Shown here: positions 1-56,860 of the stretch, piece by piece | How the letters are laid out: each line of letters begins with the position of its first letter | Numbering within the stretch: position 1 is the first letter of the stretch | Assembly (NCBI GenBank): GCA_016218495.1 | Contig: JACRDU010000123.1 | Location: forward strand, 1-56,860 | DNA: 56,860 bases | Source: Elusimicrobiota bacterium | GTDB taxonomy: Bacteria > Elusimicrobiota > Elusimicrobia > UBA1565 | Direction: 5' to 3' | Translations under genes and position numbers: made by a program | Notes under the pieces: generated by a model | Databases searched by the model: none | Seen by the model: the letters and a program-made list of their open reading frames with translations, nothing else | Told to the model about the DNA's origin: nothing

Positions 1-1
1 G

Positions 2-253
2 ACCCGGGCCCTCATCGAGGCTTCGGCTGTGCCGTGGGCGACCACGAGCGCGAACCTCGCGGGGCAGCCGGCGGCGGCCGACGCCGAGGGCGCCTCCGCC
101 GCCCTCGGAGGGGTGGTGGACTGGGTCGTGGACGCCGGACCGGCCGGAGGAACGCCCTCCAGCGTGGTGGACGCCCGCGGGGGGACGCTCGTGGTCCTGC
201 GCGAGGGGATGTTGGGCAGGGAGACTCTGGAGAAGGCCTCGAAAACACGATGA
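2..253 (+). CDS. Threonylcarbamoyl-AMP synthase, C-terminal part (Sua5/YrdC)
   Basis: Partial gene whose 5' end lies before the window; about 83 codons remain. The visible part has the YrdC-family signatures TTSANLAG (substrate-binding Ser-Ala-Asn) and the late segment TPSSVVDARG followed by VLREG. The family makes threonylcarbamoyl-AMP from threonine, bicarbonate and ATP for tRNA t6A37. Its stop overlaps the start of the phosphatase gene in an ATGA. The order sua5, low-MW phosphatase, glyA resembles a gene order known from Firmicutes (ywlC-ywlE-glyA), which supports the call. Whether a C-terminal Sua5 extension was ever present cannot be judged, but this copy ends soon after the YrdC core. 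Confidence 0.85.
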   Translation, partial: TRALIEASAVPWATTSANLAGQPAAADAEGASAALGGVVDWVVDAGPAGGTPSSVVDARGGTLVVLREGMLGRETLEKASKTR

Positions 254-711
254 AAGTACTCTTCGTCTGCACCGGGAACACCTGCCGCAGCGTCATCGCC
301 GAGCGCCTGCTCAAGAAGATGGCGGGCGACCGCGCTCTGGGGGCCTGGGAGGCCCGCTCGGCCGGGGTCGCCGCCGAGCGCTACTTCCCCATGCCCGAGG
401 GCGTCAAGAAGGCCCTGGCCGAGCGCGGCACCTCCCCCGACGGCCACATCCCGCAGCTGGTCGGCCGCGAGCTGATGGGCTGGGCCGACCTCGTGGTGGC
501 GATGACCCGCGGCCACCGCGAGGCCCTGCTCGACCAGTACCCCGAATTCACCGCCAAGACCAAGCTCTTCTCCGAGATCGCCGGCCGGGGCGAGGCCGAT
601 GTGGCCGACCCGATCGGCCAGCCGGACGCCGTCTACCGCCGCTGCCGCGACGAGATCGAGACCGGATTGGACGCTTTCCTGAGGGACCATGCATCTAAAA
701 AACCTGCGTGA
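250..711 (+). CDS. Low molecular weight protein-tyrosine phosphatase
   Basis: 153 aa, the usual size of the family. The P-loop is at the very N-terminus: VCTGNTCRS, with nucleophile C7 and R13 (C-x5-R-S). The general-acid Asp is in the ADPIG motif (D120). It hydrolyses phosphotyrosine, and in the YwlE subgroup phosphoarginine. The sua5-glyA context is that of ywlE, but substrate cannot be read from sequence. The ATG overlaps the sua5 stop by 4 bases, and the 3' end overlaps glyA by 23 bases, so translation is probably coupled. Confidence 0.88.
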
Positions 712-1960
712 ACAAGACCCGGAGCTCTTCAAGGCCGTCGTGGCCGAGACCCGCCGACAGTCCGAGAACCTCGAGCTGATCGCGTCGGAGAACTACGTCT
801 CGGAGGCCGTCCTGGAGGCCCAGGGCTCCGTCCTCACCAACAAATACGCCGAGGGCTACCCCGGCAAGCGCTACTACGGCGGCTGCGAGCACGTGGACGT
901 GGCCGAGTCCCTGGCCATCGACCGGGCCAAGCAGCTCTTCGGCAGCGAGCATGCCAACGTCCAGGCCCACTCCGGCACCCAGGCCAACATCGGGATGTAC
1001 CTCTCCGTCCTCGAGCCCGGCGACACCGTGATGGGGCTCAACCTCGCCCACGGCGGGCACCTCTCCCACGGCCATCCGAAGAACTTCTCCGGGAAGTACT
1101 TCAAGATCGTCCCCGTCAACGTCACGCGCGACACGGAGACCATCGATTACGAGGAGGCGGAGAAGCTCGTCGCCGAGCACAAGCCCAAGATGCTCTTCAT
1201 CGGGGCCTCGAACTACTCCCGCGTCATCGACTGGGCCCGCTTCAAGGCCATGGCCGATTCGGTCGGCGCCTACTTCTCCGCGGACGTGGCCCACTACGCA
1301 GGGCTCATCGCGGCGGGGGTCTACCCGTCCCCCGTCCCCATCGCCGACTTCGTGACCACCACCACCCACAAGACCCTGCGCGGCCCGCGGGGCGGCATGG
1401 TCCTGTGCAAGGGCAAGCACCAGAAGGCGCTGGACTCCATCACCTTCCCCGGCACGCAGGGCGGGCCGCTGATGCACGTCATCGCGGCGAAGGCCGTCTG
1501 CTTCGGCGAAGCCCTCAGGCCCGAGTTCAAGGCCTACCAGCGCCAGGTGCTGGCCAACGCGCGGCGCCTGGCCGGGGCGCTGGGCGACCGGGGATTCCGC
1601 ATCGTGGCCGGCGGCACGGACTGCCACCTGTTCTCCGTGGACCTGCGCCCCAAGAAGGTCACCGGGCGCGACGCCGAGCAGGCGCTCGACGCCGCGGGGA
1701 TAACCGTCAACAAGAACGCCATCCCCTACGACCCGGAGAAGCCCACGGTCTGCTCCGGCGTGCGCATCGGGACCCCGGCGGTCACCACCCGCGGGATGGG
1801 AGAGCGCGAGATGGACGAGGTCGCCGAGCTCATCGACGACGCCCTCGCCCGGCGCGGCGACGACGGCGCGCTCGGCGGCGTCAAGGACAGGGTGCGCAAG
1901 CTCACCGCGCGGTTCCCCATCTATGAGGGCCGCCTCGCCGAGGCCCTCGCCGCCGTATGA
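689..1960 (+). CDS. glyA: Serine hydroxymethyltransferase
   Basis: 423 aa, full length. It interconverts serine and glycine with tetrahydrofolate and is the main cytosolic source of one-carbon units. Family signatures: [18 protein letters not shown] near residue 30, [17 protein letters not shown], and the PLP-lysine segment [14 protein letters not shown] with K228 forming the Schiff base. The ATG at 689 lies inside the phosphatase gene; it gives the normal N-terminus ([13 protein letters not shown]), so the 23-base overlap is accepted. The stop overlaps the next gene's ATG by 4 bases. Confidence 0.97.
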
Positions 1961-2340
1961 TCGCCGAGATCCTGCTGGCCGACGACGAGGAGGGCATCCG
2001 TGGGCCCGTGCGCGACTTCCTACGCAGCCGCCACTTCATCGTCCGCGAGGCGTCCGACGGAGCGCAGGCCTTCGCGATGGCCGCCGAGGACAAGCCCCAC
2101 CTCATCATCATGGACATCGTGATGTCGGGGGTCTACGGCTCCTCCGCCGCCGCGCGCCTCAAGGACTACGAAGGGACCAAGGACATCCCCATCATCCTGG
2201 TCAGCGGCAGCGCCGGCGAAGCGGCCCTGCGCGACATCCTCAAGCGTCCCAACGTCCGGTTCCTGAAGAAGCCCTTCGAACTGAAGGTCCTGGAAGCCCT
2301 TATCCATGAGCTGCTGCCCGAAGGAGGCTATACCCGATGA
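1957..2340 (+). CDS. Single-domain response regulator receiver (CheY-like)
   Basis: 127 aa, only a receiver domain with no output domain. Acidic pocket D9/D10/E11 (LLADDEEG), phosphoacceptor D53 in LIIMDIVM, and the C-terminal K in FLKKPFE. The usual switch Thr/Ser is probably in ILVSGSAG. It presumably passes a phosphoryl signal to a partner by protein contact. No histidine kinase is next to it; it is sandwiched between glyA and an MTA phosphorylase with 4-base ATGA overlaps on both sides, so the context says nothing about the signal. Confidence 0.9.
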
Positions 2341-3218
2341 AGGGACGCAAGACCGACCGGACCTGCCGCCTGGCCGTCATCGGCGGCTCGGGCCTCTACC
2401 GGATGCAGGGCGTCTGCGACGTCCGCGAGCTGCGGCTGAAGACCCCCTTCGGCGCGCCCTCCGACGCGGTCATCACCGGGACCGTGGGCGGCGTCCGCGT
2501 GGCGTTCCTGCCCCGCCACGGCCGCGGCCACCGGCTGCTGCCCGGGGAAGTCCCCTGCCGCGCGAACATCTGGGCCCTCAAGTCGCTGGGCGTGGAGCGG
2601 ATCGTCTCGGTCAGCGCGGTCGGCTCCCTGCGCGAGGAGCTGGCCCCGCGCCACTTCGTGTTCCCGGACCAGCTGGCCGACGAGACGAAGGGCCGCCCGT
2701 CCACCTTCTTCGGCAAGGGCGTGGTCGCGCACGTGGCCTTCGCGCACCCGTTCTGCTCCGACATGGCCTCCCTCCTCTACGGGGAGACGCGCACCTTGGG
2801 CATCACGGCCCACAAGGGCGGCACCTACATCTGCATGGAGGGCCCCCTGTTCTCGACGAAGGCCGAGAGCCTGATGCACCGCCAGCTGGGCTATTCCATC
2901 ATCGGCATGACGGCCAGCCCCGAGGCGAAGCTGGCCCGGGAGGCGGAGGTCTGCTACACCCCCGTGGCCCTGGTCACCGACTACGACTGCTGGAAGGAAG
3001 ACGACCATGTGAGCACGGAGAAGGTCGTCGAGCACCTGCTGGCCAACGTCGAGAACGCCCAGCGCCTGCTCGCGGCCGCCCTGCCCAAGCTCGCCGAGCT
3101 CCCCCGGCAATGCGCCTGCGCCTCGGCGCTCAAGGGCGCGGTGTTCACGGACCCCAAGGCGATGGACAAGAAGACGAAGCGGGCCCTGGGCCCGCTCATC
3201 GGGAAATACCTATCATGA
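2337..3218 (+). CDS. S-methyl-5'-thioadenosine phosphorylase (MTAP/PNP family)
   Basis: 293 aa. Phosphate-site motif GGSGLY at the N-terminus, RHGRGH near residue 60, the substrate motif MEGPLFSTKAES near residue 180, then MTASPEAKLAREAE and TDYDCWK. The Asp in TDYDCW and the MTA-type spacing favour methylthioadenosine (methionine salvage, polyamine by-product) over guanosine or inosine, but a general 6-oxopurine phosphorylase cannot be excluded. The ATG overlaps the receiver gene's stop and the TGA overlaps the cytidine deaminase ATG. Confidence 0.88.
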   Translation: MKGRKTDRTCRLAVIGGSGLYRMQGVCDVRELRLKTPFGAPSDAVITGTVGGVRVAFLPRHGRGHRLLPGEVPCRANIWALKSLGVERIVSVSAVGSLREELAPRHFVFPDQLADETKGRPSTFFGKGVVAHVAFAHPFCSDMASLLYGETRTLGITAHKGGTYICMEGPLFSTKAESLMHRQLGYSIIGMTASPEAKLAREAEVCYTPVALVTDYDCWKEDDHVSTEKVVEHLLANVENAQRLLAAALPKLAELPRQCACASALKGAVFTDPKAMDKKTKRALGPLIGKYLS

Positions 3219-3700
3219 ACTCGACCCAATTCCGGGCCCTCGTCGACGCGGCCAAGCGCGCGCGCCTGAAAGCCTACTGCCCGTACTCCCGCTATCCTAT
3301 CGGGGCGGCCGTCCTCACCGACTCCGGGCGCATCCACGCCGGGGCCAACGTCGAGAACGCCTCCTACGGGCTCACCGTCTGCGGCGAGCGCGTCGCGGTG
3401 GCCAACGCCGTCACGCGCGGGGAGAAGTCCCTCAAGGCGGTCTGCGTCGTCGGACGCAGCCCTCGCCCATGCGGGGCCTGCCGGCAGTTCATCATTGAGT
3501 TCAGCACCAAGGACACGATGCTCATCATCGTGGACATCGGCGGCGACGGGCGCCGCGAGAGCGTGACGCGGGCTAAGATGTTCGCCATGCTGCCCGGCGC
3601 CTTCGACCCGCTCGAGGCCGGCCTGCTCCCCCCCAACCCGCAGAACCTGCTCAAGCGGCGCAAAGGCAAGAAGCAGCGCGCCCGCAAAGGCCAGAGGTAG
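3215..3700 (+). CDS. cdd: Cytidine deaminase
   Basis: 161 aa. It deaminates cytidine/deoxycytidine to uridine for pyrimidine salvage. Zinc-site motifs are NVENASYGLTVCGER (Cys ligand plus catalytic Glu) and PCGACRQ (two Cys ligands), typical of the small tetrameric class. The C-terminus has about 25 extra residues beyond the usual core, rich in Lys/Arg (KRRKGKKQRARKGQR), which may bind nucleic acid or be disordered. The ATG overlaps the MTA phosphorylase stop by 4 bases. Confidence 0.93.
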   Translation: MNSTQFRALVDAAKRARLKAYCPYSRYPIGAAVLTDSGRIHAGANVENASYGLTVCGERVAVANAVTRGEKSLKAVCVVGRSPRPCGACRQFIIEFSTKDTMLIIVDIGGDGRRESVTRAKMFAMLPGAFDPLEAGLLPPNPQNLLKRRKGKKQRARKGQR

Positions 3701-3704
3701 ACCA

Positions 3705-4088
3705 ATGGACCCCAAGACCCTCAAGGAAGTGCTCTCCTGGATGCGCTCCACGGACCTGACCGAGGTGGCATGGAACCGCGGCGGCACGGGATTCTCCCTG
3801 TCGTCGGACACCGCGCCGGCCATGCCCTCGGGAGCCTTCCCCGAGGCCCGGGTCGTATCGGTGTCCTCCGCCGAGGTCGGCGTTTTCCGCGCGGCGCCGC
3901 TGGGGAAGTCCCCCAAGGCCCAGGCCGGCGACGAGGTCTCGGCCGGGACCCTGCTCGGCCTCATCGACACCGGCCTCGCGAAGGTCGAGGTGAAGTCCCC
4001 CTCCTCAGGGAAGCTGCTGGCGGGGGTCGCCGAGGACGGGAAGCCCGTCGAGTACGGCCAGCCGCTGTTCTTCATCCAGCCCCGCTGA
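3705..4088 (+). CDS. AccB-like biotinyl-domain protein lacking the biotin lysine
   Basis: 127 aa. The C-terminal half aligns by eye with the biotin carboxyl carrier domain of acetyl-CoA carboxylase: AGDEVSAGTLLGLIDTG through SGKLLAGVAEDGKPVEYG to PLFFIQP. Where AccB carries EAMKM with the biotinylated lysine, this protein reads DTGLA, so the acceptor lysine is gone. A lysine does occur two residues later (AKVEVK) but not in the hairpin position. It is in the same operon as accC, two genes downstream. Possible roles: a non-biotinylated AccB paralogue that modulates the carboxylase, or a lipoyl/biotinyl-fold protein of another kind. Starts 4 bases after cdd. Confidence 0.7.
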   Translation: MDPKTLKEVLSWMRSTDLTEVAWNRGGTGFSLSSDTAPAMPSGAFPEARVVSVSSAEVGVFRAAPLGKSPKAQAGDEVSAGTLLGLIDTGLAKVEVKSPSSGKLLAGVAEDGKPVEYGQPLFFIQPR

Positions 4089-6181
4089 TGGCAGAGTTCC
4101 ACCCCGTCGCCTGCTCAAAATGCAAGAAGCCCGGCTCTCCGGACAAGTCGGAGTGCGCCTCTTGCGGCGGCCGGGTGGTGCGCACCTGCGGTTCCTGCGG
4201 GTTCAAGAACGCGGCGGCCAAGAAATACTGCGACGCCTGCGGCGAGAACTTCCTGCTGCCCCCGAAGGCCGCCCCGCCGCCCGCCCCCAAGGCCGAGCCG
4301 GCGAAGGCTCCCGCCCCCGCGCCGAAGCCCCCGCCCCCGAAGCCTGAGCCCAAACCCGAGCCCAAGCCCGAGCCGAAGCCCCAGATCCGCCTGCAGGACA
4401 TCAAGAAGCCCGAGCCCCGGGTGGAGCTGCCCGCGGACGCCGAACCCGAGGCGAAGGCCGAACCGAAGCCGGAGCCCAAAGTTCCCCCGAAACCGGAGCC
4501 CAAGCCGGAAGCGAAACCGGAACCCCGGCTGGAGCCGAAGCCCGAACCGTCGAAGGGCTCCAAAGACGAGGCGATGGAGCGCTACATCCCGAAGACCGTC
4601 ATCTCCCGCATCCCGAAGAAGTCGGACGGACAGCGGGTCGTCCGGGACGACGAACCGGTCCCCGACATGCGCCCGCCCGAGAAGGAGCCCCTGCCCAAGG
4701 ACGAGCCGCCGCCCAAGGACCTCGGCGGGCCGCCGCCCCCCCCCGCCAAGCGCACGCCGGTCAAGATGCGCCTGGAAGGCGACCCGGTCACCCCTCTCCC
4801 GAAGAAGCTCCCGGAAAGGCCGAAGGAACCGGCCAAGGAGCCGCCGAAGGACCTGCCCAAGCCCCCCGTGAAGCCGCTCGTCAAAGGCCAGCCCGAGGAG
4901 CTCGACCCCCGGCTCGTCAAAGGCTACGAGGGCCGCGAGCCGGCGCCGCCGGCTAAGGAGCCGCCGGCGCGGGAGCGCCAGGCGACGCCGCCCCCCAAGA
5001 AGGTCCAAGGCCCGTCCCAGACCTTCATACAGCGCAGGCCCAAGGCGGTATTCTCCACCGTGATGGCCCTCGTCCTGCTGGCCGCGGGCTTCGTCGTCTA
5101 CGGCCTGAAGGTCAAGCAGAAGAAGTCGCCGGCCGAGACCCTGGTCAAGGCCGCCGGAGACTACCTGTTCGCGCTCAAGCAGAAGGACTGGCCGGCGGCC
5201 TATTCCCAGCTCTCCTCCCCCTCCCGCAAGGCCGCGACGCTCGACGCCTTCAAGGGCCTCCAGGACGACTCGTCCTGGACCTTCGACGACATCAAGGCCG
5301 AAATCGTCGCCCCCGGCTGGGCCCTCGTGCGCTACAAGCTGTTCGGGGGCTCGGGCGGCGGGCAGGACGACTGGCTCGTCATGCAGCTCGAGGAGGGACA
5401 GTGGCGCCGGGCGTACTGGTGGACCCTGATGCCCGAGCTCGAGACCGCGCTCGGCCGCGCCGACCATGCCGCGGCCGCCCGGCTGGCGCGCGAGGCTCAG
5501 GCGATCGACCCGCTGGACCCCATGCCGCCGGCCTACTACTGCGAGGCGGCCCGGATCGCCGGGGACGAGAAGGCCGCCCTCGAAGCCTGCGCCAAGGCCC
5601 TCAAGATGGCCCAGTCCCTCCCGTCGCGGCTCGGCCCGGAAGGCATCTTCCGCATCAACCACATCCTCGCCGACATCGAACGGAACACCCAGAACCGGCC
5701 CGCCGAGTCCGTCCGCGCGCTGGCTCTCCTGCTGGCCTATCCGAGGCTCGACGACGCCCAACGCTGCGACCTCACCATCGCCAAAGCGGAATCCGAGATG
5801 CAGGCCTCCCTGCCGACGGAGGCCCTCGAGAGCTTCCGGCAGGCCAAGGCGCTGTGCCGCCTCGACGCCGACCAGGCCTACGCCGCCCGCTCCGCCTCCG
5901 TGCTCTCCGGCGACGGCGGGCCGGAGGCGGTGGCCCTGGTCCAGGGCCACCGCATGCCCGGAGACGAGATGACGCTGGCGGAATGGCGCGAGAAGTCGCG
6001 CGGCGAGCTCGCCAAGCGCCTGAAGACCCGCCCCAAGGACCTCCCCGAGGAGAAGTGGGGCGCCGTCCATGCGTCCGGAGCCGTCTACACGGTGACCCTG
6101 GCCAGCGGCCGCGACACCGTCCTGACCGCCGAGGTCGACCTCTTCACCCAGAAAATCAAGGTGGACATCCATGTTCAATAA
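4088..6181 (+). CDS. Zinc-ribbon, Pro/Lys/Glu-repeat membrane protein with C-terminal TPR-like domain
   Basis: 697 aa, function unknown. N-terminus has four CxxC knuckles in 55 residues (CSKC, CASC, CGSC, CDAC), i.e. two zinc ribbons. Then about 250 residues of low complexity dominated by repeated PKPE, and one membrane span at about residues 321-342 (VMALVLLAAGFVVYG). The last 350 residues look like a small alpha/beta domain followed by helical TPR-like repeats. One span and no signal peptide place the ribbons in the cytoplasm and the helical domain outside. It sits between the accB-like gene and accC, overlapping both (TGATG at its start, 11 bases at its end). Confidence 0.75.
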   Translation: MAEFHPVACSKCKKPGSPDKSECASCGGRVVRTCGSCGFKNAAAKKYCDACGENFLLPPKAAPPPAPKAEPAKAPAPAPKPPPPKPEPKPEPKPEPKPQIRLQDIKKPEPRVELPADAEPEAKAEPKPEPKVPPKPEPKPEAKPEPRLEPKPEPSKGSKDEAMERYIPKTVISRIPKKSDGQRVVRDDEPVPDMRPPEKEPLPKDEPPPKDLGGPPPPPAKRTPVKMRLEGDPVTPLPKKLPERPKEPAKEPPKDLPKPPVKPLVKGQPEELDPRLVKGYEGREPAPPAKEPPARERQATPPPKKVQGPSQTFIQRRPKAVFSTVMALVLLAAGFVVYGLKVKQKKSPAETLVKAAGDYLFALKQKDWPAAYSQLSSPSRKAATLDAFKGLQDDSSWTFDDIKAEIVAPGWALVRYKLFGGSGGGQDDWLVMQLEEGQWRRAYWWTLMPELETALGRADHAAAARLAREAQAIDPLDPMPPAYYCEAARIAGDEKAALEACAKALKMAQSLPSRLGPEGIFRINHILADIERNTQNRPAESVRALALLLAYPRLDDAQRCDLTIAKAESEMQASLPTEALESFRQAKALCRLDADQAYAARSASVLSGDGGPEAVALVQGHRMPGDEMTLAEWREKSRGELAKRLKTRPKDLPEEKWGAVHASGAVYTVTLASGRDTVLTAEVDLFTQKIKVDIHVQ

Positions 6182-7538
6182 GATCCTCATCGCCAACCGC
6201 TCCGAGATCGCCGTGCGCGTCATCCGCGCCTGCCGCGAGCTGGGAATCAAGAGCGTCGCCGTGTATTCCGAAGCCGACCGCTCGTCCCGGCACGTATCGC
6301 TGGCCGACGAGGCCGTCTGCATCGGCCCGGCCCCGTCGGTGGACAGCTACCTCCGGGTCGACCGGATCCTGGCCGCCGCGAAGTCCACCGGCGCCGACGC
6401 CGTCCACCCCGGCTACGGGTTCCTGTCCGAGCGGGCCCATTTCGCCGACGCCTGCGCCGAACAGGGGGTCACATTCATCGGGCCTCCCGGCAAGGCCATC
6501 CGCTCCCTCGGGGACAAGCTCTCCGGCAAGGCCGTCGCCGAAGCGGCCAAGGTCCCTTGCGTCCCCGGCATGACCTTCTCCGGGAACGTAGACGCCGCCT
6601 TCTTGAAGAGGGTGGAGGCCATCGGCTTCCCGGTCATGGTCAAGGCCTCGGCGGGCGGGGGCGGAAAGGGCCTGCGCGTGGTCAGGGAGCCCTCGGTCCT
6701 CAAAGGCGAGCTGGAGAGGGCCTCCACCGAGGCGAAGGCGGCCTTCGGAGACGGGACGGTCTTCATCGAGAAGTTCATCGAGAACCCCCGCCATGTGGAG
6801 ATCCAGCTCGCCGCGGACGTGCACGGGAACGTGGCCGCCTGCGTCGAACGCGACTGCACCGTGCAGCGCCGCCACCAGAAGCTCATCGAGGAGTCGCCGT
6901 CGCCCGCCGTCACCCCGGCCATCCGCAAGAGGATGCAGGAGGCCGCGGTCCGCCTGGCCAAAGGCTGCGGCTACTCGAACGTGGGCACCGTCGAGTTCCT
7001 GCTCGACCGCAAGGGCGACTTCTACTTCATCGAGGTCAACACCCGGCTCCAGGTCGAACACCCCGTCACCGAGACCGTGACCGGGCTCGACCTGGTCAAG
7101 ACGCAGATCCGCCTCGCCGCCGGCGAGAAGCTCCCCTTCTCCCAGGAGCGCGCCTCCGAGATCCGCTGCCACGCCATCGAGCACCGCATCAACGCGGAGG
7201 ACTCGACCCGCGGCTTCGCCCCCTGCCCCGGCCTGGTGGAGTCGCTGACCTGGCCCGGCGGCGCCGGCGTGCGCCTCGACACGCACCTCTACGCCGGCTA
7301 TACCGTCCCCTCGTACTACGACTCCCTGATCGCCAAGCTCATCGTCTGGAGCGACGACAGGAAGTCCGCCATCGCCCGTTCGCTGCGGGCGCTCGGCGAG
7401 CTCGAGGTGCGGGGCATCGAGACGACCGCTCCCTTCCACAGGAAGGTCCTTGCCCACCCGAGGTTCTCGTCCGGGGACTTCGACACGTCTTTCGCCGACC
7501 AGCTTCTGAAGGAGGAGGCGGCCGCGGCCGCCGTTTAG
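6171..7538 (+). CDS. accC: Biotin carboxylase subunit of acetyl-CoA carboxylase
   Basis: 455 aa, normal length. It carboxylates the biotin on the carrier protein using ATP and bicarbonate, the first step of fatty acid synthesis (or of another acyl-CoA carboxylase). N-terminal motif NKILIANRSEIAVRVIRACR, HPGYGFLSE, the ATP-grasp glycine loop ASAGGGGKGLR, and the metal/catalytic segment FIEVNTRLQVEHPVTE. The start overlaps the previous gene by 11 bases and gives the expected N-terminus. The only carrier-like protein in the window lacks the biotin lysine, so the real carrier must be elsewhere. Confidence 0.95.
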   Translation: MFNKILIANRSEIAVRVIRACRELGIKSVAVYSEADRSSRHVSLADEAVCIGPAPSVDSYLRVDRILAAAKSTGADAVHPGYGFLSERAHFADACAEQGVTFIGPPGKAIRSLGDKLSGKAVAEAAKVPCVPGMTFSGNVDAAFLKRVEAIGFPVMVKASAGGGGKGLRVVREPSVLKGELERASTEAKAAFGDGTVFIEKFIENPRHVEIQLAADVHGNVAACVERDCTVQRRHQKLIEESPSPAVTPAIRKRMQEAAVRLAKGCGYSNVGTVEFLLDRKGDFYFIEVNTRLQVEHPVTETVTGLDLVKTQIRLAAGEKLPFSQERASEIRCHAIEHRINAEDSTRGFAPCPGLVESLTWPGGAGVRLDTHLYAGYTVPSYYDSLIAKLIVWSDDRKSAIARSLRALGELEVRGIETTAPFHRKVLAHPRFSSGDFDTSFADQLLKEEAAAAAV

Positions 7539-7539
7539 A

Positions 7540-8142
7540 ATGACAACGACCATCGACACCAAGGCCGTCATCGTCTCCAAGCTCGAAGAATCGTCCAAGG
7601 TCATCAAGGCCACGGCCGCCCAGGCCGACACCCTGGCCCGCATGGCCGACGTGCTGGTGAACTGCTTCCAGAACGGCCACAAGATCCTGACCTTCGGCAA
7701 CGGCGGCTCCGCCTGCGACGCCCAGAACTTCGCCGACGAGCTGGTCGGCCGCTACGAGCGCAACCGCCCCGGCCTGCCCGCGATGGCGCTGACCACGAAC
7801 ACCGGGGACCTGACCTCGATCGGCAACGACTTCGGCTTCGAGTTCATCTTCGAGCGCCAGCTGCGCGCCCACGCCAAGCCCGACGACATCGCGGTGGCCA
7901 TCTCGACCAGCGGGAACTCCCAGAACGTCCTCAAGGCCGCCAAGGCCGCCCATGAGCTCGGCCTGACCGTGCTGGGCTTCACCGGCGAGACCGGCGGGAA
8001 GCTCAAGCCGCTGTGCGACATGTGCCTGTGCGTGCCCTCCAAGAGCGTCGCGCGCATCCAGGAGGCGCACATCACGGCCATCCAGATCCTCTGCGGGCTC
8101 ATCGAGGACACGCTCTTCCCGGATGCCCCCAAGGCCCACTAA
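7540..8142 (+). CDS. gmhA: Phosphoheptose isomerase (D-sedoheptulose 7-phosphate isomerase)
   Basis: 200 aa SIS-domain protein. It converts sedoheptulose 7-phosphate to heptose 7-phosphate, the first step of ADP-heptose synthesis for LPS core or glycoprotein heptose. Motifs: FGNGGSACDAQNFADELVGR, ALTTNTGDLTSIGND, ISTSGNSQNV (sugar-phosphate site) and QEAHITAIQILC, whose His is a zinc ligand in GmhA. It starts one base after accC stops. The heptose-1-phosphate adenylyltransferase is 470 bases downstream, separated by a toxin-antitoxin pair. Confidence 0.92.
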   Translation: MTTTIDTKAVIVSKLEESSKVIKATAAQADTLARMADVLVNCFQNGHKILTFGNGGSACDAQNFADELVGRYERNRPGLPAMALTTNTGDLTSIGNDFGFEFIFERQLRAHAKPDDIAVAISTSGNSQNVLKAAKAAHELGLTVLGFTGETGGKLKPLCDMCLCVPSKSVARIQEAHITAIQILCGLIEDTLFPDAPKAH

Positions 8143-8155
8143 CCTGGTACTAGCG

Positions 8156-8179
8156 GCGCGGTGACCGCGCTGTTATACT
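8156..8179 (+). promoter_or_regulatory. Putative hicBA promoter with palindrome
   Basis: A -10-like TATACT (8174-8179) lies 18 bases before the hicB ATG. Just upstream, 8156-8170 is a near-perfect palindrome with 7-base arms, GCGCGGT and ACCGCGC, around one base. No good -35 box is visible. The palindrome may be an operator for this toxin-antitoxin pair; it could also form a weak hairpin after gmhA, but no T tract follows. Confidence 0.4.
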
Positions 8180-8197
8180 GAGAGTGGAAGGCCGACC

Positions 8198-8401
8198 ATG
8201 TCCTATACCTACCATGCCGTCCTTGAGACGACCGAGATGGGCTACACGGTGCACTGTCCCGAACTCCGGGGGTGTTGGAGCCAGGGCCGCACCAAGGAGG
8301 AAGCCCTTGAAAACATCAAGGACGCCATCGAGACTTATCTCGCCTCCATGAAGGACGTCCTGCGCAAGAAGGACGTCCGGACCGTCAAAGTCACCGTCTA
8401 G
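8198..8401 (+). CDS. hicB: HicB-family antitoxin, short form
   Basis: 67 aa. Typical degraded RNase H-fold core of Hic[26 protein letters not shown], then [17 protein letters not shown]. Family members neutralise the HicA RNase. This one ends right after the core, so the C-terminal ribbon-helix-helix or HTH that many HicB proteins use for autorepression is missing. It precedes the toxin gene and is separated from it by 3 bases. An internal SD-like GGAAG lies before the ATG. Confidence 0.85.
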
Positions 8402-8404
8402 AGG

Positions 8405-8614
8405 ATGCGTCCGCCTCTCCTCGCGCACAAACGCGTCGTCCGCGCCCTAGAGAAAGCGGGATTCAGGGTCGTCCGGCAAGGCAAGCATATCTCCATGTGG
8501 AACGGAACCATCATGCTGACAATCCCTCGGAACAATCCCGTCGACCCCTGGACCTTAAAGGGCATCGTTTCGGACGCTGGGCTGACGCTCGAGGAGTTCA
8601 AGGACCTCCTATGA
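8405..8614 (+). CDS. hicA: HicA-family mRNA interferase toxin
   Basis: 69 aa. HicA fold is a small double-stranded-RNA-binding-like domain with one catalytic His. Here the signature is [16 protein letters not shown], with H28 as catalytic His, followed by the strand IMLTIPRNN and [15 protein letters not shown]. The family cleaves mRNA to slow translation. Paired with the HicB-like gene immediately upstream. Its stop overlaps the ATG of the heptose adenylyltransferase by 4 bases, so the pair is built into the heptose gene run. Confidence 0.87.
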
Positions 8615-9093
8615 CCGCGCGAAAAATCGAGACTGTACATAAGGTCATGCTCGGCGGTAGGCTCCCCGCCTGGCGCCGAGCCCTAACCCGTGCCAAGAAG
8701 ACCTTGGTCTTCACCAACGGGGTCTTCGACATCCTGCATGCGGGTCATGTCTCGGTCCTAGAGAGAGCCCGCTCCCTCGGCTCGGCGCTCATCGTGGGGG
8801 TCAACTCGGACGCCTCGGTCCGCAGGCTGGGCAAGGGTCCCGAGCGCCCGCTCAACCCGCTCAGAGACCGCATGCGCGTGCTGGCGGGGCTGGCCTGCGT
8901 GGACGCGGTGACCCCGTTCTCCGAGGACACCCCGGAGCGGCTCCTGTCGCGCCTCAGGCCGGACATCCTCGTCAAAGGCGGGGATTACAGGGCCGACGCG
9001 GTGGCCGGCCGGAGCCATGCCGGGAAGGTGGTCATCCTCCCGCTCGTCAAAGGCCGTTCGACGACGGCCCTGGTCAAGAAGCTGCGCGCGTGA
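8611..9093 (+). CDS. D-glycero-beta-D-manno-heptose 1-phosphate adenylyltransferase (HldE C-domain type)
   Basis: 160 aa, matching the nucleotidyltransferase half of HldE (RfaE2/HldC type) without the kinase half. Motifs: [18 protein letters not shown] (cytidylyltransferase HxGH as HAGH), [27 protein letters not shown] and [10 protein letters not shown]. It makes ADP-heptose from heptose 1-phosphate and ATP. Start is the ATG overlapping the hicA stop. A separate HldA kinase and GmhB phosphatase are not in the window. Confidence 0.92.
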
Positions 9094-9701
9094 AACCCGC
9101 GCTGCTCTTCCTCAACGGCCCGGTCGCCGACGCCGGGCGCCTCAAGGCGCGGGCGGCGGCGGCGGGGTTCCTGGTCTGCGCCGACGGCGGCGCGCGGGTG
9201 GCCGCGGGCCTCGGGCTGCAGCCGGCCGTGGTCGTCGGCGACTTCGACTCCCTGCCCAAGCCCCTGCCGTCCTGGAAGGGGACGACCTTCCTCTTCGACG
9301 ACGACCCCGACCTCTCCGACTTCGAGAAGGCGCTGCGCTTCCTCGACGGCGCCGGATCCTCCTCCGTATGGGTGGCCGGCCTGTGGGGCGGACGACCCGA
9401 CCACCAACTGGTCAACCTGGCGGTCTTCGAGAAGTGGTCGAAGAAGCTGGCCCTGGCCGCCGTCGACCCCGGCTGGTCGGCCGTCGTCGGGCCGGGCAAG
9501 CACGCCATCCCCTGCCCGAAGGGCGCCGTCCTGAGCCTGGTCGCCGCCGGCGCTTCGGCCGTGGTTACGGCGCGCGGCCTCAAGTTCCCGCTCAAGCGCT
9601 TGCGCCTCACGCGCTCGAGCCGAGGGCTGTCCAACCAGGCGACAGGCTCCCCCGTCGAGCTGACAGTCCACTCCGGCCGCGCCTGGGTCTCCCTCCCTTG
9701 A
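9090..9701 (+). CDS. Thiamine pyrophosphokinase
   Basis: 203 aa, GTG start overlapping the previous stop by 4 bases. It transfers pyrophosphate from ATP to thiamine. Family motifs: [44 protein letters not shown], and the C-terminal GLSNQATG that contacts thiamine. Last gene of the plus-strand run; a probable promoter for the next gene follows after 24 bases. Confidence 0.9.
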
Positions 9702-9724
9702 CGCGACGCGTGACGAAATAAGTA

Positions 9725-9753
9725 TTGCGCCCGCCGGGCGGGAGCGATACACT
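9725..9753 (+). promoter_or_regulatory. Putative sigma-70-type promoter of the FecR-domain gene
   Basis: TTGCGC (9725-9730) and TACACT (9748-9753) are separated by exactly 17 bases, and lie 28 bases before the ATG at 9781. The spacer is a GC-rich inverted repeat (CCCGCC/GGCGGG), a possible repressor site. Read by eye only. Confidence 0.5.
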
Positions 9754-9780
9754 TAGGGGTATCCTCATAAAGGTGGCCCC

Positions 9781-10653
9781 ATGAAACCCTTAGCGCGCGC
9801 CCTCGCCCTCACCCTGTCGCTTGCCCTGGTCACGCCTTCCTACGCCCTGTTCGGCTGGGGCGACAAGCCGGCCGAAGGCCCTCTGGGCGCAGTCCTGGCC
9901 GACGTCTCCGGCCCGGTGACGGTCAAACGCGCCGCCGGAGGCGACTTCGCCGCGGCGGCGTCCCAGACCCAGCTCGACACCGGGGACACCCTCAAGACCG
10001 GCTCCGGCGGGCGCGCCGTCGTCGTCTTCCTCGACGGCTCCAAGATGCAGATCACCGGCAACTCCACCTTCGCCGTAGCGGGCCACAGCGCCAAGAAGGT
10101 CTCGGTGAAGATAGACGTCGGCACCCTGCAGTTCTGGATCAAAAAGGTCGCCGGGCGGCGCCGCTACGAGATGCGCACGCCCACCGCCGTGGCCGCCGTG
10201 CGCGGGACGGTCGGGGAGATCGATGTGGCCGTCGACGGCTCCTCGAACTTCTCCCTCTTCGAGGGGAGCCTGGGCATCACCGACTCGCGCGGCGTCGAAG
10301 TGCGCATCGAGGGCAACCAGCAGGTCGCCTCCGACACCGGCAAAGGGCTCTCCGAGGCCAAGGTCCAGGCCCTGCCGCCGGCTAAGGCCGGCCCGCCCCC
10401 GCCCCCGCCCGTCGTCCCCGGCGAGCCGGGCGGACCCAAGCTCCCTCCGCCGCCCCCCGGTCCGAAGCAGGGCATGCTGCCTCCCCCGCCTCCCGGACCG
10501 AAGCCGGGCATGCCGCCGCCGCCGCCCCCTGGAGCCCTGCCGCCGCCCCCGGAGGGAGGCTTCCCCCCGCCCCCGGATGGCTTCCTGCCGCCGCCGCCGA
10601 ACCCGACGCAGGATACCAAGGTCACCAATGAGGTGAGCCCGTCGTCGCCGTAG
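9781..10653 (+). CDS. Secreted FecR-domain protein with polyproline tail
   Basis: 290 aa. Sec signal peptide at residues 1-22 (LALTLSLALVTPSYA). Residues 30-195 are a FecR-like beta domain: VSGPVTVKRA, TGDTLKTGSGGRAVVVFLDGS, then the hallmark MRTPTAVAAVRGT. The last 85 residues are runs of 4-6 prolines, which would need elongation factor P to translate. FecR domains in non-TonB contexts are common periplasmic beta domains; no sigma factor or TonB receptor is nearby, so iron sensing is not supported. Confidence 0.82.
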   Translation: MKPLARALALTLSLALVTPSYALFGWGDKPAEGPLGAVLADVSGPVTVKRAAGGDFAAAASQTQLDTGDTLKTGSGGRAVVVFLDGSKMQITGNSTFAVAGHSAKKVSVKIDVGTLQFWIKKVAGRRRYEMRTPTAVAAVRGTVGEIDVAVDGSSNFSLFEGSLGITDSRGVEVRIEGNQQVASDTGKGLSEAKVQALPPAKAGPPPPPPVVPGEPGGPKLPPPPPGPKQGMLPPPPPGPKPGMPPPPPPGALPPPPEGGFPPPPDGFLPPPPNPTQDTKVTNEVSPSSP

Positions 10654-10721
10654 GGCTCACCCTCTCGGTCGTCGACCTGGCGCTGCTGGCGGCCTACCTG
10701 ACGGCCGCCCTGTGGCTGGCG

Positions 10722-12023
10722 TTGCGCGCGGCCCGGGCCCGGTCGCCCGGGGCCGAGGACTACATCCTGGCCGGCCGGGCGCTTTCTCTGCCCAGCTTCG
10801 TGGCCACGTTGGTCCCCAGCTTCTTCGGGGGCACTTTGGGCGTCGGGGAATACGCCTGGCGCTATGGGGTCTCCAACTGGCTGGTCCAGGGCGTCCCCTA
10901 CTACTTCTTCGCCCTGGCCTATGCGGTCTGGCTGGTCCCGCGCGTGAGGGCGCGGCCCGGCTTGACCATCCCCGACCACCTCGAAGCCTGCTACGGGAAG
11001 CCCGCGGCCGTCCTGGGGGCGCTGCTCGTCTTCGTCCTGGCCAGCCCGGCCGACGAGGTCTTGATGCTGGGGACCCTGGGGCGCTGGGCGACCGGCTGGC
11101 CGCTGGCGTCCTGCGTGACGGCGCTGGCGGCGGGGACGGCATTGCTGCTCTGGCGGGGCGGCCTGCGCGCCGACGTCGGGGCCAATCGCCTGGAGTTCGT
11201 CGTGATGTACCTGGGCTTCGCCGTCATCCTCCCGTTCGCCTTCACGGCCGCCGGGGGGTTCTCCGGGATTTCCGCGGCCCTGCCCCGCGAGCACCTGGCC
11301 CCGCTGGGCGGTCAGCCGCCCTCCGCTCTGGTCGGCTGGTGGCTGATAGCCCTATGGACCTTCGTCGACCCCGGCTTCCACCAGCGCGTCCTGGCGGCCA
11401 AGGACGAGCGCACCGCCCGAATCGGCATCGCCGTCTCCGTCGCCTTCTGGTGCCTGTTCGACTCGATGACGACCTCGGCGGGGCTCATGGCGCGGGCCCG
11501 CCTGCCGGACCTGGCCGAACCGCTGGCGGCCTATCCCGCCCTGGCCGAAGCCGTCCTCCCCGGCATGCTCAAGGGCGTCTTCATCGCCGGCGTGGCGTCC
11601 TCGACTCTGGCGGCCACGGCCTCGACGACGCTGCTCGCCGCCGTCAGCCTGGGCCGGGACGCCGCGGGCCGCCTTGCGGGCATTCCGAGCGAACGCGCCG
11701 AAGCCTGGACGCGCTGGGGGCTCCTGGCGTCTTCGGCCCTGGCCGTCGTCCTGGCCCTGTCCCTGCCGTCCGTCGTGGCCCTCTGGTACATGGTGGGCTC
11801 CTGCGTCATCCCCGGCCTGCTCGTGCCGCTGGTCGCCTCCTACTCGCAGGCCCTGCGCATCGGGCCGAAGGCGGGATTCCTGAGCTCCTTGGCCGGAGTG
11901 GGGACGGCCACCGCCTCTTGGGCGCTGGGGAGCGAGGCCCCGTTCCTGTCGGGCCTTGCGGCGTCTCTGGTCGTCTGGGCTCTGGGACGCCTTACGGCGC
12001 GGCCGGCGCCGGCTCGGCCTTGA
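10722..12023 (+). CDS. Sodium:solute symporter family transporter (start uncertain)
   Basis: At least 433 aa with about 12 hydrophobic spans. The SSS signature appears as GAEDYILAGRALSLPSFVATL, with further spans and the late ASSTLAATASTTLLAAVS resembling the sodium-site region of TM8. The substrate is not identifiable. The first ordinary start codon is the TTG at 10722, but the open frame extends upstream to 10632 and encodes a good first membrane span (VVDLALLAAYLTAALWLAL) that SSS proteins need. No ATG, GTG or TTG exists there, so initiation at a rare codon, or coupling to the upstream gene, is likely. It converges on the next gene with a 32-base overlap. Confidence 0.8.
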   Translation: MRAARARSPGAEDYILAGRALSLPSFVATLVPSFFGGTLGVGEYAWRYGVSNWLVQGVPYYFFALAYAVWLVPRVRARPGLTIPDHLEACYGKPAAVLGALLVFVLASPADEVLMLGTLGRWATGWPLASCVTALAAGTALLLWRGGLRADVGANRLEFVVMYLGFAVILPFAFTAAGGFSGISAALPREHLAPLGGQPPSALVGWWLIALWTFVDPGFHQRVLAAKDERTARIGIAVSVAFWCLFDSMTTSAGLMARARLPDLAEPLAAYPALAEAVLPGMLKGVFIAGVASSTLAATASTTLLAAVSLGRDAAGRLAGIPSERAEAWTRWGLLASSALAVVLALSLPSVVALWYMVGSCVIPGLLVPLVASYSQALRIGPKAGFLSSLAGVGTATASWALGSEAPFLSGLAASLVVWALGRLTARPAPARP

Positions 12024-12570
12024 CCGGCTCGTCCTTGGCGGGCGCTTCCTTCGCCGGCTCGGCTTTGGCCGGCTCTTCCTTGGCCGGTTCGGCGGCCGGA
12101 GCCGCCGCCTTCGCGGGTTCGGCCGCAGGAGCCGGGGCCTTCCCCTCCAACTCGTCGAGCTTGGTCCGCGCGTCGGCCACCTCTTCGAGGAAGGAGCTCT
12201 GGGGATGTCCCTTCTCGAAGGCGTCCAGCGCCGCGCGGGCCTCCGGGAGCTTCTCCTCGAAGATCAGCCCCACCGCGGCGGCCAGCTCGCCGCGCTCCTT
12301 CATCCGTTCCTCGATGCGCTTGTCGCTCCACCCGCCCTTCCAATAGGCGGCGTCCGGGTTCTTGGAGGACTGTCCGGCCCCGCGGACCGCCGCCACCGCG
12401 GTGGAGGTGCGCATGCGCCGATACTTCCCCTCGACGGCCGAGCGTTCGAGGGCGTTCTTCCAGTTCTTGAACCAGGACATGACCGAGGAGGGCTTGGACT
12501 CCTCGGCCCGCAGCGGCGCCGCCGCGGCGAAGATGAGAGAGCAGACGAGTAGGTTCCGGATCATGCCCAT
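11992..12570 (-). CDS. Small secreted protein with FecR-like motif and Ala/Pro/Glu/Lys tail
   Basis: 192 aa, function unknown. Signal peptide MGMIRNLLVCSLIFAAAAPLRA; a good SD (GGAGG) lies 7 bases before the ATG at 12570. Near residue 52 it reads RRMRTSTAVAAVRGAG, almost the same as MRTPTAVAAVRGT of the FecR-domain protein at 9781-10653, although no FecR beta domain surrounds it. Then a short helical region resembling a TPR pair, and 50 residues of PAKEEPAKAEP-like repeats. The 3' end overlaps the symporter gene tail-to-tail. Confidence 0.7.
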   Translation of the reverse strand: MGMIRNLLVCSLIFAAAAPLRAEESKPSSVMSWFKNWKNALERSAVEGKYRRMRTSTAVAAVRGAGQSSKNPDAAYWKGGWSDKRIEERMKERGELAAAVGLIFEEKLPEARAALDAFEKGHPQSSFLEEVADARTKLDELEGKAPAPAAEPAKAAAPAAEPAKEEPAKAEPAKEAPAKDEPVKAEPAPAAP

Positions 12571-12620
12571 AGTCTAGCCTCCACGTCCCGAAAGCACCAG
12601 GCGACCCTGGTCACACCGGG

Positions 12621-15600
12621 TCAGGGCGCCTTGAAGGCCGCCGCCTCTTCCTTGTAGCCCGCATCGAGGGCCGCGGCCTTCTCCGAGAAGCCCCGGGCTT
12701 CGTCTCCCTGGCCGAGCTTCTTGGCCGCCCGGGCCATGTTCATCAGGATTCCCGCGTCCTCCGGGTCCGCCGCGGCGGCCTTCTTGTAGCGCGCGAGGGC
12801 GTCGGCGGCGCGCCCGCTCTCGTAGGCGAGGTTGCCCAGGTTGTTGAGCGCCGCCGCGCTCGTGCCGTCGAGGTCGAGGGCCTTCTTGAAGGCCTTCTCG
12901 GCCTCGGACGGCTTTCCGTGCTGCGCCTCCAGGATGCCGCGCTGGTTCCACAGGGTGGCGGATTCGCCGTCGGAGGACATCGTCGCCTCGAGGGCCTCGG
13001 CGCCGGCCTTGTAGCGCAGCGCGAGGAGGTCGGAGGCCGTGCTCTCGAAGCGCTTCTTGGACTCGCCCTCGTCGAGCGCCAGGTCCGCCCCGTCGGGCTT
13101 CGGCAGGGTCGCCGGCTCGTAGACCTTCCAGGCCTGGCGCGGGTCGATGATGGAGGCCTTGTCCTGCGCCTTCATCTCCTTGTACGCGTAGGAGGCCTTG
13201 CGGACCGCCTCGAGGAAAGGCTGGCCGACCATGGTCGCCTCGAGCGGCACCCACAGCGTGCCGTCGTAGGGGACCAGGAGGTCCTGGGGCAGCCCGGTCT
13301 CCAGGGGGTCCGCCGCGCCGGTGTCGAACATCAAGGCGATGTGACCCGGATAGTCCAGCATGGCGGTGCGGACCGTCGCGTTCTCGTAGAGCGAGCTCAA
13401 CAGGGTCACCATGTCGTCGCACTCCCCGGACTTGCGCGCCAGCGTGTCGCGAGGGAACTGAGTGTAGTCGACCGGGAAGGCCGGGTCCTCCGACATCTGC
13501 TCGAAGGGGTTGTTCGGGCTGGGGAGGAAGCGCACGCCGGAGCCCGACACCGCCGACCAGAGGCGGGCCGCGATGGAGACGGGATGGTTGAGCAGCTCCA
13601 CGCCCTTGGGCGCCAGAGGCGGGTCCCTCAGCACGGCGCTCTTGAGCTGGTCGACGGGCGGGTCGTTGGGGGTGATGAAGTTGGCGATGCGCCGCGGGTC
13701 CTCCCAGGTGATGGCGCGCCGGGAATAGACCCGCAGCGGCAGCGCCAGCGAGAAGTCGCGCTTCTGCCCCTTCTCGTAGTAGGTCAGCGTGACCTCGGCC
13801 TGGATGGGGGTGTCCTCGCTGACCTCGAGAATCCGGTTGTTCAAGGTCGCCGACAGCGGGACCTCGACCTTCTCCTTGGGCCCGAGCTTCTCCACCACCG
13901 ATTCGGTGGCGAAGTCCATGAAATCCTTGAGGCGGAAGGAGACCTTCACGTTCTGGAAGGGCACGTTCAGGTTGTTCTGGAGCACGGCCTTCCCCAGCGG
14001 GTTCTTCAGATACCACTTATAGTTGGCCGAGAAGATGTTCCCGACCGCCGCGGTGGAGATCTCCACGGGGGCGACGTTGAAGGAGCCCGGCACGAAGACG
14101 TCGATGGGCCGCGACCAGGGGCCCGCGTCCCCGGTGGCCGCCACGACGGCGACCCTGTACCAGTAGGTCTGGTAGGCCTCCACCGCGGACTCCTTGAAGA
14201 CGGGCTTCCCCCCCGTCCCCACCTCGGCCCAGGGGCCGGACGCCTGGCTCGAACGGGCCACGCGGTACTTCAAGGTCCAGGGGTCCGTGGAGGCGTCCCA
14301 GGAGAGGACCACCTCGCCCTCCACGGTCCTCGTGGAGACCATCGGAGGCGGAGCCAGGCGGGGCTTGAGCGCGAAGGCGGCGATGCGCTGGCGGCCCGCA
14401 TCGGCGATGAGGAGCTCCGAACCCGAGACGGCCAGGGCCGCCGGGTCGTCGAGGCTGCGCTCGCCCTTGCCGCCCGAGAAGAAGTTCGTGACCCAGCGGC
14501 CGTCGCGGTCGAACACGGACACGCGCTTGAAGCCCCGGTCCAGGACATAGAGGTAGCTCTTCCCGTCATAGGCCAGCGCGATGGGCTCGTCGAACTGCGC
14601 CACCCCTTCGCCGGCCTCCCCCCAGGCCTTCAGATAGCCGCCGGAAGGCTCGCACTTGATGACCTTCTTGAGCTCGGCGTCGAGGATGTAGATGAAGCCG
14701 GCCTCGTCCCAGGCGACCGAGACCGGGTCCTTGAGCTCGTACGGGCCGACCACCGGGCCGAAAGAGGTCAGGAAGGAGCCGTCCGGGCCGAAGATGTCGA
14801 TGCGATGGTTGCCGGCGTCGGCGACGTAGAGGGAGCCCTTCTCGTTGAGCGCCAGGCCCGCAGGAGACTTGACCCGGCCTTCCTTCTTCTTGGAGGCGAA
14901 GAAGCCCTCGGCCGCCCCGAAGTTGGACTTATGCTCGCCTTTGAGGTCGAAGGAGAGTATCTTGTCGCCGGACCCGTCGGCGACGAACAGGCCCCACTTG
15001 GGGCTGGCCACGAGGCCCTTGGCCGAACGGATAGCGGCCTCGCCCTTCACGTCGGGGCCGCTGATGCGCCGGCTCTCCTTGTCGCCCTTGTAGACGGCGA
15101 GGTGCCTGGTCTTGGGCATCCAGGCGAAGACCTCCCCGTCCGCCACGGCCAGGGCCGACGCCGCCCCTGGCATGACGCGGGTGGGGCCGGCCACCATGAG
15201 CTTGGTCTCCAGGTTCATGCGCACCGGCTGGACCTTCTGCTTGTTCTGCAGGGAGATCCTCTGGAGCCGCTTGTTCCCCACGTCGGCCACCAGCACCGCC
15301 CCCTGGTCGTCGACGCCGATCCCGCCCGCCTTCTTGAACTGGCCCTTGGCCTTCCCCTCGGTGCCGAAGCCTCCCAGCACGATGCCGTCCGGGCCGACCT
15401 CCTTGACCTTGCCCCGCTTGGGGTCGATCATATAGAGGTAGCCGAACTCGTCGAGCACGAAGTCCGAGCCGTGGAGCTGGAAGTTCTTGACGTGGGCCGT
15501 CCGGGAATCGAACTTCTGGACCCGGTCGTTGTCCTCGTCGAGCACGAAGACGTTGTCCATCGCGTCGACCTGGACCCGGCCGGGGGAGCGGAACTGGCCG

Positions 15601-16088
15601 TTCTCCTTGCCCGAGCGCCCGAAGGCGAACAGGAAGACGCCCTCAGAAGTGAAGACCTGGACCCGGTCGTTGCCGGTATCGGAGACCCAGACCCGCCCGT
15701 CCGCCCCGACGGCCACGGAGCGCGGCTTGGAGAGCTGTCCGGGGTCGGAGCCTCGCTCCCCGATGACCCTCTGCTCCTTGCCGTCCCGGTCGTAGACCAC
15801 GATGCGGGAATTGCCGGTGTCCGCCACGTAGACGGCCCCGTCGGGCCCCAGCGCCAGGCCCTGCGGGGCCGAGAGCTGCGCCGGCGTGGACAGGGAGGTC
15901 CCGTCCTTGCGCAGCACGAAGAGGACGCCGCGCTTGTCGTCGAGCCAATAGAGGCGGTCGCCGGACGCGGCGACGGCGGACCCCCCGGTGACGAAATCCA
16001 GGGCGAGCGGCTCCGCGAACTCGATGAAGTCGAATGCGGCGGCCGGCGCGGCGAGCAGGGCGGACAGGGCGAGGAGGATCGGTCTCAT
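12621..16088 (-). CDS. Large secreted NHL-repeat / Fn3 / transglutaminase-like / TPR protein
   Basis: 1155 aa. Signal peptide at 1-18. About residues 25-300 and 340-580 hold NHL beta-propeller repeats of the form PxGLAxxxDGxVYVADxGNxRIxxF. A fibronectin III-like domain follows (about 585-680), then a beta region, then a transglutaminase-like core: KSGECDDMVTLLSSL with C890 and DYPGHIALMFD with H916. The last 90 residues are TPR repeats. Cys and His are placed as in the papain-like transglutaminase fold; the third residue is not certain. Probable periplasmic or surface peptidase or cross-linking protein. Its ATG overlaps the gatB stop, so it is the last gene of the gat operon. Confidence 0.82.
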   Translation of the reverse strand: MRPILLALSALLAAPAAAFDFIEFAEPLALDFVTGGSAVAASGDRLYWLDDKRGVLFVLRKDGTSLSTPAQLSAPQGLALGPDGAVYVADTGNSRIVVYDRDGKEQRVIGERGSDPGQLSKPRSVAVGADGRVWVSDTGNDRVQVFTSEGVFLFAFGRSGKENGQFRSPGRVQVDAMDNVFVLDEDNDRVQKFDSRTAHVKNFQLHGSDFVLDEFGYLYMIDPKRGKVKEVGPDGIVLGGFGTEGKAKGQFKKAGGIGVDDQGAVLVADVGNKRLQRISLQNKQKVQPVRMNLETKLMVAGPTRVMPGAASALAVADGEVFAWMPKTRHLAVYKGDKESRRISGPDVKGEAAIRSAKGLVASPKWGLFVADGSGDKILSFDLKGEHKSNFGAAEGFFASKKKEGRVKSPAGLALNEKGSLYVADAGNHRIDIFGPDGSFLTSFGPVVGPYELKDPVSVAWDEAGFIYILDAELKKVIKCEPSGGYLKAWGEAGEGVAQFDEPIALAYDGKSYLYVLDRGFKRVSVFDRDGRWVTNFFSGGKGERSLDDPAALAVSGSELLIADAGRQRIAAFALKPRLAPPPMVSTRTVEGEVVLSWDASTDPWTLKYRVARSSQASGPWAEVGTGGKPVFKESAVEAYQTYWYRVAVVAATGDAGPWSRPIDVFVPGSFNVAPVEISTAAVGNIFSANYKWYLKNPLGKAVLQNNLNVPFQNVKVSFRLKDFMDFATESVVEKLGPKEKVEVPLSATLNNRILEVSEDTPIQAEVTLTYYEKGQKRDFSLALPLRVYSRRAITWEDPRRIANFITPNDPPVDQLKSAVLRDPPLAPKGVELLNHPVSIAARLWSAVSGSGVRFLPSPNNPFEQMSEDPAFPVDYTQFPRDTLARKSGECDDMVTLLSSLYENATVRTAMLDYPGHIALMFDTGAADPLETGLPQDLLVPYDGTLWVPLEATMVGQPFLEAVRKASYAYKEMKAQDKASIIDPRQAWKVYEPATLPKPDGADLALDEGESKKRFESTASDLLALRYKAGAEALEATMSSDGESATLWNQRGILEAQHGKPSEAEKAFKKALDLDGTSAAALNNLGNLAYESGRAADALARYKKAAAADPEDAGILMNMARAAKKLGQGDEARGFSEKAAALDAGYKEEAAAFKAP

Positions 16089-17521
16089 GAGGCTAGCTTC
16101 TCCTTGATGAGCTTGTTCACCAGAGCGGGGTTGGCCTTGCCGCGCGAACGGCGCATGACCGCGCCGACCAGGGACCCCGCCGCGGCGGGCTTGCCGCCGC
16201 GGAAGTCCGCCGCGGCCTGGGGGTTCTCCTTGACGGCCTCGTCGACCCAGGCGGCCACCGCGGCTTCGTCGGAGACCTGGGCGAGGCCCAGTTCCGCGAC
16301 GATGTCGGAGGGCTTCTTCCCGGTCTCCCAGCAGGCCGCGAAGACGTCCTTGCCCGCCTTGCCGGAGATCGACCCGGAGGCGACCAGCTTCGCGATCTCG
16401 CCGAGCATCGCGGGCCGGACGGGGGCGCGGTCGGGGGAGGTCTTCTCGGCCTTCACGCGGGCCAGGAAGTCGGACTGGACCCAGTTGGCGACCTGCTTGG
16501 CTCCGGCCTCGGGGGCGGCGGCGGCCAGGGCCTCCTCGAAATAGTCGGCCAGGGCGCGCTCGGCGGTCACCACTCCTGAATCATAGTCCGAAAGCCCGAG
16601 CTCCGCCACAAAGCGGGCGCGGCGCGCGGCCGGGAGCTCGGGGAGGGCGGCCTTCAGGCGCGCCACCCAGGCCTCCTCGGCCACGAGGGGGACGAGGTCG
16701 GGCTCCGGGAAATAGCGGTAGTCGTGCGCCTCCTCCTTCGAGCGCATCGGTTCGGTCCGCTCGGCGGCGGCGTCCCACTGGCGGGTCTCCTGACGGATCG
16801 CCTCGCCGGCCTCCCGCGCGCGGCTCTGGCGCACGACCTCGTAGGCGATGGCGTCGCGCACCGCCCGGAAGGAGTTGAGGTTCTTCACCTCGACCTTCGT
16901 GCCGAACGGCTCGCCGGGACGCCTCACGGATACGTTGGCGTCGCAGCGCAGCTCCCCCTTCTCCATGTCGCAGCGCGAGATCCCGGCGTACTGGAGCACG
17001 GCCTTGAGGTTCGTGAGGTAGTCGAAGGCCTCTTCGGGGGAGCGCATGTCCGCCTCGGAGACGATTTCGATGAGCGGGACGCCCGCCCGATTGAAGTCCA
17101 CCAGGGAATAGGGGAGCTCCTCCGAGCCTATGGCGTGCAGGAGCTTGCCCGCGTCCTCTTCCATATGGATGCGGTGCAGGCGGACCTCCTTGCCCGCTAT
17201 GGCCAGCGTCCCGCCCTGGGCGAACGGCAGCTCGTACTGCGAAATCTGATAGCCCTTGGGGAGGTCGGGGTAGAAGTAGTTCTTGCGGGCGAACACCGAG
17301 CGGGGCTCGATTCGGCAGCGGAAGGCCAGCCCCGCCTGGAAGGCCAGCTCCACGGCCGCGCGGTTGAGGACGGGGAGCACGCCGGGCTGGCCCGTGCAGA
17401 CCGGGCAGATGTTCACGTTGGCGGGCTTCCCGAACGACGCCGTCGAGCAGGGGCAGAACAGCTTCGTGCGCGTGCCGAGCTGGCAGTGGACCTCGAGGCC
17501 GACGACCGTCTCCCAGCTCAC
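16085..17521 (-). CDS. gatB: Aspartyl/glutamyl-tRNA(Asn/Gln) amidotransferase subunit B
   Basis: 478 aa, normal length. GatB phosphorylates and transamidates Asp-tRNA(Asn) or Glu-tRNA(Gln) using ammonia from GatA. N-terminus [20 protein letters not shown], zinc-site region FCPCSTASFG with ICPVCTGQPG, YFYPDLPKGYQISQYE, and the C-terminal YqeY-like tail (GSLVGAVMRRSRGKANP). The start is a GTG at 17519-17521 that overlaps the nudix stop by 4 bases; longer frames upstream are shadows of the nudix gene. Confidence 0.96.
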   Translation of the reverse strand: MSWETVVGLEVHCQLGTRTKLFCPCSTASFGKPANVNICPVCTGQPGVLPVLNRAAVELAFQAGLAFRCRIEPRSVFARKNYFYPDLPKGYQISQYELPFAQGGTLAIAGKEVRLHRIHMEEDAGKLLHAIGSEELPYSLVDFNRAGVPLIEIVSEADMRSPEEAFDYLTNLKAVLQYAGISRCDMEKGELRCDANVSVRRPGEPFGTKVEVKNLNSFRAVRDAIAYEVVRQSRAREAGEAIRQETRQWDAAAERTEPMRSKEEAHDYRYFPEPDLVPLVAEEAWVARLKAALPELPAARRARFVAELGLSDYDSGVVTAERALADYFEEALAAAAPEAGAKQVANWVQSDFLARVKAEKTSPDRAPVRPAMLGEIAKLVASGSISGKAGKDVFAACWETGKKPSDIVAELGLAQVSDEAAVAAWVDEAVKENPQAAADFRGGKPAAAGSLVGAVMRRSRGKANPALVNKLIKEKLAS

Positions 17522-17937
17522 GAGACCGCCCCCAGGCCCCGCATCCGGTCGAGCAGCCGTTTGTCGGCGGGATACTCGAGCAGGCGCGAGGCCCCGGAGT
17601 AGCCCAGCCAGCGCAGCCCGAAGATCTCCGCGCCGTCCGGGCGGCCGACCTTGCGCACGGGCTCCATCCAATACCAGCGCACGCGCTTCTTGACCGGCCT
17701 GCCGCCCCGGCGGAACGAATAGCGCACCAGCGCGAGGGTCGAGCGGACGCGGCATTCGAGGCCGCTCTCCTCCACCACCTCGCGCAGGGCCGCCCGGCGC
17801 GGCGTCTCGCCGCCGTCCAGGTGCCCCTTCGGGTAGGTCCACACCAGCTCGCCGGAGAGCTTCTTCATGCGGATGAGCAGGACCTTGCCGCCCTTGGTGA
17901 CCACGCCGCCCGCGGAGTATTCCTTCAAGGCCTTCAC
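17518..17937 (-). CDS. NUDIX hydrolase
   Basis: 139 aa. Complete Nudix box [24 protein letters not shown] (read as G-x5-E-x7-REVxEExG; residues about 38-60). N-terminal [15 protein letters not shown] is typical of diadenosine polyphosphate or nucleotide-sugar hydrolases of this size. The [12 protein letters not shown] form resembles Ap4A hydrolases, but the substrate is not fixed by sequence. Coupled by ATGA overlaps to gatA upstream and gatB downstream. Confidence 0.9.
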
Positions 17938-19397
17938 AGGTCCGGCTCCCCGGAGAAGAGCCCGGCGGCCTCGACCGCCCGGGCCGCGCGCAGCAGCAGA
18001 TGGTCCTCTCCCGGGCGGGCCATGAACTGCAGCCCCAGGGGCAGGCCCTGGGCGGACTTGCCGGCCGGCACCGAGACGCCTCCCACCCCGGCCAGGTTGC
18101 AGGGCAGAGTGAAGACGTCCGAGAGGTACATCTGCAGGGGGTCGTCGGTCTTCTCCCCGAAGCGGAAGGCGGCGGACGGCGTCGTCGGGGTCACCAGCAG
18201 GTCGACGTCCTTGAACGCCGCGTCGAAGTCCCCCTTGATGAGGGTCCGGACCTTCTGGGCCTTCAGGTAGAACGCGTCGTAATAGCCCGAGGAGAGCGCG
18301 TAGGTGCCGAGCATGATGCGCCGCTTCACCTCCGGTCCGAAGCCCGCCCCGCGGGTCTCCTCGTAGAGCTCGAGGAGGCTGCCGCCGGCCCCGTGGCGGC
18401 GCGCCCCGTAGCGCACGCCGTCGAAGCGGGCCAGGTTGGACGAGGCCTCGGAGGGGGCGATCACGTAGTAGACCGAGAGGGCGTAGCGGGTGTGGGGCAT
18501 GCTCACCTCGCGCACGCTGGCGCCCCGGGCCTTCAGGGCGTCCAGGCCCGACTCGAGCGCGCCCTGCATGTCCGGCTCGAGCCCGCCCTCCAGGTATTCC
18601 CTGGGCAGACCCAGGCGCAGCCCGCCCAGGTCTCCGGCGCTCTCGGCGAGGTAGTCCCTGGCGGGGGAAGGCGCGGAGGTGGAGTCCTTTGGGTCGTGCC
18701 CGGAGATGACCGAGAGGGCCAGGGCCGCGTCGTCGATGCTGCGCGCCAGGGGGCCGATCTGGTCGAGCGAGGAGGCGAAGGCCACCAGGCCGTAGCGCGA
18801 GACCGCCCCGTAGGTCGGCTTGAGGCCGACCAGGCCGCAGAAGGCCGCCGGCTGGCGGATGGAGCCTCCCGTGTCGGACCCCAGGGCCAGCGCGGCCATC
18901 CGGGCGGCGACGGCCGCCGCGGAGCCGCCGGAGGACCCGCCCGGGACCCGGGCCAGGTCCCAGGGGTTCTTCGTCGGGAAATAGGCGGAGTTCTCGTTGG
19001 ACGAGCCCATCGCGAATTCGTCGAGGTTGGTCTTCCCCAGCACCACGGCGTCGGCCGCCTTGAGGCGCTCCGTGACGGTGGCGTCGTACGGGGCCTTGTA
19101 GCCCTCGAGGATGCGGGAGCCGCAGGTCGCCTGCGCCCCGGCCAGGCAGATATTGTCCTTGAGCGCCACCGGCACGCCGGCCAGGGTCCCCAGGGCCTTG
19201 CCGGCCGCCCGCTTGGCGTCGACGGCCCTCGCGGCGGCACGGGCGGAGTCGGCCAGCACGCAGAGATACGCCCGCACCTTGGCGTCGACCGCCGCGATGC
19301 GGTCGAGATGGGACTTCACGACGGCTTCGGCGCTGAAGTCGCCGCGGCGCACGCCGGCGGCGATGTCCTTCGCGCTCAGGGAGGTGAGGGCGCTCAT
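17934..19397 (-). CDS. gatA: Aspartyl/glutamyl-tRNA(Asn/Gln) amidotransferase subunit A
   Basis: 487 aa. Amidase-signature enzyme that releases ammonia from glutamine for GatB. Catalytic Lys in [11 protein letters not shown], and the Ser-cisSer-Ser region [16 protein letters not shown] followed by [18 protein letters not shown]-terminus [18 protein letters not shown] is typical. The ATG at 19395-19397 overlaps the stop of a TPR gene that separates it from gatC. Confidence 0.96.
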
Positions 19398-20737
19398 TTG
19401 AGGAACATGAACTCGCCGGGCCCGGCGGGACCGCCGTCTTCCTCGGGCAGGACCCCCGCCGGGGTCTCCTTGCGCTGCTGGGGGGCCGGCGCCCTGCGGC
19501 GCGGGGCGTCCTCCACCGGGGCCTCGCCGGCGTCCGACGCCGTGGCCTCTCCCGGGGCGCGGCGCGCCTCGTCGGGGGCCTCCGCCGCCTTCTCGCGCAC
19601 GGCCTTGACCGGCGCTTTGGGGAGCAGAGACGCGCCCGCCGTCGGCTCCGGCTCCTCGTCGGGCAGAGGCTCCGGGTCCGGCAGGTCGGGCTGCGCGGCG
19701 ATCCCCGCGTCGTCCGCCAGCTCCCCGGCGGCCTTCCCGGGCAAGCCCTTCCCCGGCGTCCCGGTGATCTCCACGTCGGCGTCCGGCGCCGAGGCGGCGG
19801 CCGACGCCGTGCCGCTCTCGATGCGGGCGATCTGGATCTGGATCTGGGCGGACTTCTCGGGAGAGAGCTCCTTGGCCCGGCGCAGGTCGGCCAGTGCCGC
19901 GGTCCTGTCCCCGACCTCCGCCCGCGCCACGCCGCGGTTGGCCAGGGCCAGGGCGTTCTTGGGGTTGAGCTGCAGGATCCGGTCGAGGTCCTTCAGCGCG
20001 CCCTTGAAATCGCCCACCTGGAACAGCGCGTTCGAACGGAAGTAGAGCGCCTGCTCGAAGTCCGGATGGAACTCGAGGAAGCTGGTCAGGTCGGGGATGG
20101 ACTTGCGCCAGTCCTTGAGCTCCCGGTACGAGCGTCCGCGGTAGTAGTAGGCCCAGCGGAACTCCGGGGCCAGCTTCAGCGCCTTGGAGTAGTCGTCGAC
20201 GGCCATCCGGTGGTTCTTGAGCTTCTCCAGGACCGTCCCCCGGACGATGAAGACGGCCGCCGCGTCGGGCTTGAGCCGGGCGGCGATGTTCAGGTTGGTG
20301 AGGGCGTCCTTGAGGCGCTCTTGGGAGGAGCGCACGCTCCCCATCCCGAAGTAGGCCAGCACGAAGCGGTTCTCCCGGCGGGCCGCCGCCACGAAGTCCT
20401 GGGCCGAACCGTCGAGCTCGCGGCGCACGAAGCGCGCGAAGCCCCGCGCGGCGAAGGACTCGGCGTCGGTGGGCTTCATCGAGGCGGCGGTCTGCGCGTC
20501 GCGGCGCGCTCCGGAGACGTCCCCGGTCGTCCACAGGCAGATGGCGCGCAGGCCCGCGGCCGTCTTCCAGCCCGGGCTCTTCTCGAGGGCCGAGGTGAGG
20601 GCCTCGACGGCGTCGTCGAAGCGCGCCGACATGTAGGCGTCGAGCCCGCGCTGGAGCTCGGCCTTGGCCTGCGGGGAGACCCGCTCGGCCCGGACCGGCG
20701 CGGCCGCCAGCAGCACGAACGCCGCCAGGGCCCTCAC
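19394..20737 (-). CDS. Secreted TPR protein inside the gat operon
   Basis: 447 aa. Signal peptide [17 protein letters not shown]. Residues about 25-290 contain about eight TPR repeats (for example [38 protein letters not shown]). The last 150 residues are disordered, rich in Pro, Glu and Ala. It is periplasmic or surface-exposed by prediction, whereas its operon neighbours gatC and gatA act in the cytoplasm; the 4-base overlaps on both sides suggest shared expression rather than a role in tRNA amidation. Confidence 0.8.
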
Positions 20738-21021
20738 TCGATCACCTTGGGGACCTTCAGATAGGGGCCCTCGCGCTCGGGCCCGTTGGCCAACAGGGCC
20801 TCCTGGACGCCGCTCTCGACGGGCTCGTCGGCCCGCATCACGTTGCTCAGGCCCAGCGCATGGGCGGTCGGCGGCACGGCCGCGGTGTCGAGCGCGGCCA
20901 GGTCGGCCATGTGCTCCAGGACCCGTCCGAGCTGCCCCTCGAAGCGCGAAAGCTCCGCGTCCGAGAGCTTCAGGCGGGCCAGCCGCGCGACCTTCCGGAC
21001 CTCATCTAGGGACAAGGGCAT
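20734..21021 (-). CDS. gatC: Aspartyl/glutamyl-tRNA(Asn/Gln) amidotransferase subunit C
   Basis: 95 aa, usual size. Family pattern: [20 protein letters not shown], then [21 protein letters not shown] and the C-terminal [11 protein letters not shown]. GatC bridges and stabilises GatA-GatB. The ATG at 21019-21021 gives the standard MPLSLDEV start. First gene of the gat operon, 8 bases downstream of the helicase stop. Confidence 0.93.
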
Positions 21022-21028
21022 AGGGTGC

Positions 21029-23218
21029 CTAAGCCGGCAATAAGGGAGCGTAGCGCACAAGGAGCTTGCGCGCAACACCGTTGTCGAAATGGACCGTGAC
21101 CCGCAGGCTCTCGCCCGAGCCGCTCGTCTCCACGACCCGCCCCTTGCCGAACTCGGGGTGGCGGACCCGCATCCCGTTCTTGACCCGCGTCAGGGGCACC
21201 GGGGCGTCGGGGGAGATCGGGCCGTAGCCGCCGGGAGAGGCCTTCGGGACCGACGCCTGGGCCTCTTCGGGGGCGAACGGGGCGAAGGCCCGGGCCCCGG
21301 TGACGAGCTTGGCCTCCAGGATGAAGCGCGACGGCAGGTTCGCCGAGGCGCGGCCGAAGAGCCGGCGCGTGGCGGCATGGGTGAGGACGAGCCGCTTCTT
21401 GGCCCTGGTCATCGCCACATAGCAGAGCCGGCGCTCCTCTTCGAGCTCCTCCGGCGAGAAGTTGCCCGCGGCGATGGGGAAGAGGCCCTCCTCCAGGCCG
21501 GTGACGAAGACGGCCGGGAACTCCAGGCCCTTGGCCAGGTGGACGGTCATCAAAGTGACGGCGGGCGCGGCCGCGTCGTAGGAGTCGGCGCCGCTCTGCA
21601 GCGCCACCTCCTCGAGGAAGGCCTCCAGGCGCGCGGGCGCCTCGGGCGTGCCCGACTGGGAGAATTCGGCCAGGGCGTTGAGGAGCTCCTGGAGGTTGCC
21701 CAGGCGGCTGGCGGCCTCCAGGTCGGTGTCGAGCTGGCCCTCGAGCCAGACCCAGTAGCCGGTGCGCTTCAAGAGCGAGTTCATCCCGTCGTGCGGCGCC
21801 ATCGCGTGGAGGTCGCGCTCGAGCAGGGTGAGCACGTGGTCGAGCTCGGCCAGGCCGCGCCGGGCCGCCGGCCCCAGACCTTCCACCATCCCCTGCTTGG
21901 CGACGGCCTCGCGCAGGGTCAGCTCGTTGGCGAGCGCATATGCCTTGAGGTGGTCCTCGGCGGTCTTGCCGACGCCCCGGGCCGGGGTGTTGAGCACGCG
22001 ATCGAGGGAGACCGAATCCGAGGGATTGAGAGCGGCTCGGGCGTAGGCCAGGACGTCCTTGACCTCCTTGCGCTCGTAGAAGCGCACCGAGCCGACCACC
22101 CGGTACGGGATGGAGGCCAAAGACAGGGACTCTTCGAACTGCCGGCTCTGCGCGTTGGTCCGGTAGAAGACGGCCATGTCCTTGAAGGAGGTCCCCGCCT
22201 CGGCCAGCTCGACGATGCGGCGCACGACCCAGCGGGCCTCGGCGCGCTCGTCGGGGGCCTCCTCCACGACGATGGCCTCGCCTGCGGGGTTCTCGGTCCA
22301 GAGCTCCTTGGCCTGGCGCTTGCGGTTGTTCGCTATGACCGAGGAGGCGGCCGAGAGGATCTGCGGCGTGGAGCGGTAGTTCTGCTCGAGCTTGACCACC
22401 TTGGCGTCCTTGAAGTCGGTCTCGAACTCGAGGATGTTGCGGATGTTGGCCCCGCGGAAGGCGTAGATGGACTGGTCCGCGTCGCCCACCACGCAGAGGT
22501 TGCGGTGCTGGGCGGCCAGCGTCTTGGTCAGCACGTACTGGGCGTGGTTGGTGTCCTGGTACTCGTCGACGAGGACGTGCTCGAAGAGCTTCTGGTAGCG
22601 GACGCGCAGGGGCTCGTCGTTCTTCATCAGCTCGCAGACCTTGAGCAGCAGGTCCCCGAAGTCGACGCCGCCGGCCGCCTGGAGCTTCTTCTGGTAGCGC
22701 TCGTAGACCTTCGCCACGTTCTGGCGGAAGGGGTCGCCCTGGGCCATCGCGTAGATGGCGTAGGACTGGAAGTCGAGGAGGTCGTCCTTGGCGCGCGAGA
22801 TGACCGAGACGTAGAGCCCCGCCTTGTTGCGCTCGTCGGCCAGCCCGCACTCCGCCAGCGATTCGGCGACGACCCGCTTCGAGTCGGCGGAGTCGAAGAC
22901 CGTGAAGCGCGGCGGGAGCTTGGCCGCCTCCGCGTGGCGCCGCAGGAGCTTGGCGGAGAAGGCGTGGAAGGTGTTGACCCAGACCTGCGCCCCCGCCCCC
23001 GCGACGAGCGCGTCGACGCGGTGGCGCATCTCCTGGGCGGCCTTGTTCGTGAAGGTGACGGCCAGGATGCGCGAGGGGTCGACCCCCTCCTTTATCAGGG
23101 AAGCGACCCGGTGGACGATGACCCGGGTCTTGCCGGTGCCGGCGCCGGCCAGGATGAGCAAGGGCCCGCCGCGATAGGCGACGGCCTCGGACTGGGGGGG
23201 GTTGAGCTCGGAGGACAC
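21029..23218 (-). CDS. UvrD/PcrA-family ATP-dependent DNA helicase
   Basis: 729 aa, superfamily 1A 3'-5' helicase for DNA repair and replication restart. Q motif LNPPQSEAV, Walker A AGAGTGKT, motif Ia TFTNKAAQEM, Walker B LVDEYQDTN, motif III VVGDADQSIYAFRGA, motif IV EQNYRST, motif V TVHLAKGLEFPAVF, motif VI VAMTRAKKRL. The tail VRHPEFGKGRVVETSG is the Tudor-like C-terminal domain of PcrA/UvrD that binds RNA polymerase. PcrA versus UvrD cannot be separated by eye. Confidence 0.95.
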   Translation of the reverse strand: MSSELNPPQSEAVAYRGGPLLILAGAGTGKTRVIVHRVASLIKEGVDPSRILAVTFTNKAAQEMRHRVDALVAGAGAQVWVNTFHAFSAKLLRRHAEAAKLPPRFTVFDSADSKRVVAESLAECGLADERNKAGLYVSVISRAKDDLLDFQSYAIYAMAQGDPFRQNVAKVYERYQKKLQAAGGVDFGDLLLKVCELMKNDEPLRVRYQKLFEHVLVDEYQDTNHAQYVLTKTLAAQHRNLCVVGDADQSIYAFRGANIRNILEFETDFKDAKVVKLEQNYRSTPQILSAASSVIANNRKRQAKELWTENPAGEAIVVEEAPDERAEARWVVRRIVELAEAGTSFKDMAVFYRTNAQSRQFEESLSLASIPYRVVGSVRFYERKEVKDVLAYARAALNPSDSVSLDRVLNTPARGVGKTAEDHLKAYALANELTLREAVAKQGMVEGLGPAARRGLAELDHVLTLLERDLHAMAPHDGMNSLLKRTGYWVWLEGQLDTDLEAASRLGNLQELLNALAEFSQSGTPEAPARLEAFLEEVALQSGADSYDAAAPAVTLMTVHLAKGLEFPAVFVTGLEEGLFPIAAGNFSPEELEEERRLCYVAMTRAKKRLVLTHAATRRLFGRASANLPSRFILEAKLVTGARAFAPFAPEEAQASVPKASPGGYGPISPDAPVPLTRVKNGMRVRHPEFGKGRVVETSGSGESLRVTVHFDNGVARKLLVRYAPLLPA

Positions 23219-23224
23219 GCCCCG

Positions 23225-24802
23225 CTATTTTACCAAACGGCCGCGGGTCTCCGACGGGGAACTGGAGAGGAAGAGGAACTTCACCTTGAAGCCGTAGCGC
23301 TTCGACAGCTCGGCCTCGCGCGCCGTGAGGTAGGGCGCCAGCGCCGCGTTCTGGCCGACGTCGAACGAGAAGACGACCTCGTCGATGGCGTGCCCGATGC
23401 CGGCCTCCAGGCGCGCGCGGTGCTTCTGGTAGACCTCGAGCTTGCGCACGACCTTCTCGTTGAGGGCCTCTTCGGGCGGGATGGGCACCCGCGCGGACTT
23501 GGCCTCGACCATCGTCACGCGCCCGGTGGCGGGGTCCTGCACGACGGTGTCGAGCTCGGTCACATACATCCCGTCGGCGTCGAAGAAGTCCCGCCCGCTC
23601 TGCAGGACCGTCCAGCCCTTCTCGAGGTAGTATTCCACGGTCTTGAGCTCGAGGAGCATCCCGACGTAGCGGGAATAGACCACGCCCTCGATGATCTTGC
23701 CCAGGCCTTCCGTCCGTCCGTAGCGCTTGATGAGGCCGTTGAGCGCGGCGCGGGTCTGCGCGGCCCCTTGGGGGACGGCGGCGATCTCGTCGAGGTAGGC
23801 GAAGCGGATGCGGCCCTTCGTGGCCTTGGAGACCTCGCGCTCGCGCGTCTTGAGGGCGTCCTTGATCTCCTTGTAGCCGCGGGCGTCGAACACCAGCACG
23901 ACCTCGTCGAGGCGGCCGAAGGCCTTTTCGGCCTTGCCGCGGGCCTTGAAGATGTCCAGAGCCTGGTCGATGTAGCCGTTGACGCGCCGCGTCCCCTCCG
24001 CTATCTCGGAGCGCGGGTTCTTCGCGGGATGGAAATAGACCCGGTGCGTGTTCACCGCGATCTGGCGCCCCTTGTCGCGCAGGATGCCGTCGACCCACAG
24101 CAGGGTCCCGTCGAGGTGCGTGTTGTGGTCGTCGACCCGACGGCTCTTCGCCACGGCCTCCACCCCGGCCAGCTTGGCCCAGGCGTCGGCATAGCTGTCG
24201 TCCATCACGTCCAGCGATTCCGACAGGTCGAGGCGGCCCTTGTACTTCTCGACGATGCGCCGGACTTCCTTATAGTAGGCCGGAGGGCGGCCGAAGATCT
24301 CGATGCCCTCGTCGTTGACCGTGCGCGCCTCGGCGACGGCGTTGGCCCCCGGAGCGACGCCGGAGAACAGGCGGTCCAGCTCCAGGCGCGCGGCGGGCGA
24401 AGCCTTGGCTCCGCCGGCGTCGGCGACGGCCTTGACGCGCTCGGCGAAGGCCGCCGCCAGCGGACGGGCGTCCTTGTCCGCGGCGGCCGCCGCCGCAGCG
24501 GCCTCGACGGCAGCGCCGGCGCTGGCCTGCGCGGTGGGGACGGCCTTGGCCGCCCCGGCCGCGGCGACGGCGACGGTCGGGATCGAAGGCAGCGGCAAGG
24601 CCAAAGAAGGGGTCAGGGAGGCGGTGATCCCCGGCACGACCAGGCCGGGCGCCAGGAGGTTCGGCGAGAGGCTGGGGGCGGACAGTCCGGCCCCCGGCAT
24701 GCCCCAGGGAGCGGTCCGAATCGGGACGGGGGCGCTGCGGAACTGGGCGGCAACGGGATGGGCGAGAAGCAACGACACGACGGCCGCCGCGATGGGTCGC
24801 AT
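23225..24802 (-). CDS. Secreted protein with putative PD-(D/E)XK nuclease-like domain
   Basis: 525 aa, no confident family. Signal peptide at 1-19 ending AHPVAAQF, then about 100 residues rich in Ala, Pro, Leu and Ser. The middle is a helical region with conserved-looking segments (DVMDDSYADAWAKLAGV, DDHNTHLDGTLLWVDGIL). Near residue 395 the pattern ELKTVEYYLEKGWTVL, then TELDTVVQDP, then VTMVEAKSARV matches the layout of PD-(D/E)XK nucleases (E, D, ExK). The catalytic call is an inference from that pattern. 6 bases after its stop the helicase gene begins, so they may share a transcript. Confidence 0.5.
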   Translation of the reverse strand: MRPIAAAVVSLLLAHPVAAQFRSAPVPIRTAPWGMPGAGLSAPSLSPNLLAPGLVVPGITASLTPSLALPLPSIPTVAVAAAGAAKAVPTAQASAGAAVEAAAAAAAADKDARPLAAAFAERVKAVADAGGAKASPAARLELDRLFSGVAPGANAVAEARTVNDEGIEIFGRPPAYYKEVRRIVEKYKGRLDLSESLDVMDDSYADAWAKLAGVEAVAKSRRVDDHNTHLDGTLLWVDGILRDKGRQIAVNTHRVYFHPAKNPRSEIAEGTRRVNGYIDQALDIFKARGKAEKAFGRLDEVVLVFDARGYKEIKDALKTREREVSKATKGRIRFAYLDEIAAVPQGAAQTRAALNGLIKRYGRTEGLGKIIEGVVYSRYVGMLLELKTVEYYLEKGWTVLQSGRDFFDADGMYVTELDTVVQDPATGRVTMVEAKSARVPIPPEEALNEKVVRKLEVYQKHRARLEAGIGHAIDEVVFSFDVGQNAALAPYLTAREAELSKRYGFKVKFLFLSSSPSETRGRLVK

Positions 24803-24871
24803 GGGGATGGTATAGCGGAATCGGCCGGATTCAGGCTGGGCCGACAGGGTGCGAATCCGGCGGCAATGGAC

Positions 24872-25681
24872 CTAGGCCGCCTTGAAGTCGCCCCAGCAGA
24901 GGTGTACCGCGGTCAGGCCGACCAGCACGGCCGTCTCGGCCCGCAGCACCCGTCCGCCCAGGACCCAGGGCGCGGCCTGCCCCTTGAGCCTCGCGCGCTC
25001 GGCATCGGAGAACCCCCCCTCGGGCCCCACCAGGAGCACGACCTTGCGCGGGCCGGCGGCCGCCGGCGGCGCGCCCCCGGACAGGTCGTCGAGGTAGAGG
25101 CGCAGGTCGGCCGCGGACGCCGGCGGGGAGGTGAGGAACGCGTCGAGCGTCATCGGAGCCAGCAGCTCCGGCAGCGAGCTGCGCCGGCATTGCTTGGCGG
25201 CGCGGACGACCTGCCCGGGCCAGGCATGGGCCTTCTCATGCTCGAGGCCGCCCGGCTGAACGGAGTGCTCGGTCAATAGCGGCACGATGCGGCTCACGCC
25301 CAGCTCCGTCGCCTTCTGGACGACGAAGAGCATCCTCTGGCGCGCGAGGACGGCGCAGGCCAGGGTGAGCTCGATGCCGGATTCGGGCGAGGCCGCGCAG
25401 CGCTCGTAGGGAACGGCCGTCCCGCCGGAGGCGCTCAGCTCCTTGAGGCTGGCGCGGTAGAAGGCGCCGGAGCCGTCGCGGACGGTGAACGCCTCCTTGG
25501 GGTTCACCTCGCGGCGCAAGAGCCCGGCGGCCAGCGCGGCGCCGAAGGAGAAGGGCGTATCGAGGGTCAGCGCCGCGGCCTCGAGCGCGGCGTCACCCGC
25601 GGAGTCATAGCGCCCCGCCGGCCGGCTCTGCGGGGCGGGCCGGTTCGGCTTCTTGATGAAGGGGCGGAAATGCCTTGGCAT
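24872..25681 (-). CDS. rsmE: 16S rRNA (uracil1498-N3)-methyltransferase
   Basis: 269 aa SPOUT methyltransferase that methylates U1498 at N3 in 16S rRNA. Start MPRHFRPF with an AGGAG 8 bases upstream. Motifs: QKATELGVSRIVPLLTEHSV, RAAKQCRRSSLPEL, and the knot region LLVGPEGGFSDAER with LGGRVLRAETA near the C-terminus, which binds S-adenosylmethionine. Residues 8-30 are an extra linker compared with usual RsmE. Confidence 0.92.
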   Translation of the reverse strand: MPRHFRPFIKKPNRPAPQSRPAGRYDSAGDAALEAAALTLDTPFSFGAALAAGLLRREVNPKEAFTVRDGSGAFYRASLKELSASGGTAVPYERCAASPESGIELTLACAVLARQRMLFVVQKATELGVSRIVPLLTEHSVQPGGLEHEKAHAWPGQVVRAAKQCRRSSLPELLAPMTLDAFLTSPPASAADLRLYLDDLSGGAPPAAAGPRKVVLLVGPEGGFSDAERARLKGQAAPWVLGGRVLRAETAVLVGLTAVHLCWGDFKAA

Positions 25682-25750
25682 GGGGAGGGCTCCTGCGCCC
25701 AATATAGCTGAATTGATGAATCCTTAACATCATCCGCGCATACTTGCGGT

Positions 25751-26170
25751 GTGCGGACCTTCTTCGCCCTCACCCTCGTCCCGGTCCTGGCCTGCGCGGC
25801 CGCGGCCGAGCCGAAGACCTCCCGGCCGCTGAGCCGCGCCGCCTTCATCTCGGCCGTCTCCGCCACCGCCGTCGAGCGGCTGGAGCTGCGCAGCCTGGGG
25901 ACGGAGGCGCGGGGGATGCTGGAGGACCCCGCCTCCTGGGACTACCGCACCCTGATGACGGCCTTCGTGGTCGGCGGCGGCATCGCCTATTTCGACGGCC
26001 TGCGTGCCGTGCGCCGGCTGGGGCCCGTCGACGCGGCGCTGCGCCTGCGGCCCGCCTCCGGCCGCGCCGGCCTGGAGCTCTCCTGGCGCGGCTTCCCCGT
26101 GACCGCCACCACCCAGCTCGGCGCCGAAGGCGCCCAGAGCTTCGCCCTGCAGTTCCGCCGCGCGTTCTGA
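25751..26170 (+). CDS. Small secreted hypothetical protein
   Basis: 139 aa, GTG start at 25751. Signal peptide MRTFFALTLVPVLACAAAA. Residues 62-80 (LMTAFVVGGGIAYFDGL) may be a membrane span. The C-terminal half (ALRLRPASGRAGLELSWRG, TTQLGAEGAQSFALQFRRAF) reads as alternating beta strands ending in Phe, like a small outer-membrane or periplasmic beta protein. No family recognised. Divergent from rsmE across a 69-base spacer. Confidence 0.55.
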   Translation: MRTFFALTLVPVLACAAAAEPKTSRPLSRAAFISAVSATAVERLELRSLGTEARGMLEDPASWDYRTLMTAFVVGGGIAYFDGLRAVRRLGPVDAALRLRPASGRAGLELSWRGFPVTATTQLGAEGAQSFALQFRRAF

Positions 26171-26189
26171 CGGACGCGCCCCGCCCCGC

Positions 26190-26693
26190 TCAGTAGGAGG
26201 TCCAGGTCGTCCCTTTGGTGTCGGTGTGGCTGCAGGCTATCCAGAGGTCGCCCCTCTGGCGGTCCGGCTGGCCGGCGGGCGCCGAGCCCGCGGCGCACAG
26301 GGACCCGTCGTCGCTCCAGTAGATCCACTCGCCGGTGTCGAGGACATAGGCCGAGCCGCAGCCCATGGCGTTCGGATTCTGGTTGTGACGGATGATGGTG
26401 GTGGAGGGATGGTAGTCGGGGACCTTCACGCTGGGCAGGGCGCTCAGGTATTTCCCGTTCGTCGTGAGGGTATAGAGGTTCATCGGGAAGTAGCCCTCCA
26501 TGTCCCCGTAGTAGATGGAGAGGGCCGAGCGGATCGCGCCCAGGTTCCCCTTGAGCTTGCCCTCGTTGGACTTCCGGATGAGGGAGGCGAACTTCGGGAT
26601 GGCGACCGCCGCCAGGATGCCGATGATGGCGACGACGATCATCAGCTCGATGAGGGTGAACGCCGATTCTCCGCGCCGCCGGGGGTGACCCAT
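26190..26693 (-). CDS. Type IV pilin-like / pseudopilin protein
   Basis: 167 aa. Class III signal: short basic leader MGHPRRRGESA, then FTLIELMIVVAIIGILAAVAIPKF, the hydrophobic pilin helix with Glu at +5. The cleavage site has Ala instead of the usual Gly at -1, which may slow prepilin peptidase. The globular part has two Cys (MGCGSAYV, SLCAAG) and a late one (WIACSHT). No assembly ATPase or peptidase gene is intact in the window, so it uses machinery elsewhere. The start is the ATG after GAGGATC; a longer frame upstream would spoil the leader. Confidence 0.88.
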   Translation of the reverse strand: MGHPRRRGESAFTLIELMIVVAIIGILAAVAIPKFASLIRKSNEGKLKGNLGAIRSALSIYYGDMEGYFPMNLYTLTTNGKYLSALPSVKVPDYHPSTTIIRHNQNPNAMGCGSAYVLDTGEWIYWSDDGSLCAAGSAPAGQPDRQRGDLWIACSHTDTKGTTWTSY

Positions 26694-26709
26694 GATCCTC
26701 GTCACCCGA

Positions 26710-26738
26710 AGGATAGTCCGTTCTCTTGTTCCAGTCAA
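26710..26738 (-). promoter_or_regulatory. Sigma-70-type promoter of the pilin gene
   Basis: On the minus strand TTGACT (26733-26738) and TATCCT (26710-26715) are separated by exactly 17 bases and lie 16 bases upstream of the pilin ATG. This is one of the best promoter matches in the window. The divergent gene at 26781 must use its own signals in the same 87-base spacer. Confidence 0.6.
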
Positions 26739-26780
26739 CCGGACTTTTGGTACATTCCAGGAAGCCTTAAGGAGGCCCCG

Positions 26781-27170
26781 ATGAGATTCCTATTCGCCGC
26801 CCTTCCCGCCGCCCTTCCCACAGCCGCCGCCGCCTTCTCGATGGGCGGCCCCGGGATGGGTCCGGGCGCTCCCGGCGGCGGCATGGCCTCCGGCGCGCTC
26901 ATGGGGGCCGTCGCCGTGCTGGGCTGGTGGCTGCTCTCGAAGGTGCGCGGGGAGGCCGACAAGGCCCTGCTCTGGTCGGGACGCGTGCTCGGCTGGGTCC
27001 TGCTGCTGGGCGGCCTCTCGGGCTTCCTGTGCGCCAGCCTCTCCCATGCGGGCCGGGCCTGGAAGGCCTGCTCCTCCTTCGGGATGCACGGTCCTTCGGG
27101 CCCCGTCGCCCAGGCGCCGCTTCCGCCCGGCCACCCGCCGCTCGGCGAACAGCCCGGCCCCGGCCATTGA
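26781..27170 (+). CDS. Small Gly-rich membrane protein
   Basis: 129 aa. A strong SD (AAGGAGG) sits 5 bases before the ATG. Signal peptide or first span at 1-19 (FLFAALPAALPTAAAAF), a Gly/Met/Pro-rich loop, then two spans (ASGALMGAVAVLGWWLL and VLGWVLLLGGLSGFLCASL). Two or three Cys lie after the last span. Function unknown; it is followed after 39 bases by the Cys-repeat/polyglycine protein on the same strand. Confidence 0.6.
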   Translation: MRFLFAALPAALPTAAAAFSMGGPGMGPGAPGGGMASGALMGAVAVLGWWLLSKVRGEADKALLWSGRVLGWVLLLGGLSGFLCASLSHAGRAWKACSSFGMHGPSGPVAQAPLPPGHPPLGEQPGPGH

Positions 27171-27209
27171 CAGGCCGGGCCTGCGGACGCATCCTTGCGT
27201 TCGACGTCC

Positions 27210-28736
27210 ATGGGCCCGAAGATTCTCCTCCTCTGCGCCGGCTTGGCTTGCCTCGCCGCACGGAGCGGCGCGGCCGGCTTCGAGCATGACTTCATCGAGG
27301 TCGAGGAAGACGGGGACCGCCGGTTCTGCCTCAAGGACTGGGAATTCAAGCCCATCCTCGGCCCCGACGGCCGCCTGCTGGCCTGCCGTAAGAGCCCTCC
27401 CCGCATCCTGACCCGCGCTCCCTCCGGGAAATACCGTTTCGTCGAGCGCTGCGCGTTCGGCCAAGAAGAGAAGACCCTCCATTCCCCCCTGCCCGGAGAC
27501 AAGACCTGCCTGCCCGACGGGGAGGAGCCCAGGCTTTGGTCGCGCTTCGGTTCGATGGAGCCGGTAGAGGAATGTGAAGAGGGATTTTCTCCCGTCGTGA
27601 CGAACCGACCGGGCATGGGAGACAAGGCCTGCGTGGAGGGCGGGGAGGAACCTCCGCTGCTGCGCTGCCCCCAAGACAGCTACCCCATCGTCGTCAACCA
27701 GCCGCGGCCTGGGAAAGCCCGCTGCGAGAAGGTCGCAGGCGACGCGCATATCGAAAGCGACGGGACACCGCCGCAAGCAGGCGCTGGACCGATGAAGACG
27801 GCACAGAAACCAGCACCGCCCAAGCCTCCTGCCCCCAAACAGCCTCCAGCCAAGGCGCCGGGGGATGAGTCTGCGGGAGGGAACGGTGGTGGCGGCGGCG
27901 GTGGTGGCGGTGGCGGCGGCGGTGGCGGCGGCGGTGGCGGCGGTGGTGGCGGCGGTGGTGGCGGCGGCGGTGGCGGCGGTGGTGGCGGCGGCGGCGGAGA
28001 TTCCGGGGGCATGGGCCTGGCCGGCAGCATAGGCCGCTTCGCCGGCCAATACCAGCCCTCGAACGCCGGGAACTTCAACCCCGACGGGCGGACCCCTGTT
28101 CGCAGCGCACCCGCTGCCCCCGTCATCGCCTCGGCGGCCGGCGTCCCGTCCCAGGACATGCCGGGTCATGCCCGGCCCTACGACCCCTCCCGGACCGCGG
28201 CGCCCCGCTCGCAGCACCCCCGTCCCCTCGCAAGGCCTTCCGCCGGCTTCTCACCCGAGCCCCCTCCCCCGCAGGCTGGACCCGCCGCGAAGGACGGAGC
28301 AGAGCCACCGCCTCCCGGCTCGGCCTCCGGAGGCGGGGCGTTCGACGATCCCGCACCGGCCTTCCGGAACGCCCCTAAAGCACGCGGCGGCGCCGCGGCT
28401 GCCGCCCCGGGGGCATCGGCCGCCCCGCCCGCGGCTGCCGCAGGCTATCGCGGCCCGGATGGATTCGCGGAGACGGCCTCCGCCTCCCGCCCGGAGGCTT
28501 CCAGCGAGACCCCAGCCGCTCCGGTCACGAACAGATATCCGCCTGCCGGCGAACTCGTCGGGGGGGGCCTTGCGGCCGCGGACGCCGGGAAGGACTCCGC
28601 ACGGGACTACCGCCCCCTGCTCTTGCGGCTGGCGGCTCTGCTGGCCCTCATCTTCCTGATGTTCGCTACGCCCCTTCGCAGGCTGTTCGGCTTCAAGCAC
28701 GATTCCGACAATCCGTCCTCAGGAGCACCCCGATGA
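27210..28736 (+). CDS. Cys-repeat, polyglycine, C-terminally anchored membrane protein
   Basis: 508 aa, function unknown. Signal peptide MGPKILLLCAGLACLAARSGAAG. Residues about 75-185 contain three imperfect repeats of Cys-x(14-18)-Cys-x-DGEEP type (CAFGQEEK..., CEEGFSPVVTNRPG..., CPQDSYPIVVNQP...), a possible disulfide-bonded module. A run of 38 glycines and about 230 residues rich in Pro and Ala follow. Near residue 480 there is one membrane span (LLLRLAALLALIFLMF) and a basic tail, so most of the protein is outside. The ATG at 27210 is preferred over the TTG five codons upstream. The stop overlaps the next ATG. Confidence 0.65.
   Translation: MGPKILLLCAGLACLAARSGAAGFEHDFIEVEEDGDRRFCLKDWEFKPILGPDGRLLACRKSPPRILTRAPSGKYRFVERCAFGQEEKTLHSPLPGDKTCLPDGEEPRLWSRFGSMEPVEECEEGFSPVVTNRPGMGDKACVEGGEEPPLLRCPQDSYPIVVNQPRPGKARCEKVAGDAHIESDGTPPQAGAGPMKTAQKPAPPKPPAPKQPPAKAPGDESAGGNGGGGGGGGGGGGGGGGGGGGGGGGGGGGGGGGGGGGGGDSGGMGLAGSIGRFAGQYQPSNAGNFNPDGRTPVRSAPAAPVIASAAGVPSQDMPGHARPYDPSRTAAPRSQHPRPLARPSAGFSPEPPPPQAGPAAKDGAEPPPPGSASGGGAFDDPAPAFRNAPKARGGAAAAAPGASAAPPAAAAGYRGPDGFAETASASRPEASSETPAAPVTNRYPPAGELVGGGLAAADAGKDSARDYRPLLLRLAALLALIFLMFATPLRRLFGFKHDSDNPSSGAPR
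27885..27998 (+). repeat. GGN microsatellite encoding 38 consecutive glycines
   Basis: 114 bases made of GGT and GGC codons with a final GGA, in frame within the membrane protein gene at 27210-28736. The GGT/GGC order is irregular, giving 6- and 9-base sub-repeats. Slippage here in multiples of three would change linker length without breaking the frame. Confidence 0.9.
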
Positions 28737-29527
28737 CCGCAGCGATGACCGCCGTCCTCCTCTTGCTTTCAGCGGCCGCGCCGGCGCAGGCCGCCGCGCG
28801 CCGCCTCGTGCTGTTCGGGGGCGGAGACTACGCGCCCAGCGCGATGAAGCGCTTCGCGGACTGGTCGGGCGGGGCCGCGGGGCGCGTGCTCTTCATCCCC
28901 TGGGCCAGCGCCGAGCCCGACGACTACATCGCCGAATTCCAGGAGGCCCTGGGCAAGGATTCCCCGCCCACGCTCGAAATCGCTCCATCGACGGGCGCCC
29001 TTCCGGCGCGACGGGCCGAATTCTTCGCCCAGCTCTCCAGCGCCACAGCCGTGTTCTTCTGCGGCGGGGACCAGAACCGCATCGCCGAACTGCTCAACCG
29101 GGACGCCGAGATACGCGCCGCCCTGCACGCGAAGTACCAAGGCGGAGCGCTCTTCTCCGGGACCAGCGCCGGGACGGCCGTCATGTCCGAGGAGATGCTG
29201 ACCGGGGAGGGCGACTCGACGCTGCTGGATGGCCGGCAGGTGGGCACGGACCGCGGCCTCGGCCTGCTGTCGGATGTGATCCTGGACCAGCATTTCATCG
29301 AGCGCCAACGCGAGAACAGGCTCTTCGGCATCGTCCTGCATCGCCAAAAGCCGCTCGGGGTGGGCATCGACGCTCAGAGCGCGCTGGCGCTGGAGGACGA
29401 GCGCCGGGCCGAGGTCGTCGGCCCCGGGCAGGTCATGACGGTGCGCGCCGTCGGCGCGCACCGCCTGAACATCGAGCTGTTCGGCTACGGGGACCGCTTC
29501 GACCTCAAGGAGACCGGCCGCCCCTAG
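28733..29527 (+). CDS. Secreted cyanophycinase-like peptidase (family S51)
   Basis: 264 aa. Signal peptide at 1-20 (VLLLLSAAAPAQA). Cyanophycinase motifs: LVLFGGGDYAP, VFFCGGDQNRI, the nucleophile elbow FSGTSAGTAVMSE with S145, and GLGLLSDVILDQHFIERQRENR. The family is a class I glutamine amidotransferase-like serine peptidase; extracellular members degrade cyanophycin or related beta-Asp peptides. No cyanophycin synthetase is visible, so scavenging of external polymer or another isopeptide substrate is more likely. Its ATG overlaps the previous stop and its end overlaps the next minus-strand gene by 4 bases. Confidence 0.85.
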   Translation: MTAAMTAVLLLLSAAAPAQAAARRLVLFGGGDYAPSAMKRFADWSGGAAGRVLFIPWASAEPDDYIAEFQEALGKDSPPTLEIAPSTGALPARRAEFFAQLSSATAVFFCGGDQNRIAELLNRDAEIRAALHAKYQGGALFSGTSAGTAVMSEEMLTGEGDSTLLDGRQVGTDRGLGLLSDVILDQHFIERQRENRLFGIVLHRQKPLGVGIDAQSALALEDERRAEVVGPGQVMTVRAVGAHRLNIELFGYGDRFDLKETGRP

Positions 29528-30504
29528 TCGCAGCGCTGGATTTCGGGGATGATGGCCGGGACCTCGGCGGCGCAGGCCATCCCGCGCCAGGCCAGGGTCT
29601 CGGCGAACTCGGCGTCGAAGGCCTGCTGCCCCTTCTCCGCGCCGTCCTCGGCGGGAGCGGCGGCCGGGGCGCCCTCCTCCTTCTTCTCCCCCTTGCCGCC
29701 CTGGGCGTCCTTGCCGGCGAAGATGTTGTCTCCGCGGTCGCGGTGCCAGTTCTGGGAGATGGGAGTCCCTCCCTTGTTGCGCTGGTCCCGGGTGTCGTCG
29801 AGCGAATGCAGGAGCTCGTGGTCGAGCACCGCCGCGAAGAGCGGCCAGGGCATGCCGACGCGCAGTTCGATCTTCCGGATGCCCGAGGTGTAGAGGCCGT
29901 AGGTGTTCCCATCGGGCATCGGGGCCGACTCGATGGTCGGAAGCAGGCCGCCCTTCGCGGCCAGCCCCTGGCGGATGTAGGCCACATGCTCCCGGACCAC
30001 CTCCCCCCCTCCCTTGTGGCGCGCCGCCGTCCAGAGGTACTGTGCCACCGGTTCGCGTATCTCGGGGGTCAGGACGCGGGAATTGACGAACGCCTGGATC
30101 TCCTTGCGCAGGCGCTCCTCCTCTTCGTCGACGCGTCCCTGCTTCTTGGCGGCCACGGGACCGGCGGCGGGCAGGGCGGGGACCTCGGCCGAGGCCCGCG
30201 GGCCGGCGCTGCCGGAGAGGTCCTGCAAGGCGGCCGCCCGTCGGGCCTGGGAACGCCGCGCGGACTCCTGACGGGTGCGCGACAGCTCCTCGAGGCGGCG
30301 CTCGTTCTCGCGGGTCTCGTCCATGAGCCCGACGATGCGCTTCCAGTTCTTCTTGTCGTTGCCGCTGAGCCGCGAGAGTTGACGGAAGTCTTCCGCGGTG
30401 ACGCTCTCCTTGTCCGCACCGCCCCAGCCGGCCCGGGCGTCCGTGCTGATCAAAAGCGCCCCCGCGCCCGCGGCGATGAGGGAAAGGATGGGGAATCTAT
30501 TCAT
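29524..30504 (-). CDS. Secreted putative zinc metallopeptidase (HExxH)
   Basis: 326 aa. Signal peptide at 1-25 ending STDARA. A helical, charged region (residues 30-130) is followed by a domain with FAAVLDHELLHSLDD, giving H229-E230-x-x-H233, the zinc motif of gluzincin-type peptidases. A later Glu in FDAEFAETLAWRG could be the third ligand. The Ala/Glu-rich insert before it is disordered. No family name can be given. GGAGG 5 bases before the ATG at 30504 fixes the start. Confidence 0.6.
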   Translation of the reverse strand: MNRFPILSLIAAGAGALLISTDARAGWGGADKESVTAEDFRQLSRLSGNDKKNWKRIVGLMDETRENERRLEELSRTRQESARRSQARRAAALQDLSGSAGPRASAEVPALPAAGPVAAKKQGRVDEEEERLRKEIQAFVNSRVLTPEIREPVAQYLWTAARHKGGGEVVREHVAYIRQGLAAKGGLLPTIESAPMPDGNTYGLYTSGIRKIELRVGMPWPLFAAVLDHELLHSLDDTRDQRNKGGTPISQNWHRDRGDNIFAGKDAQGGKGEKKEEGAPAAAPAEDGAEKGQQAFDAEFAETLAWRGMACAAEVPAIIPEIQRCD

Positions 30505-30604
30505 GGCCACCTCCGGGGATAGGATAGCGGCGGGCGGGGTGGGATTGGCAGTGCCTGGAGGCCCCGGTGCGGCTGGGGCGTCGGCCCTATGAACTTCCCA
30601 GGTC

Positions 30605-31171
30605 CTAGAAGAGCTTGCCGATGAGGTGGCCGAGCAGGCCGCCCACGGCCGCGCCGATGAGGCCGCCGATGGGTCCGCCGAGGAAGGTGCCGATGATGCT
30701 GCCGGCCGAGATGCCCAAAGCGGTGCCCGGGTCGTCTTTCATGTAGAAATGGGTGGCGGCCAGGCCCACGGCCGCGCCGGCCAGCCCCGCGAACATCCCG
30801 CCGAAGAGGGCTCCCTGCAGGAAGCCCAGCCCGCCGCCGGCGGCGTACATGGCCCACTTGGGCAGGATGGTCTTCTTCCCCGACGCCGGCAGGTTGGGCG
30901 CGGGCGGGGCGATGGGCCCGCTCTGGGAGAGGCCCGGGGCGGCATAGAGGTTGGTGCGCCGGGCGGCAGCCTCGGAACCCTGTACGGCCGCCGGGGCGGC
31001 GCGGTTCCCTTCGAAGACGGCGCCGGAGGACTCGGCGGCCGCCTCGGAGGAATACGCGGCCGCCCCGTTGCGGCCGGCCAGGCCGGCGGCGTCGAGCTGG
31101 GCCGACGCCCCGGCGTGCGCCCCCGTCGCAAGAGGAATCGCGAGGGAAGCCAGGAGGAGGATGCGCGTCAC
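30605..31171 (-). CDS. Secreted/membrane protein with glycine-zipper region
   Basis: 188 aa. Signal peptide MTRILLLASLAIPLATGAHA, an 80-residue Ala/Ser/Gly-rich linker, then two or three hydrophobic helices full of GxxxG patterns (GGGLGFLQGALFGGMFAGLA, ALGISAGSIIGTFLGG, LIGAAVGGLLGHLIGKLF). Glycine zippers of this kind occur in small outer-membrane and pore-forming proteins. No family or partner recognised. The 94 bases between it and the metallopeptidase gene show nothing clear. Confidence 0.6.
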   Translation of the reverse strand: MTRILLLASLAIPLATGAHAGASAQLDAAGLAGRNGAAAYSSEAAAESSGAVFEGNRAAPAAVQGSEAAARRTNLYAAPGLSQSGPIAPPAPNLPASGKKTILPKWAMYAAGGGLGFLQGALFGGMFAGLAGAAVGLAATHFYMKDDPGTALGISAGSIIGTFLGGPIGGLIGAAVGGLLGHLIGKLF

Positions 31172-31281
31172 ACCCTCAGGATAGCGGGATGCCTGAAAAA
31201 ACCCTGGGGCAAGGGGCCTAGGCTGCGCTGGGCCCCCTGGCCGGTGTCATTGCGGTCACAAGTTCGCTACAAGACCTTCTC

Positions 31282-32298
31282 ATGCACTGGCGCACCCTGG
31301 CGCTGACGTTCGTCCTCCTCGCACGGTGGGCTCCCTGCGCGGCGGAGGTGAAGCCCAAGCCCTACCTGATGGCCTCGATGGGCGACTCCATCACTGCGGC
31401 CCTCTTCGGGGGGACCGTGTTGACCACGAGCACCCAGGCCTTCGTCACGATGGACGACGTGGAGTCGGCCTTCCTGGGCTCGCGCCTGTTCGAGAAGAAG
31501 TACACCTTGTCCTGGTCGTCGGGCAAGGACATCCCCTCCCACTTCGTCCAGCTCCGCGACTACCTCAAAGCCAAGGAAGGCGCCGAGCTCGAGGTCCTCA
31601 ACACGGCCACGACCGGCAACAAGGCCGAAGACCTCATCGCACAGGCCCGCGCGGTATCCGCCGCGATGGCCAGCGGGAACTACCGGGGCCTCAAATACGC
31701 GACCATCCTGATCGGCGCCAACGACGTCTGCTTCGGCGGAGGCCCCACCGGGACGCCCGACGGCGTGATGCGCGACTCGCTGAAGGCCGCCCTGGGCCTC
31801 CTGGCCTCCATCCCCCAGGACGAGCCGGTCCGCGTCTTCGTGTCCGCCATGCCCAACGTCCCCGCCCTGGGCGACCCGGCCATCCGAGAGACCCCGTTCC
31901 TCTTCGACATCACCTGCGGCATGCTCTGGAGCAGGCTGGGCATCTGCCAGCCCATCCTGGCCTGGAAGAACCCGGACGAGTACCGGGCCCGGACCGAACT
32001 CCTCGCGCGCAAGAACGCCGCCCTGCGCCAAGCCCTCGTGGAGGCGGCGGCCGAGAACCCGAACCTGCGGGTCGCCTACTCCGACAGCGTCTTCCTCGAG
32101 CCGCTCAAGCGCGGCAACCTGGCCGCCGACTGCTTCCACCCCAACAAGGACACCCAGACGCGCATCGGCGTGGAGCTCTGGAAGGAGCAGCCCTGGTTCC
32201 CCCCCTCCGGCGAGCAGGCCCTGGAGCGGACCCGCGCCGCCGTCTCCCGGGCGCGGGAGACCGTCGAGGAACGCCTCGAGGCCCCGACCGGGCTCTGA
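31282..32298 (+). CDS. Secreted SGNH/GDSL hydrolase
   Basis: 338 aa. Signal peptide at 1-21. SGNH blocks: MASMGDSIT with nucleophile S36 (block I), TATTGNKAEDL with Gly/Asn (block II), LIGANDVC with Asn (block III), and DCFHPN with D283 and H286 (block V). These enzymes hydrolyse esters of lipids or sugar acetates. The eukaryotic phospholipase B-like insert spacing suggests a lipase-type member, but substrate is open. Divergent from the glycine-zipper gene across 110 bases with no strong promoter seen by eye. Confidence 0.87.
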   Translation: MHWRTLALTFVLLARWAPCAAEVKPKPYLMASMGDSITAALFGGTVLTTSTQAFVTMDDVESAFLGSRLFEKKYTLSWSSGKDIPSHFVQLRDYLKAKEGAELEVLNTATTGNKAEDLIAQARAVSAAMASGNYRGLKYATILIGANDVCFGGGPTGTPDGVMRDSLKAALGLLASIPQDEPVRVFVSAMPNVPALGDPAIRETPFLFDITCGMLWSRLGICQPILAWKNPDEYRARTELLARKNAALRQALVEAAAENPNLRVAYSDSVFLEPLKRGNLAADCFHPNKDTQTRIGVELWKEQPWFPPSGEQALERTRAAVSRARETVEERLEAPTGL

Positions 32299-32338
32299 CA
32301 GGGTTGCGCGCCGCCCCGACCCGGTCTATACTCCGGTG

Positions 32339-32694
32339 ATGGGAGCGCTGTCCGAGGCCGTCGAGCTGTCCGGCCAGAGCGAGGAAGCCCTGCTGCGCTT
32401 CCTGGCCACCTTCCTCGCCACGGCCTTCCACGTGCCGGCCACCGACGCCGGCGGCGTCCCGAAGCCCCTGATAGTCCCCGTCGAGGGCCAGCCCTCCGCC
32501 GTGGCCTACGCGACGCGCGAGGTGGTCAAGGAGGAGCTCCCCACCGGCGCCGTCCTCACCGGCATGTCCGGCGACGCGCTGGTGAAGGCCCTCCCACCCG
32601 AGGACGGCGTGGGCATCCTGCTCATCACCGAGGACGGCGCCGCCATGCCGCTGGGCGCCGACATGGTGCGCATCATGCGCGTCTGCGCCGAGCG

Positions 32695-32704
<10 letters not shown>
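32339..32704 (+). CDS. Small hypothetical protein, possibly SseB-like
   Basis: 121 aa, no signal peptide or span. The middle (LIVPVEGQPSAVAYATREVV, GDALVKALPPEDGVGILLI, DGAAMPLGADMV) loosely resembles the SseB N-terminal domain; this is a weak match by eye. The start may be the ATG at 32339 or the GTG one codon earlier. It overlaps the kinase gene by 10 bases, so it may work with the kinase. Confidence 0.45.
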
Positions 32705-34854
<2,150 letters not shown>

Positions 34855-34875
34855 ACCTCATTTATTAAGGAAGCG

Positions 34876-34907
34876 CCTGGCCGTTCTGTTGCTATGAAAA
34901 GGCCAGG
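34876..34907 (+). promoter_or_regulatory. Stem-loop in the leader of the por operon
   Basis: CCTGGCC (34876-34882) and GGCCAGG (34901-34907) can pair around an 18-base loop, ending just before the SD (GGGGGAGG) of the first por gene. It could end transcription of the kinase gene or mask the SD; no T tract follows, which argues against a simple terminator. Confidence 0.35.
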
Positions 34908-34916
34908 GGGAGGCCT

Positions 34917-35492
34917 ATGCTCGAAATCCGATTCCACGGGCGCGGCGGTCAGGGGACCGTCCTCGCCGCCAAGATGCTCGCCGACGCCGTGCTCCGCTCG
35001 GGACGCGGAGAATGCATGGCCATCCCGGAGTTCGGCGTCGAACGGCGCGGCGCGCCGGTCCTCGCCTACGCGCGCATCTCCGACAAGCCCATCCGCGTGC
35101 GCTCGCGCATCTACGCCCCGGACGCCGTCGTCGTCCTCGACCCGGTCTTCGCGGCCTCGGAGGGCGTCGTGCATGGCCTCAAGCCCGGCGGCACCGTCAT
35201 CGTAAACTCGGAGAAGAGCGCCGAAGAGCTCTCGGCGCTGCGCCCGGGGTTCCGCTGGGTGCCCGTGCCGGCCAAGGCCATCGCCCTCAAGCACGGCCTG
35301 GGATCGCAGACCAGCCCGATGGTCAACACCGCCATCTGCGGCGCCATGGTGGCCGGGCTCGGCGTGGCCGACATCGAGTCTCTGGAGAAGGCCGTGCGCG
35401 AGGCCGTGCCGGTGAAGGTGGAGCAGAACATCGCCGCCGCGCGCGAGGCCTACGAGGCCGTGAAAGGGAGGCTGCATGCCGCGGCTCACTGA
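34917..35492 (+). CDS. 2-oxoacid:ferredoxin oxidoreductase, gamma subunit
   Basis: 191 aa. N-terminus LEIRFHGRGGQGTVLAAKML is the gamma-subunit signature, followed by GVERRGAPVLAYARIS and the late segment MVNTAICGAMVAGLG. With delta, alpha and beta it forms a TPP and iron-sulfur enzyme that oxidatively decarboxylates a 2-oxoacid to acyl-CoA and reduces ferredoxin. Pyruvate is the usual substrate of the four-subunit form; 2-oxoisovalerate or another acid is possible. A strong SD precedes the ATG. The 3' end overlaps the delta gene by 17 bases. Confidence 0.9.
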   Translation: MLEIRFHGRGGQGTVLAAKMLADAVLRSGRGECMAIPEFGVERRGAPVLAYARISDKPIRVRSRIYAPDAVVVLDPVFAASEGVVHGLKPGGTVIVNSEKSAEELSALRPGFRWVPVPAKAIALKHGLGSQTSPMVNTAICGAMVAGLGVADIESLEKAVREAVPVKVEQNIAAAREAYEAVKGRLHAAAH

Positions 35493-35757
35493 AGACCCCC
35501 TGAAGACCCCGCTCATCATCGCCGGCGGCAAGCCGATGTCGGCCAACAAGACCGGCAACTGGCGCAGCGCCCGCCCGGTCATCCACGAGGAGAAGTGCAC
35601 CGGGTGCATGATCTGCTGGAAGTTCTGCCCCGAGGCCTGCGTGACCATCGAGGGCGAGCTGCCGAAGATCCACATGGACTGGTGCAAGGGCTGCGCCGTG
35701 TGCGTGCAGGAATGCCCGGTCGACGCGATCACCCTGGAGAACGAGGAGGCGCCATGA
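35476..35757 (+). CDS. 2-oxoacid:ferredoxin oxidoreductase, delta (ferredoxin-like) subunit
   Basis: 93 aa with two [4Fe-4S] motifs: CTGCMICWKFCP and CKGCAVCVQECP. It carries electrons from the TPP site to external ferredoxin. The N-terminal 35 residues are the usual delta extension. The TGA shares bases with the ATG of an 18-codon micro-ORF (ATGA at 35754-35757). Confidence 0.93.
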   Translation: MPRLTEDPLKTPLIIAGGKPMSANKTGNWRSARPVIHEEKCTGCMICWKFCPEACVTIEGELPKIHMDWCKGCAVCVQECPVDAITLENEEAP

Positions 35758-35810
35758 CCGAGCATAGCGCAGGGAATGGTCGTCCGCATGTGCGCAGGGG
35801 GCGACCATGA
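35754..35810 (+). CDS. 18-codon micro-ORF bridging the delta and alpha genes
   Basis: Reads MTEHSAGNGRPHVRRGRP. It starts in an ATGA overlapping the delta stop and stops in an ATGA overlapping the alpha start (35807-35810), so it links both genes without a gap. A strong GAGGAGG lies before its ATG. The peptide is basic and unlike any domain I know. It may exist only to carry ribosomes from delta to alpha, or it may be a leader whose translation is regulated. Confidence 0.45.
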   Translation: MTEHSAGNGRPHVRRGRP

Positions 35811-36961
35811 AGAAGACCCTCATGGGCAACCACGCCGCCGCGGTGGCGGTGAGGCTGGCCCGCACCGAGGTGGTGGCGGCCTATCCGATCACCCCCCAGA
35901 CCCAGGTCGTCGAGGCCCTGGCCGAGATGAAAGCCTCCGGCGAGTTCGCCGGCCGCTTCGTGAAGGTCGAGTCCGAGCATTCCGCGATGGCCTGCCTGGT
36001 CGGCGCCGCGCAGACCGGGGTGCGCTGCTTCACCGCCACCTCGTCGCAGGGGCTGGCCTACATGCACGAGATGCTGCACTGGGCCGCCGGGGCGCGCCTC
36101 CCCATCGTGATGGCCGAGGTCAACCGGGCGCTGGGCGCCCCGTGGATCCTGTGGACCGACCAGACCGACTCGCTGGCGCAGCGCGACACCGGCTGGCTGC
36201 AGTTCTACTGCTCGTCGAACCAGGAGATCCTCGACACGACCCTGCTCGCCTTCAAGGTCGCCGAGGAGCTCAGCCTGCCGGTCATGGTCAACTACGACGG
36301 CTTCACGCTGTCGCACACCTACGAGCCGGTCGACGTGCCCGCGCAGGAGCTCGTCGACAGGTTCCTCCCGAAGCACGACTTCGCGCTGGCGCTCGACCTG
36401 GCCGACCCCAAGGCCTTCTCCGCCCTGCCCAAGCCCCAGGAGTACTTCCGCCTGCGCCGGCGCATGGCGGCCGACATGGGGCGGGCGCACCAGGTCATAG
36501 CCTCCGTCGAGGACGAGTTCGCCCGCCTCTTCGGACGCAGCTACAGCGCCGTCGAGGCCTACAAGGCCGACGACGCCGACGCCCTGCTGGTGACGACCGG
36601 CGCGCCGGCCTCCACCGCGCTCGACGCCGTCGACGAGCTGCGCAAGGAGGGCTTCAAGGCCGGCAACCTGCGCATCCGCCAGTTCCGGCCGTTCCCGGCC
36701 GAGGCGCTCCGGGCCTACGCCCGGCCCGGGCGGAACCTGGTCGTGGTGGACCGCAACTTCTCGATGGGCCAGGAAGGCATCTTCTGCGAGGAGCTCAAGT
36801 CGGCCCTCTACCCGCTCAAGGAGAGGCCCCAGGTGTTCGGGACGGTGGCCGGCCTGGGCGGCGGCGACATCACCGTCGAGCTCCTCAAGGAAATCTGGCT
36901 CGACGCCAAGCAGGGCCGCGGCGACGCCCTGCAGCCCGTCTGGATGGAGGATGCCCGGTGA
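35807..36961 (+). CDS. 2-oxoacid:ferredoxin oxidoreductase, alpha subunit
   Basis: 384 aa. Pyrimidine-binding TPP domain and transketolase C-terminal-like domain: NHAAAVAVRLARTEVVAAYPITPQT, then VESEHSAMACLVGAA, FTATSSQGLAYMHEM, VDRNFSMGQEGIFCEELKS. YPITPQT and the ESEHSA Glu are family markers for activating TPP. Length fits separate alpha subunits of the four-part enzyme. The TGA overlaps the beta GTG. Confidence 0.93.
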   Translation: MKKTLMGNHAAAVAVRLARTEVVAAYPITPQTQVVEALAEMKASGEFAGRFVKVESEHSAMACLVGAAQTGVRCFTATSSQGLAYMHEMLHWAAGARLPIVMAEVNRALGAPWILWTDQTDSLAQRDTGWLQFYCSSNQEILDTTLLAFKVAEELSLPVMVNYDGFTLSHTYEPVDVPAQELVDRFLPKHDFALALDLADPKAFSALPKPQEYFRLRRRMAADMGRAHQVIASVEDEFARLFGRSYSAVEAYKADDADALLVTTGAPASTALDAVDELRKEGFKAGNLRIRQFRPFPAEALRAYARPGRNLVVVDRNFSMGQEGIFCEELKSALYPLKERPQVFGTVAGLGGGDITVELLKEIWLDAKQGRGDALQPVWMEDAR

Positions 36962-37833
36962 CCGTCAAAACTTCGATCCCTCAGGACGAGAAGCTGTCCG
37001 CCGGGCACCTGGCTTGCCAGGGCTGCGGCGCCACGCTGGCGATGCGCTACGCGCTCAAGGGCCTGGGCACGGACACCGTGCTCGTCATCCCGGCCTGCTG
37101 CTGGACCATCCTCGCCGGGCCGGCCCCGCTGATGTCGGTCGGCGTCAACGTCGTGCACTCGCCCTTCGCATGTGCGGCGGCGACCGCCACCGGGGTCAGC
37201 CACGGCCTGCGCGCGCGCGGCAACGAGAAGACCGCCGTGGTGGCCTGGGCGGGGGACGGCGGGACCTTCGACATCGGCATCCAGGCGCTCTCCGGAGCGG
37301 CCGACCGCGACGAGGACATCATCTACGTCTGCTACGACAACGAGGCGTACATGAACACCGGCATCCAGCGCTCGGGCGGCACCCCCGCCGGCGCGTGGAC
37401 GATGACCACCCCCGGCGCCGCCGGGGCCGAGCGCCCGAAGAAGGACCTCGACGCCATCATCGAGGCCCACCACCCGCGCTACATGGCCACGGCCACGCCG
37501 GCCTACCCCGAGGACATGGTGCGCAAGTTCAAGAAGGCGCGCGACATCAAGGGCTTCCGCTTCATCCACATCCTCTCGCCCTGCCCCCCCGGCTGGAAGT
37601 ACGAATCGGACGAGACGGTCATGTTGTCCCGCCTGGCCGTGCAGACCGGGATGTTCCCGATCTACGAGGTCGAGGAAGGCCGCTTCAAGCTGAACGTCCC
37701 CGTCGCCAAGCGCAAGCCCGTCGCCGAGTTCCTGCGGCGGCAGGGGCGCTTCCGCACGATGGGCGAGCCCGAAGTGGCCGCGATCCAGGCCCGCGTCGAC
37801 GCGGCCTGGGACGCCCTGAACAAACGCGCCTGA
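36958..37833 (+). CDS. 2-oxoacid:ferredoxin oxidoreductase, beta subunit
   Basis: 291 aa, GTG start overlapping the alpha stop by 4 bases. ACQGCGATLAMRY (Cys ligands of the proximal [4Fe-4S]), VIPACCWTI, the TPP/Mg motif GDGGTFDIG and its partner YDNEAYMNTGIQRSGGTP. The latter, SGGTP with TMTTP following, is close to pyruvate-type beta subunits. The C-terminus has the usual Cys-containing HILSPCPPGW. Confidence 0.93.
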   Translation: MTVKTSIPQDEKLSAGHLACQGCGATLAMRYALKGLGTDTVLVIPACCWTILAGPAPLMSVGVNVVHSPFACAAATATGVSHGLRARGNEKTAVVAWAGDGGTFDIGIQALSGAADRDEDIIYVCYDNEAYMNTGIQRSGGTPAGAWTMTTPGAAGAERPKKDLDAIIEAHHPRYMATATPAYPEDMVRKFKKARDIKGFRFIHILSPCPPGWKYESDETVMLSRLAVQTGMFPIYEVEEGRFKLNVPVAKRKPVAEFLRRQGRFRTMGEPEVAAIQARVDAAWDALNKRA

Positions 37834-37850
37834 GAGCCTCCGGAGGCCTT

Positions 37851-39023
37851 ATGACCGAGAAGCACCACTGCCCCGATTGCCGCTGGCTGGAGACCCGCGT
37901 CGACCTCGACGACGGGCTCAACTACTCCTGCCAGAAGGGGAACCTCAAGGCGGGCGCGCCCGTGCTGACGCGGACCCCCTGCCGGGACTTCTCCCTCGAT
38001 GAGACCGCGGTCTCGGTCGACCGCAAGGCCTCCCGCTCGGGGCGGACCCCCGCCCACGGGACCCGGGCCAACCCGCCCTACAGCCCGTTCCTCAAGGCGG
38101 CCGACACGGACGGCTTCCGCGCCTTCAACCGCGACGAGAAGGAACTGCGCCCCGTCCCGAAGATCATGGGCGAGCACGAGGCGGTGAAGCGCTTCATCAA
38201 GGACGGCGACTATATCGGCTTCGAGCTCTACGGCACGGTGCGCTGCCCGCTGTCGATCGTCCGCGAGGTGGTTCGCCAGGGGCGCAAGCGCCTGCGCCTG
38301 CTCGGGCAGGGGCTGATCGACGTGGACCTGCTCGTCGCCTCGGGCTGCATCTCCGCGCTCGACCTGGCCTACGTCGGCTACGAGGCCTACGGCCTCTCCC
38401 CGGTGCTGCGCCGCGCGGTGGAGAAGGGCAAGCTCAAGGCGCGCGAATGGTCGAACGGGGCGCTGGCCTGGCGCCTGAAGGCGGCCGGGATGGGCCTGCC
38501 CTTCCTGCCCACGCGCTCGATGCTGGGCTCGGACACCCTCAAGTCCAGCGGCGTGCGCACGATGCGCGACCCCTACACCGGCATCCAGGTCGCCCTGCTG
38601 CCCGCGCTGCAGCTCGACTGCGCCGTCATCCACGTCCACCGCGCCGACGTCAACGGCAACTGCCAGATCGACGGCATCACCGGGTTCGCGCCCGACATCG
38701 CGCGGGCGGCCAAGCGCCTGATCGTCACGGCCGAGGAGATCGTCGACGAGGCGGTCATCCGGCGCACGCCGGAACGGACCATCATCCCGTTCTACCTGGT
38801 CGACGCCGTCGTCCATGCGCCCTTCGGCGCGCACCCCGGCGAGACCTGCGGCCTCTACCGCCGGGACGAGGAGCACATCAAGGCATACCTGAAGGCCATC
38901 GCCACCGAGGAAGGGACGCGCGCCTTCCTCGACGAGTGGGTCAACGGCCTGCCCGACCATATGGCCTACCGGCGCAAGGTGGGCCTGGACCGGCTGGAGG
39001 GACTGCGCCATGCCCGCCCTTGA
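37851..39023 (+). CDS. CoA-transferase subunit A (glutaconate type) with N-terminal Cys-rich extension
   Basis: 390 aa. The core (from about residue 95) is family I CoA-transferase alpha, close to glutaconate CoA-transferase A: EWSNGALAWRLKAAGMGLPF, RSMLGSDTL, HVHRADVNGNCQIDGI. Before it are about 90 extra residues with C7, C10, C27 and C44 (CPDC first), a likely zinc or iron site. It probably moves CoA between an acyl-CoA made by the oxidoreductase and a carboxylic acid. SD CGGAGG before the ATG; 17 bases after the beta stop. Overlaps subunit B by 14 bases. Confidence 0.82.
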   Translation: MTEKHHCPDCRWLETRVDLDDGLNYSCQKGNLKAGAPVLTRTPCRDFSLDETAVSVDRKASRSGRTPAHGTRANPPYSPFLKAADTDGFRAFNRDEKELRPVPKIMGEHEAVKRFIKDGDYIGFELYGTVRCPLSIVREVVRQGRKRLRLLGQGLIDVDLLVASGCISALDLAYVGYEAYGLSPVLRRAVEKGKLKAREWSNGALAWRLKAAGMGLPFLPTRSMLGSDTLKSSGVRTMRDPYTGIQVALLPALQLDCAVIHVHRADVNGNCQIDGITGFAPDIARAAKRLIVTAEEIVDEAVIRRTPERTIIPFYLVDAVVHAPFGAHPGETCGLYRRDEEHIKAYLKAIATEEGTRAFLDEWVNGLPDHMAYRRKVGLDRLEGLRHARP

Positions 39024-39777
39024 AGTCAGCGCAGTCGAGACGCTCATCGTCTCCGCCGCACGCCTCATGACCGGCCGCACGACCGTGTTCGTCGGGACCG
39101 GCCTGCCGATGCTGGCGGCCGCGCTGGCCAAGAAGACCTGCGCGCCGGACCTGGTCTGCATCTTCGAGTTCGGCGGCATCGGCTCCCCCCTCGACCACCT
39201 GCCGCTCGGCGTGGGCGAGGCGCGGACCTTCGAGCGCGCTTACGCGGCGGAGGGCCTGACAGGTATAATGGAGACCGCTCAAAGGGGCCTGATCATGGAC
39301 GGGTTCCTGGGCGGGGCGCAGGTGGACCCGTGGGGGAACCTCAACACCACGGTCATCGGCGCCCACGACGACCCCAAGGTCCGTCTGCCCGGCTCGGGCG
39401 GGGCCAACGACGTGGGGTCGCTGGTCTGGCGGACGATCATCCTTATGCGGCACGAGAAGAAGCGCTTCGTCGAGAACGTCGACTTCATCACCACCCCGGG
39501 CTACCTCGACGGCCCCGGGGCGCGCGAGCGCGCCGGGCTGGCGCCGGACACCGGGCCGCACCGCCTGGTGACCGACCTGGCCGTCTTCGACTTCCCGCCG
39601 GAGACCCGGCGCGCGCGGCTCGTCGCGCTGCAGCCGGGGGTCGCCGAGACGCAGGTGCGCGCCGAGACCGGCTTCTCGTTCCCCGTCCTGCCGGCCCTTG
39701 AGCGCCTGCCGGCCCCGACCCCGCACGAACTCTCGCTGCTGCGAGACACCATCGACCCGGAGAAGGTCTTCCTATGA
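39010..39777 (+). CDS. CoA-transferase subunit B (glutaconate type)
   Basis: 255 aa. Pairs with the preceding subunit. VFVGTGLPMLAAALAKKTCA, the active-site Glu region CIFEFGGIG, LPGSGGANDV and FITTPGYLDGPGARE are typical of GctB-like proteins. The Glu in FEFGG is in the position of the nucleophile that forms the glutamyl-CoA intermediate; assignment by eye. The TGA overlaps the transketolase-like ATG. Confidence 0.82.
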   Translation: MPALEVSAVETLIVSAARLMTGRTTVFVGTGLPMLAAALAKKTCAPDLVCIFEFGGIGSPLDHLPLGVGEARTFERAYAAEGLTGIMETAQRGLIMDGFLGGAQVDPWGNLNTTVIGAHDDPKVRLPGSGGANDVGSLVWRTIILMRHEKKRFVENVDFITTPGYLDGPGARERAGLAPDTGPHRLVTDLAVFDFPPETRRARLVALQPGVAETQVRAETGFSFPVLPALERLPAPTPHELSLLRDTIDPEKVFL

Positions 39778-42122
39778 ACAGAGAAGAAATCCGCGCCGCC
39801 GCCGCCCTTGAAGCGGCTCCCTTCCGTTTCCGCCTGCGCCCGCGCAAGGGCGTCTTCGAGCGCGCCGCGCGCGAGGCGGCCCCCGACGCCGCGATGTACG
39901 AGGCGCTCGACGCCGTCTACCGGTCGCTGTGCGCCACGCTCTACAACTTCGCCTCCTCCGGCCACCCCGGGGGCAGCATCTCCTCGGGCAAGACCGTGGC
40001 GGCGCTGCTCTTCGAGACGATGGCCTACGACGTCTCCGAGCCCTGGGCCCCGCACGCCGACGCCATCGTCTACGCCGCCGGCCACAAGGCCATGGGCCTC
40101 TACGCCATGTGGGCGCTGCGCGACGAACTGGTCCGCATCGGGGAGCCCGGCCTGCTGCCCTCCGACCCCGCGCACCGCCTGCGCCTCGAGGACCTGCTGG
40201 GCTTCCGGCGCAACCCCACCCAGCCCACCCCCCTCTTCAAGCAGTTCAAGTCGAAGGCCCTGGACGGGCACCCGTCGCCCAGCACGCCGTTCGTCCCCTT
40301 CGCCACCGGCGCCAGCGGCGTGGGTCTGGGCGGAGCCGTCGGCTACGCGCTCTCGGCCACCGACTCCTACGGGCCCGGCGGGCCGCTGGTCCATGTCATC
40401 GAAGGGGAAGGCGGCCTGACCCCGGGCCGCGTCCAGGAGGCGCTGGCCGGGGCCGCCACCGCCGGCCTCGAGCGCCTGATCCTCCACGTCGATTGGAACC
40501 AGGCCTCCATCGACTCCGACCGGGTCTGCCCCGCGGACGGCAAGCCCGGGGACTATGTCCAGTGGAACCCGCTGGAGCTGCTGCGCCTGCACGACTTCAA
40601 TGTCATCTTCGTCCCCAACGGCCACGACGCCGGGCACGTCCATGCCGGCATCCGCAAGGCGCTGTCATTGTCGACCGGCGTCCCCACCGCCGTCGTCTAC
40701 AAGACGGTGAAGGGCTGGCACTACGGCATCGAGGGGAAGAAGTCACACGGCGCCGGACACGGGATGTGCTCGCCGGCCTATTACGATGCGGTGAAGCCCT
40801 TCGAGGAGCAATTCGGAGCCCTGCCGCGGCTGACGCCCGCCAAGGACCTCGTCTCGGTGGAGAAGGCCTACTGGGACACCTTGCTGGCCTTCCGCTCCGC
40901 CCTGGAAGCCAAGCCCGAGCTGGCGCGCTGGGCCGCCGCCCGGGTGCGCGGCTCCGCCGAGCGCCTGCGCCGGGCCAATCGGGGCCCGCGCAAGGACGCC
41001 CCCCGCCTGGAGCTCTTGACCTCGACCGCCTTCGACCCGGCCAAGCCGCCGCCCGCGCTGGTCTTCGAGCCGGGGAAGGCTGTCTCCACGCGCGCCGCCC
41101 TGGGCGAGACCCTGGGCCACCTCAACCGCTGGACCAAGGGCGCCTTCATCGGCACGGCGGCGGACCTCTCCGAATCTACCAGCCTGGCGCCGCTGGCCAA
41201 GGGGTTCCCCCCCGGGAACTATCACGCCGGGCAGAACCCCGGGGCCCGCATCGTCAACGTCGGCGGGATCTGCGAGGACGGCATGGGCTGCGTGATGGCC
41301 GGCGTCTCCTCTTTCGGGACCCACATCGGCGTGTCGAGCTCCTACTCCGCCTTCATCGCCGCGCTGGAGCACGTCGCGGCGCGCCTGCACTGCATCGGCC
41401 AGCACGCCCGCAGGCATGTGGACGGCAAGCCCTACCGGACCTGGATCATGGTCAACGCCCACGCCGGCCCCATGACGGGAGAGGACGGCCCCACGCACGC
41501 CGACCCGCAGTCTCTGCAGCTCATCCAGGAGAACTTCGCGCAGGGCACCGCCATCACCCTGACGCCCTGGGACCCGGCCGAGCTCTGGCCGCTCCTCGTG
41601 GCCGGGCTCAACGCGCGCCCGGCCCTGCTGGCCCCCTTCGTCACGCGCCCGGCCCTGCCCATGCTGGACCGCCGCGCGGCGGGCCTCCCCGGGCCGGCGG
41701 CCGCCGTGCAGGGCGTCTACGCCCTGCGCCGCTCCTCGAAGAAGGCCACGGTCTTCATCCAGGGCTGCGCGGCCGGCTCGGTGTTCATGAAGGACGTGCT
41801 GCCCCTGCTCGACAAGGAGAAGGTGGAGCTCAACGCCTTCTATGTTGCGAGCTCGGAGCTCTTCGACCTGCAGACCAAGGCCGAGCGGGACGCCATCGTC
41901 CCCGAGGTCCTGACCGCGCATGCGATGGCGCTCTCCGACTTCACGGTGCCGACCTTCCGGCGCTGGGTCCGGACCGACGCGGGCACCGAAGCGTCGCTCC
42001 ACCCCCTCAAGTCCCACGGCTACCTGGGCTCGGGCACCTGGGACGCGGTGGTGCGCGAGGCCGGCCTCTACGGCGAGGCGCAGTTCGAGGCCGTCAGGGC
42101 CTGGGCGAAGACGGCCGGCTGA
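39774..42122 (+). CDS. Transketolase-like TPP enzyme, divergent
   Basis: 782 aa, longer than transketolases (about 660). TPP domain marks: SGHPGGSISSGK, AAGHKAMGLYAMW, then EGEGGLTPGRVQEAL and DWNQASID, the Mg/TPP motif with Glu in place of the middle Asp of GDG. Pyrimidine domain: GGICEDGMGCVMAG (catalytic Glu as in GVREFGM) and VNAHAGPMTGEDGPTHADP. These keep the main catalytic residues, so it should be active. Substrate loops differ from classical enzymes. Coupled to the CoA-transferase genes, it may make or use a ketol linked to that pathway. A pyruvate dehydrogenase E1-like role is possible but no E2 or E3 is present. Confidence 0.75.
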   Translation: MNREEIRAAAALEAAPFRFRLRPRKGVFERAAREAAPDAAMYEALDAVYRSLCATLYNFASSGHPGGSISSGKTVAALLFETMAYDVSEPWAPHADAIVYAAGHKAMGLYAMWALRDELVRIGEPGLLPSDPAHRLRLEDLLGFRRNPTQPTPLFKQFKSKALDGHPSPSTPFVPFATGASGVGLGGAVGYALSATDSYGPGGPLVHVIEGEGGLTPGRVQEALAGAATAGLERLILHVDWNQASIDSDRVCPADGKPGDYVQWNPLELLRLHDFNVIFVPNGHDAGHVHAGIRKALSLSTGVPTAVVYKTVKGWHYGIEGKKSHGAGHGMCSPAYYDAVKPFEEQFGALPRLTPAKDLVSVEKAYWDTLLAFRSALEAKPELARWAAARVRGSAERLRRANRGPRKDAPRLELLTSTAFDPAKPPPALVFEPGKAVSTRAALGETLGHLNRWTKGAFIGTAADLSESTSLAPLAKGFPPGNYHAGQNPGARIVNVGGICEDGMGCVMAGVSSFGTHIGVSSSYSAFIAALEHVAARLHCIGQHARRHVDGKPYRTWIMVNAHAGPMTGEDGPTHADPQSLQLIQENFAQGTAITLTPWDPAELWPLLVAGLNARPALLAPFVTRPALPMLDRRAAGLPGPAAAVQGVYALRRSSKKATVFIQGCAAGSVFMKDVLPLLDKEKVELNAFYVASSELFDLQTKAERDAIVPEVLTAHAMALSDFTVPTFRRWVRTDAGTEASLHPLKSHGYLGSGTWDAVVREAGLYGEAQFEAVRAWAKTAG

Positions 42123-42233
42123 GGCCGCCCGCTCGGCATTATCCCGGGCCTTAAGGCCTGTGGAACAAGAGGACCTGCGCCCCTCTGTTGGTTCCCCGCC
42201 CCCTTGGGCTACCATGGGGTGTCCGGAGGTCCC

Positions 42234-42785
42234 ATGAAAACATTAGCGCCGTTTCTTCTGCTCCTGCTGTCGTCCCTGCCGGCCGGCGTCGAGGCCGGCT
42301 CGCTGGAAGGCCTCAGGGCCGGCCTGCAGCTCCCCGCATTCACGGCCGACCTCCCGCAGATGCGGGCCCTGGCGGCCAAGGGACCCAGGATAGCAGGGGC
42401 CGAAGTCGCTCCCCAGCCTCCCGCCGTGCTCTCCTGCGCCGAGGACCCCGGGGCCAGGCTCTGCCGCGAGGCGGACCACCTCTCGGACCTCTTCGACTAC
42501 ACCTGCACCGGAACGGCCTGCATCGCGCTCTGGCGCATGCAGAGCCGGGGCCTCGAAGAGCTCTACGGCCTCTACGGCAGGCATGTGAAGCCCGAGCAGA
42601 AGGTCGAAAAGGAGATGGGCAAGAAGTTCGAGTCCCTGGCCAAGGACATCTGCAGGATGTCCTTCACGGGCGCCGAGGAGTCCATGTACGAGCTGGTCAT
42701 CCAGATCAACCTGACCATGCCCAAGCTCAAGAGCCTGCAGGAACGGGCCGGCATCGAGAAGCCCCGGCACTGCACCTTCCGCTAA
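42234..42785 (+). CDS. Small secreted Cys-containing protein
   Basis: 183 aa, no family recognised. SD GGAGG before the ATG at 42234. Signal peptide MKTLAPFLLLLLSSLPAGVEA. The mature part has Cys pairs near residue 65 (LSCAEDPGARLCREAD) and residue 87 (YTCTGTACIALW), then helices (EKEMGKKFESLAKDICRM, IQINLTMPKLKSLQERAG) and a final Cys. Even Cys number fits disulfides in the periplasm. It is followed at once by the strong terminator. The 111-base gap before it holds only a GGCCTTAAGGCC palindrome. Confidence 0.6.
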   Translation: MKTLAPFLLLLLSSLPAGVEAGSLEGLRAGLQLPAFTADLPQMRALAAKGPRIAGAEVAPQPPAVLSCAEDPGARLCREADHLSDLFDYTCTGTACIALWRMQSRGLEELYGLYGRHVKPEQKVEKEMGKKFESLAKDICRMSFTGAEESMYELVIQINLTMPKLKSLQERAGIEKPRHCTFR

Positions 42786-42800
42786 GGGCCCCCCGCATTC

Positions 42801-42841
42801 GGCGAAAAGGCCCCCCGCGCGGTGCGGGGGGCCTTTTCGCC
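42801..42841. terminator. Bidirectional intrinsic terminator
   Basis: A perfect 18-base stem (GGCGAAAAGGCCCCCCGC paired with its complement) around a 5-base loop GCGGT, with T-rich and A-rich arms (CCTTTTCGCC). It lies between two convergent genes and should stop transcription both ways. Confidence 0.85.
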
Positions 42842-42857
42842 GTTCGGCCGGCAGCGG

Positions 42858-44438
42858 CTACTTCCCGGCGAGGACCTTCTCGGCCTCTTCCTTATCGACG
42901 TCCATCACGTACTGGATCCCGCTGATGTCGGCGGCGGTCCGGGTGAGGGCGCAGATGTCGTCGCGCTTGATATGCTCGAGCGAGAACTTCCGCGCTCCGG
43001 CCATCAGTTGGCGCATCCCCTGCGCGCAGCGCGTCAGGTAGGAGTAGACCCCGATGGCCCCGGCGGGGAGCCTGTCGAAGTCCTTGCCGAGCATCTGGCG
43101 AAGATGTCCGGCCTCGACGAAGACCTCGTCGATCGACTTCCCGAAGCGCTCCACGAACACCGGCGGCGTGCCCTGCTCGAGCTTCTTGCCGATGGTCTTG
43201 GCGACCATCGCCGCCGTCAGGGGGGCGCGCGCCATCTCGATGAGCTTGACGTACGGCGCGCCCATCGCGAGGCCCTTGAACCAGGAGTCCTCGAACACGA
43301 AGCCGCTGGCGACGGCGATCGGCGGGACGTACTCCCCCCGCTTGGCGAGCGTGTCGCAGTACTTCCACATCAGCGAGAACATCTCCACGGGCGGCAAGCC
43401 CCACTCGTTCATCATCTTCCAGGGGCTCATCCCGGTCCCGCCCCCCGCGGCGTCGACGGTCAGCAGGTCGAGCTTGGCCATGGAGGCGTACTTCACGGCG
43501 CGGGCCAGGTCGACCGGCCGGTAGGCTCCGGTCTTGAGCTGGATCCACTTGGCGCCGGCCTTGCGCAGCTCGGCGACGCGCTTCATGAATGACTCCTCGC
43601 TCACCATCCCGACGCGGGAATGGCGCTCGAACTCGGTGAAGGTGCCCTTCTCGAAGGCGGCGATGACCGCCTTGTCGTACGGGTCCGGGAGGACGACATA
43701 GCCCCGGTCCTTGAGGAGCTGGGCCTTCTTGAGCTGCTTGATCTTCACTTCGCCGCCGATGTCCTTGGCGCCCTGCCCCCATTTCAGCTCGACCGCCTTC
43801 ACGCCGAGCTTCTCGATGGAGTATTCCTGGATGCCCAGGCGGGTATCCTCGACGTTGGCCTGGATGACGACGGCGCCGTAGCCGCCGCGCTGCCAGTCCC
43901 TGAACAGCTTCACCCGCCGCGCGAGCTCCGGGCTGTCGACGACGCGGCCCTTCACGATCTTGGACTCGGGGTCCATGCCGACGACGTTCTCGCCGACGGT
44001 GAGCACGACCCCGGCCACGGCCGCGCCGGCCGCCAGGCCTTCCCAGTTGTTGGCCGCGATGTTCGTGGAGCCCATGCCTCCGAACACGATCGGGAGCTTC
44101 ACCTTGATCCCCGTGCCGGCGCCGTACCTCGTCTCCAGGTTCACGTTCGGGAAGATGGCCTTGTCGGAGTCCTCCGGCATCCCGTGGGCGCCGACGCAGG
44201 AGCCCATGATGTTGAAGTGCGACATATCGACCGGATAGCGCTTCTCGGCGGCGGTGGTGATCATCCCGAACGGCTGGGGATAGATGACCTCGTGGGAGCG
44301 TATGGCCGAACGGCCCACCTCGCACATGCCGATACAGCCGTCCACGCAGGTGGCGCAGAGGCCGCTGATGCAGACCGAGCCCTCGGTCCGGTTCTTCGTG
44401 AGCGTCGCCGCGCTGGCGTTCTGTTTGATCAAACTCAT
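42858..44438 (-). CDS. FMN-binding glutamate synthase-like protein
   Basis: 526 aa, matching the FMN-containing central domain of glutamate synthase (GltB/GltS domain 2) without the glutaminase domain: LPIVFGGMGSTNIAANNWEGLA, IQLKTGAYRPVDLARAVKYA, LLTVDAAGGGTGMSPWKMM. The N-terminus has an unusual Cys cluster CISGLCATCVDGCIGMCE, probably an iron-sulfur site. The normal [3Fe-4S] loop near the C-terminus appears to be reduced to one Cys (YLTRCAQGM). Probably part of an NAD(P)H-linked flavoprotein complex with the upstream diaphorase subunits. Alternative start codons upstream lie inside the previous gene. Confidence 0.8.
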   Translation of the reverse strand: MSLIKQNASAATLTKNRTEGSVCISGLCATCVDGCIGMCEVGRSAIRSHEVIYPQPFGMITTAAEKRYPVDMSHFNIMGSCVGAHGMPEDSDKAIFPNVNLETRYGAGTGIKVKLPIVFGGMGSTNIAANNWEGLAAGAAVAGVVLTVGENVVGMDPESKIVKGRVVDSPELARRVKLFRDWQRGGYGAVVIQANVEDTRLGIQEYSIEKLGVKAVELKWGQGAKDIGGEVKIKQLKKAQLLKDRGYVVLPDPYDKAVIAAFEKGTFTEFERHSRVGMVSEESFMKRVAELRKAGAKWIQLKTGAYRPVDLARAVKYASMAKLDLLTVDAAGGGTGMSPWKMMNEWGLPPVEMFSLMWKYCDTLAKRGEYVPPIAVASGFVFEDSWFKGLAMGAPYVKLIEMARAPLTAAMVAKTIGKKLEQGTPPVFVERFGKSIDEVFVEAGHLRQMLGKDFDRLPAGAIGVYSYLTRCAQGMRQLMAGARKFSLEHIKRDDICALTRTAADISGIQYVMDVDKEEAEKVLAGK

Positions 44439-44439
44439 C

Positions 44440-45180
44440 CTATTTCCCTCCCACAGTGACTTTCGCCGGCTCCGGCGCGCAGAACAAGGATGCGGCCGTC
44501 TTCTTCTCTTCGCGCACGCAGGTCCCGCAGTCCCCCGCGGCCCCCATGTAGCACGTGTAATCCTCGAAAACATCGCTGCAGGTGGGCGCCATGCTGCCGC
44601 ACCGTCCGCAGACCTCGGTGGGGGCGTCCGGCCCCTGGCAGCGCAAGGTGCAGATCGGGCACACGTACATGCACCCGCCGCAGCGGCGGCATGCCGCCGA
44701 CGGCTTGTCGAACGGCGTGTTGATCGTAAGGCTCTGCCCGCGCCCGAGGAAGCCGATCGCCGAGCCCGTCATCTGCTCGTCGCACATGCGCACGCACCGG
44801 CCGCACAGGATGCAGTCGTCATGGCGCGGCTTGAACCGCATCTCCTCCATGCGGTACTTGGCCGCGAGGTCCTGGAGCTCCTTCGAGCCGGAGCAGGCCC
44901 CGAGCATCAGCTCGATCACCATCCGCCGGGTCTTGATGACCCATTTGGAGTTCGTGCGGACCTTCAGGCCCTCTTCGACCGGATAGGTGCAGGAGGTGAC
45001 CAGCCTCGACCGGGTGCCCGCCCCGACCTCCACGATGCAGAGGCGGCAGCCGCCCCAGGGGGTGAGCCCCTCCATGTGGCACAGCGTGGGAACCTCGATC
45101 CCGAGGTGGCGCGCCGCGTCGAGCAGGGTGTCGCCGCGCTCGGCGTCCAAATCCAGCCCGTCAATGGTTACGCGTGGCAT
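44440..45180 (-). CDS. HoxU/NuoG-N-like iron-sulfur subunit with Cys-rich tail
   Basis: 246 aa. N-terminal plant-type [2Fe-2S] domain (TLCHMEGLTPWGGCRLC, VTSC), His/Cys-type region, CILCGRCVRMCDE, and a ferredoxin motif CRRCGGCMYVCP. The last 60 residues contain about eight more Cys (CGRCGSM, PTCSD, DYTC, DCGTC), more than a typical HoxU or NuoG N-terminus. It carries electrons between the HoxF-like flavoprotein and a partner. 13-base overlap with hoxF-like gene upstream, one base before the FMN protein gene. Confidence 0.85.
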   Translation of the reverse strand: MPRVTIDGLDLDAERGDTLLDAARHLGIEVPTLCHMEGLTPWGGCRLCIVEVGAGTRSRLVTSCTYPVEEGLKVRTNSKWVIKTRRMVIELMLGACSGSKELQDLAAKYRMEEMRFKPRHDDCILCGRCVRMCDEQMTGSAIGFLGRGQSLTINTPFDKPSAACRRCGGCMYVCPICTLRCQGPDAPTEVCGRCGSMAPTCSDVFEDYTCYMGAAGDCGTCVREEKKTAASLFCAPEPAKVTVGGK

Positions 45181-47051
45181 AGGTCTCTCGATTTGACGTG
45201 TTCGACGGCATCCGACTTGCATGCCGCGTAGCACAGCCCGCACTTGATGCAGCGCTCCCCGTCTATCACATGCGCCTGCTTGAGCTCCCCGGTGATGGCG
45301 TCCTGCGGGCAGGCCTTCTTGCAGAGCAGGCAGCCGACGCACTTCTCCGCCACGACGCGATACTCGATGAGCGGCTTGCAGACGCCCGCCCGGCAGCGCT
45401 TTTCGCTGATGTGCTCCTCATACTCGTCCCGGAAGTAGCGCAGGGTGCTCAGGACGGGATTCCCGGCCGTCTGGCCCAGGCCGCACAGGGAGGCGTCCTT
45501 GACGCAATGGGCGAGGTCCTCCATCAACGGCAGGTGGCCGGGCTTCCCGCGCCCCTCGCAGATATCGTCGAGGATCTCCCACAGGCGCTGCGTCCCCTCG
45601 CGGCAGGTCAGGCATTTGCCGCAGGACTCGTTGCGCAGGAAGCTCATGAAGTACCGCGCCACGTCGACCATGCAGGTCCTGTCATCCATGACGATCATGC
45701 CGCCGGAGCCCATGATGGTGCCGAGCTTGGAAAGGCTCTCGTAATCGATGGCCTGGTCGAGGTGCTCCGCCGGCACGCAGCCCCCCGACGGACCTCCGGT
45801 CTGGACGGCCTTGAACGGGCGGTCGTCCTGGATCCCCCCTCCGATGTCGTAGATGATCTCCCGGAAGGTCGAGCCCATGGCGACCTCGACCAGGCCGGTG
45901 TTGCGCACCTTTCCCACGAGGGAGAAGATCTTCGTTCCCTTGGAGTTGCGTGTCCCGAAGTGCGAGTACCAGCTCCCGCCCCGGGTGAGGATCAGCGGGA
46001 TGTTGGCCAGGGTCTCCACGTTGTTGATGTTGGTCGGCTTGTTGTAGAGGCCCTTCGTGGCGGGGAACGGCGGCCGCTGGCGCGGCTCGCCGCGGCGCCC
46101 CTCGATGGAGGCGATGAGCGCGGTCTCCTCGCCGCAGACGAAGGCGCCGGCTCCGCGCTCGACATGGACGTCGAAGCTGAAGCCGGTGCCGAGGATGTCC
46201 TTCCCCAACAGCCCCGCCTCATAGGCCTGGGCGATGGCCAGCTTGATGTGCTCGACGGCGATCGGATACTCGTTGCGGATGTAGACATAGCCTTCATCGG
46301 CTCCGATGGCGTATGCGCCGATGATCAAACCCTCGAGCACGCTGTGCGGATTCGACTCCATCACCGAGCGGTCCATATAGGCGCCCGGGTCCCCCTCGTC
46401 GGCGTTGCAGATGATGAACTTGGAGGACCCTTTGGCCTTGCGGCAGAACTCCCACTTGAAGCCGGTGGGGAATCCCGCCCCTCCCCGGCCGCGCAGGCCG
46501 GAGTTCTTCACCTCGAGGATGACGTCCTCGGGCTCCATGCGGGTGAGGGCCTTGATCAGCCCCTCGTAGCCGTCGATGGCGAAGTAGGACCCGATATCGC
46601 GCGGGTCGAGGCGCTTGTTGTAGTCCATGATGAGCCGCAGTTGCCGCTTGTAGAACGGGATCTGGCTCTCCAGCTGGCACTTCTGCCCCGTCTTCGGGTC
46701 CCTATAGACGAGGCGGTCGATGACGTTGTTCTTGAGCGCCGTCTCCTCGATGATCTCCGGGACGTCCGAGGGCTTCACCTTCAGGTAGCAGATGCGGTGC
46801 GGCACGAAGACGACGAGCGGGCCCTTCGCGCAGAACCCGTGACAGCCGGAGAGGCGGACCAGGACCTTCTCCTGCAGGCCCCGCCGCGCCACCTCGGCCT
46901 GGAACGCCTCCAGGAGGGCTCGGCCGTCCGAGGCGGAACAGCTGGTGCACCCGATGCTGATGCGTGCCTCGTAGGCGTTGCGCTGCGCGGACGCCTCTTT
47001 GCGCGCCCGGTCGTAGTCCGCCACCGATCGCAGCTTCTTCGATTTTGCCAT
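45168..47051 (-). CDS. HoxF/NuoF/HydB-like NAD(P)H diaphorase flavoprotein
   Basis: 627 aa. N-terminal thioredoxin-like [2Fe-2S] domain (CTSCSASDGRALL, LSGCHGFCAKGP), the FMN and NADH domain GLRGRGGAGFPTGFKWEF and CNADEGDPGAYMDRS, the NuoF-type [4Fe-4S] site SCGKCLTCREGTQRLW, and a C-terminal 2x[4Fe-4S] ferredoxin domain (CVGCLLCKKACP, CIKCGLCYAACK). This architecture matches HydB/HndC-type subunits of bifurcating enzymes. It oxidises NAD(P)H and splits or passes electrons to iron-sulfur partners. A hydrogenase catalytic subunit is not nearby. Confidence 0.93.
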   Translation of the reverse strand: MAKSKKLRSVADYDRARKEASAQRNAYEARISIGCTSCSASDGRALLEAFQAEVARRGLQEKVLVRLSGCHGFCAKGPLVVFVPHRICYLKVKPSDVPEIIEETALKNNVIDRLVYRDPKTGQKCQLESQIPFYKRQLRLIMDYNKRLDPRDIGSYFAIDGYEGLIKALTRMEPEDVILEVKNSGLRGRGGAGFPTGFKWEFCRKAKGSSKFIICNADEGDPGAYMDRSVMESNPHSVLEGLIIGAYAIGADEGYVYIRNEYPIAVEHIKLAIAQAYEAGLLGKDILGTGFSFDVHVERGAGAFVCGEETALIASIEGRRGEPRQRPPFPATKGLYNKPTNINNVETLANIPLILTRGGSWYSHFGTRNSKGTKIFSLVGKVRNTGLVEVAMGSTFREIIYDIGGGIQDDRPFKAVQTGGPSGGCVPAEHLDQAIDYESLSKLGTIMGSGGMIVMDDRTCMVDVARYFMSFLRNESCGKCLTCREGTQRLWEILDDICEGRGKPGHLPLMEDLAHCVKDASLCGLGQTAGNPVLSTLRYFRDEYEEHISEKRCRAGVCKPLIEYRVVAEKCVGCLLCKKACPQDAITGELKQAHVIDGERCIKCGLCYAACKSDAVEHVKSRDLCHA

Positions 47052-47055
47052 CGCC

Positions 47056-47460
47056 CTATCCTTTATAGAAAGTCGAGTAGGCGCCGTAGAATGCCCGCAG
47101 CTCCGCCTCGGGGTCTTCGAACTCGACGCAGTGCTTCTTGCAGCCCCGACGTGCGCAAATCTGGACGATTCCGCCTTCCTGGAGCGCCAGGGGGATCATC
47201 GGGGCCTTGCACTTCTCGCAGCTCCGGCTCCCCCGCATCTCCTTCTTGCAGTGCGGACAGGACAGGCGGGCGATGGCGCCTTTTTTCAATTCGATCTCCG
47301 AATTGATGCGATAGCTGCCGTAATTGCTGCTCAGATTGAGGATCCCCGTCTTCGTCCCATACTTGGCGACGACCCTTATGGAAGGGCGGCCGTCGATCTG
47401 CATCTGCTCGTCCATCAGGCTCTCGCTGCAGCGCCCGCACTTCACCCGCACCCGGATCAT
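47056..47460 (-). CDS. Zinc-ribbon protein in the diaphorase operon
   Basis: 134 aa. Four Cys pairs: KCGRCSES, SCPHCKKEM, SCEKCKAP and CARRGCKKHC, suggesting zinc or iron-sulfur sites, with a beta-rich middle (ILNLSSNYGSYRINSEIEL). The ATG at 47458-47460 overlaps the HoxE-like stop. It sits between the HoxE- and HoxF-like genes. Role unknown; an assembly or structural subunit is plausible. Confidence 0.7.
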   Translation of the reverse strand: MIRVRVKCGRCSESLMDEQMQIDGRPSIRVVAKYGTKTGILNLSSNYGSYRINSEIELKKGAIARLSCPHCKKEMRGSRSCEKCKAPMIPLALQEGGIVQICARRGCKKHCVEFEDPEAELRAFYGAYSTFYKG

Positions 47461-47999
47461 CCCGCCCTCCCGTCGCCGTTGGCGGAGCCGTCCTTCTTGA
47501 CCAGCCCGCCCAGCTCCTTCAGAGTCACCTGCCCGTGATAACGGCCTTCCTTCACGACCACCGGGCCGATGGCGCAGCAGCCGAGGCAATTGACGGTCTC
47601 GAGCGTGAACTCGCCGTCGGCGGAGGTCTCGCCCGGCTTGACGCCGAGCTTCTTGCCTAGCTCCTCGGCGACCTGGGCGCTGCCGCGCACATGGCAGGCG
47701 GTGCCCAGGCAGACCGACAGGAGCTGCCGGCCGCGCGGCTTGAAACGGAACAGCTTGTAGAACGTGGCCACGCCGTAGACATCCACCAGCGGGCGGCCCG
47801 TCCGTTCTGATACGACCTTGAGCGCGGCTTCCGGCAGATAGCCGAAGGCCTCCTGGATGTCCTGGAGGAGGCTGATCATATGGAGGCGCTTCTTCAAGTG
47901 GCGGTCGACGATGGCCGCCGCCTTTTCCTCATCAGGCAGGCGTGCGCATGCCGATACTTCCGGGGGCGTCTTCTCAACGGCGGCTGGTTTCCGAGTCAC
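47457..47999 (-). CDS. HoxE/NuoE-like [2Fe-2S] subunit
   Basis: 180 aa with a GTG start preceded by GGAGAGG; a TTG at 48050 would give 17 more residues. Typical 24 kDa-subunit domain: helical part (ISLLQDIQEAFGYLPEAAL), GVATFYKLFRFKPRG, then the four-Cys [2Fe-2S] site CLGTACHVRGS and NCLGCCAIGPVV. It is the first gene of the five-gene electron-transfer operon, which reads toward lower coordinates. Confidence 0.92.
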   Translation of the reverse strand: MTRKPAAVEKTPPEVSACARLPDEEKAAAIVDRHLKKRLHMISLLQDIQEAFGYLPEAALKVVSERTGRPLVDVYGVATFYKLFRFKPRGRQLLSVCLGTACHVRGSAQVAEELGKKLGVKPGETSADGEFTLETVNCLGCCAIGPVVVKEGRYHGQVTLKELGGLVKKDGSANGDGRAG

Positions 48000-48120
48000 G
48001 GGGCCTCTCCGGGAGCGAAGGAACGCTAGGGGTCCCTTGAGGCGTAGCAACGCAGTTGCCGCCTACGGACATCGGCGTCGTGATTGTTTTCGGGGCCCGG
48101 AACGACGGCCAGCCGGCCGG

Positions 48121-49326
48121 CTAGTAGATGCGGCGCAGCAGCGCCGCGGACTCCATGTGGTCGGTGTGCGGGAAGAGGTCTACCCCTTCCACGGCGTGGA
48201 TGTCGTAGAGGTCGGAGAGCCGCCGCAGGTCCTCGACCATGGCCTTGGGGTTGCAGGACACGTAGATGACCCACAACGGCGCCATGTCCTTGAGCGCCTT
48301 GGCCGCCGACGGGTGCAGGCCCGAGCGCGGCGGGTCGGTGATGACGCAGTCCACGTCGATCTTCTGCGCGGCCAGGCCGGGCAGGATGTCCTCGACCTTG
48401 GCGGCCATGAAGTCGCAGTTCGTCACCGTGTTGGCCGCCGCGTTGTGGCGCGCGTCCTCGATGGCCGACTCGACGAGCTCGACGCCCATCACCCGCTCGC
48501 AGAGGTCGGCCACCGACAAGGTGATGCCGCCGCCGCCGCAGTAGAGGTCGAGCAGGGTCTTGGGCTTGATGGGGCCCACCCAGGAGCGGATGAGGCCGTA
48601 GAGGACCTCGGCCCCCTTGGTGTTGGTCTGGCAGAAGGAGTAGGGGGACACACGGAAGGAGCGCCCGAGCAGCTTCTCGGTGATGGTGCCCGGGCCGTAG
48701 AGGACCTCCACGCCCTTGGAGACGGCGACGTCCGAGGCCTCGGCGTGCACGCCGCGCAGGACCGTCGTCGCCGGACAGGCGGACCGCACGGCCTGCAGGA
48801 AGGAGTCCTTGGGGAACTTCCCCTCGGTCGTCAGGATGTTGACGAGCCGTTCCCCGGTGTTCTTGCCCTCGCGCACCAGCAGGTGGCGCAGGAACCCCGT
48901 GTGCTTGTGCAGGTTGTAGGGCTCGAGCCCCTCGCGGCGCGCCCAGGCGTGGACGGCGGCGATGAGCTTGGGGACCTCCGGGGACATCAGGTGGCACTCC
49001 TCGAGGTTCATCACCTTGTCCCAGCGGTTGCGGACCTTCAAGCCCAGCAGCATCGGGTCCTCCCCGGCCGCCGGCGCGGGGAAGACGTCCTGGAAGGAGA
49101 ACTCCATCTTGTTGCGGTAGTACCAGGGCTCCGGGGACGCGTGGAAGGCTTTAGGCCCGGCGTGGGAGATGCGCTTGAGGAGCTCGCAGAGGCGCTCGCG
49201 CTTGAGGGCGACCTGGTCCTCGTAGGACATGTCCTGCAGACGGCAGCCGCCGCAGACGCCGAAGTGGCGGCAGCGCGGGGTCACCGCTGATTCAGTTGGC
49301 GAATTTGAAGAAGCAGACGTCGCCAT
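48121..49326 (-). CDS. 23S rRNA/tRNA uracil-5-methyltransferase (RumA/TrmA family)
   Basis: 401 aa. N-terminal [4Fe-4S] ligands CRHFGVCGGCRLQDMSY with a further Cys in LEECHLM, the SAM motif LLDLYCGGGGITLSVA, VITDPPRSGLHP, and VSCNPKAMVEDL with catalytic C358. It methylates a specific uridine at C5; the iron-sulfur site favours an RlmD/RlmC-type rRNA enzyme. The TRAM domain seen in RlmD is missing. It overlaps ychF by 35 bases. The 121 bases upstream of the HoxE GTG up to here show no clear signal. Confidence 0.9.
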   Translation of the reverse strand: MATSASSNSPTESAVTPRCRHFGVCGGCRLQDMSYEDQVALKRERLCELLKRISHAGPKAFHASPEPWYYRNKMEFSFQDVFPAPAAGEDPMLLGLKVRNRWDKVMNLEECHLMSPEVPKLIAAVHAWARREGLEPYNLHKHTGFLRHLLVREGKNTGERLVNILTTEGKFPKDSFLQAVRSACPATTVLRGVHAEASDVAVSKGVEVLYGPGTITEKLLGRSFRVSPYSFCQTNTKGAEVLYGLIRSWVGPIKPKTLLDLYCGGGGITLSVADLCERVMGVELVESAIEDARHNAAANTVTNCDFMAAKVEDILPGLAAQKIDVDCVITDPPRSGLHPSAAKALKDMAPLWVIYVSCNPKAMVEDLRRLSDLYDIHAVEGVDLFPHTDHMESAALLRRIY

Positions 49327-50362
49327 CGCGCATCACGTACTCTTTGCCTTCCGACCTGATGAGGCCCTTCTCGCGCAAAGCCGCCTCGCCGCCGTGCTTG
49401 TCGAGGTCGGCGTAGGAATAGACGTCGGCCCGGATGAAGCCCTTCTCGAAATCGGTGTGGATGACCCCGGCGGCCTGGGGGCCCTTCCAGCCCTTGCGCA
49501 CCGTCCAGGCGCGGACCTCGTCGGGGCCGCCGGTGAAGAAGCTCTGCAGGCCCAGGAGGTCGTAGGCGGCACGGATGACCCGCTCGAGGCCGGTCTTGTC
49601 GACTCCCAGGTCGGCCAGGAAGGCAGGACGGTCTTCCTCGGGGAGCTGCAGAATCTCCGCCTCGATCTTTCCGCACAGGGCGATGGCCTTCCCGCCTCGG
49701 TCCTTGACCGCCTTCTCGAACGAGGCCAGCACGGCCGGGTCGGGCTTCTCGTCCGTGTTGCCGCCGTAGAGGACGGGCTTGGAGGTGAGCAGGCCGAAGT
49801 CCTTGACCTCCTTCTCCGGGAGCCCGAGCACCCGCGCCGGCCTGCCCTCGCCCAGGCACTTCTTGAGCGCCTCGAGCACCTCGAGCTGCTTGCGGGCCTC
49901 CTTGTCGCCCGTGCGCGCCTTGCCGTTGACCTTGTCCCACTGCTTCTCGACGCTGGAGAGGTCGGCCAGGGCCAGTTCGGTCTCGATGATGTCGATGTCG
50001 CGGCCAGGGTCCACCTCGCCCAGGGTGTGGACCACGTCGGGGTCCTTGAAGAGGCGCACCAGGTGCAGCACGGCGTCGACCTCGCGGATATGGGAGAGGA
50101 ACTTGTTGCCGAGGCCCTCCCCCGAGGACGCCCCCTTGACCAGCCCGGCGATGTCCACGAAGCGCACGGCGGCGGGGGTGGTCTTCTTCGGGGCGAAGAT
50201 GGCGCTCAGGCGCTTGAGGCGGTCGTCGGGGACGAGGACCACGCCCACGTTGGGCTCGATGGTCGTGAAGGGGTAGTTGGAGGAGGCGGCGTGCCCGGAG
50301 GTCAACGCGTTGAAGAGCGTTGACTTGCCGACATTGGGAAGCCCGACGATCCCTATCTCCAT
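49292..50362 (-). CDS. ychF: Redox- and ribosome-associated ATPase YchF
   Basis: 356 aa Obg-family P-loop protein. G1 GLPNVGKSTLFNAL, G3 VDIAGLVKGAS, the LLTSKPVLYGGNTDE region in the NxxE place of NKxD that makes YchF prefer ATP, and a C-terminal TGS-type domain (VRAWTVRKGWKGPQAAGVIHTDFEKGFIRA). It binds ribosomes and affects oxidative-stress response. Its 3' end overlaps the methyltransferase gene by 35 bases. Confidence 0.96.
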   Translation of the reverse strand: MEIGIVGLPNVGKSTLFNALTSGHAASSNYPFTTIEPNVGVVLVPDDRLKRLSAIFAPKKTTPAAVRFVDIAGLVKGASSGEGLGNKFLSHIREVDAVLHLVRLFKDPDVVHTLGEVDPGRDIDIIETELALADLSSVEKQWDKVNGKARTGDKEARKQLEVLEALKKCLGEGRPARVLGLPEKEVKDFGLLTSKPVLYGGNTDEKPDPAVLASFEKAVKDRGGKAIALCGKIEAEILQLPEEDRPAFLADLGVDKTGLERVIRAAYDLLGLQSFFTGGPDEVRAWTVRKGWKGPQAAGVIHTDFEKGFIRADVYSYADLDKHGGEAALREKGLIRSEGKEYVMRDGDVCFFKFAN

Positions 50363-50398
50363 GGCTCGGCGCCGCTGGAGTCTAGCAAATGGGGGGGC

Positions 50399-50767
50399 TC
50401 AGCGCTCGGTCGGATGCCCGGCCTCGGTCCAGCCGCGCCAGCCGCCGTCGAGCGACCACACCCTGGCATAGCCCATCTTCCGGAGGGCGTCGGCCGCGAG
50501 CGCGGAGCGGAAACCCCCGCCGCAATAGAGCACCAATTCGGCCCCCGCGTCCGGGCACTTCGCCTCGATGTCGCGCTCGATGACCCCCTTGCCGATGTGG
50601 ACGGCTCCCGGCAGGCGTCCGGCGGCCCACTCCGCGTCCTCGCGCACGTCCACGAGGACCGGCTTCCAGCCTTTGGCCACGCGCTCCCTGTACTCCGGGA
50701 TGGTCAGCTCCTTGACGCGGGTCTTGGCGTCCTCGACGGCCTTCAGGAACGCTGGGGAGTGTTTCAT
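50399..50767 (-). CDS. Rhodanese-like sulfurtransferase
   Basis: 122 aa, one rhodanese domain: VLVDVREDAEWAAGRLPGAVHI and the active-site loop LYCGGGFRSALAA with C82. It could carry sulfane sulfur to acceptors such as thiouridine or iron-sulfur pathways; the C-terminal GWRGWTEAGHPTE is standard. No signal peptide. It is 37 bases upstream of ychF on the same strand. Confidence 0.9.
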   Translation of the reverse strand: MKHSPAFLKAVEDAKTRVKELTIPEYRERVAKGWKPVLVDVREDAEWAAGRLPGAVHIGKGVIERDIEAKCPDAGAELVLYCGGGFRSALAADALRKMGYARVWSLDGGWRGWTEAGHPTER

Positions 50768-50821
50768 TTTCCGATGTTAGCAGATTGACAGGACCCGCCC
50801 CGAGCCCTACACTCGGAGGGC

Positions 50822-51520
50822 GTGTACCGCCAGCTCGACCCCCAGCGCATCATCGCGACCGCCGAGCAGCTCTGCGCCCGCGTGGACGAGCGCTTCCCGG
50901 GCTCCAGCCTGTCCAAGCTCTGCCGCGAGCTCGTCGAAGTCTCCAGGCAGACCCGGGAGAGGGCTCTGGAGATCTCCCGCCCGCACTGGCCGCTGCGCCT
51001 GGGGGTCGGGGCCTTCGTGCTGGCGATGCTGGGCGCCCTGGCCGTCCTGCTGCGCGACCTGCGCCTGGAGTGGCGGCTGCACGACGTCGCCTCCCTCGTG
51101 CAGTTCATCGAGGCCGGCACCAACGAGCTCGTGCTCATCGGCGCCGCGGCGTTCTTCCTGATGAGCACCGAGCGCCGCCTCAAGCGCGCCCGCGCGCTCA
51201 AGGCCCTGCACGAGCTGCGCTCGCTGGCGCACATCGTGGACATGCACCAGCTGACCAAGGACCCGGACCGCATCGCACGGCAGGGGGCCGACACCGCTTC
51301 TTCCCCCAAGCGCGCCCTGTCCCCCTTCGAGCTCTCGCGCTACCTGGACTACTGCTCGGAGACGCTGGCCGTCATCGGGAAGGTCGCGGCGGTCTACGCG
51401 CAGACCTTCGACGACGAGGCCGCCCTGGCGGCGGTCGACGAGATCGAGGACCTCACCACGGGCCTGTCGCGCAAGATCTGGCAGAAGCTGATGGTCCTCG
51501 ACGCCGCGCCGCCGCGCTGA
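50822..51520 (+). CDS. Two-span membrane protein with helical tail
   Basis: 232 aa, GTG start. Helical N-terminus, span 1 about residues 61-80 (GVGAFVLAMLGALAVLLRD) and a second one about 98-114 (LVLIGAAAFFLMST), then a basic helical region (RRLKRARALKALHELRSLAHIVDMHQLTKDP) and another acidic helical stretch. No family recognised. Shares a 54-base divergent spacer with the rhodanese gene and converges with the next minus-strand gene. Confidence 0.6.
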   Translation: MYRQLDPQRIIATAEQLCARVDERFPGSSLSKLCRELVEVSRQTRERALEISRPHWPLRLGVGAFVLAMLGALAVLLRDLRLEWRLHDVASLVQFIEAGTNELVLIGAAAFFLMSTERRLKRARALKALHELRSLAHIVDMHQLTKDPDRIARQGADTASSPKRALSPFELSRYLDYCSETLAVIGKVAAVYAQTFDDEAALAAVDEIEDLTTGLSRKIWQKLMVLDAAPPR

Positions 51521-51524
51521 AGGC

Positions 51525-53585
51525 TTATTTGGCCTTTCCCGCCAAGGCCTTCAGGTGGTCGTGGCTGTGGCAGAGGTCGATCATCGCGTAGGTCGAGGCG
51601 CGCGAGGCCTCGGTGAGAACGAACATCGAGTCCGCGCCCGTGCCCTGCAGCGAGTTGACCGCCGAGAGCGCCTGGCCCGAGGCGCGCGTGGCGTTGCCCA
51701 TGCTCCGGTCGAGCGCGTCCCGCTCGGTGCTGTCGGGATAGCCCAGGCGCCGTTCCCCCACCTTCCTGGCCAGGCCTTGGACGTCGCCGTAGCCCTTCTC
51801 CGTGGACTTCTGGAGGTCGCCCTGGGCCTGCGTGCCGATCGAGACGCTGTCGGTCACCTGGTCGGGCAGGACGCTGGAGACCCTGCCGAGGTCGTCCTTG
51901 ATCCGTCCCGCCACGGAGGCCAGGCGCGCGGCCCCCTTGGGGTCGGGCACCTTGAGCGCGTCGATGGCCGGGCCGAACTCGGGGTCCACCAAACGGATTC
52001 CGGAGGCGGATTCCTTGCTGACGTTGCTGGCGCGGCGCGCGGCCCCCTCCAAGAGGTCCTGCCCCTTCGTCGCCACGCCGTGGAGGTCCAGAGTCGTCTC
52101 CTCCTCGGTGTAGTAGCCCCTCTGCCCGTCCACCACCACCATGCGGCCCTTGTAGCCGGGATGGTTGAACGGATTCCAGGCATGGAAGACGTTCTCCTTG
52201 AGGATGGGCCGGAAGTCGCACTTATCCGGGATGGACATGATGCTGACCGCGCCCGCGGCCATGTCCGCCGCCGAGGAATCCACCCGCGCCTTCAGGGAGT
52301 CCTTCCCCCCGTTGATCATGGCCCGGGAGTTGGCCAGCGCCTCCTTGGCGGCCGGGGACGCCTTGAAGACCCCTTGCTCGATGGCGAGCTGCCGGTCGAG
52401 GGAGCCCAGAATCGCCGAAGCGGCGATGAGGCGCCCCTCCAAGAAGAGCGCGTTGCTCTTCTCGCGCTTGGCCAGCGGCAGCACGACGGAACCCCGGTAA
52501 GACTGCGCCGTTTCGAGGTGCTTGGCGGCCTGGTCGGTGAGCTCTTTCTTCGAGGCGACCGTCGTCGCCTTCGCGGACGACTCGGACGCCCCTTCGCCGC
52601 CCGAGAGGGCCAGCGCCCCCCTCCCTGAGCCTACGCCGCCGGCGAAGGCCGGCGCCCCGCCGCCGGCCGAGGCCATGCGCTCGGACCCGCCGCCCGCCAT
52701 CGCCGATTCCGCGCTCGTCCCCCCTCCCGACGCAGGGCGGGAGAACGTCGCCGACCCGTCGCTGAAGCCCGGTCCGCCCGCCCCTAACGGCAGCCCCGCC
52801 GTCCCGCCGCCCGCGATGCCTCCGGTGGCCCGGCGCGCCGAAGCCGCGGACGCGGCGGGGCCGTTCCCTCCGGCGGTCTGGCTGCGCGCGAAGGGCCTCG
52901 AGCCCGCCACCGCCTGACGGCCGCCTCCCGCCGCGGCGGACGCGAGCGGACCGCCTTCGCCGAGCTCGGAGGCGGGCGCGACCCGGCCGTCGAGGACGGG
53001 GGCAGAGCCCCCGGAGCCCGCCGGAGCGGCCGCCGACGCCGCGCCGCCGGCCGCGGCGCTGAAATCCGAGTTGCTGAGGCCCCCCGGAGCCCCGAAGCCG
53101 CCCTGGCCCGCGGCGGCCAGCTTGGTGGAATCGACGGCCATGCCCGGGACATGGCCCCGGCCGGAGGACTCGACGGGGATGGCCTTGCGCTTCGCCGCCG
53201 CCTCCCCAGCCGCCTTCTCGTCCTCCGCCTTCTGAGCGGCCGCGATCTCCGCCATCGTCCCGGTCACCGTCCCGTCGGCCGAAGCGCTAGCCGAGCTCCC
53301 CGCGTCCTTGAGCACCTCCGGCAGGGCTCCGGCGGACGCCTTCCCCTTGAGCTTGGCGACCCCGAGGTTCGACCCGGCGACCGCCGCCGCGGGTTTCGCG
53401 GCCCCCGCGGAATGGGCCGCAAAACCGCCGCCCGAGGCTTCCTCGTCCCGGGGCGCGTTGCGGCCTGCCACGAACCAGACCGTCAGGACCAGCGCTCCCA
53501 TCGCGCCCAGCGCCCCGAACATGGCCACCGGGTCGTTGAGCAAGCGGTCGAGAGAGAATCCTTTTGGCTTCTGGAGGGTTTGCAT
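51525..53585 (-). CDS. Large Gly/Ala/Ser-rich membrane-anchored protein
   Basis: 686 aa, function unknown. One N-terminal span (MFGALGAMGALVLTVWFVAG) after a 22-residue cytoplasmic part. Residues about 55-330 are low-complexity (GGGGSA-type and Ala-rich). The C-terminal 330 residues look folded: helical (LTDQAAKHLETAQSYRGS), with DKCDFRPILKENVFHAWNP and GYKGRMVVVDGQRGYYTEEE, then coiled-coil-like stretches. SD AGAGGTGG before the ATG. Separated by 150 bases from the endonuclease gene on the other strand. Confidence 0.55.
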   Translation of the reverse strand: MQTLQKPKGFSLDRLLNDPVAMFGALGAMGALVLTVWFVAGRNAPRDEEASGGGFAAHSAGAAKPAAAVAGSNLGVAKLKGKASAGALPEVLKDAGSSASASADGTVTGTMAEIAAAQKAEDEKAAGEAAAKRKAIPVESSGRGHVPGMAVDSTKLAAAGQGGFGAPGGLSNSDFSAAAGGAASAAAPAGSGGSAPVLDGRVAPASELGEGGPLASAAAGGGRQAVAGSRPFARSQTAGGNGPAASAASARRATGGIAGGGTAGLPLGAGGPGFSDGSATFSRPASGGGTSAESAMAGGGSERMASAGGGAPAFAGGVGSGRGALALSGGEGASESSAKATTVASKKELTDQAAKHLETAQSYRGSVVLPLAKREKSNALFLEGRLIAASAILGSLDRQLAIEQGVFKASPAAKEALANSRAMINGGKDSLKARVDSSAADMAAGAVSIMSIPDKCDFRPILKENVFHAWNPFNHPGYKGRMVVVDGQRGYYTEEETTLDLHGVATKGQDLLEGAARRASNVSKESASGIRLVDPEFGPAIDALKVPDPKGAARLASVAGRIKDDLGRVSSVLPDQVTDSVSIGTQAQGDLQKSTEKGYGDVQGLARKVGERRLGYPDSTERDALDRSMGNATRASGQALSAVNSLQGTGADSMFVLTEASRASTYAMIDLCHSHDHLKALAGKAK

Positions 53586-53637
53586 GGCAGTCCACCTCTG
53601 AGGTTAGCGTAGCAGGCGGGGGCGGGGAGCGCCATAG

Positions 53638-53659
53638 CCCCTTACCTCCCCCTTACCTC
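53638..53659. repeat. Tandem 11-base repeat in a divergent spacer
   Basis: CCCCTTACCTC occurs twice in direct tandem (53638-53648 and 53649-53659), and CCCCTTAC again at 53688-53695. The spacer separates the large Gly-rich protein gene from the endonuclease gene. Direct repeats like this can be binding sites of a regulator; no factor is assigned. Confidence 0.45.
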
Positions 53660-53735
53660 TTATAGGTCCAATGGCCCCGCGATTATTCCCCTTACGGCCC
53701 AGGCGACCCTTCCGGGAATCGGGCATCCTAAAAAC

Positions 53736-56860: not shown

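What the first reader, a model, noticed from the sequence alone, without database searches (positions are those of the whole stretch)
3705..4088. AccB-like protein without the biotin-accepting lysine, in an accC operon
The biotinyl domain is recognisable, but the hairpin that reads EAMKM in AccB reads DTGLA. Plants have non-biotinylated BADC proteins that inhibit acetyl-CoA carboxylase by replacing BCCP; a bacterial equivalent encoded beside the biotin carboxylase would be a new control layer.
Basis: partly seen in the sequence, partly recalled or inferred. Interest (0 to 1): 0.6.

Follow-up and report, generated by a model that had tools for sequence, protein, structure and literature searches.

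The report
Biotin-less AccB paralogue beside accC
Most sampled genomes of one class of Elusimicrobiota bacteria keep, next to the gene for the enzyme that loads CO2 onto biotin, a conserved copy of the biotin-carrier protein that has lost its biotin site, while a normal carrier is encoded elsewhere; it looks like an independently evolved bacterial counterpart of the plant BADC proteins that help assemble or restrain fatty-acid synthesis.

Summary
Window 3705-4088 encodes a 127-aa AccB homologue with both AccB domains. The hairpin that reads EAMKM in AccB reads DTGLA; in the alignment and in a confident AlphaFold2 model the biotinyl-lysine position is Leu91. The genome has one accC (this operon) and a canonical AccB (EAMKV) on another contig, between pnp and ftsK. 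This is not a local defect. Elusimicrobiota carry two AccB paralogues in fixed positions. The pnp-ftsK copy kept EAMK in 73 of 73 sequences. The accC-linked copy forms its own clade, is under purifying selection, and has lost the biotin site repeatedly: EAMR, ETMR or EAMQ in five genomes, and a remodelled hairpin with no Met-Lys in 76 sequences of the window's class. Outside the phylum 71 of 72 sampled AccBs keep the lysine; the exception again pairs a lysine-less accC-linked AccB with a normal second one. Best reading: a non-catalytic AccC partner working like plant BADC, probably in assembly or stoichiometry, possibly inhibition. Binding to AccC, lack of biotinylation and direction of effect are untested. 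Some relatives retain a tip lysine in an E-x-[GA]-K context.

The parts
3705..4088 (+). accC-linked AccB paralogue ('C-copy'), 127 aa, without the biotin lysine
   Evidence: ORF; PF00364; profile-profile match over its full length to Elusimicrobiota C-copies that keep the Met, E 4.9e-32, and to canonical AccB, E 1.4e-19
3705..3806 (+). AccB-type N-terminal domain (residues 1-34: helix 3-14, strands 18-23 and 30-34)
   Evidence: AlphaFold2 model; hhalign from residue 1 or 4 onward
3861..4076 (+). biotinyl-like domain (residues 53-124)
   Evidence: PF00364; Foldseek to 1bdo, 9a87, 4hr7
3966..3980 (+). hairpin D88-T89-G90-L91-A92 in place of E-A-M-K-M; Leu91 (3975-3977) at the biotin-lysine position
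   Evidence: alignments and model
6171..7538 (+). accC, biotin carboxylase, the only one found in the genome
   Evidence: TIGR00514 630 bits against a cut-off of 626.5; only PF02785 hit in the genome
4088..6181 (+). 697-aa protein with a double-zinc-ribbon-like N-terminus and a Pro/Glu/Lys-rich region, lying between the C-copy and accC and overlapping both
   Evidence: DZR below cut-off; present between the two genes in most genomes of the order, absent where the genes are 3-15 bases apart
3221..3700 (+). cytidine deaminase, 4 bases upstream of the C-copy
   Evidence: PF00383; conserved neighbour
2337..3218 (+). MTAP/purine nucleoside phosphorylase-like gene, conserved neighbour
   Evidence: ORF; synteny; name from sequence resemblance, not tested by profile
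689..1960 (+). glyA-like gene, conserved neighbour
   Evidence: ORF; synteny; name from sequence resemblance
7540..8142 (+). SIS-domain protein (GmhA-like), 1 base after accC
   Evidence: PF13580; synteny

Best explanation
The protein is a non-catalytic AccB paralogue that has given up carrying biotin but kept the AccB body, and works as a partner subunit of AccC. SHOWN: sequence and predicted fold of AccB with the biotin lysine, the preceding Met and the motif around them gone; conserved position upstream of the single accC with tight spacing; canonical biotin-site AccB elsewhere in the same genomes; purifying selection; repeated loss of the biotin site in this copy only. INFERRED: it binds AccC, and probably the canonical AccB through the N-terminal domain, in place of one AccB protomer, fixing the stoichiometry and assembly of the biotin carboxylase-carrier subcomplex that serves the genome's PCC-type carboxyltransferases. 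LESS CERTAIN: whether the net effect is activating (assembly 'glue', favoured because the gene is near-universal in the class and apparently co-transcribed with accC) or inhibitory (competition with the biotinylated AccB).
For: Lysine and Met missing, fold kept. Canonical AccB elsewhere: EAMK in 73 of 73 pnp-linked copies. Single accC in the window's genome. Synteny glyA-MTAP-CDA-C-copy-(zinc-ribbon)-accC-SIS across the order, and C-copy upstream of accC across the phylum wherever the flank was long enough to see it. dN/dS 0.05-0.55 for pairs at 60-92% identity. Phylogeny: pnp-linked copies one clade (100/97), remodelled C-copies one clade (96/87), all C-copies separated from canonical AccB of the phylum and of other phyla by a 100/99 branch. 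EAMR, ETMR or EAMQ in five genomes whose second copy keeps EAMK. The Asn three residues after the lysine, invariant in AccB (72 of 72 outside, 41 of 41 pnp-linked), is already Lys, Arg or Thr in all 31 C-copies that keep the Met, so specialisation preceded loss of the lysine. The stretch between start and hairpin tip is shorter in the remodelled clade (median 88-90 residues against 107 in C-copies that keep the Met and 124 outside), as expected if a swinging arm is no longer needed. Precedent: plant BADC.
Against: No interaction or biotinylation data. In family f6 and a few others a lysine does sit at the tip in an E[VIA][GA]K context (Lys at the tip in 19 of 30 remodelled sequences outside the order, 6 of 46 within it), and modification there is not excluded. 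Direction of effect unknown. The R and Q variants rest on one assembled genome each.
Confidence: 0.6

Rival explanations
1. It is a competitive inhibitor: it occupies the AccB site on AccC and lowers carboxylase flux, as first proposed for plant BADC.
For: Same anatomy as above; the plant literature proposed inhibition first; a different accBC-linked protein, YqhY of B. subtilis, restrains ACCase (PMC5437119).
Against: Apparent co-transcription with the only accC and near-universal conservation in the class fit a structural subunit better than an occasional inhibitor; in vitro work on BADC favours assembly.
Confidence: 0.2
2. It is a transcriptional or biotin-pool regulator: like the N-terminal part of E. 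coli AccB it autoregulates its operon, or it titrates AccC away from AccB so that the biotin ligase can biotinylate AccB.
For: The AccB N-terminal domain is conserved; in E. coli AccB represses accBC through that domain, and AccC-bound AccB is poorly biotinylated (PMC3896788).
Against: The biotinyl-like domain is conserved as well, which autoregulation through the N-terminus would not need.
Confidence: 0.08
3. It is still a carrier in some lineages, modified at the displaced or context-changed lysine.
For: f6 members have E-V-G-K at the tip; the 26 C-copies with intact Met-Lys could be biotinylated.
Against: The residue at the tip varies freely in the window's order (Lys in 6 of 46), and K93 of the window is not conserved (Lys in 11 of 46); a real attachment site would be invariant, as in the pnp-linked copy.
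Confidence: 0.08
4. A decaying relic of accB kept only because its translation is coupled to accC.
For: Gene spacing is very tight.
Against: dN/dS well below 1 in every pair, no stop inside any listed homologue, class-wide retention, invariant W12, D17, L18, G59, G67, G102, G118 and L121.
Confidence: 0.04

Closest known systems
Plant BADC proteins (BADC1-3, plastid heteromeric acetyl-CoA carboxylase)
   Same: AccB/BCCP homologue lacking the AMKL biotinylation motif, coexisting with true BCCP and a biotin carboxylase
   Different: Bacterial and encoded in the accC operon, probably an independent origin; interaction with BC and BCCP not tested; the plant paper describes BADC as unique to the plant enzyme (PMC11926652)
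AccB / BCCP (TIGR00531)
   Same: Both domains, fold, position upstream of accC
   Different: No Met-Lys motif, 37.8 bits against a cut-off of 115.2, shortened stretch before the hairpin
YqhY (Asp23 family) of the accBC-yqhY operon in Bacillus subtilis
   Same: Operon-linked candidate ACCase controller
   Different: Unrelated protein family
Non-catalytic 'glue' subunit of certain bacterial acyl-CoA carboxylases (Gago et al., as cited in PMC11926652)
   Same: Non-catalytic assembly subunit
   Different: No resemblance to AccB that I know of; not compared here

Membership tests
AccB / BCCP (biotin carboxyl carrier protein) | Lysine in a Met-Lys motif at the hairpin tip | tested here: not met
   Leu91; 0 of 46 order-level homologues have Met-Lys
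AccB / BCCP (biotin carboxyl carrier protein) | Curated equivalog cut-off TIGR00531 (115.2 bits) | tested here: not met
   37.8 bits; the genome's canonical copy scores 126.5
AccB / BCCP (biotin carboxyl carrier protein) | N-terminal AccB domain plus flattened-barrel biotinyl domain | tested here: met
   hhalign over the whole length; AlphaFold2 and Foldseek to 1bdo
AccB / BCCP (biotin carboxyl carrier protein) | Biotinylated in vivo | not testable with these tools
   needs streptavidin blot or mass spectrometry
Plant BADC | BCCP homologue without the biotinylation motif | tested here: met
Plant BADC | True BCCP and biotin carboxylase in the same genome | tested here: met
Plant BADC | Binds BC and BCCP and alters ACCase assembly or activity | not testable with these tools
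   no complex prediction or binding data available
Plant BADC | Common descent with the plant proteins | not tested
   no BADC sequence was at hand; among the sequences compared the nearest are other Elusimicrobiota C-copies, some with intact Met-Lys, which argues for an independent origin

The most novel reading that the evidence does not exclude
In the phylum Elusimicrobiota the accB gene of the accBC operon has been converted, several times independently (about four to six, plus once in an unrelated candidate genome), into a dedicated non-carrier subunit of biotin carboxylase, so that the acyl-CoA carboxylases of much of a bacterial phylum are BC-BCCP-pseudoBCCP machines convergent with the plant plastid enzyme.
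Probability: 0.45. Interest if true: 0.78.

Novelty: new variant of a known kind. Interest (0 to 1): 0.62.

Why it matters
Acetyl-CoA carboxylase is the committed step of fatty-acid synthesis and an antibacterial target, and how bacteria control it is unsettled. Non-catalytic BCCP paralogues are described as unique to plants; an independent bacterial case, with natural before-and-after lineages that keep or lose the lysine in the same gene slot, would show that pseudo-BCCP subunits evolve readily and would allow a direct test of why (assembly or inhibition).

Tried and rejected
1) 'All homologues lack a lysine' was my first reading; a careful alignment showed a lysine at the tip column in many family f6 sequences (E-[VIA]-[GA]-K) and 6 of 46 in the order, so the claim is now limited to loss of the Met-Lys motif and of lysine conservation. 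2) A simple pattern scored L176 as 'G' in the tree labels; by alignment it reads EVLK; it lies inside the remodelled clade, so the counts stand. 3) Sequencing error or local decay: rejected by 46 order-level and 30 further class-level homologues and by dN/dS. 4) A missing canonical accB: rejected. 5) A second accC for which the two AccBs would be private partners: only one accC was found (genome 95% complete). 6) A classical AccA/AccD carboxyltransferase: none found; three PCC-type carboxyltransferases instead. 7) Family alignment A1 was too diverse for a genome-collection scan and was replaced by A2. 8) One of the proteins typed into (protein 2) differed from the locus by a typing slip and is not used. 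9) Literature searches found no report of a bacterial lysine-less AccB paralogue; the library is open-access only.

Full report
WHAT IS THERE. The ORF at 3705-4088 encodes 127 residues. Pfam finds a Biotin_lipoyl domain at residues 53-124. Aligned without gaps to AccB, the segment E-A-M-K-M reads D88-T89-G90-L91-A92; the biotin-accepting lysine is Leu91. An AlphaFold2 model (mean pLDDT 83.3, blocks of the biotinyl domain mostly 89-96) gives a helix-strand-strand N-terminal unit, an unordered linker and a biotinyl barrel whose hairpin turn is T89-A92; the nearest solved structure is the E. coli BCCP biotinyl domain 1bdo (rmsd 1.7 A, TM-score 0.91 by target), followed by Arabidopsis BCCP1 9a87. 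The protein is below the BCCP equivalog cut-off (37.8 of 115.2 bits) that the genome's other AccB passes (126.5).

THE GENOME. The window lies in a 4.15-Mb, 95%-complete genome. It has one biotin carboxylase, the accC of this operon. A canonical AccB with EAMKV lies on contig C132 between pnp and ftsK. No AccA/AccD pair was found; three PCC-type carboxyltransferases are present. The operon is tight: the cytidine-deaminase gene ends 4 bases upstream; the C-copy, a zinc-ribbon-like gene and accC overlap one another.

CONSERVATION. 53 of 57 genomes searched, the window's own included, carry an orthologue at E below 1e-16. In the 40 regions taken out with flanks, its neighbours are glyA, MTAP, cytidine deaminase, accC and the SIS gene, apart from a few contigs or lineages where some could not be seen; the zinc-ribbon gene is sometimes absent, leaving mostly 3-15 bases between the C-copy and accC. 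All 46 distinct order-level sequences lack Met-Lys; the tip residue is variable, with Lys in 6 of 46 and never preceded by Met. Pairs at 60-92% identity have dN/dS 0.05-0.55, so the protein is maintained.

THE PHYLUM. Record titles of close matches identify Elusimicrobia/Elusimicrobiota. A profile search matched 290 of 295 genomes of the phylum, counting either AccB copy. Reading representatives showed two AccB paralogues per genome in fixed positions. The pnp-ftsK copy keeps EAMK in 41 of 41 plus 32 of 32 sequences (one of the 41, L087, is a foreign-looking AccB, see below). The copy directly upstream of accC comes in three states: EAMK, ETMK or ECMK (26 sequences, from families of other classes and some of the same class); EAMR, ETMR or EAMQ (5 genomes: L148, L153, L158, L160, L135), each with an intact second copy; and remodelled hairpins without Met-Lys (46 in the window's order, 30 in other families of its class). 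In family f6 the remodelled hairpin reads E[VIA][GA]K, so a lysine is present but out of its motif. All 31 C-copies that keep the Met already differ at the Asn that is invariant in canonical AccB, so the copy was specialised before it lost the lysine. In a few genomes, such as G259, only the pnp-linked copy was found.

PHYLOGENY. In a tree of 92 AccB-family proteins the pnp-linked copies are one clade (100/97), the remodelled C-copies one clade (96/87), and all C-copies are separated from pnp-linked and foreign AccBs by a branch with 100/99 support. On a tree of the linked AccC proteins the lysine state needs at least 6 changes, 5 forced by well-supported branches; this count includes the outgroup case L277. 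If lysine cannot be regained, the tree implies six losses inside the phylum; allowing an R-to-K reversal lowers it to about four. The deep branches of the AccC tree are weak, and the R and Q states rest on single assemblies.

OUTSIDE THE PHYLUM. A scan of GTDB genomes with a pattern that does not include the hairpin (VEYGQPLF) returned 72 AccBs from other phyla, nearly all with accC close downstream; 71 have the lysine. The exception, L277 ('bacterium isolate Yes70-31'), reads EVMG, lies in a classical efp-accB-accC run, and its genome has a second AccB with EAMKLFNE. The same combination thus arose elsewhere.

MECHANISM. What survives in the C-copy is what an AccC partner needs: the N-terminal domain, the biotinyl barrel, the gene position. 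What is lost is what a carrier needs: the lysine, its Met, and part of the stretch before the hairpin. The economical reading is a non-catalytic subunit that takes an AccB place in the AccC complex. In plants the equivalent BADC proteins bind BC and BCCP; they were proposed as inhibitors and later found in reconstitution to promote assembly (PMC11926652). Near-universal retention in the class and apparent co-transcription with the only accC favour assembly here, but this is inference; nothing in the sequence decides it. E. coli AccB autoregulates accBC through its N-terminal domain and AccC-bound AccB is poorly biotinylated (PMC3896788), so a regulatory variant is a live rival. B. subtilis YqhY shows that accBC operons elsewhere do carry an ACCase controller, of an unrelated family (PMC5437119).

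NOVELTY. The plant literature calls BADC unique to the plant enzyme, and the searches made here found no bacterial case, within an open-access library. I rate it a new variant of a known kind: works like BADC (likely, untested), not shown to be BADC.

Noticed in passing
window 4088-6181: A 697-aa protein with a zinc-ribbon-like start and a long Pro/Glu/Lys-rich stretch sits between the AccB-like gene and accC in most genomes of the order but not in others; its C-terminal half is conserved and unassigned by Pfam.
   Followed up: partly
L277 and L301 (record JASEHU010000005.1 and same genome): Unrelated candidate genome with a classical efp-accB-accC run in which AccB reads EVMG instead of EAMK, and a second AccB with EAMKLFNE elsewhere.
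   Followed up: yes
L087 (G015:C272): A typical foreign-looking AccB (EAMKLMNEI) in an Elusimicrobiota assembly listed with 6% contamination; probably a contaminant contig.
   Followed up: no
family f6 C-copies, e.g. L164, L167, L173: Hairpin E-V-G-K-D: a lysine at the biotin position without the preceding Met; could be a test of ligase specificity.
   Followed up: partly
C-copies that keep the Met at the hairpin (31 sequences, e.g. L134, L136): The Asn three residues after the biotin lysine, invariant in 72 foreign and 41 pnp-linked AccBs, is Lys, Arg or Thr in all of them.
   Followed up: partly
G000 contigs C104, C108, C110: Three PCC-type carboxyltransferase genes and no AccA/AccD, all apparently sharing one AccC and one biotin-site AccB.
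   Followed up: partly
window 9781-10653: A FecR-like secreted protein with a long proline-rich tail, judged from the translation only.
   Followed up: no

What the first reader, a model, noticed from the sequence alone, without database searches (positions are those of the whole stretch)
23225..24802. Candidate secreted PD-(D/E)XK nuclease
The order EYYLEKGWTVL, TELD, VEAKS fits a restriction-endonuclease-like core, but such enzymes are normally cytoplasmic; this one has a signal peptide. Possible functions are DNA uptake, biofilm DNA degradation or effector.
Basis: inference. Interest (0 to 1): 0.5.

Follow-up and report, generated by a model that had tools for sequence, protein, structure and literature searches.

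The report
Exported double-fold nuclease with FDG leader
An environmental bacterium of the phylum Elusimicrobiota has a probable DNA-cutting enzyme built from two copies of the restriction-enzyme fold, with a front section that predicts export and whose short tag also sits on several unrelated enzymes of the same genome.

Summary
In detail: 23225-24802(-) is a real 525-aa gene with a signal-peptide-like start and a PD-(D/E)XK core. AlphaFold2 models and structure search support the fold.

New points. (1) Two PD-(D/E)XK folds in tandem: an N copy without ExK and a canonical C copy (hhalign E 1.3e-8, 40 permuted controls far below; N copy modelled alone, pLDDT 93.6). (2) Relatives in 37 of 56 genomes of the order and in 2 of 284 outside it, both inside giant open frames of 7,856 and 10,958 aa. 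(3) The 160-aa front is a leader, signal peptide plus loose linker plus a short "FDG box", of a type shared by unrelated proteins of the genome, including Endonuclease I in this window, PPK2 and a second SecA.

Most likely: an exported metal-dependent DNase in a leader-tagged enzyme set. Activity, export and the box's role are untested.

The parts
23225..24802 (-). gene of the exported-type tandem PD-(D/E)XK protein, 525 aa
   Evidence: orthologues
24743..24802 (-). signal-peptide-like segment, residues 1-20 (cleavage site not predicted by a trained tool)
   Evidence: read; such a start in 24 of 31 orthologous loci by a crude rule
24371..24742 (-). Ala/Pro/Ser/Leu-rich linker, residues 21-144
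24359..24370 (-). FDG box, here L145-F146-S147-G148
   Evidence: position; 28 of 31 orthologous loci keep [LIMVFA][FY][DSNE]G, shuffles expect 0.83
23774..24223 (-). N copy of the PD-(D/E)XK fold, residues 194-343; D238, T252, H258, E269, R272, R273 invariant, no ExK
23252..23704 (-). C copy, canonical PD-(D/E)XK fold, residues 367-517; E385, E416, D418, E433, K435, R438, K454, Y458 invariant
23498..23557 (-). stretch with E416, D418, E433 and K435 (ELD ... VEAK)
   Evidence: codon positions
23648..23650 (-). codon of the invariant helix glutamate E385
53736..55184 (+). Endonuclease I (EndA-like) protein with the same kind of leader
   Evidence: Pfam Endonuclease_1 E 1.1e-40; its leader is a row of profiles A3 and A6 and matched the nuclease's N-terminal part only weakly on its own (E 0.54)
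54282..54293 (+). FDG box LFDG of the EndA-like protein
   Evidence: 22 of 26 orthologous leaders keep a box

Best explanation
The gene encodes an exported, metal-dependent DNase. Steps supported here: the mature part consists of two tandem PD-(D/E)XK folds born by duplication; the C copy keeps the full canonical set (helix E385, E416/D418, E433-x-K435) and the N copy keeps the matching aspartate D238 but has no ExK, while carrying its own invariant polar set. Inferred: the C copy cuts DNA with a divalent metal and the N copy binds or orients DNA or pairs with the C copy inside one chain, as in other nuclease/pseudo-nuclease pairs. Inferred from sequence: the chain leaves the cytoplasm by a Sec-type signal peptide. 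The next 120-140 residues are a loose leader ending in a short FDG box; because this leader type is shared with unrelated enzymes of the genome, it most likely is a common sorting, docking or processing signal and not part of the nuclease. Inferred role: together with the leader-bearing Endonuclease I the enzyme breaks down foreign or environmental DNA outside the cytoplasm, for nutrient uptake or in contact with other cells.
For: Fold and catalytic set. Duplication: hhalign of N half against C half Prob 95.6, E 1.3e-8, score 55.2, best of 40 column-permuted controls 19.1; N copy alone pLDDT 93.6, pTM 0.88, best structural matches XisH-type 2okf Z 9.2 (rmsd 3.5, 117 aligned), AspBHI 8.3 (3.8, 132), AF1548 8.3 (3.7, 128), CdiA-CT 7.9 (3.2, 125). 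Leader kept in distant orthologues, box in 28 of 31 loci against 0.83 expected. The leader type occurs on unrelated proteins; box in 22 of 26 EndA leaders (1.02 expected) and 20 of 21 PPK2 leaders with a relaxed, post hoc pattern (1.47 expected); with a leader profile cut before the box, 18 places in the genome that are not rows of the profile, 10 with a box against 1.99 expected. Link to a second nuclease: in one genome an Endonuclease I is fused to the N copy in one open frame.
Against: No assay, no proteomics, no trained signal-peptide prediction. Whole-model Foldseek scores are weak (best E 7.1e-4, low TM-scores). Only 1 of 999 chains reached Z 8 for the whole model and 4 of 999 for the N copy, which the tool's note calls middling, and unrelated proteins such as acetyl-CoA carboxylase (Z up to 6.8) stand among the rows; the case rests on topology, the invariant residues and the duplication. 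Some leader-type proteins are enzymes that need ATP (SecA, PPK2, adenylate kinase), which does not fit a plain extracellular role for the whole set. Of the 16 hits other than the nuclease at E 0.002 or better, 4 show no box (L085, L092, L095, L099) even if VFEG and FFDR are counted. In the giant frames no LFDG-type box stands next to the domain: none in G324, one VFDG about 250 residues upstream in G175. The G229 fusion has no box by reading. A secretome survey reports that Elusimicrobiota MAGs of activated sludge are among those with the fewest predicted extracellular proteins (PMC11495043, passages). No relative was found outside the phylum by the pattern-based scans, so nothing is known by transfer.
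Confidence: 0.55

Rival explanations
1. It is an effector: a DNase delivered into competing, prey or host cells, with the leader as delivery signal.
For: Restriction-fold nucleases are common toxin domains (PMC3482391, passages); the N copy resembles CdiA-CT toxins (Z 7.9); relatives sit in giant open frames, a protein class that others link to predation (PMC12057145 and PMC10066038, passages).
Against: No gene next to the nuclease is common to the 15 loci compared; some neighbours are shared within a genus or between genera of one family, and a few frames several kb away between families (open frames under 90 aa were not considered). No exchange of the C-terminal part: the nuclease is conserved at 36-60% identity. 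35 of 39 genomes have one match, and the two matches in each of the other four are pieces of one copy by their profile positions. No secretion-system marker was tested.
Confidence: 0.25
2. It is a cytoplasmic DNA-repair nuclease that works with the neighbouring UvrD/PcrA-type helicase, and the signal peptide is misread.
For: In this genome and in G002 the gene directly precedes a UvrD/PcrA-type gene (21029-23218; name by reading, not searched).
Against: That helicase frame matched only G002 among the other 14 loci compared; the exported-type leader with its box is kept in the orthologues of the order (28 of 31 loci); the same leader type stands on Endonuclease I and alpha-amylase.
Confidence: 0.05
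3. The FDG box is only a proprotein cleavage site or a hinge; the leader keeps each enzyme inactive or soluble during export and carries no address.
For: The box lies 9-31 residues before the folded part in the nuclease family and mostly 25-67 residues before the matched domain in the Endonuclease I family.
Against: Does not by itself explain why only a subset of exported-type proteins has it: among 43 signal-peptide-like genes in 276 kb, 5 match the pattern and only 2 have the leader arrangement.
Confidence: 0.4
4. The nuclease fold is kept for binding only and has no activity, as part of surface structures such as the giant proteins.
For: One EndA fusion keeps only the N copy, without ExK; giant frames contain the domain among other enzymes.
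Against: All canonical residues are invariant in 26 of 26 aligned relatives, both giants included.
Confidence: 0.1

Closest known systems
Card1, Can1, Can2, Cdn1 (CRISPR-associated PD-(D/E)XK nucleases)
   Same: C copy has the same core fold (Card1 Z 8.2, rmsd 2.8, 113 aligned; Can2 and Cdn1 lower). Can1 (recalled; 6sce is listed by Foldseek) also joins a nuclease and a nuclease-like domain in one chain.
   Different: No CARF-type sensor domain was recognised here; exported-type leader instead.
XisH / fdxN element excision controlling factor (2okf, 2inb)
   Same: Best structural match of the N copy (Z 9.2, rmsd 3.5, 117 aligned) and second of the whole model at the C copy (Z 7.8, rmsd 3.3, 118 aligned).
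   Different: Single small domain; no sequence match found here.
Tox-REase and CdiA-CT exported nuclease toxins
   Same: Exported restriction-endonuclease-fold DNases; weak hit of 2 of 26 members to Tox-REase-9 (best E 0.069); CdiA-CT among structural matches.
   Different: No neighbour common to 15 loci that could be an immunity gene; no toxin-delivery repeats noticed, though these were not searched for.
Endonuclease I (EndA), Pfam PF04231
   Same: Exported DNase type; the window's own EndA-like protein has the same leader type; one genome fuses it to the N copy.
   Different: Different Pfam family and, as recalled, an unrelated fold.
Giant proteins of Elusimicrobiota and Omnitrophota
   Same: Two homologues lie in giant open frames of 7,856 and 10,958 aa with other enzyme domains; giant proteins are reported for these phyla (PMC12057145, PMC11573180, PMC10066038, passages only).
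   Different: Here the protein is a separate 525-aa product; the other leader-type proteins compared gave no match to the two giants.

Membership tests
PD-(D/E)XK nuclease superfamily (C copy) | core alpha-beta-beta-beta-alpha-beta fold | tested here: met
   model elements H206-233, E237-246, E252-261, E268-275, H282-299, E314-320; matches to the fold at residues 218-355
PD-(D/E)XK nuclease superfamily (C copy) | acidic residue, then (D/E)xK on the next strand | tested here: met
   D418 and E433-x-K435 invariant in 26 of 26
PD-(D/E)XK nuclease superfamily (C copy) | metal-dependent cleavage of nucleic acid | not testable with these tools
   needs an assay
PD-(D/E)XK nuclease superfamily (N copy) | core fold | tested here: met
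PD-(D/E)XK nuclease superfamily (N copy) | canonical ExK | tested here: not met
   position of the E is H/Y/N/Q/A and no lysine aligns; D238 kept
NERD, Tox-REase-9, UPF0102, REase-ARP (Pfam) | a confident match to the Pfam model | tested here: not met
   best E-values 0.0062 to 0.13 in 1-3 of 26 members (cut-offs not shown in that table); window protein none up to E 10
Polymorphic toxin system | immunity gene next to the toxin | tested here: inconclusive
   no neighbour common to the 15 loci; frames under 90 aa not examined
Sec-exported protein | signal peptide recognised by a trained predictor | not testable with these tools
   only reading and a crude rule (24 of 31)
Anti-phage defence nuclease | match to a PADLOC model | tested here: not met
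   0 families for 4 proteins

The most novel reading that the evidence does not exclude
The FDG-box leader is an undescribed N-terminal sorting signal of this Elusimicrobiota order. It would send a second, parallel set of enzymes to one place outside the cytoplasm: nucleases (this one, Endonuclease I), PPK2, a second SecA, sugar-polymer enzymes, phospholipase-D-like and metallopeptidase proteins, perhaps adenylate kinase, which has the leader type without a box. SecA and PPK2 also exist without a leader in the genome and use ATP or polyphosphate, so the place would have to supply these, for example another cell's interior or an unknown compartment. The nuclease would be one cargo of that system.
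Probability: 0.2. Interest if true: 0.88.

Novelty: new variant of a known kind. Interest (0 to 1): 0.58.

Why it matters
The nuclease itself is a new exported-type PD-(D/E)XK arrangement: two folds in tandem, one canonical, one altered yet strongly conserved, without a confident family in Pfam or NCBIfam. The wider point is the leader. A short motif kept in otherwise divergent leaders of unrelated enzymes predicts a common receptor, protease or secretion route in a phylum with few cultured members, and it can be used at once to list candidate exported cargo of these genomes. The presence of a leader-type second SecA, PPK2 and adenylate kinase poses a direct question: what would ATP-using enzymes do outside the cytoplasm?

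Tried and rejected
Pfam, NCBIfam, PADLOC and PDB sequence searches gave no confident family for the nuclease; the NCBIfam hits to TolA and L21 cover mainly the Ala-rich linker and look like composition only. A single-sequence scan of genome contigs found no relative; with alignment A4, by two short peptide patterns, it found 30 loci, all titled Elusimicrobia, Elusimicrobiota or unnamed bacterium. No relative in viral contigs, likewise by two patterns.

Operon or toxin-immunity arrangement: not supported. No gene next to the nuclease is common to the 15 loci. What is shared: G000 with G002; g8 with g18; g9, g13 and g16 among each other; g16 with g19; and, several kb away, one frame each of G212 and G230 with G003 of the other family.

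Other leader cargo inside the two giant frames: none by phmmer at E 1, so the idea that the leader set is a disassembled giant protein is not claimed.

A near-strict box pattern on PPK2 leaders gave only 3 of 22 against 0.97 expected (23 loci given, 1 at an edge). The relaxed pattern that gave 20 of 21 was chosen after seeing that most PPK2 leaders read RFDG or FYDR, on a slightly different stretch, with L200 dropped because its frame looked shifted; it is post hoc. Profile A3 contains the box and 7 of its own rows come from this genome, so its hit list is partly circular; the cut profile A6 is the control. One of the 10 box hits there (L227, AFNG at 246) is probably chance inside the folded part. 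All shuffle controls ignore kinship of the sequences. The random sample (window plus 14 stretches, 276 kb, 192 genes, 43 signal-peptide-like by a crude rule) gave 5 pattern matches, of which 3 look unrelated; it is small. A scan of 14 stretches around the nuclease gene in other genomes gave 9 pattern matches among 46 signal-peptide-like genes, 7 of them the nuclease itself.

A basic C-terminal tail (three or more K/R/H in the last ten residues) is seen in 20 of the 26 rows of A4; no role is claimed.

Literature: search listings showed no paper on such a leader or box in Elusimicrobiota; that is a statement about those seven searches in an open-licence library only. The West-Roberts giant-gene preprint (10.1101/2023.11.21.568195) and PMC7785019 are not held; I saw the former only as cited in PMC12057145.

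Full report
What is there. The open frame 23225-24802(-) is 525 aa long and coding. The window lies in a 4.15-Mb, 165-contig genome. Its phylum is Elusimicrobiota, inferred from titles of homologous contigs: for example MGTY01000026.1, an Elusimicrobia contig of 34,398 bases, has the length of the homologous contig of G003, a genome of the same family.

Fold. AlphaFold2 on residues 162-525 with four sequences gave pLDDT 84.8 and pTM 0.81. Model residue n is protein residue n+161. Model residues 218-355 match PD-(D/E)XK enzymes: Card1 Z 8.2 (rmsd 2.8, 113 aligned), XisH-type 2okf Z 7.8 (3.3, 118), AF1548 7.8 (3.5, 113), Pyrococcus repair endonuclease 6.7 (3.0, 106). These Z values are middling by the tool's own note, and some unrelated proteins appear lower in the list; Foldseek alone was weak. 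Sequence hits of the 26 relatives point the same way but are weak: NERD E 0.0062 in 3 members, Tox-REase-9 0.069 in 2, UPF0102 and REase-ARP in 1 each, among 15 families in all, most of them unrelated. In 26 of 26 aligned relatives R378, G381, E385, G403, Y413, E416, D418, E433, K435, R438, K454, Y458 and D481 are invariant. This includes the canonical E, D, ExK set.

Two folds in tandem. In the same model, the stretch 38-183 was matched by restriction-fold proteins such as CdiA-CT (Z 6.5, rmsd 3.2, 124 aligned), AspBHI (6.4; 3.6, 128; to residue 200) and PaqCI (6.3; 3.4, 127; 42-208). Profile-profile alignment of the N half (28-182) with the C half (206-356) gave Prob 95.6, E 1.3e-8, score 55.2 over 98 columns; 40 column-permuted controls reached at most 19.1. 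The N copy modelled alone with 27 sequences gave pLDDT 93.6, pTM 0.88 and, from residue 39 on, helix, three strands, helix, a short helix, strand, helix, strand. Its best structural matches are 2okf Z 9.2 (rmsd 3.5, 117 aligned), 2inb 8.7 (3.7, 117), AspBHI 8.3 (3.8, 132), AF1548 8.3 (3.7, 128), CdiA-CT 7.9 (3.2, 125). The N copy keeps D238 opposite D418, but has H/Y/N/Q/A at the place of the E and no lysine; it has its own invariant residues, among them T252, F257, H258, S265, E269, G270, R272, R273. So it is not canonical, yet under strong constraint. Whether it only binds DNA or holds a rearranged active site is open; rearranged active sites are known in this superfamily (recalled).

Distribution. 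With a four-row profile, 39 of 340 genomes of the phylum match at E 0.01: 37 of the 56 genomes of the order (5 of 8 in family f1, 2 of 4 in f2, one of them a fragment at E 0.0056, 30 of 44 in f3; the order's 56 genomes are listed) and 2 of the 284 others. Those two lie in open frames of 10,958 aa (G324) and 7,856 aa (G175, cut at the contig end). Pfam finds ADH_N and A_deaminase in the first and glucosamine-6-phosphate isomerase, RNB, iPGM_N/Metalloenzyme and A_deaminase, plus three matches below the curated cut-off, in the second. Giant proteins are reported for Elusimicrobiota and Omnitrophota (PMC11573180, PMC12057145, PMC10066038; passages seen). No gene next to the nuclease is common to the 15 loci compared; the directly following UvrD/PcrA-type gene (named by reading) matched only G002.

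The leader. The first 160 residues do not belong to the nuclease fold. A search with the whole protein already gave weak matches of this part to other proteins of the genome, E 1.3e-7 to 9.5, which carry a signal-peptide-like start, an Ala/Pro/Ser/Leu-rich stretch and often a short box before the folded part. Part of such similarity is composition. A profile of 10 such leaders found 23 places in the genome at E 10, 17 of them at E 0.002 or better; 7 of the 17 are or include rows of the profile. Pfam names for leader-type proteins: alpha-amylase, PPK2, SecA, Endonuclease I, 4-alpha-glucanotransferase, peptidase M50, adenylate kinase, PLD-like, MFS (the MFS protein was only an E 2.7 hit). 11 of the 20 scanned had no Pfam hit at E 0.001, and 8 of the 20 were read from frames cut by the end of the fetched stretch.

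The box. In the nuclease family [LIMVFA][FY][DSNE]G occurs in 28 of 31 loci, 9-31 residues before the domain; composition shuffles expect 0.83; the other three read IFLG, IYAG and FFFG. It persists in a genus whose linker is not Ala/Pro-rich (loci L031, L032, L034, L037, L038). Endonuclease I orthologues: 22 of 26 usable leaders (28 given, 2 at an edge), 1.02 expected. PPK2 orthologues: 3 of 22 with nearly the same pattern, 20 of 21 with the relaxed form [FY][DSNET]G or [FY][FY]D[RQ], 1.47 expected (post hoc). To remove circularity I cut the leader profile before the box: it found 25 places at E 1, 18 of them not rows of the profile, 10 of these with a box further on against 1.99 expected. The box is not a general feature of exported-type proteins: 5 of 43 signal-peptide-like genes in a 276-kb sample match the pattern and only the 2 leader proteins of this window have the arrangement. 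Shuffles do not correct for kinship.

Second copies of cytoplasmic enzymes. SecA_DEAD was found in 8 of 8 genomes of the family, twice in 5 of them. G000 has one SecA of ordinary length without a leader (C134, frame 960 aa) and one with the leader (C33, frame 1,110 aa, MFFDR in place of the box). G005 has a leader-type second SecA too (VFTG); in G003 and G004 a metallopeptidase-like stretch (HExxH, by reading) stands between leader and SecA, the start of the G003 frame lying outside the fetched stretch; for the second SecA of G006 no leader could be seen in the stretch held. G000 also has a tandem PPK2-type gene without leader besides the leader-type one; its two halves were reported in different open frames, one with a stop inside, so it may be frameshifted in this assembly.

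A fusion. In G229 one open frame of 693 aa holds a signal-peptide-like start, Endonuclease I and then the N copy of the nuclease pair, and ends before the catalytic copy. It links the two nucleases of this window. It has no FDG box by reading, that N copy is diverged, and it may be decaying.

How it most likely works. Shown by comparison: two restriction-type folds, one canonical; conserved leader. Inferred: Sec export, metal-dependent DNA cleavage by the C copy, DNA binding or pairing by the N copy, and a common sorting or processing role of the FDG box. Likely task: breakdown of DNA outside the cytoplasm together with Endonuclease I. The effector reading remains open. The part that fits worst is the presence of ATP-using enzymes among the leader proteins; either the leader has another meaning for them, or they work where ATP is available.

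Noticed in passing
53736-55184 (+): Endonuclease I (EndA-like) protein with the same leader type as the nuclease and an LFDG box, in the same window.
   Followed up: yes
L210 (G229:C11:50000-58000), frame over the EndA match: Open frame of 693 aa that fuses Endonuclease I to the N copy of the tandem nuclease and lacks the catalytic copy.
   Followed up: partly
L146 (G000:C33), L145, L148, L149: Second SecA paralogue with an exported-type leader; in G003 and G004 a metallopeptidase-like segment lies between leader and SecA.
   Followed up: partly
L221/L099 (G000:C33:116210-116476): Adenylate kinase with a signal-peptide-like leader but without an FDG box.
   Followed up: no
L223, L228, L104, L106 and L051:2-1096: Membrane-transporter-like proteins (MFS by Pfam only for L104, the others by reading) with long signal-peptide-like leaders; topology after cleavage would be odd.
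   Followed up: no
L044-L046 (G324) and L048-L049 (G175): Giant open frames of 10,958 and 7,856 aa with enzyme domains that are usually cytoplasmic (in G175 glucosamine-6-phosphate isomerase, RNB, iPGM; adenosine deaminase in both).
   Followed up: partly
27195-28736 (+): Open frame with a run of several dozen glycines.
   Followed up: no
21029-23218 (-): UvrD/PcrA-type helicase gene (by reading) that starts 6 bases after the nuclease gene ends; this order is shared only with G002 among the loci compared.
   Followed up: partly
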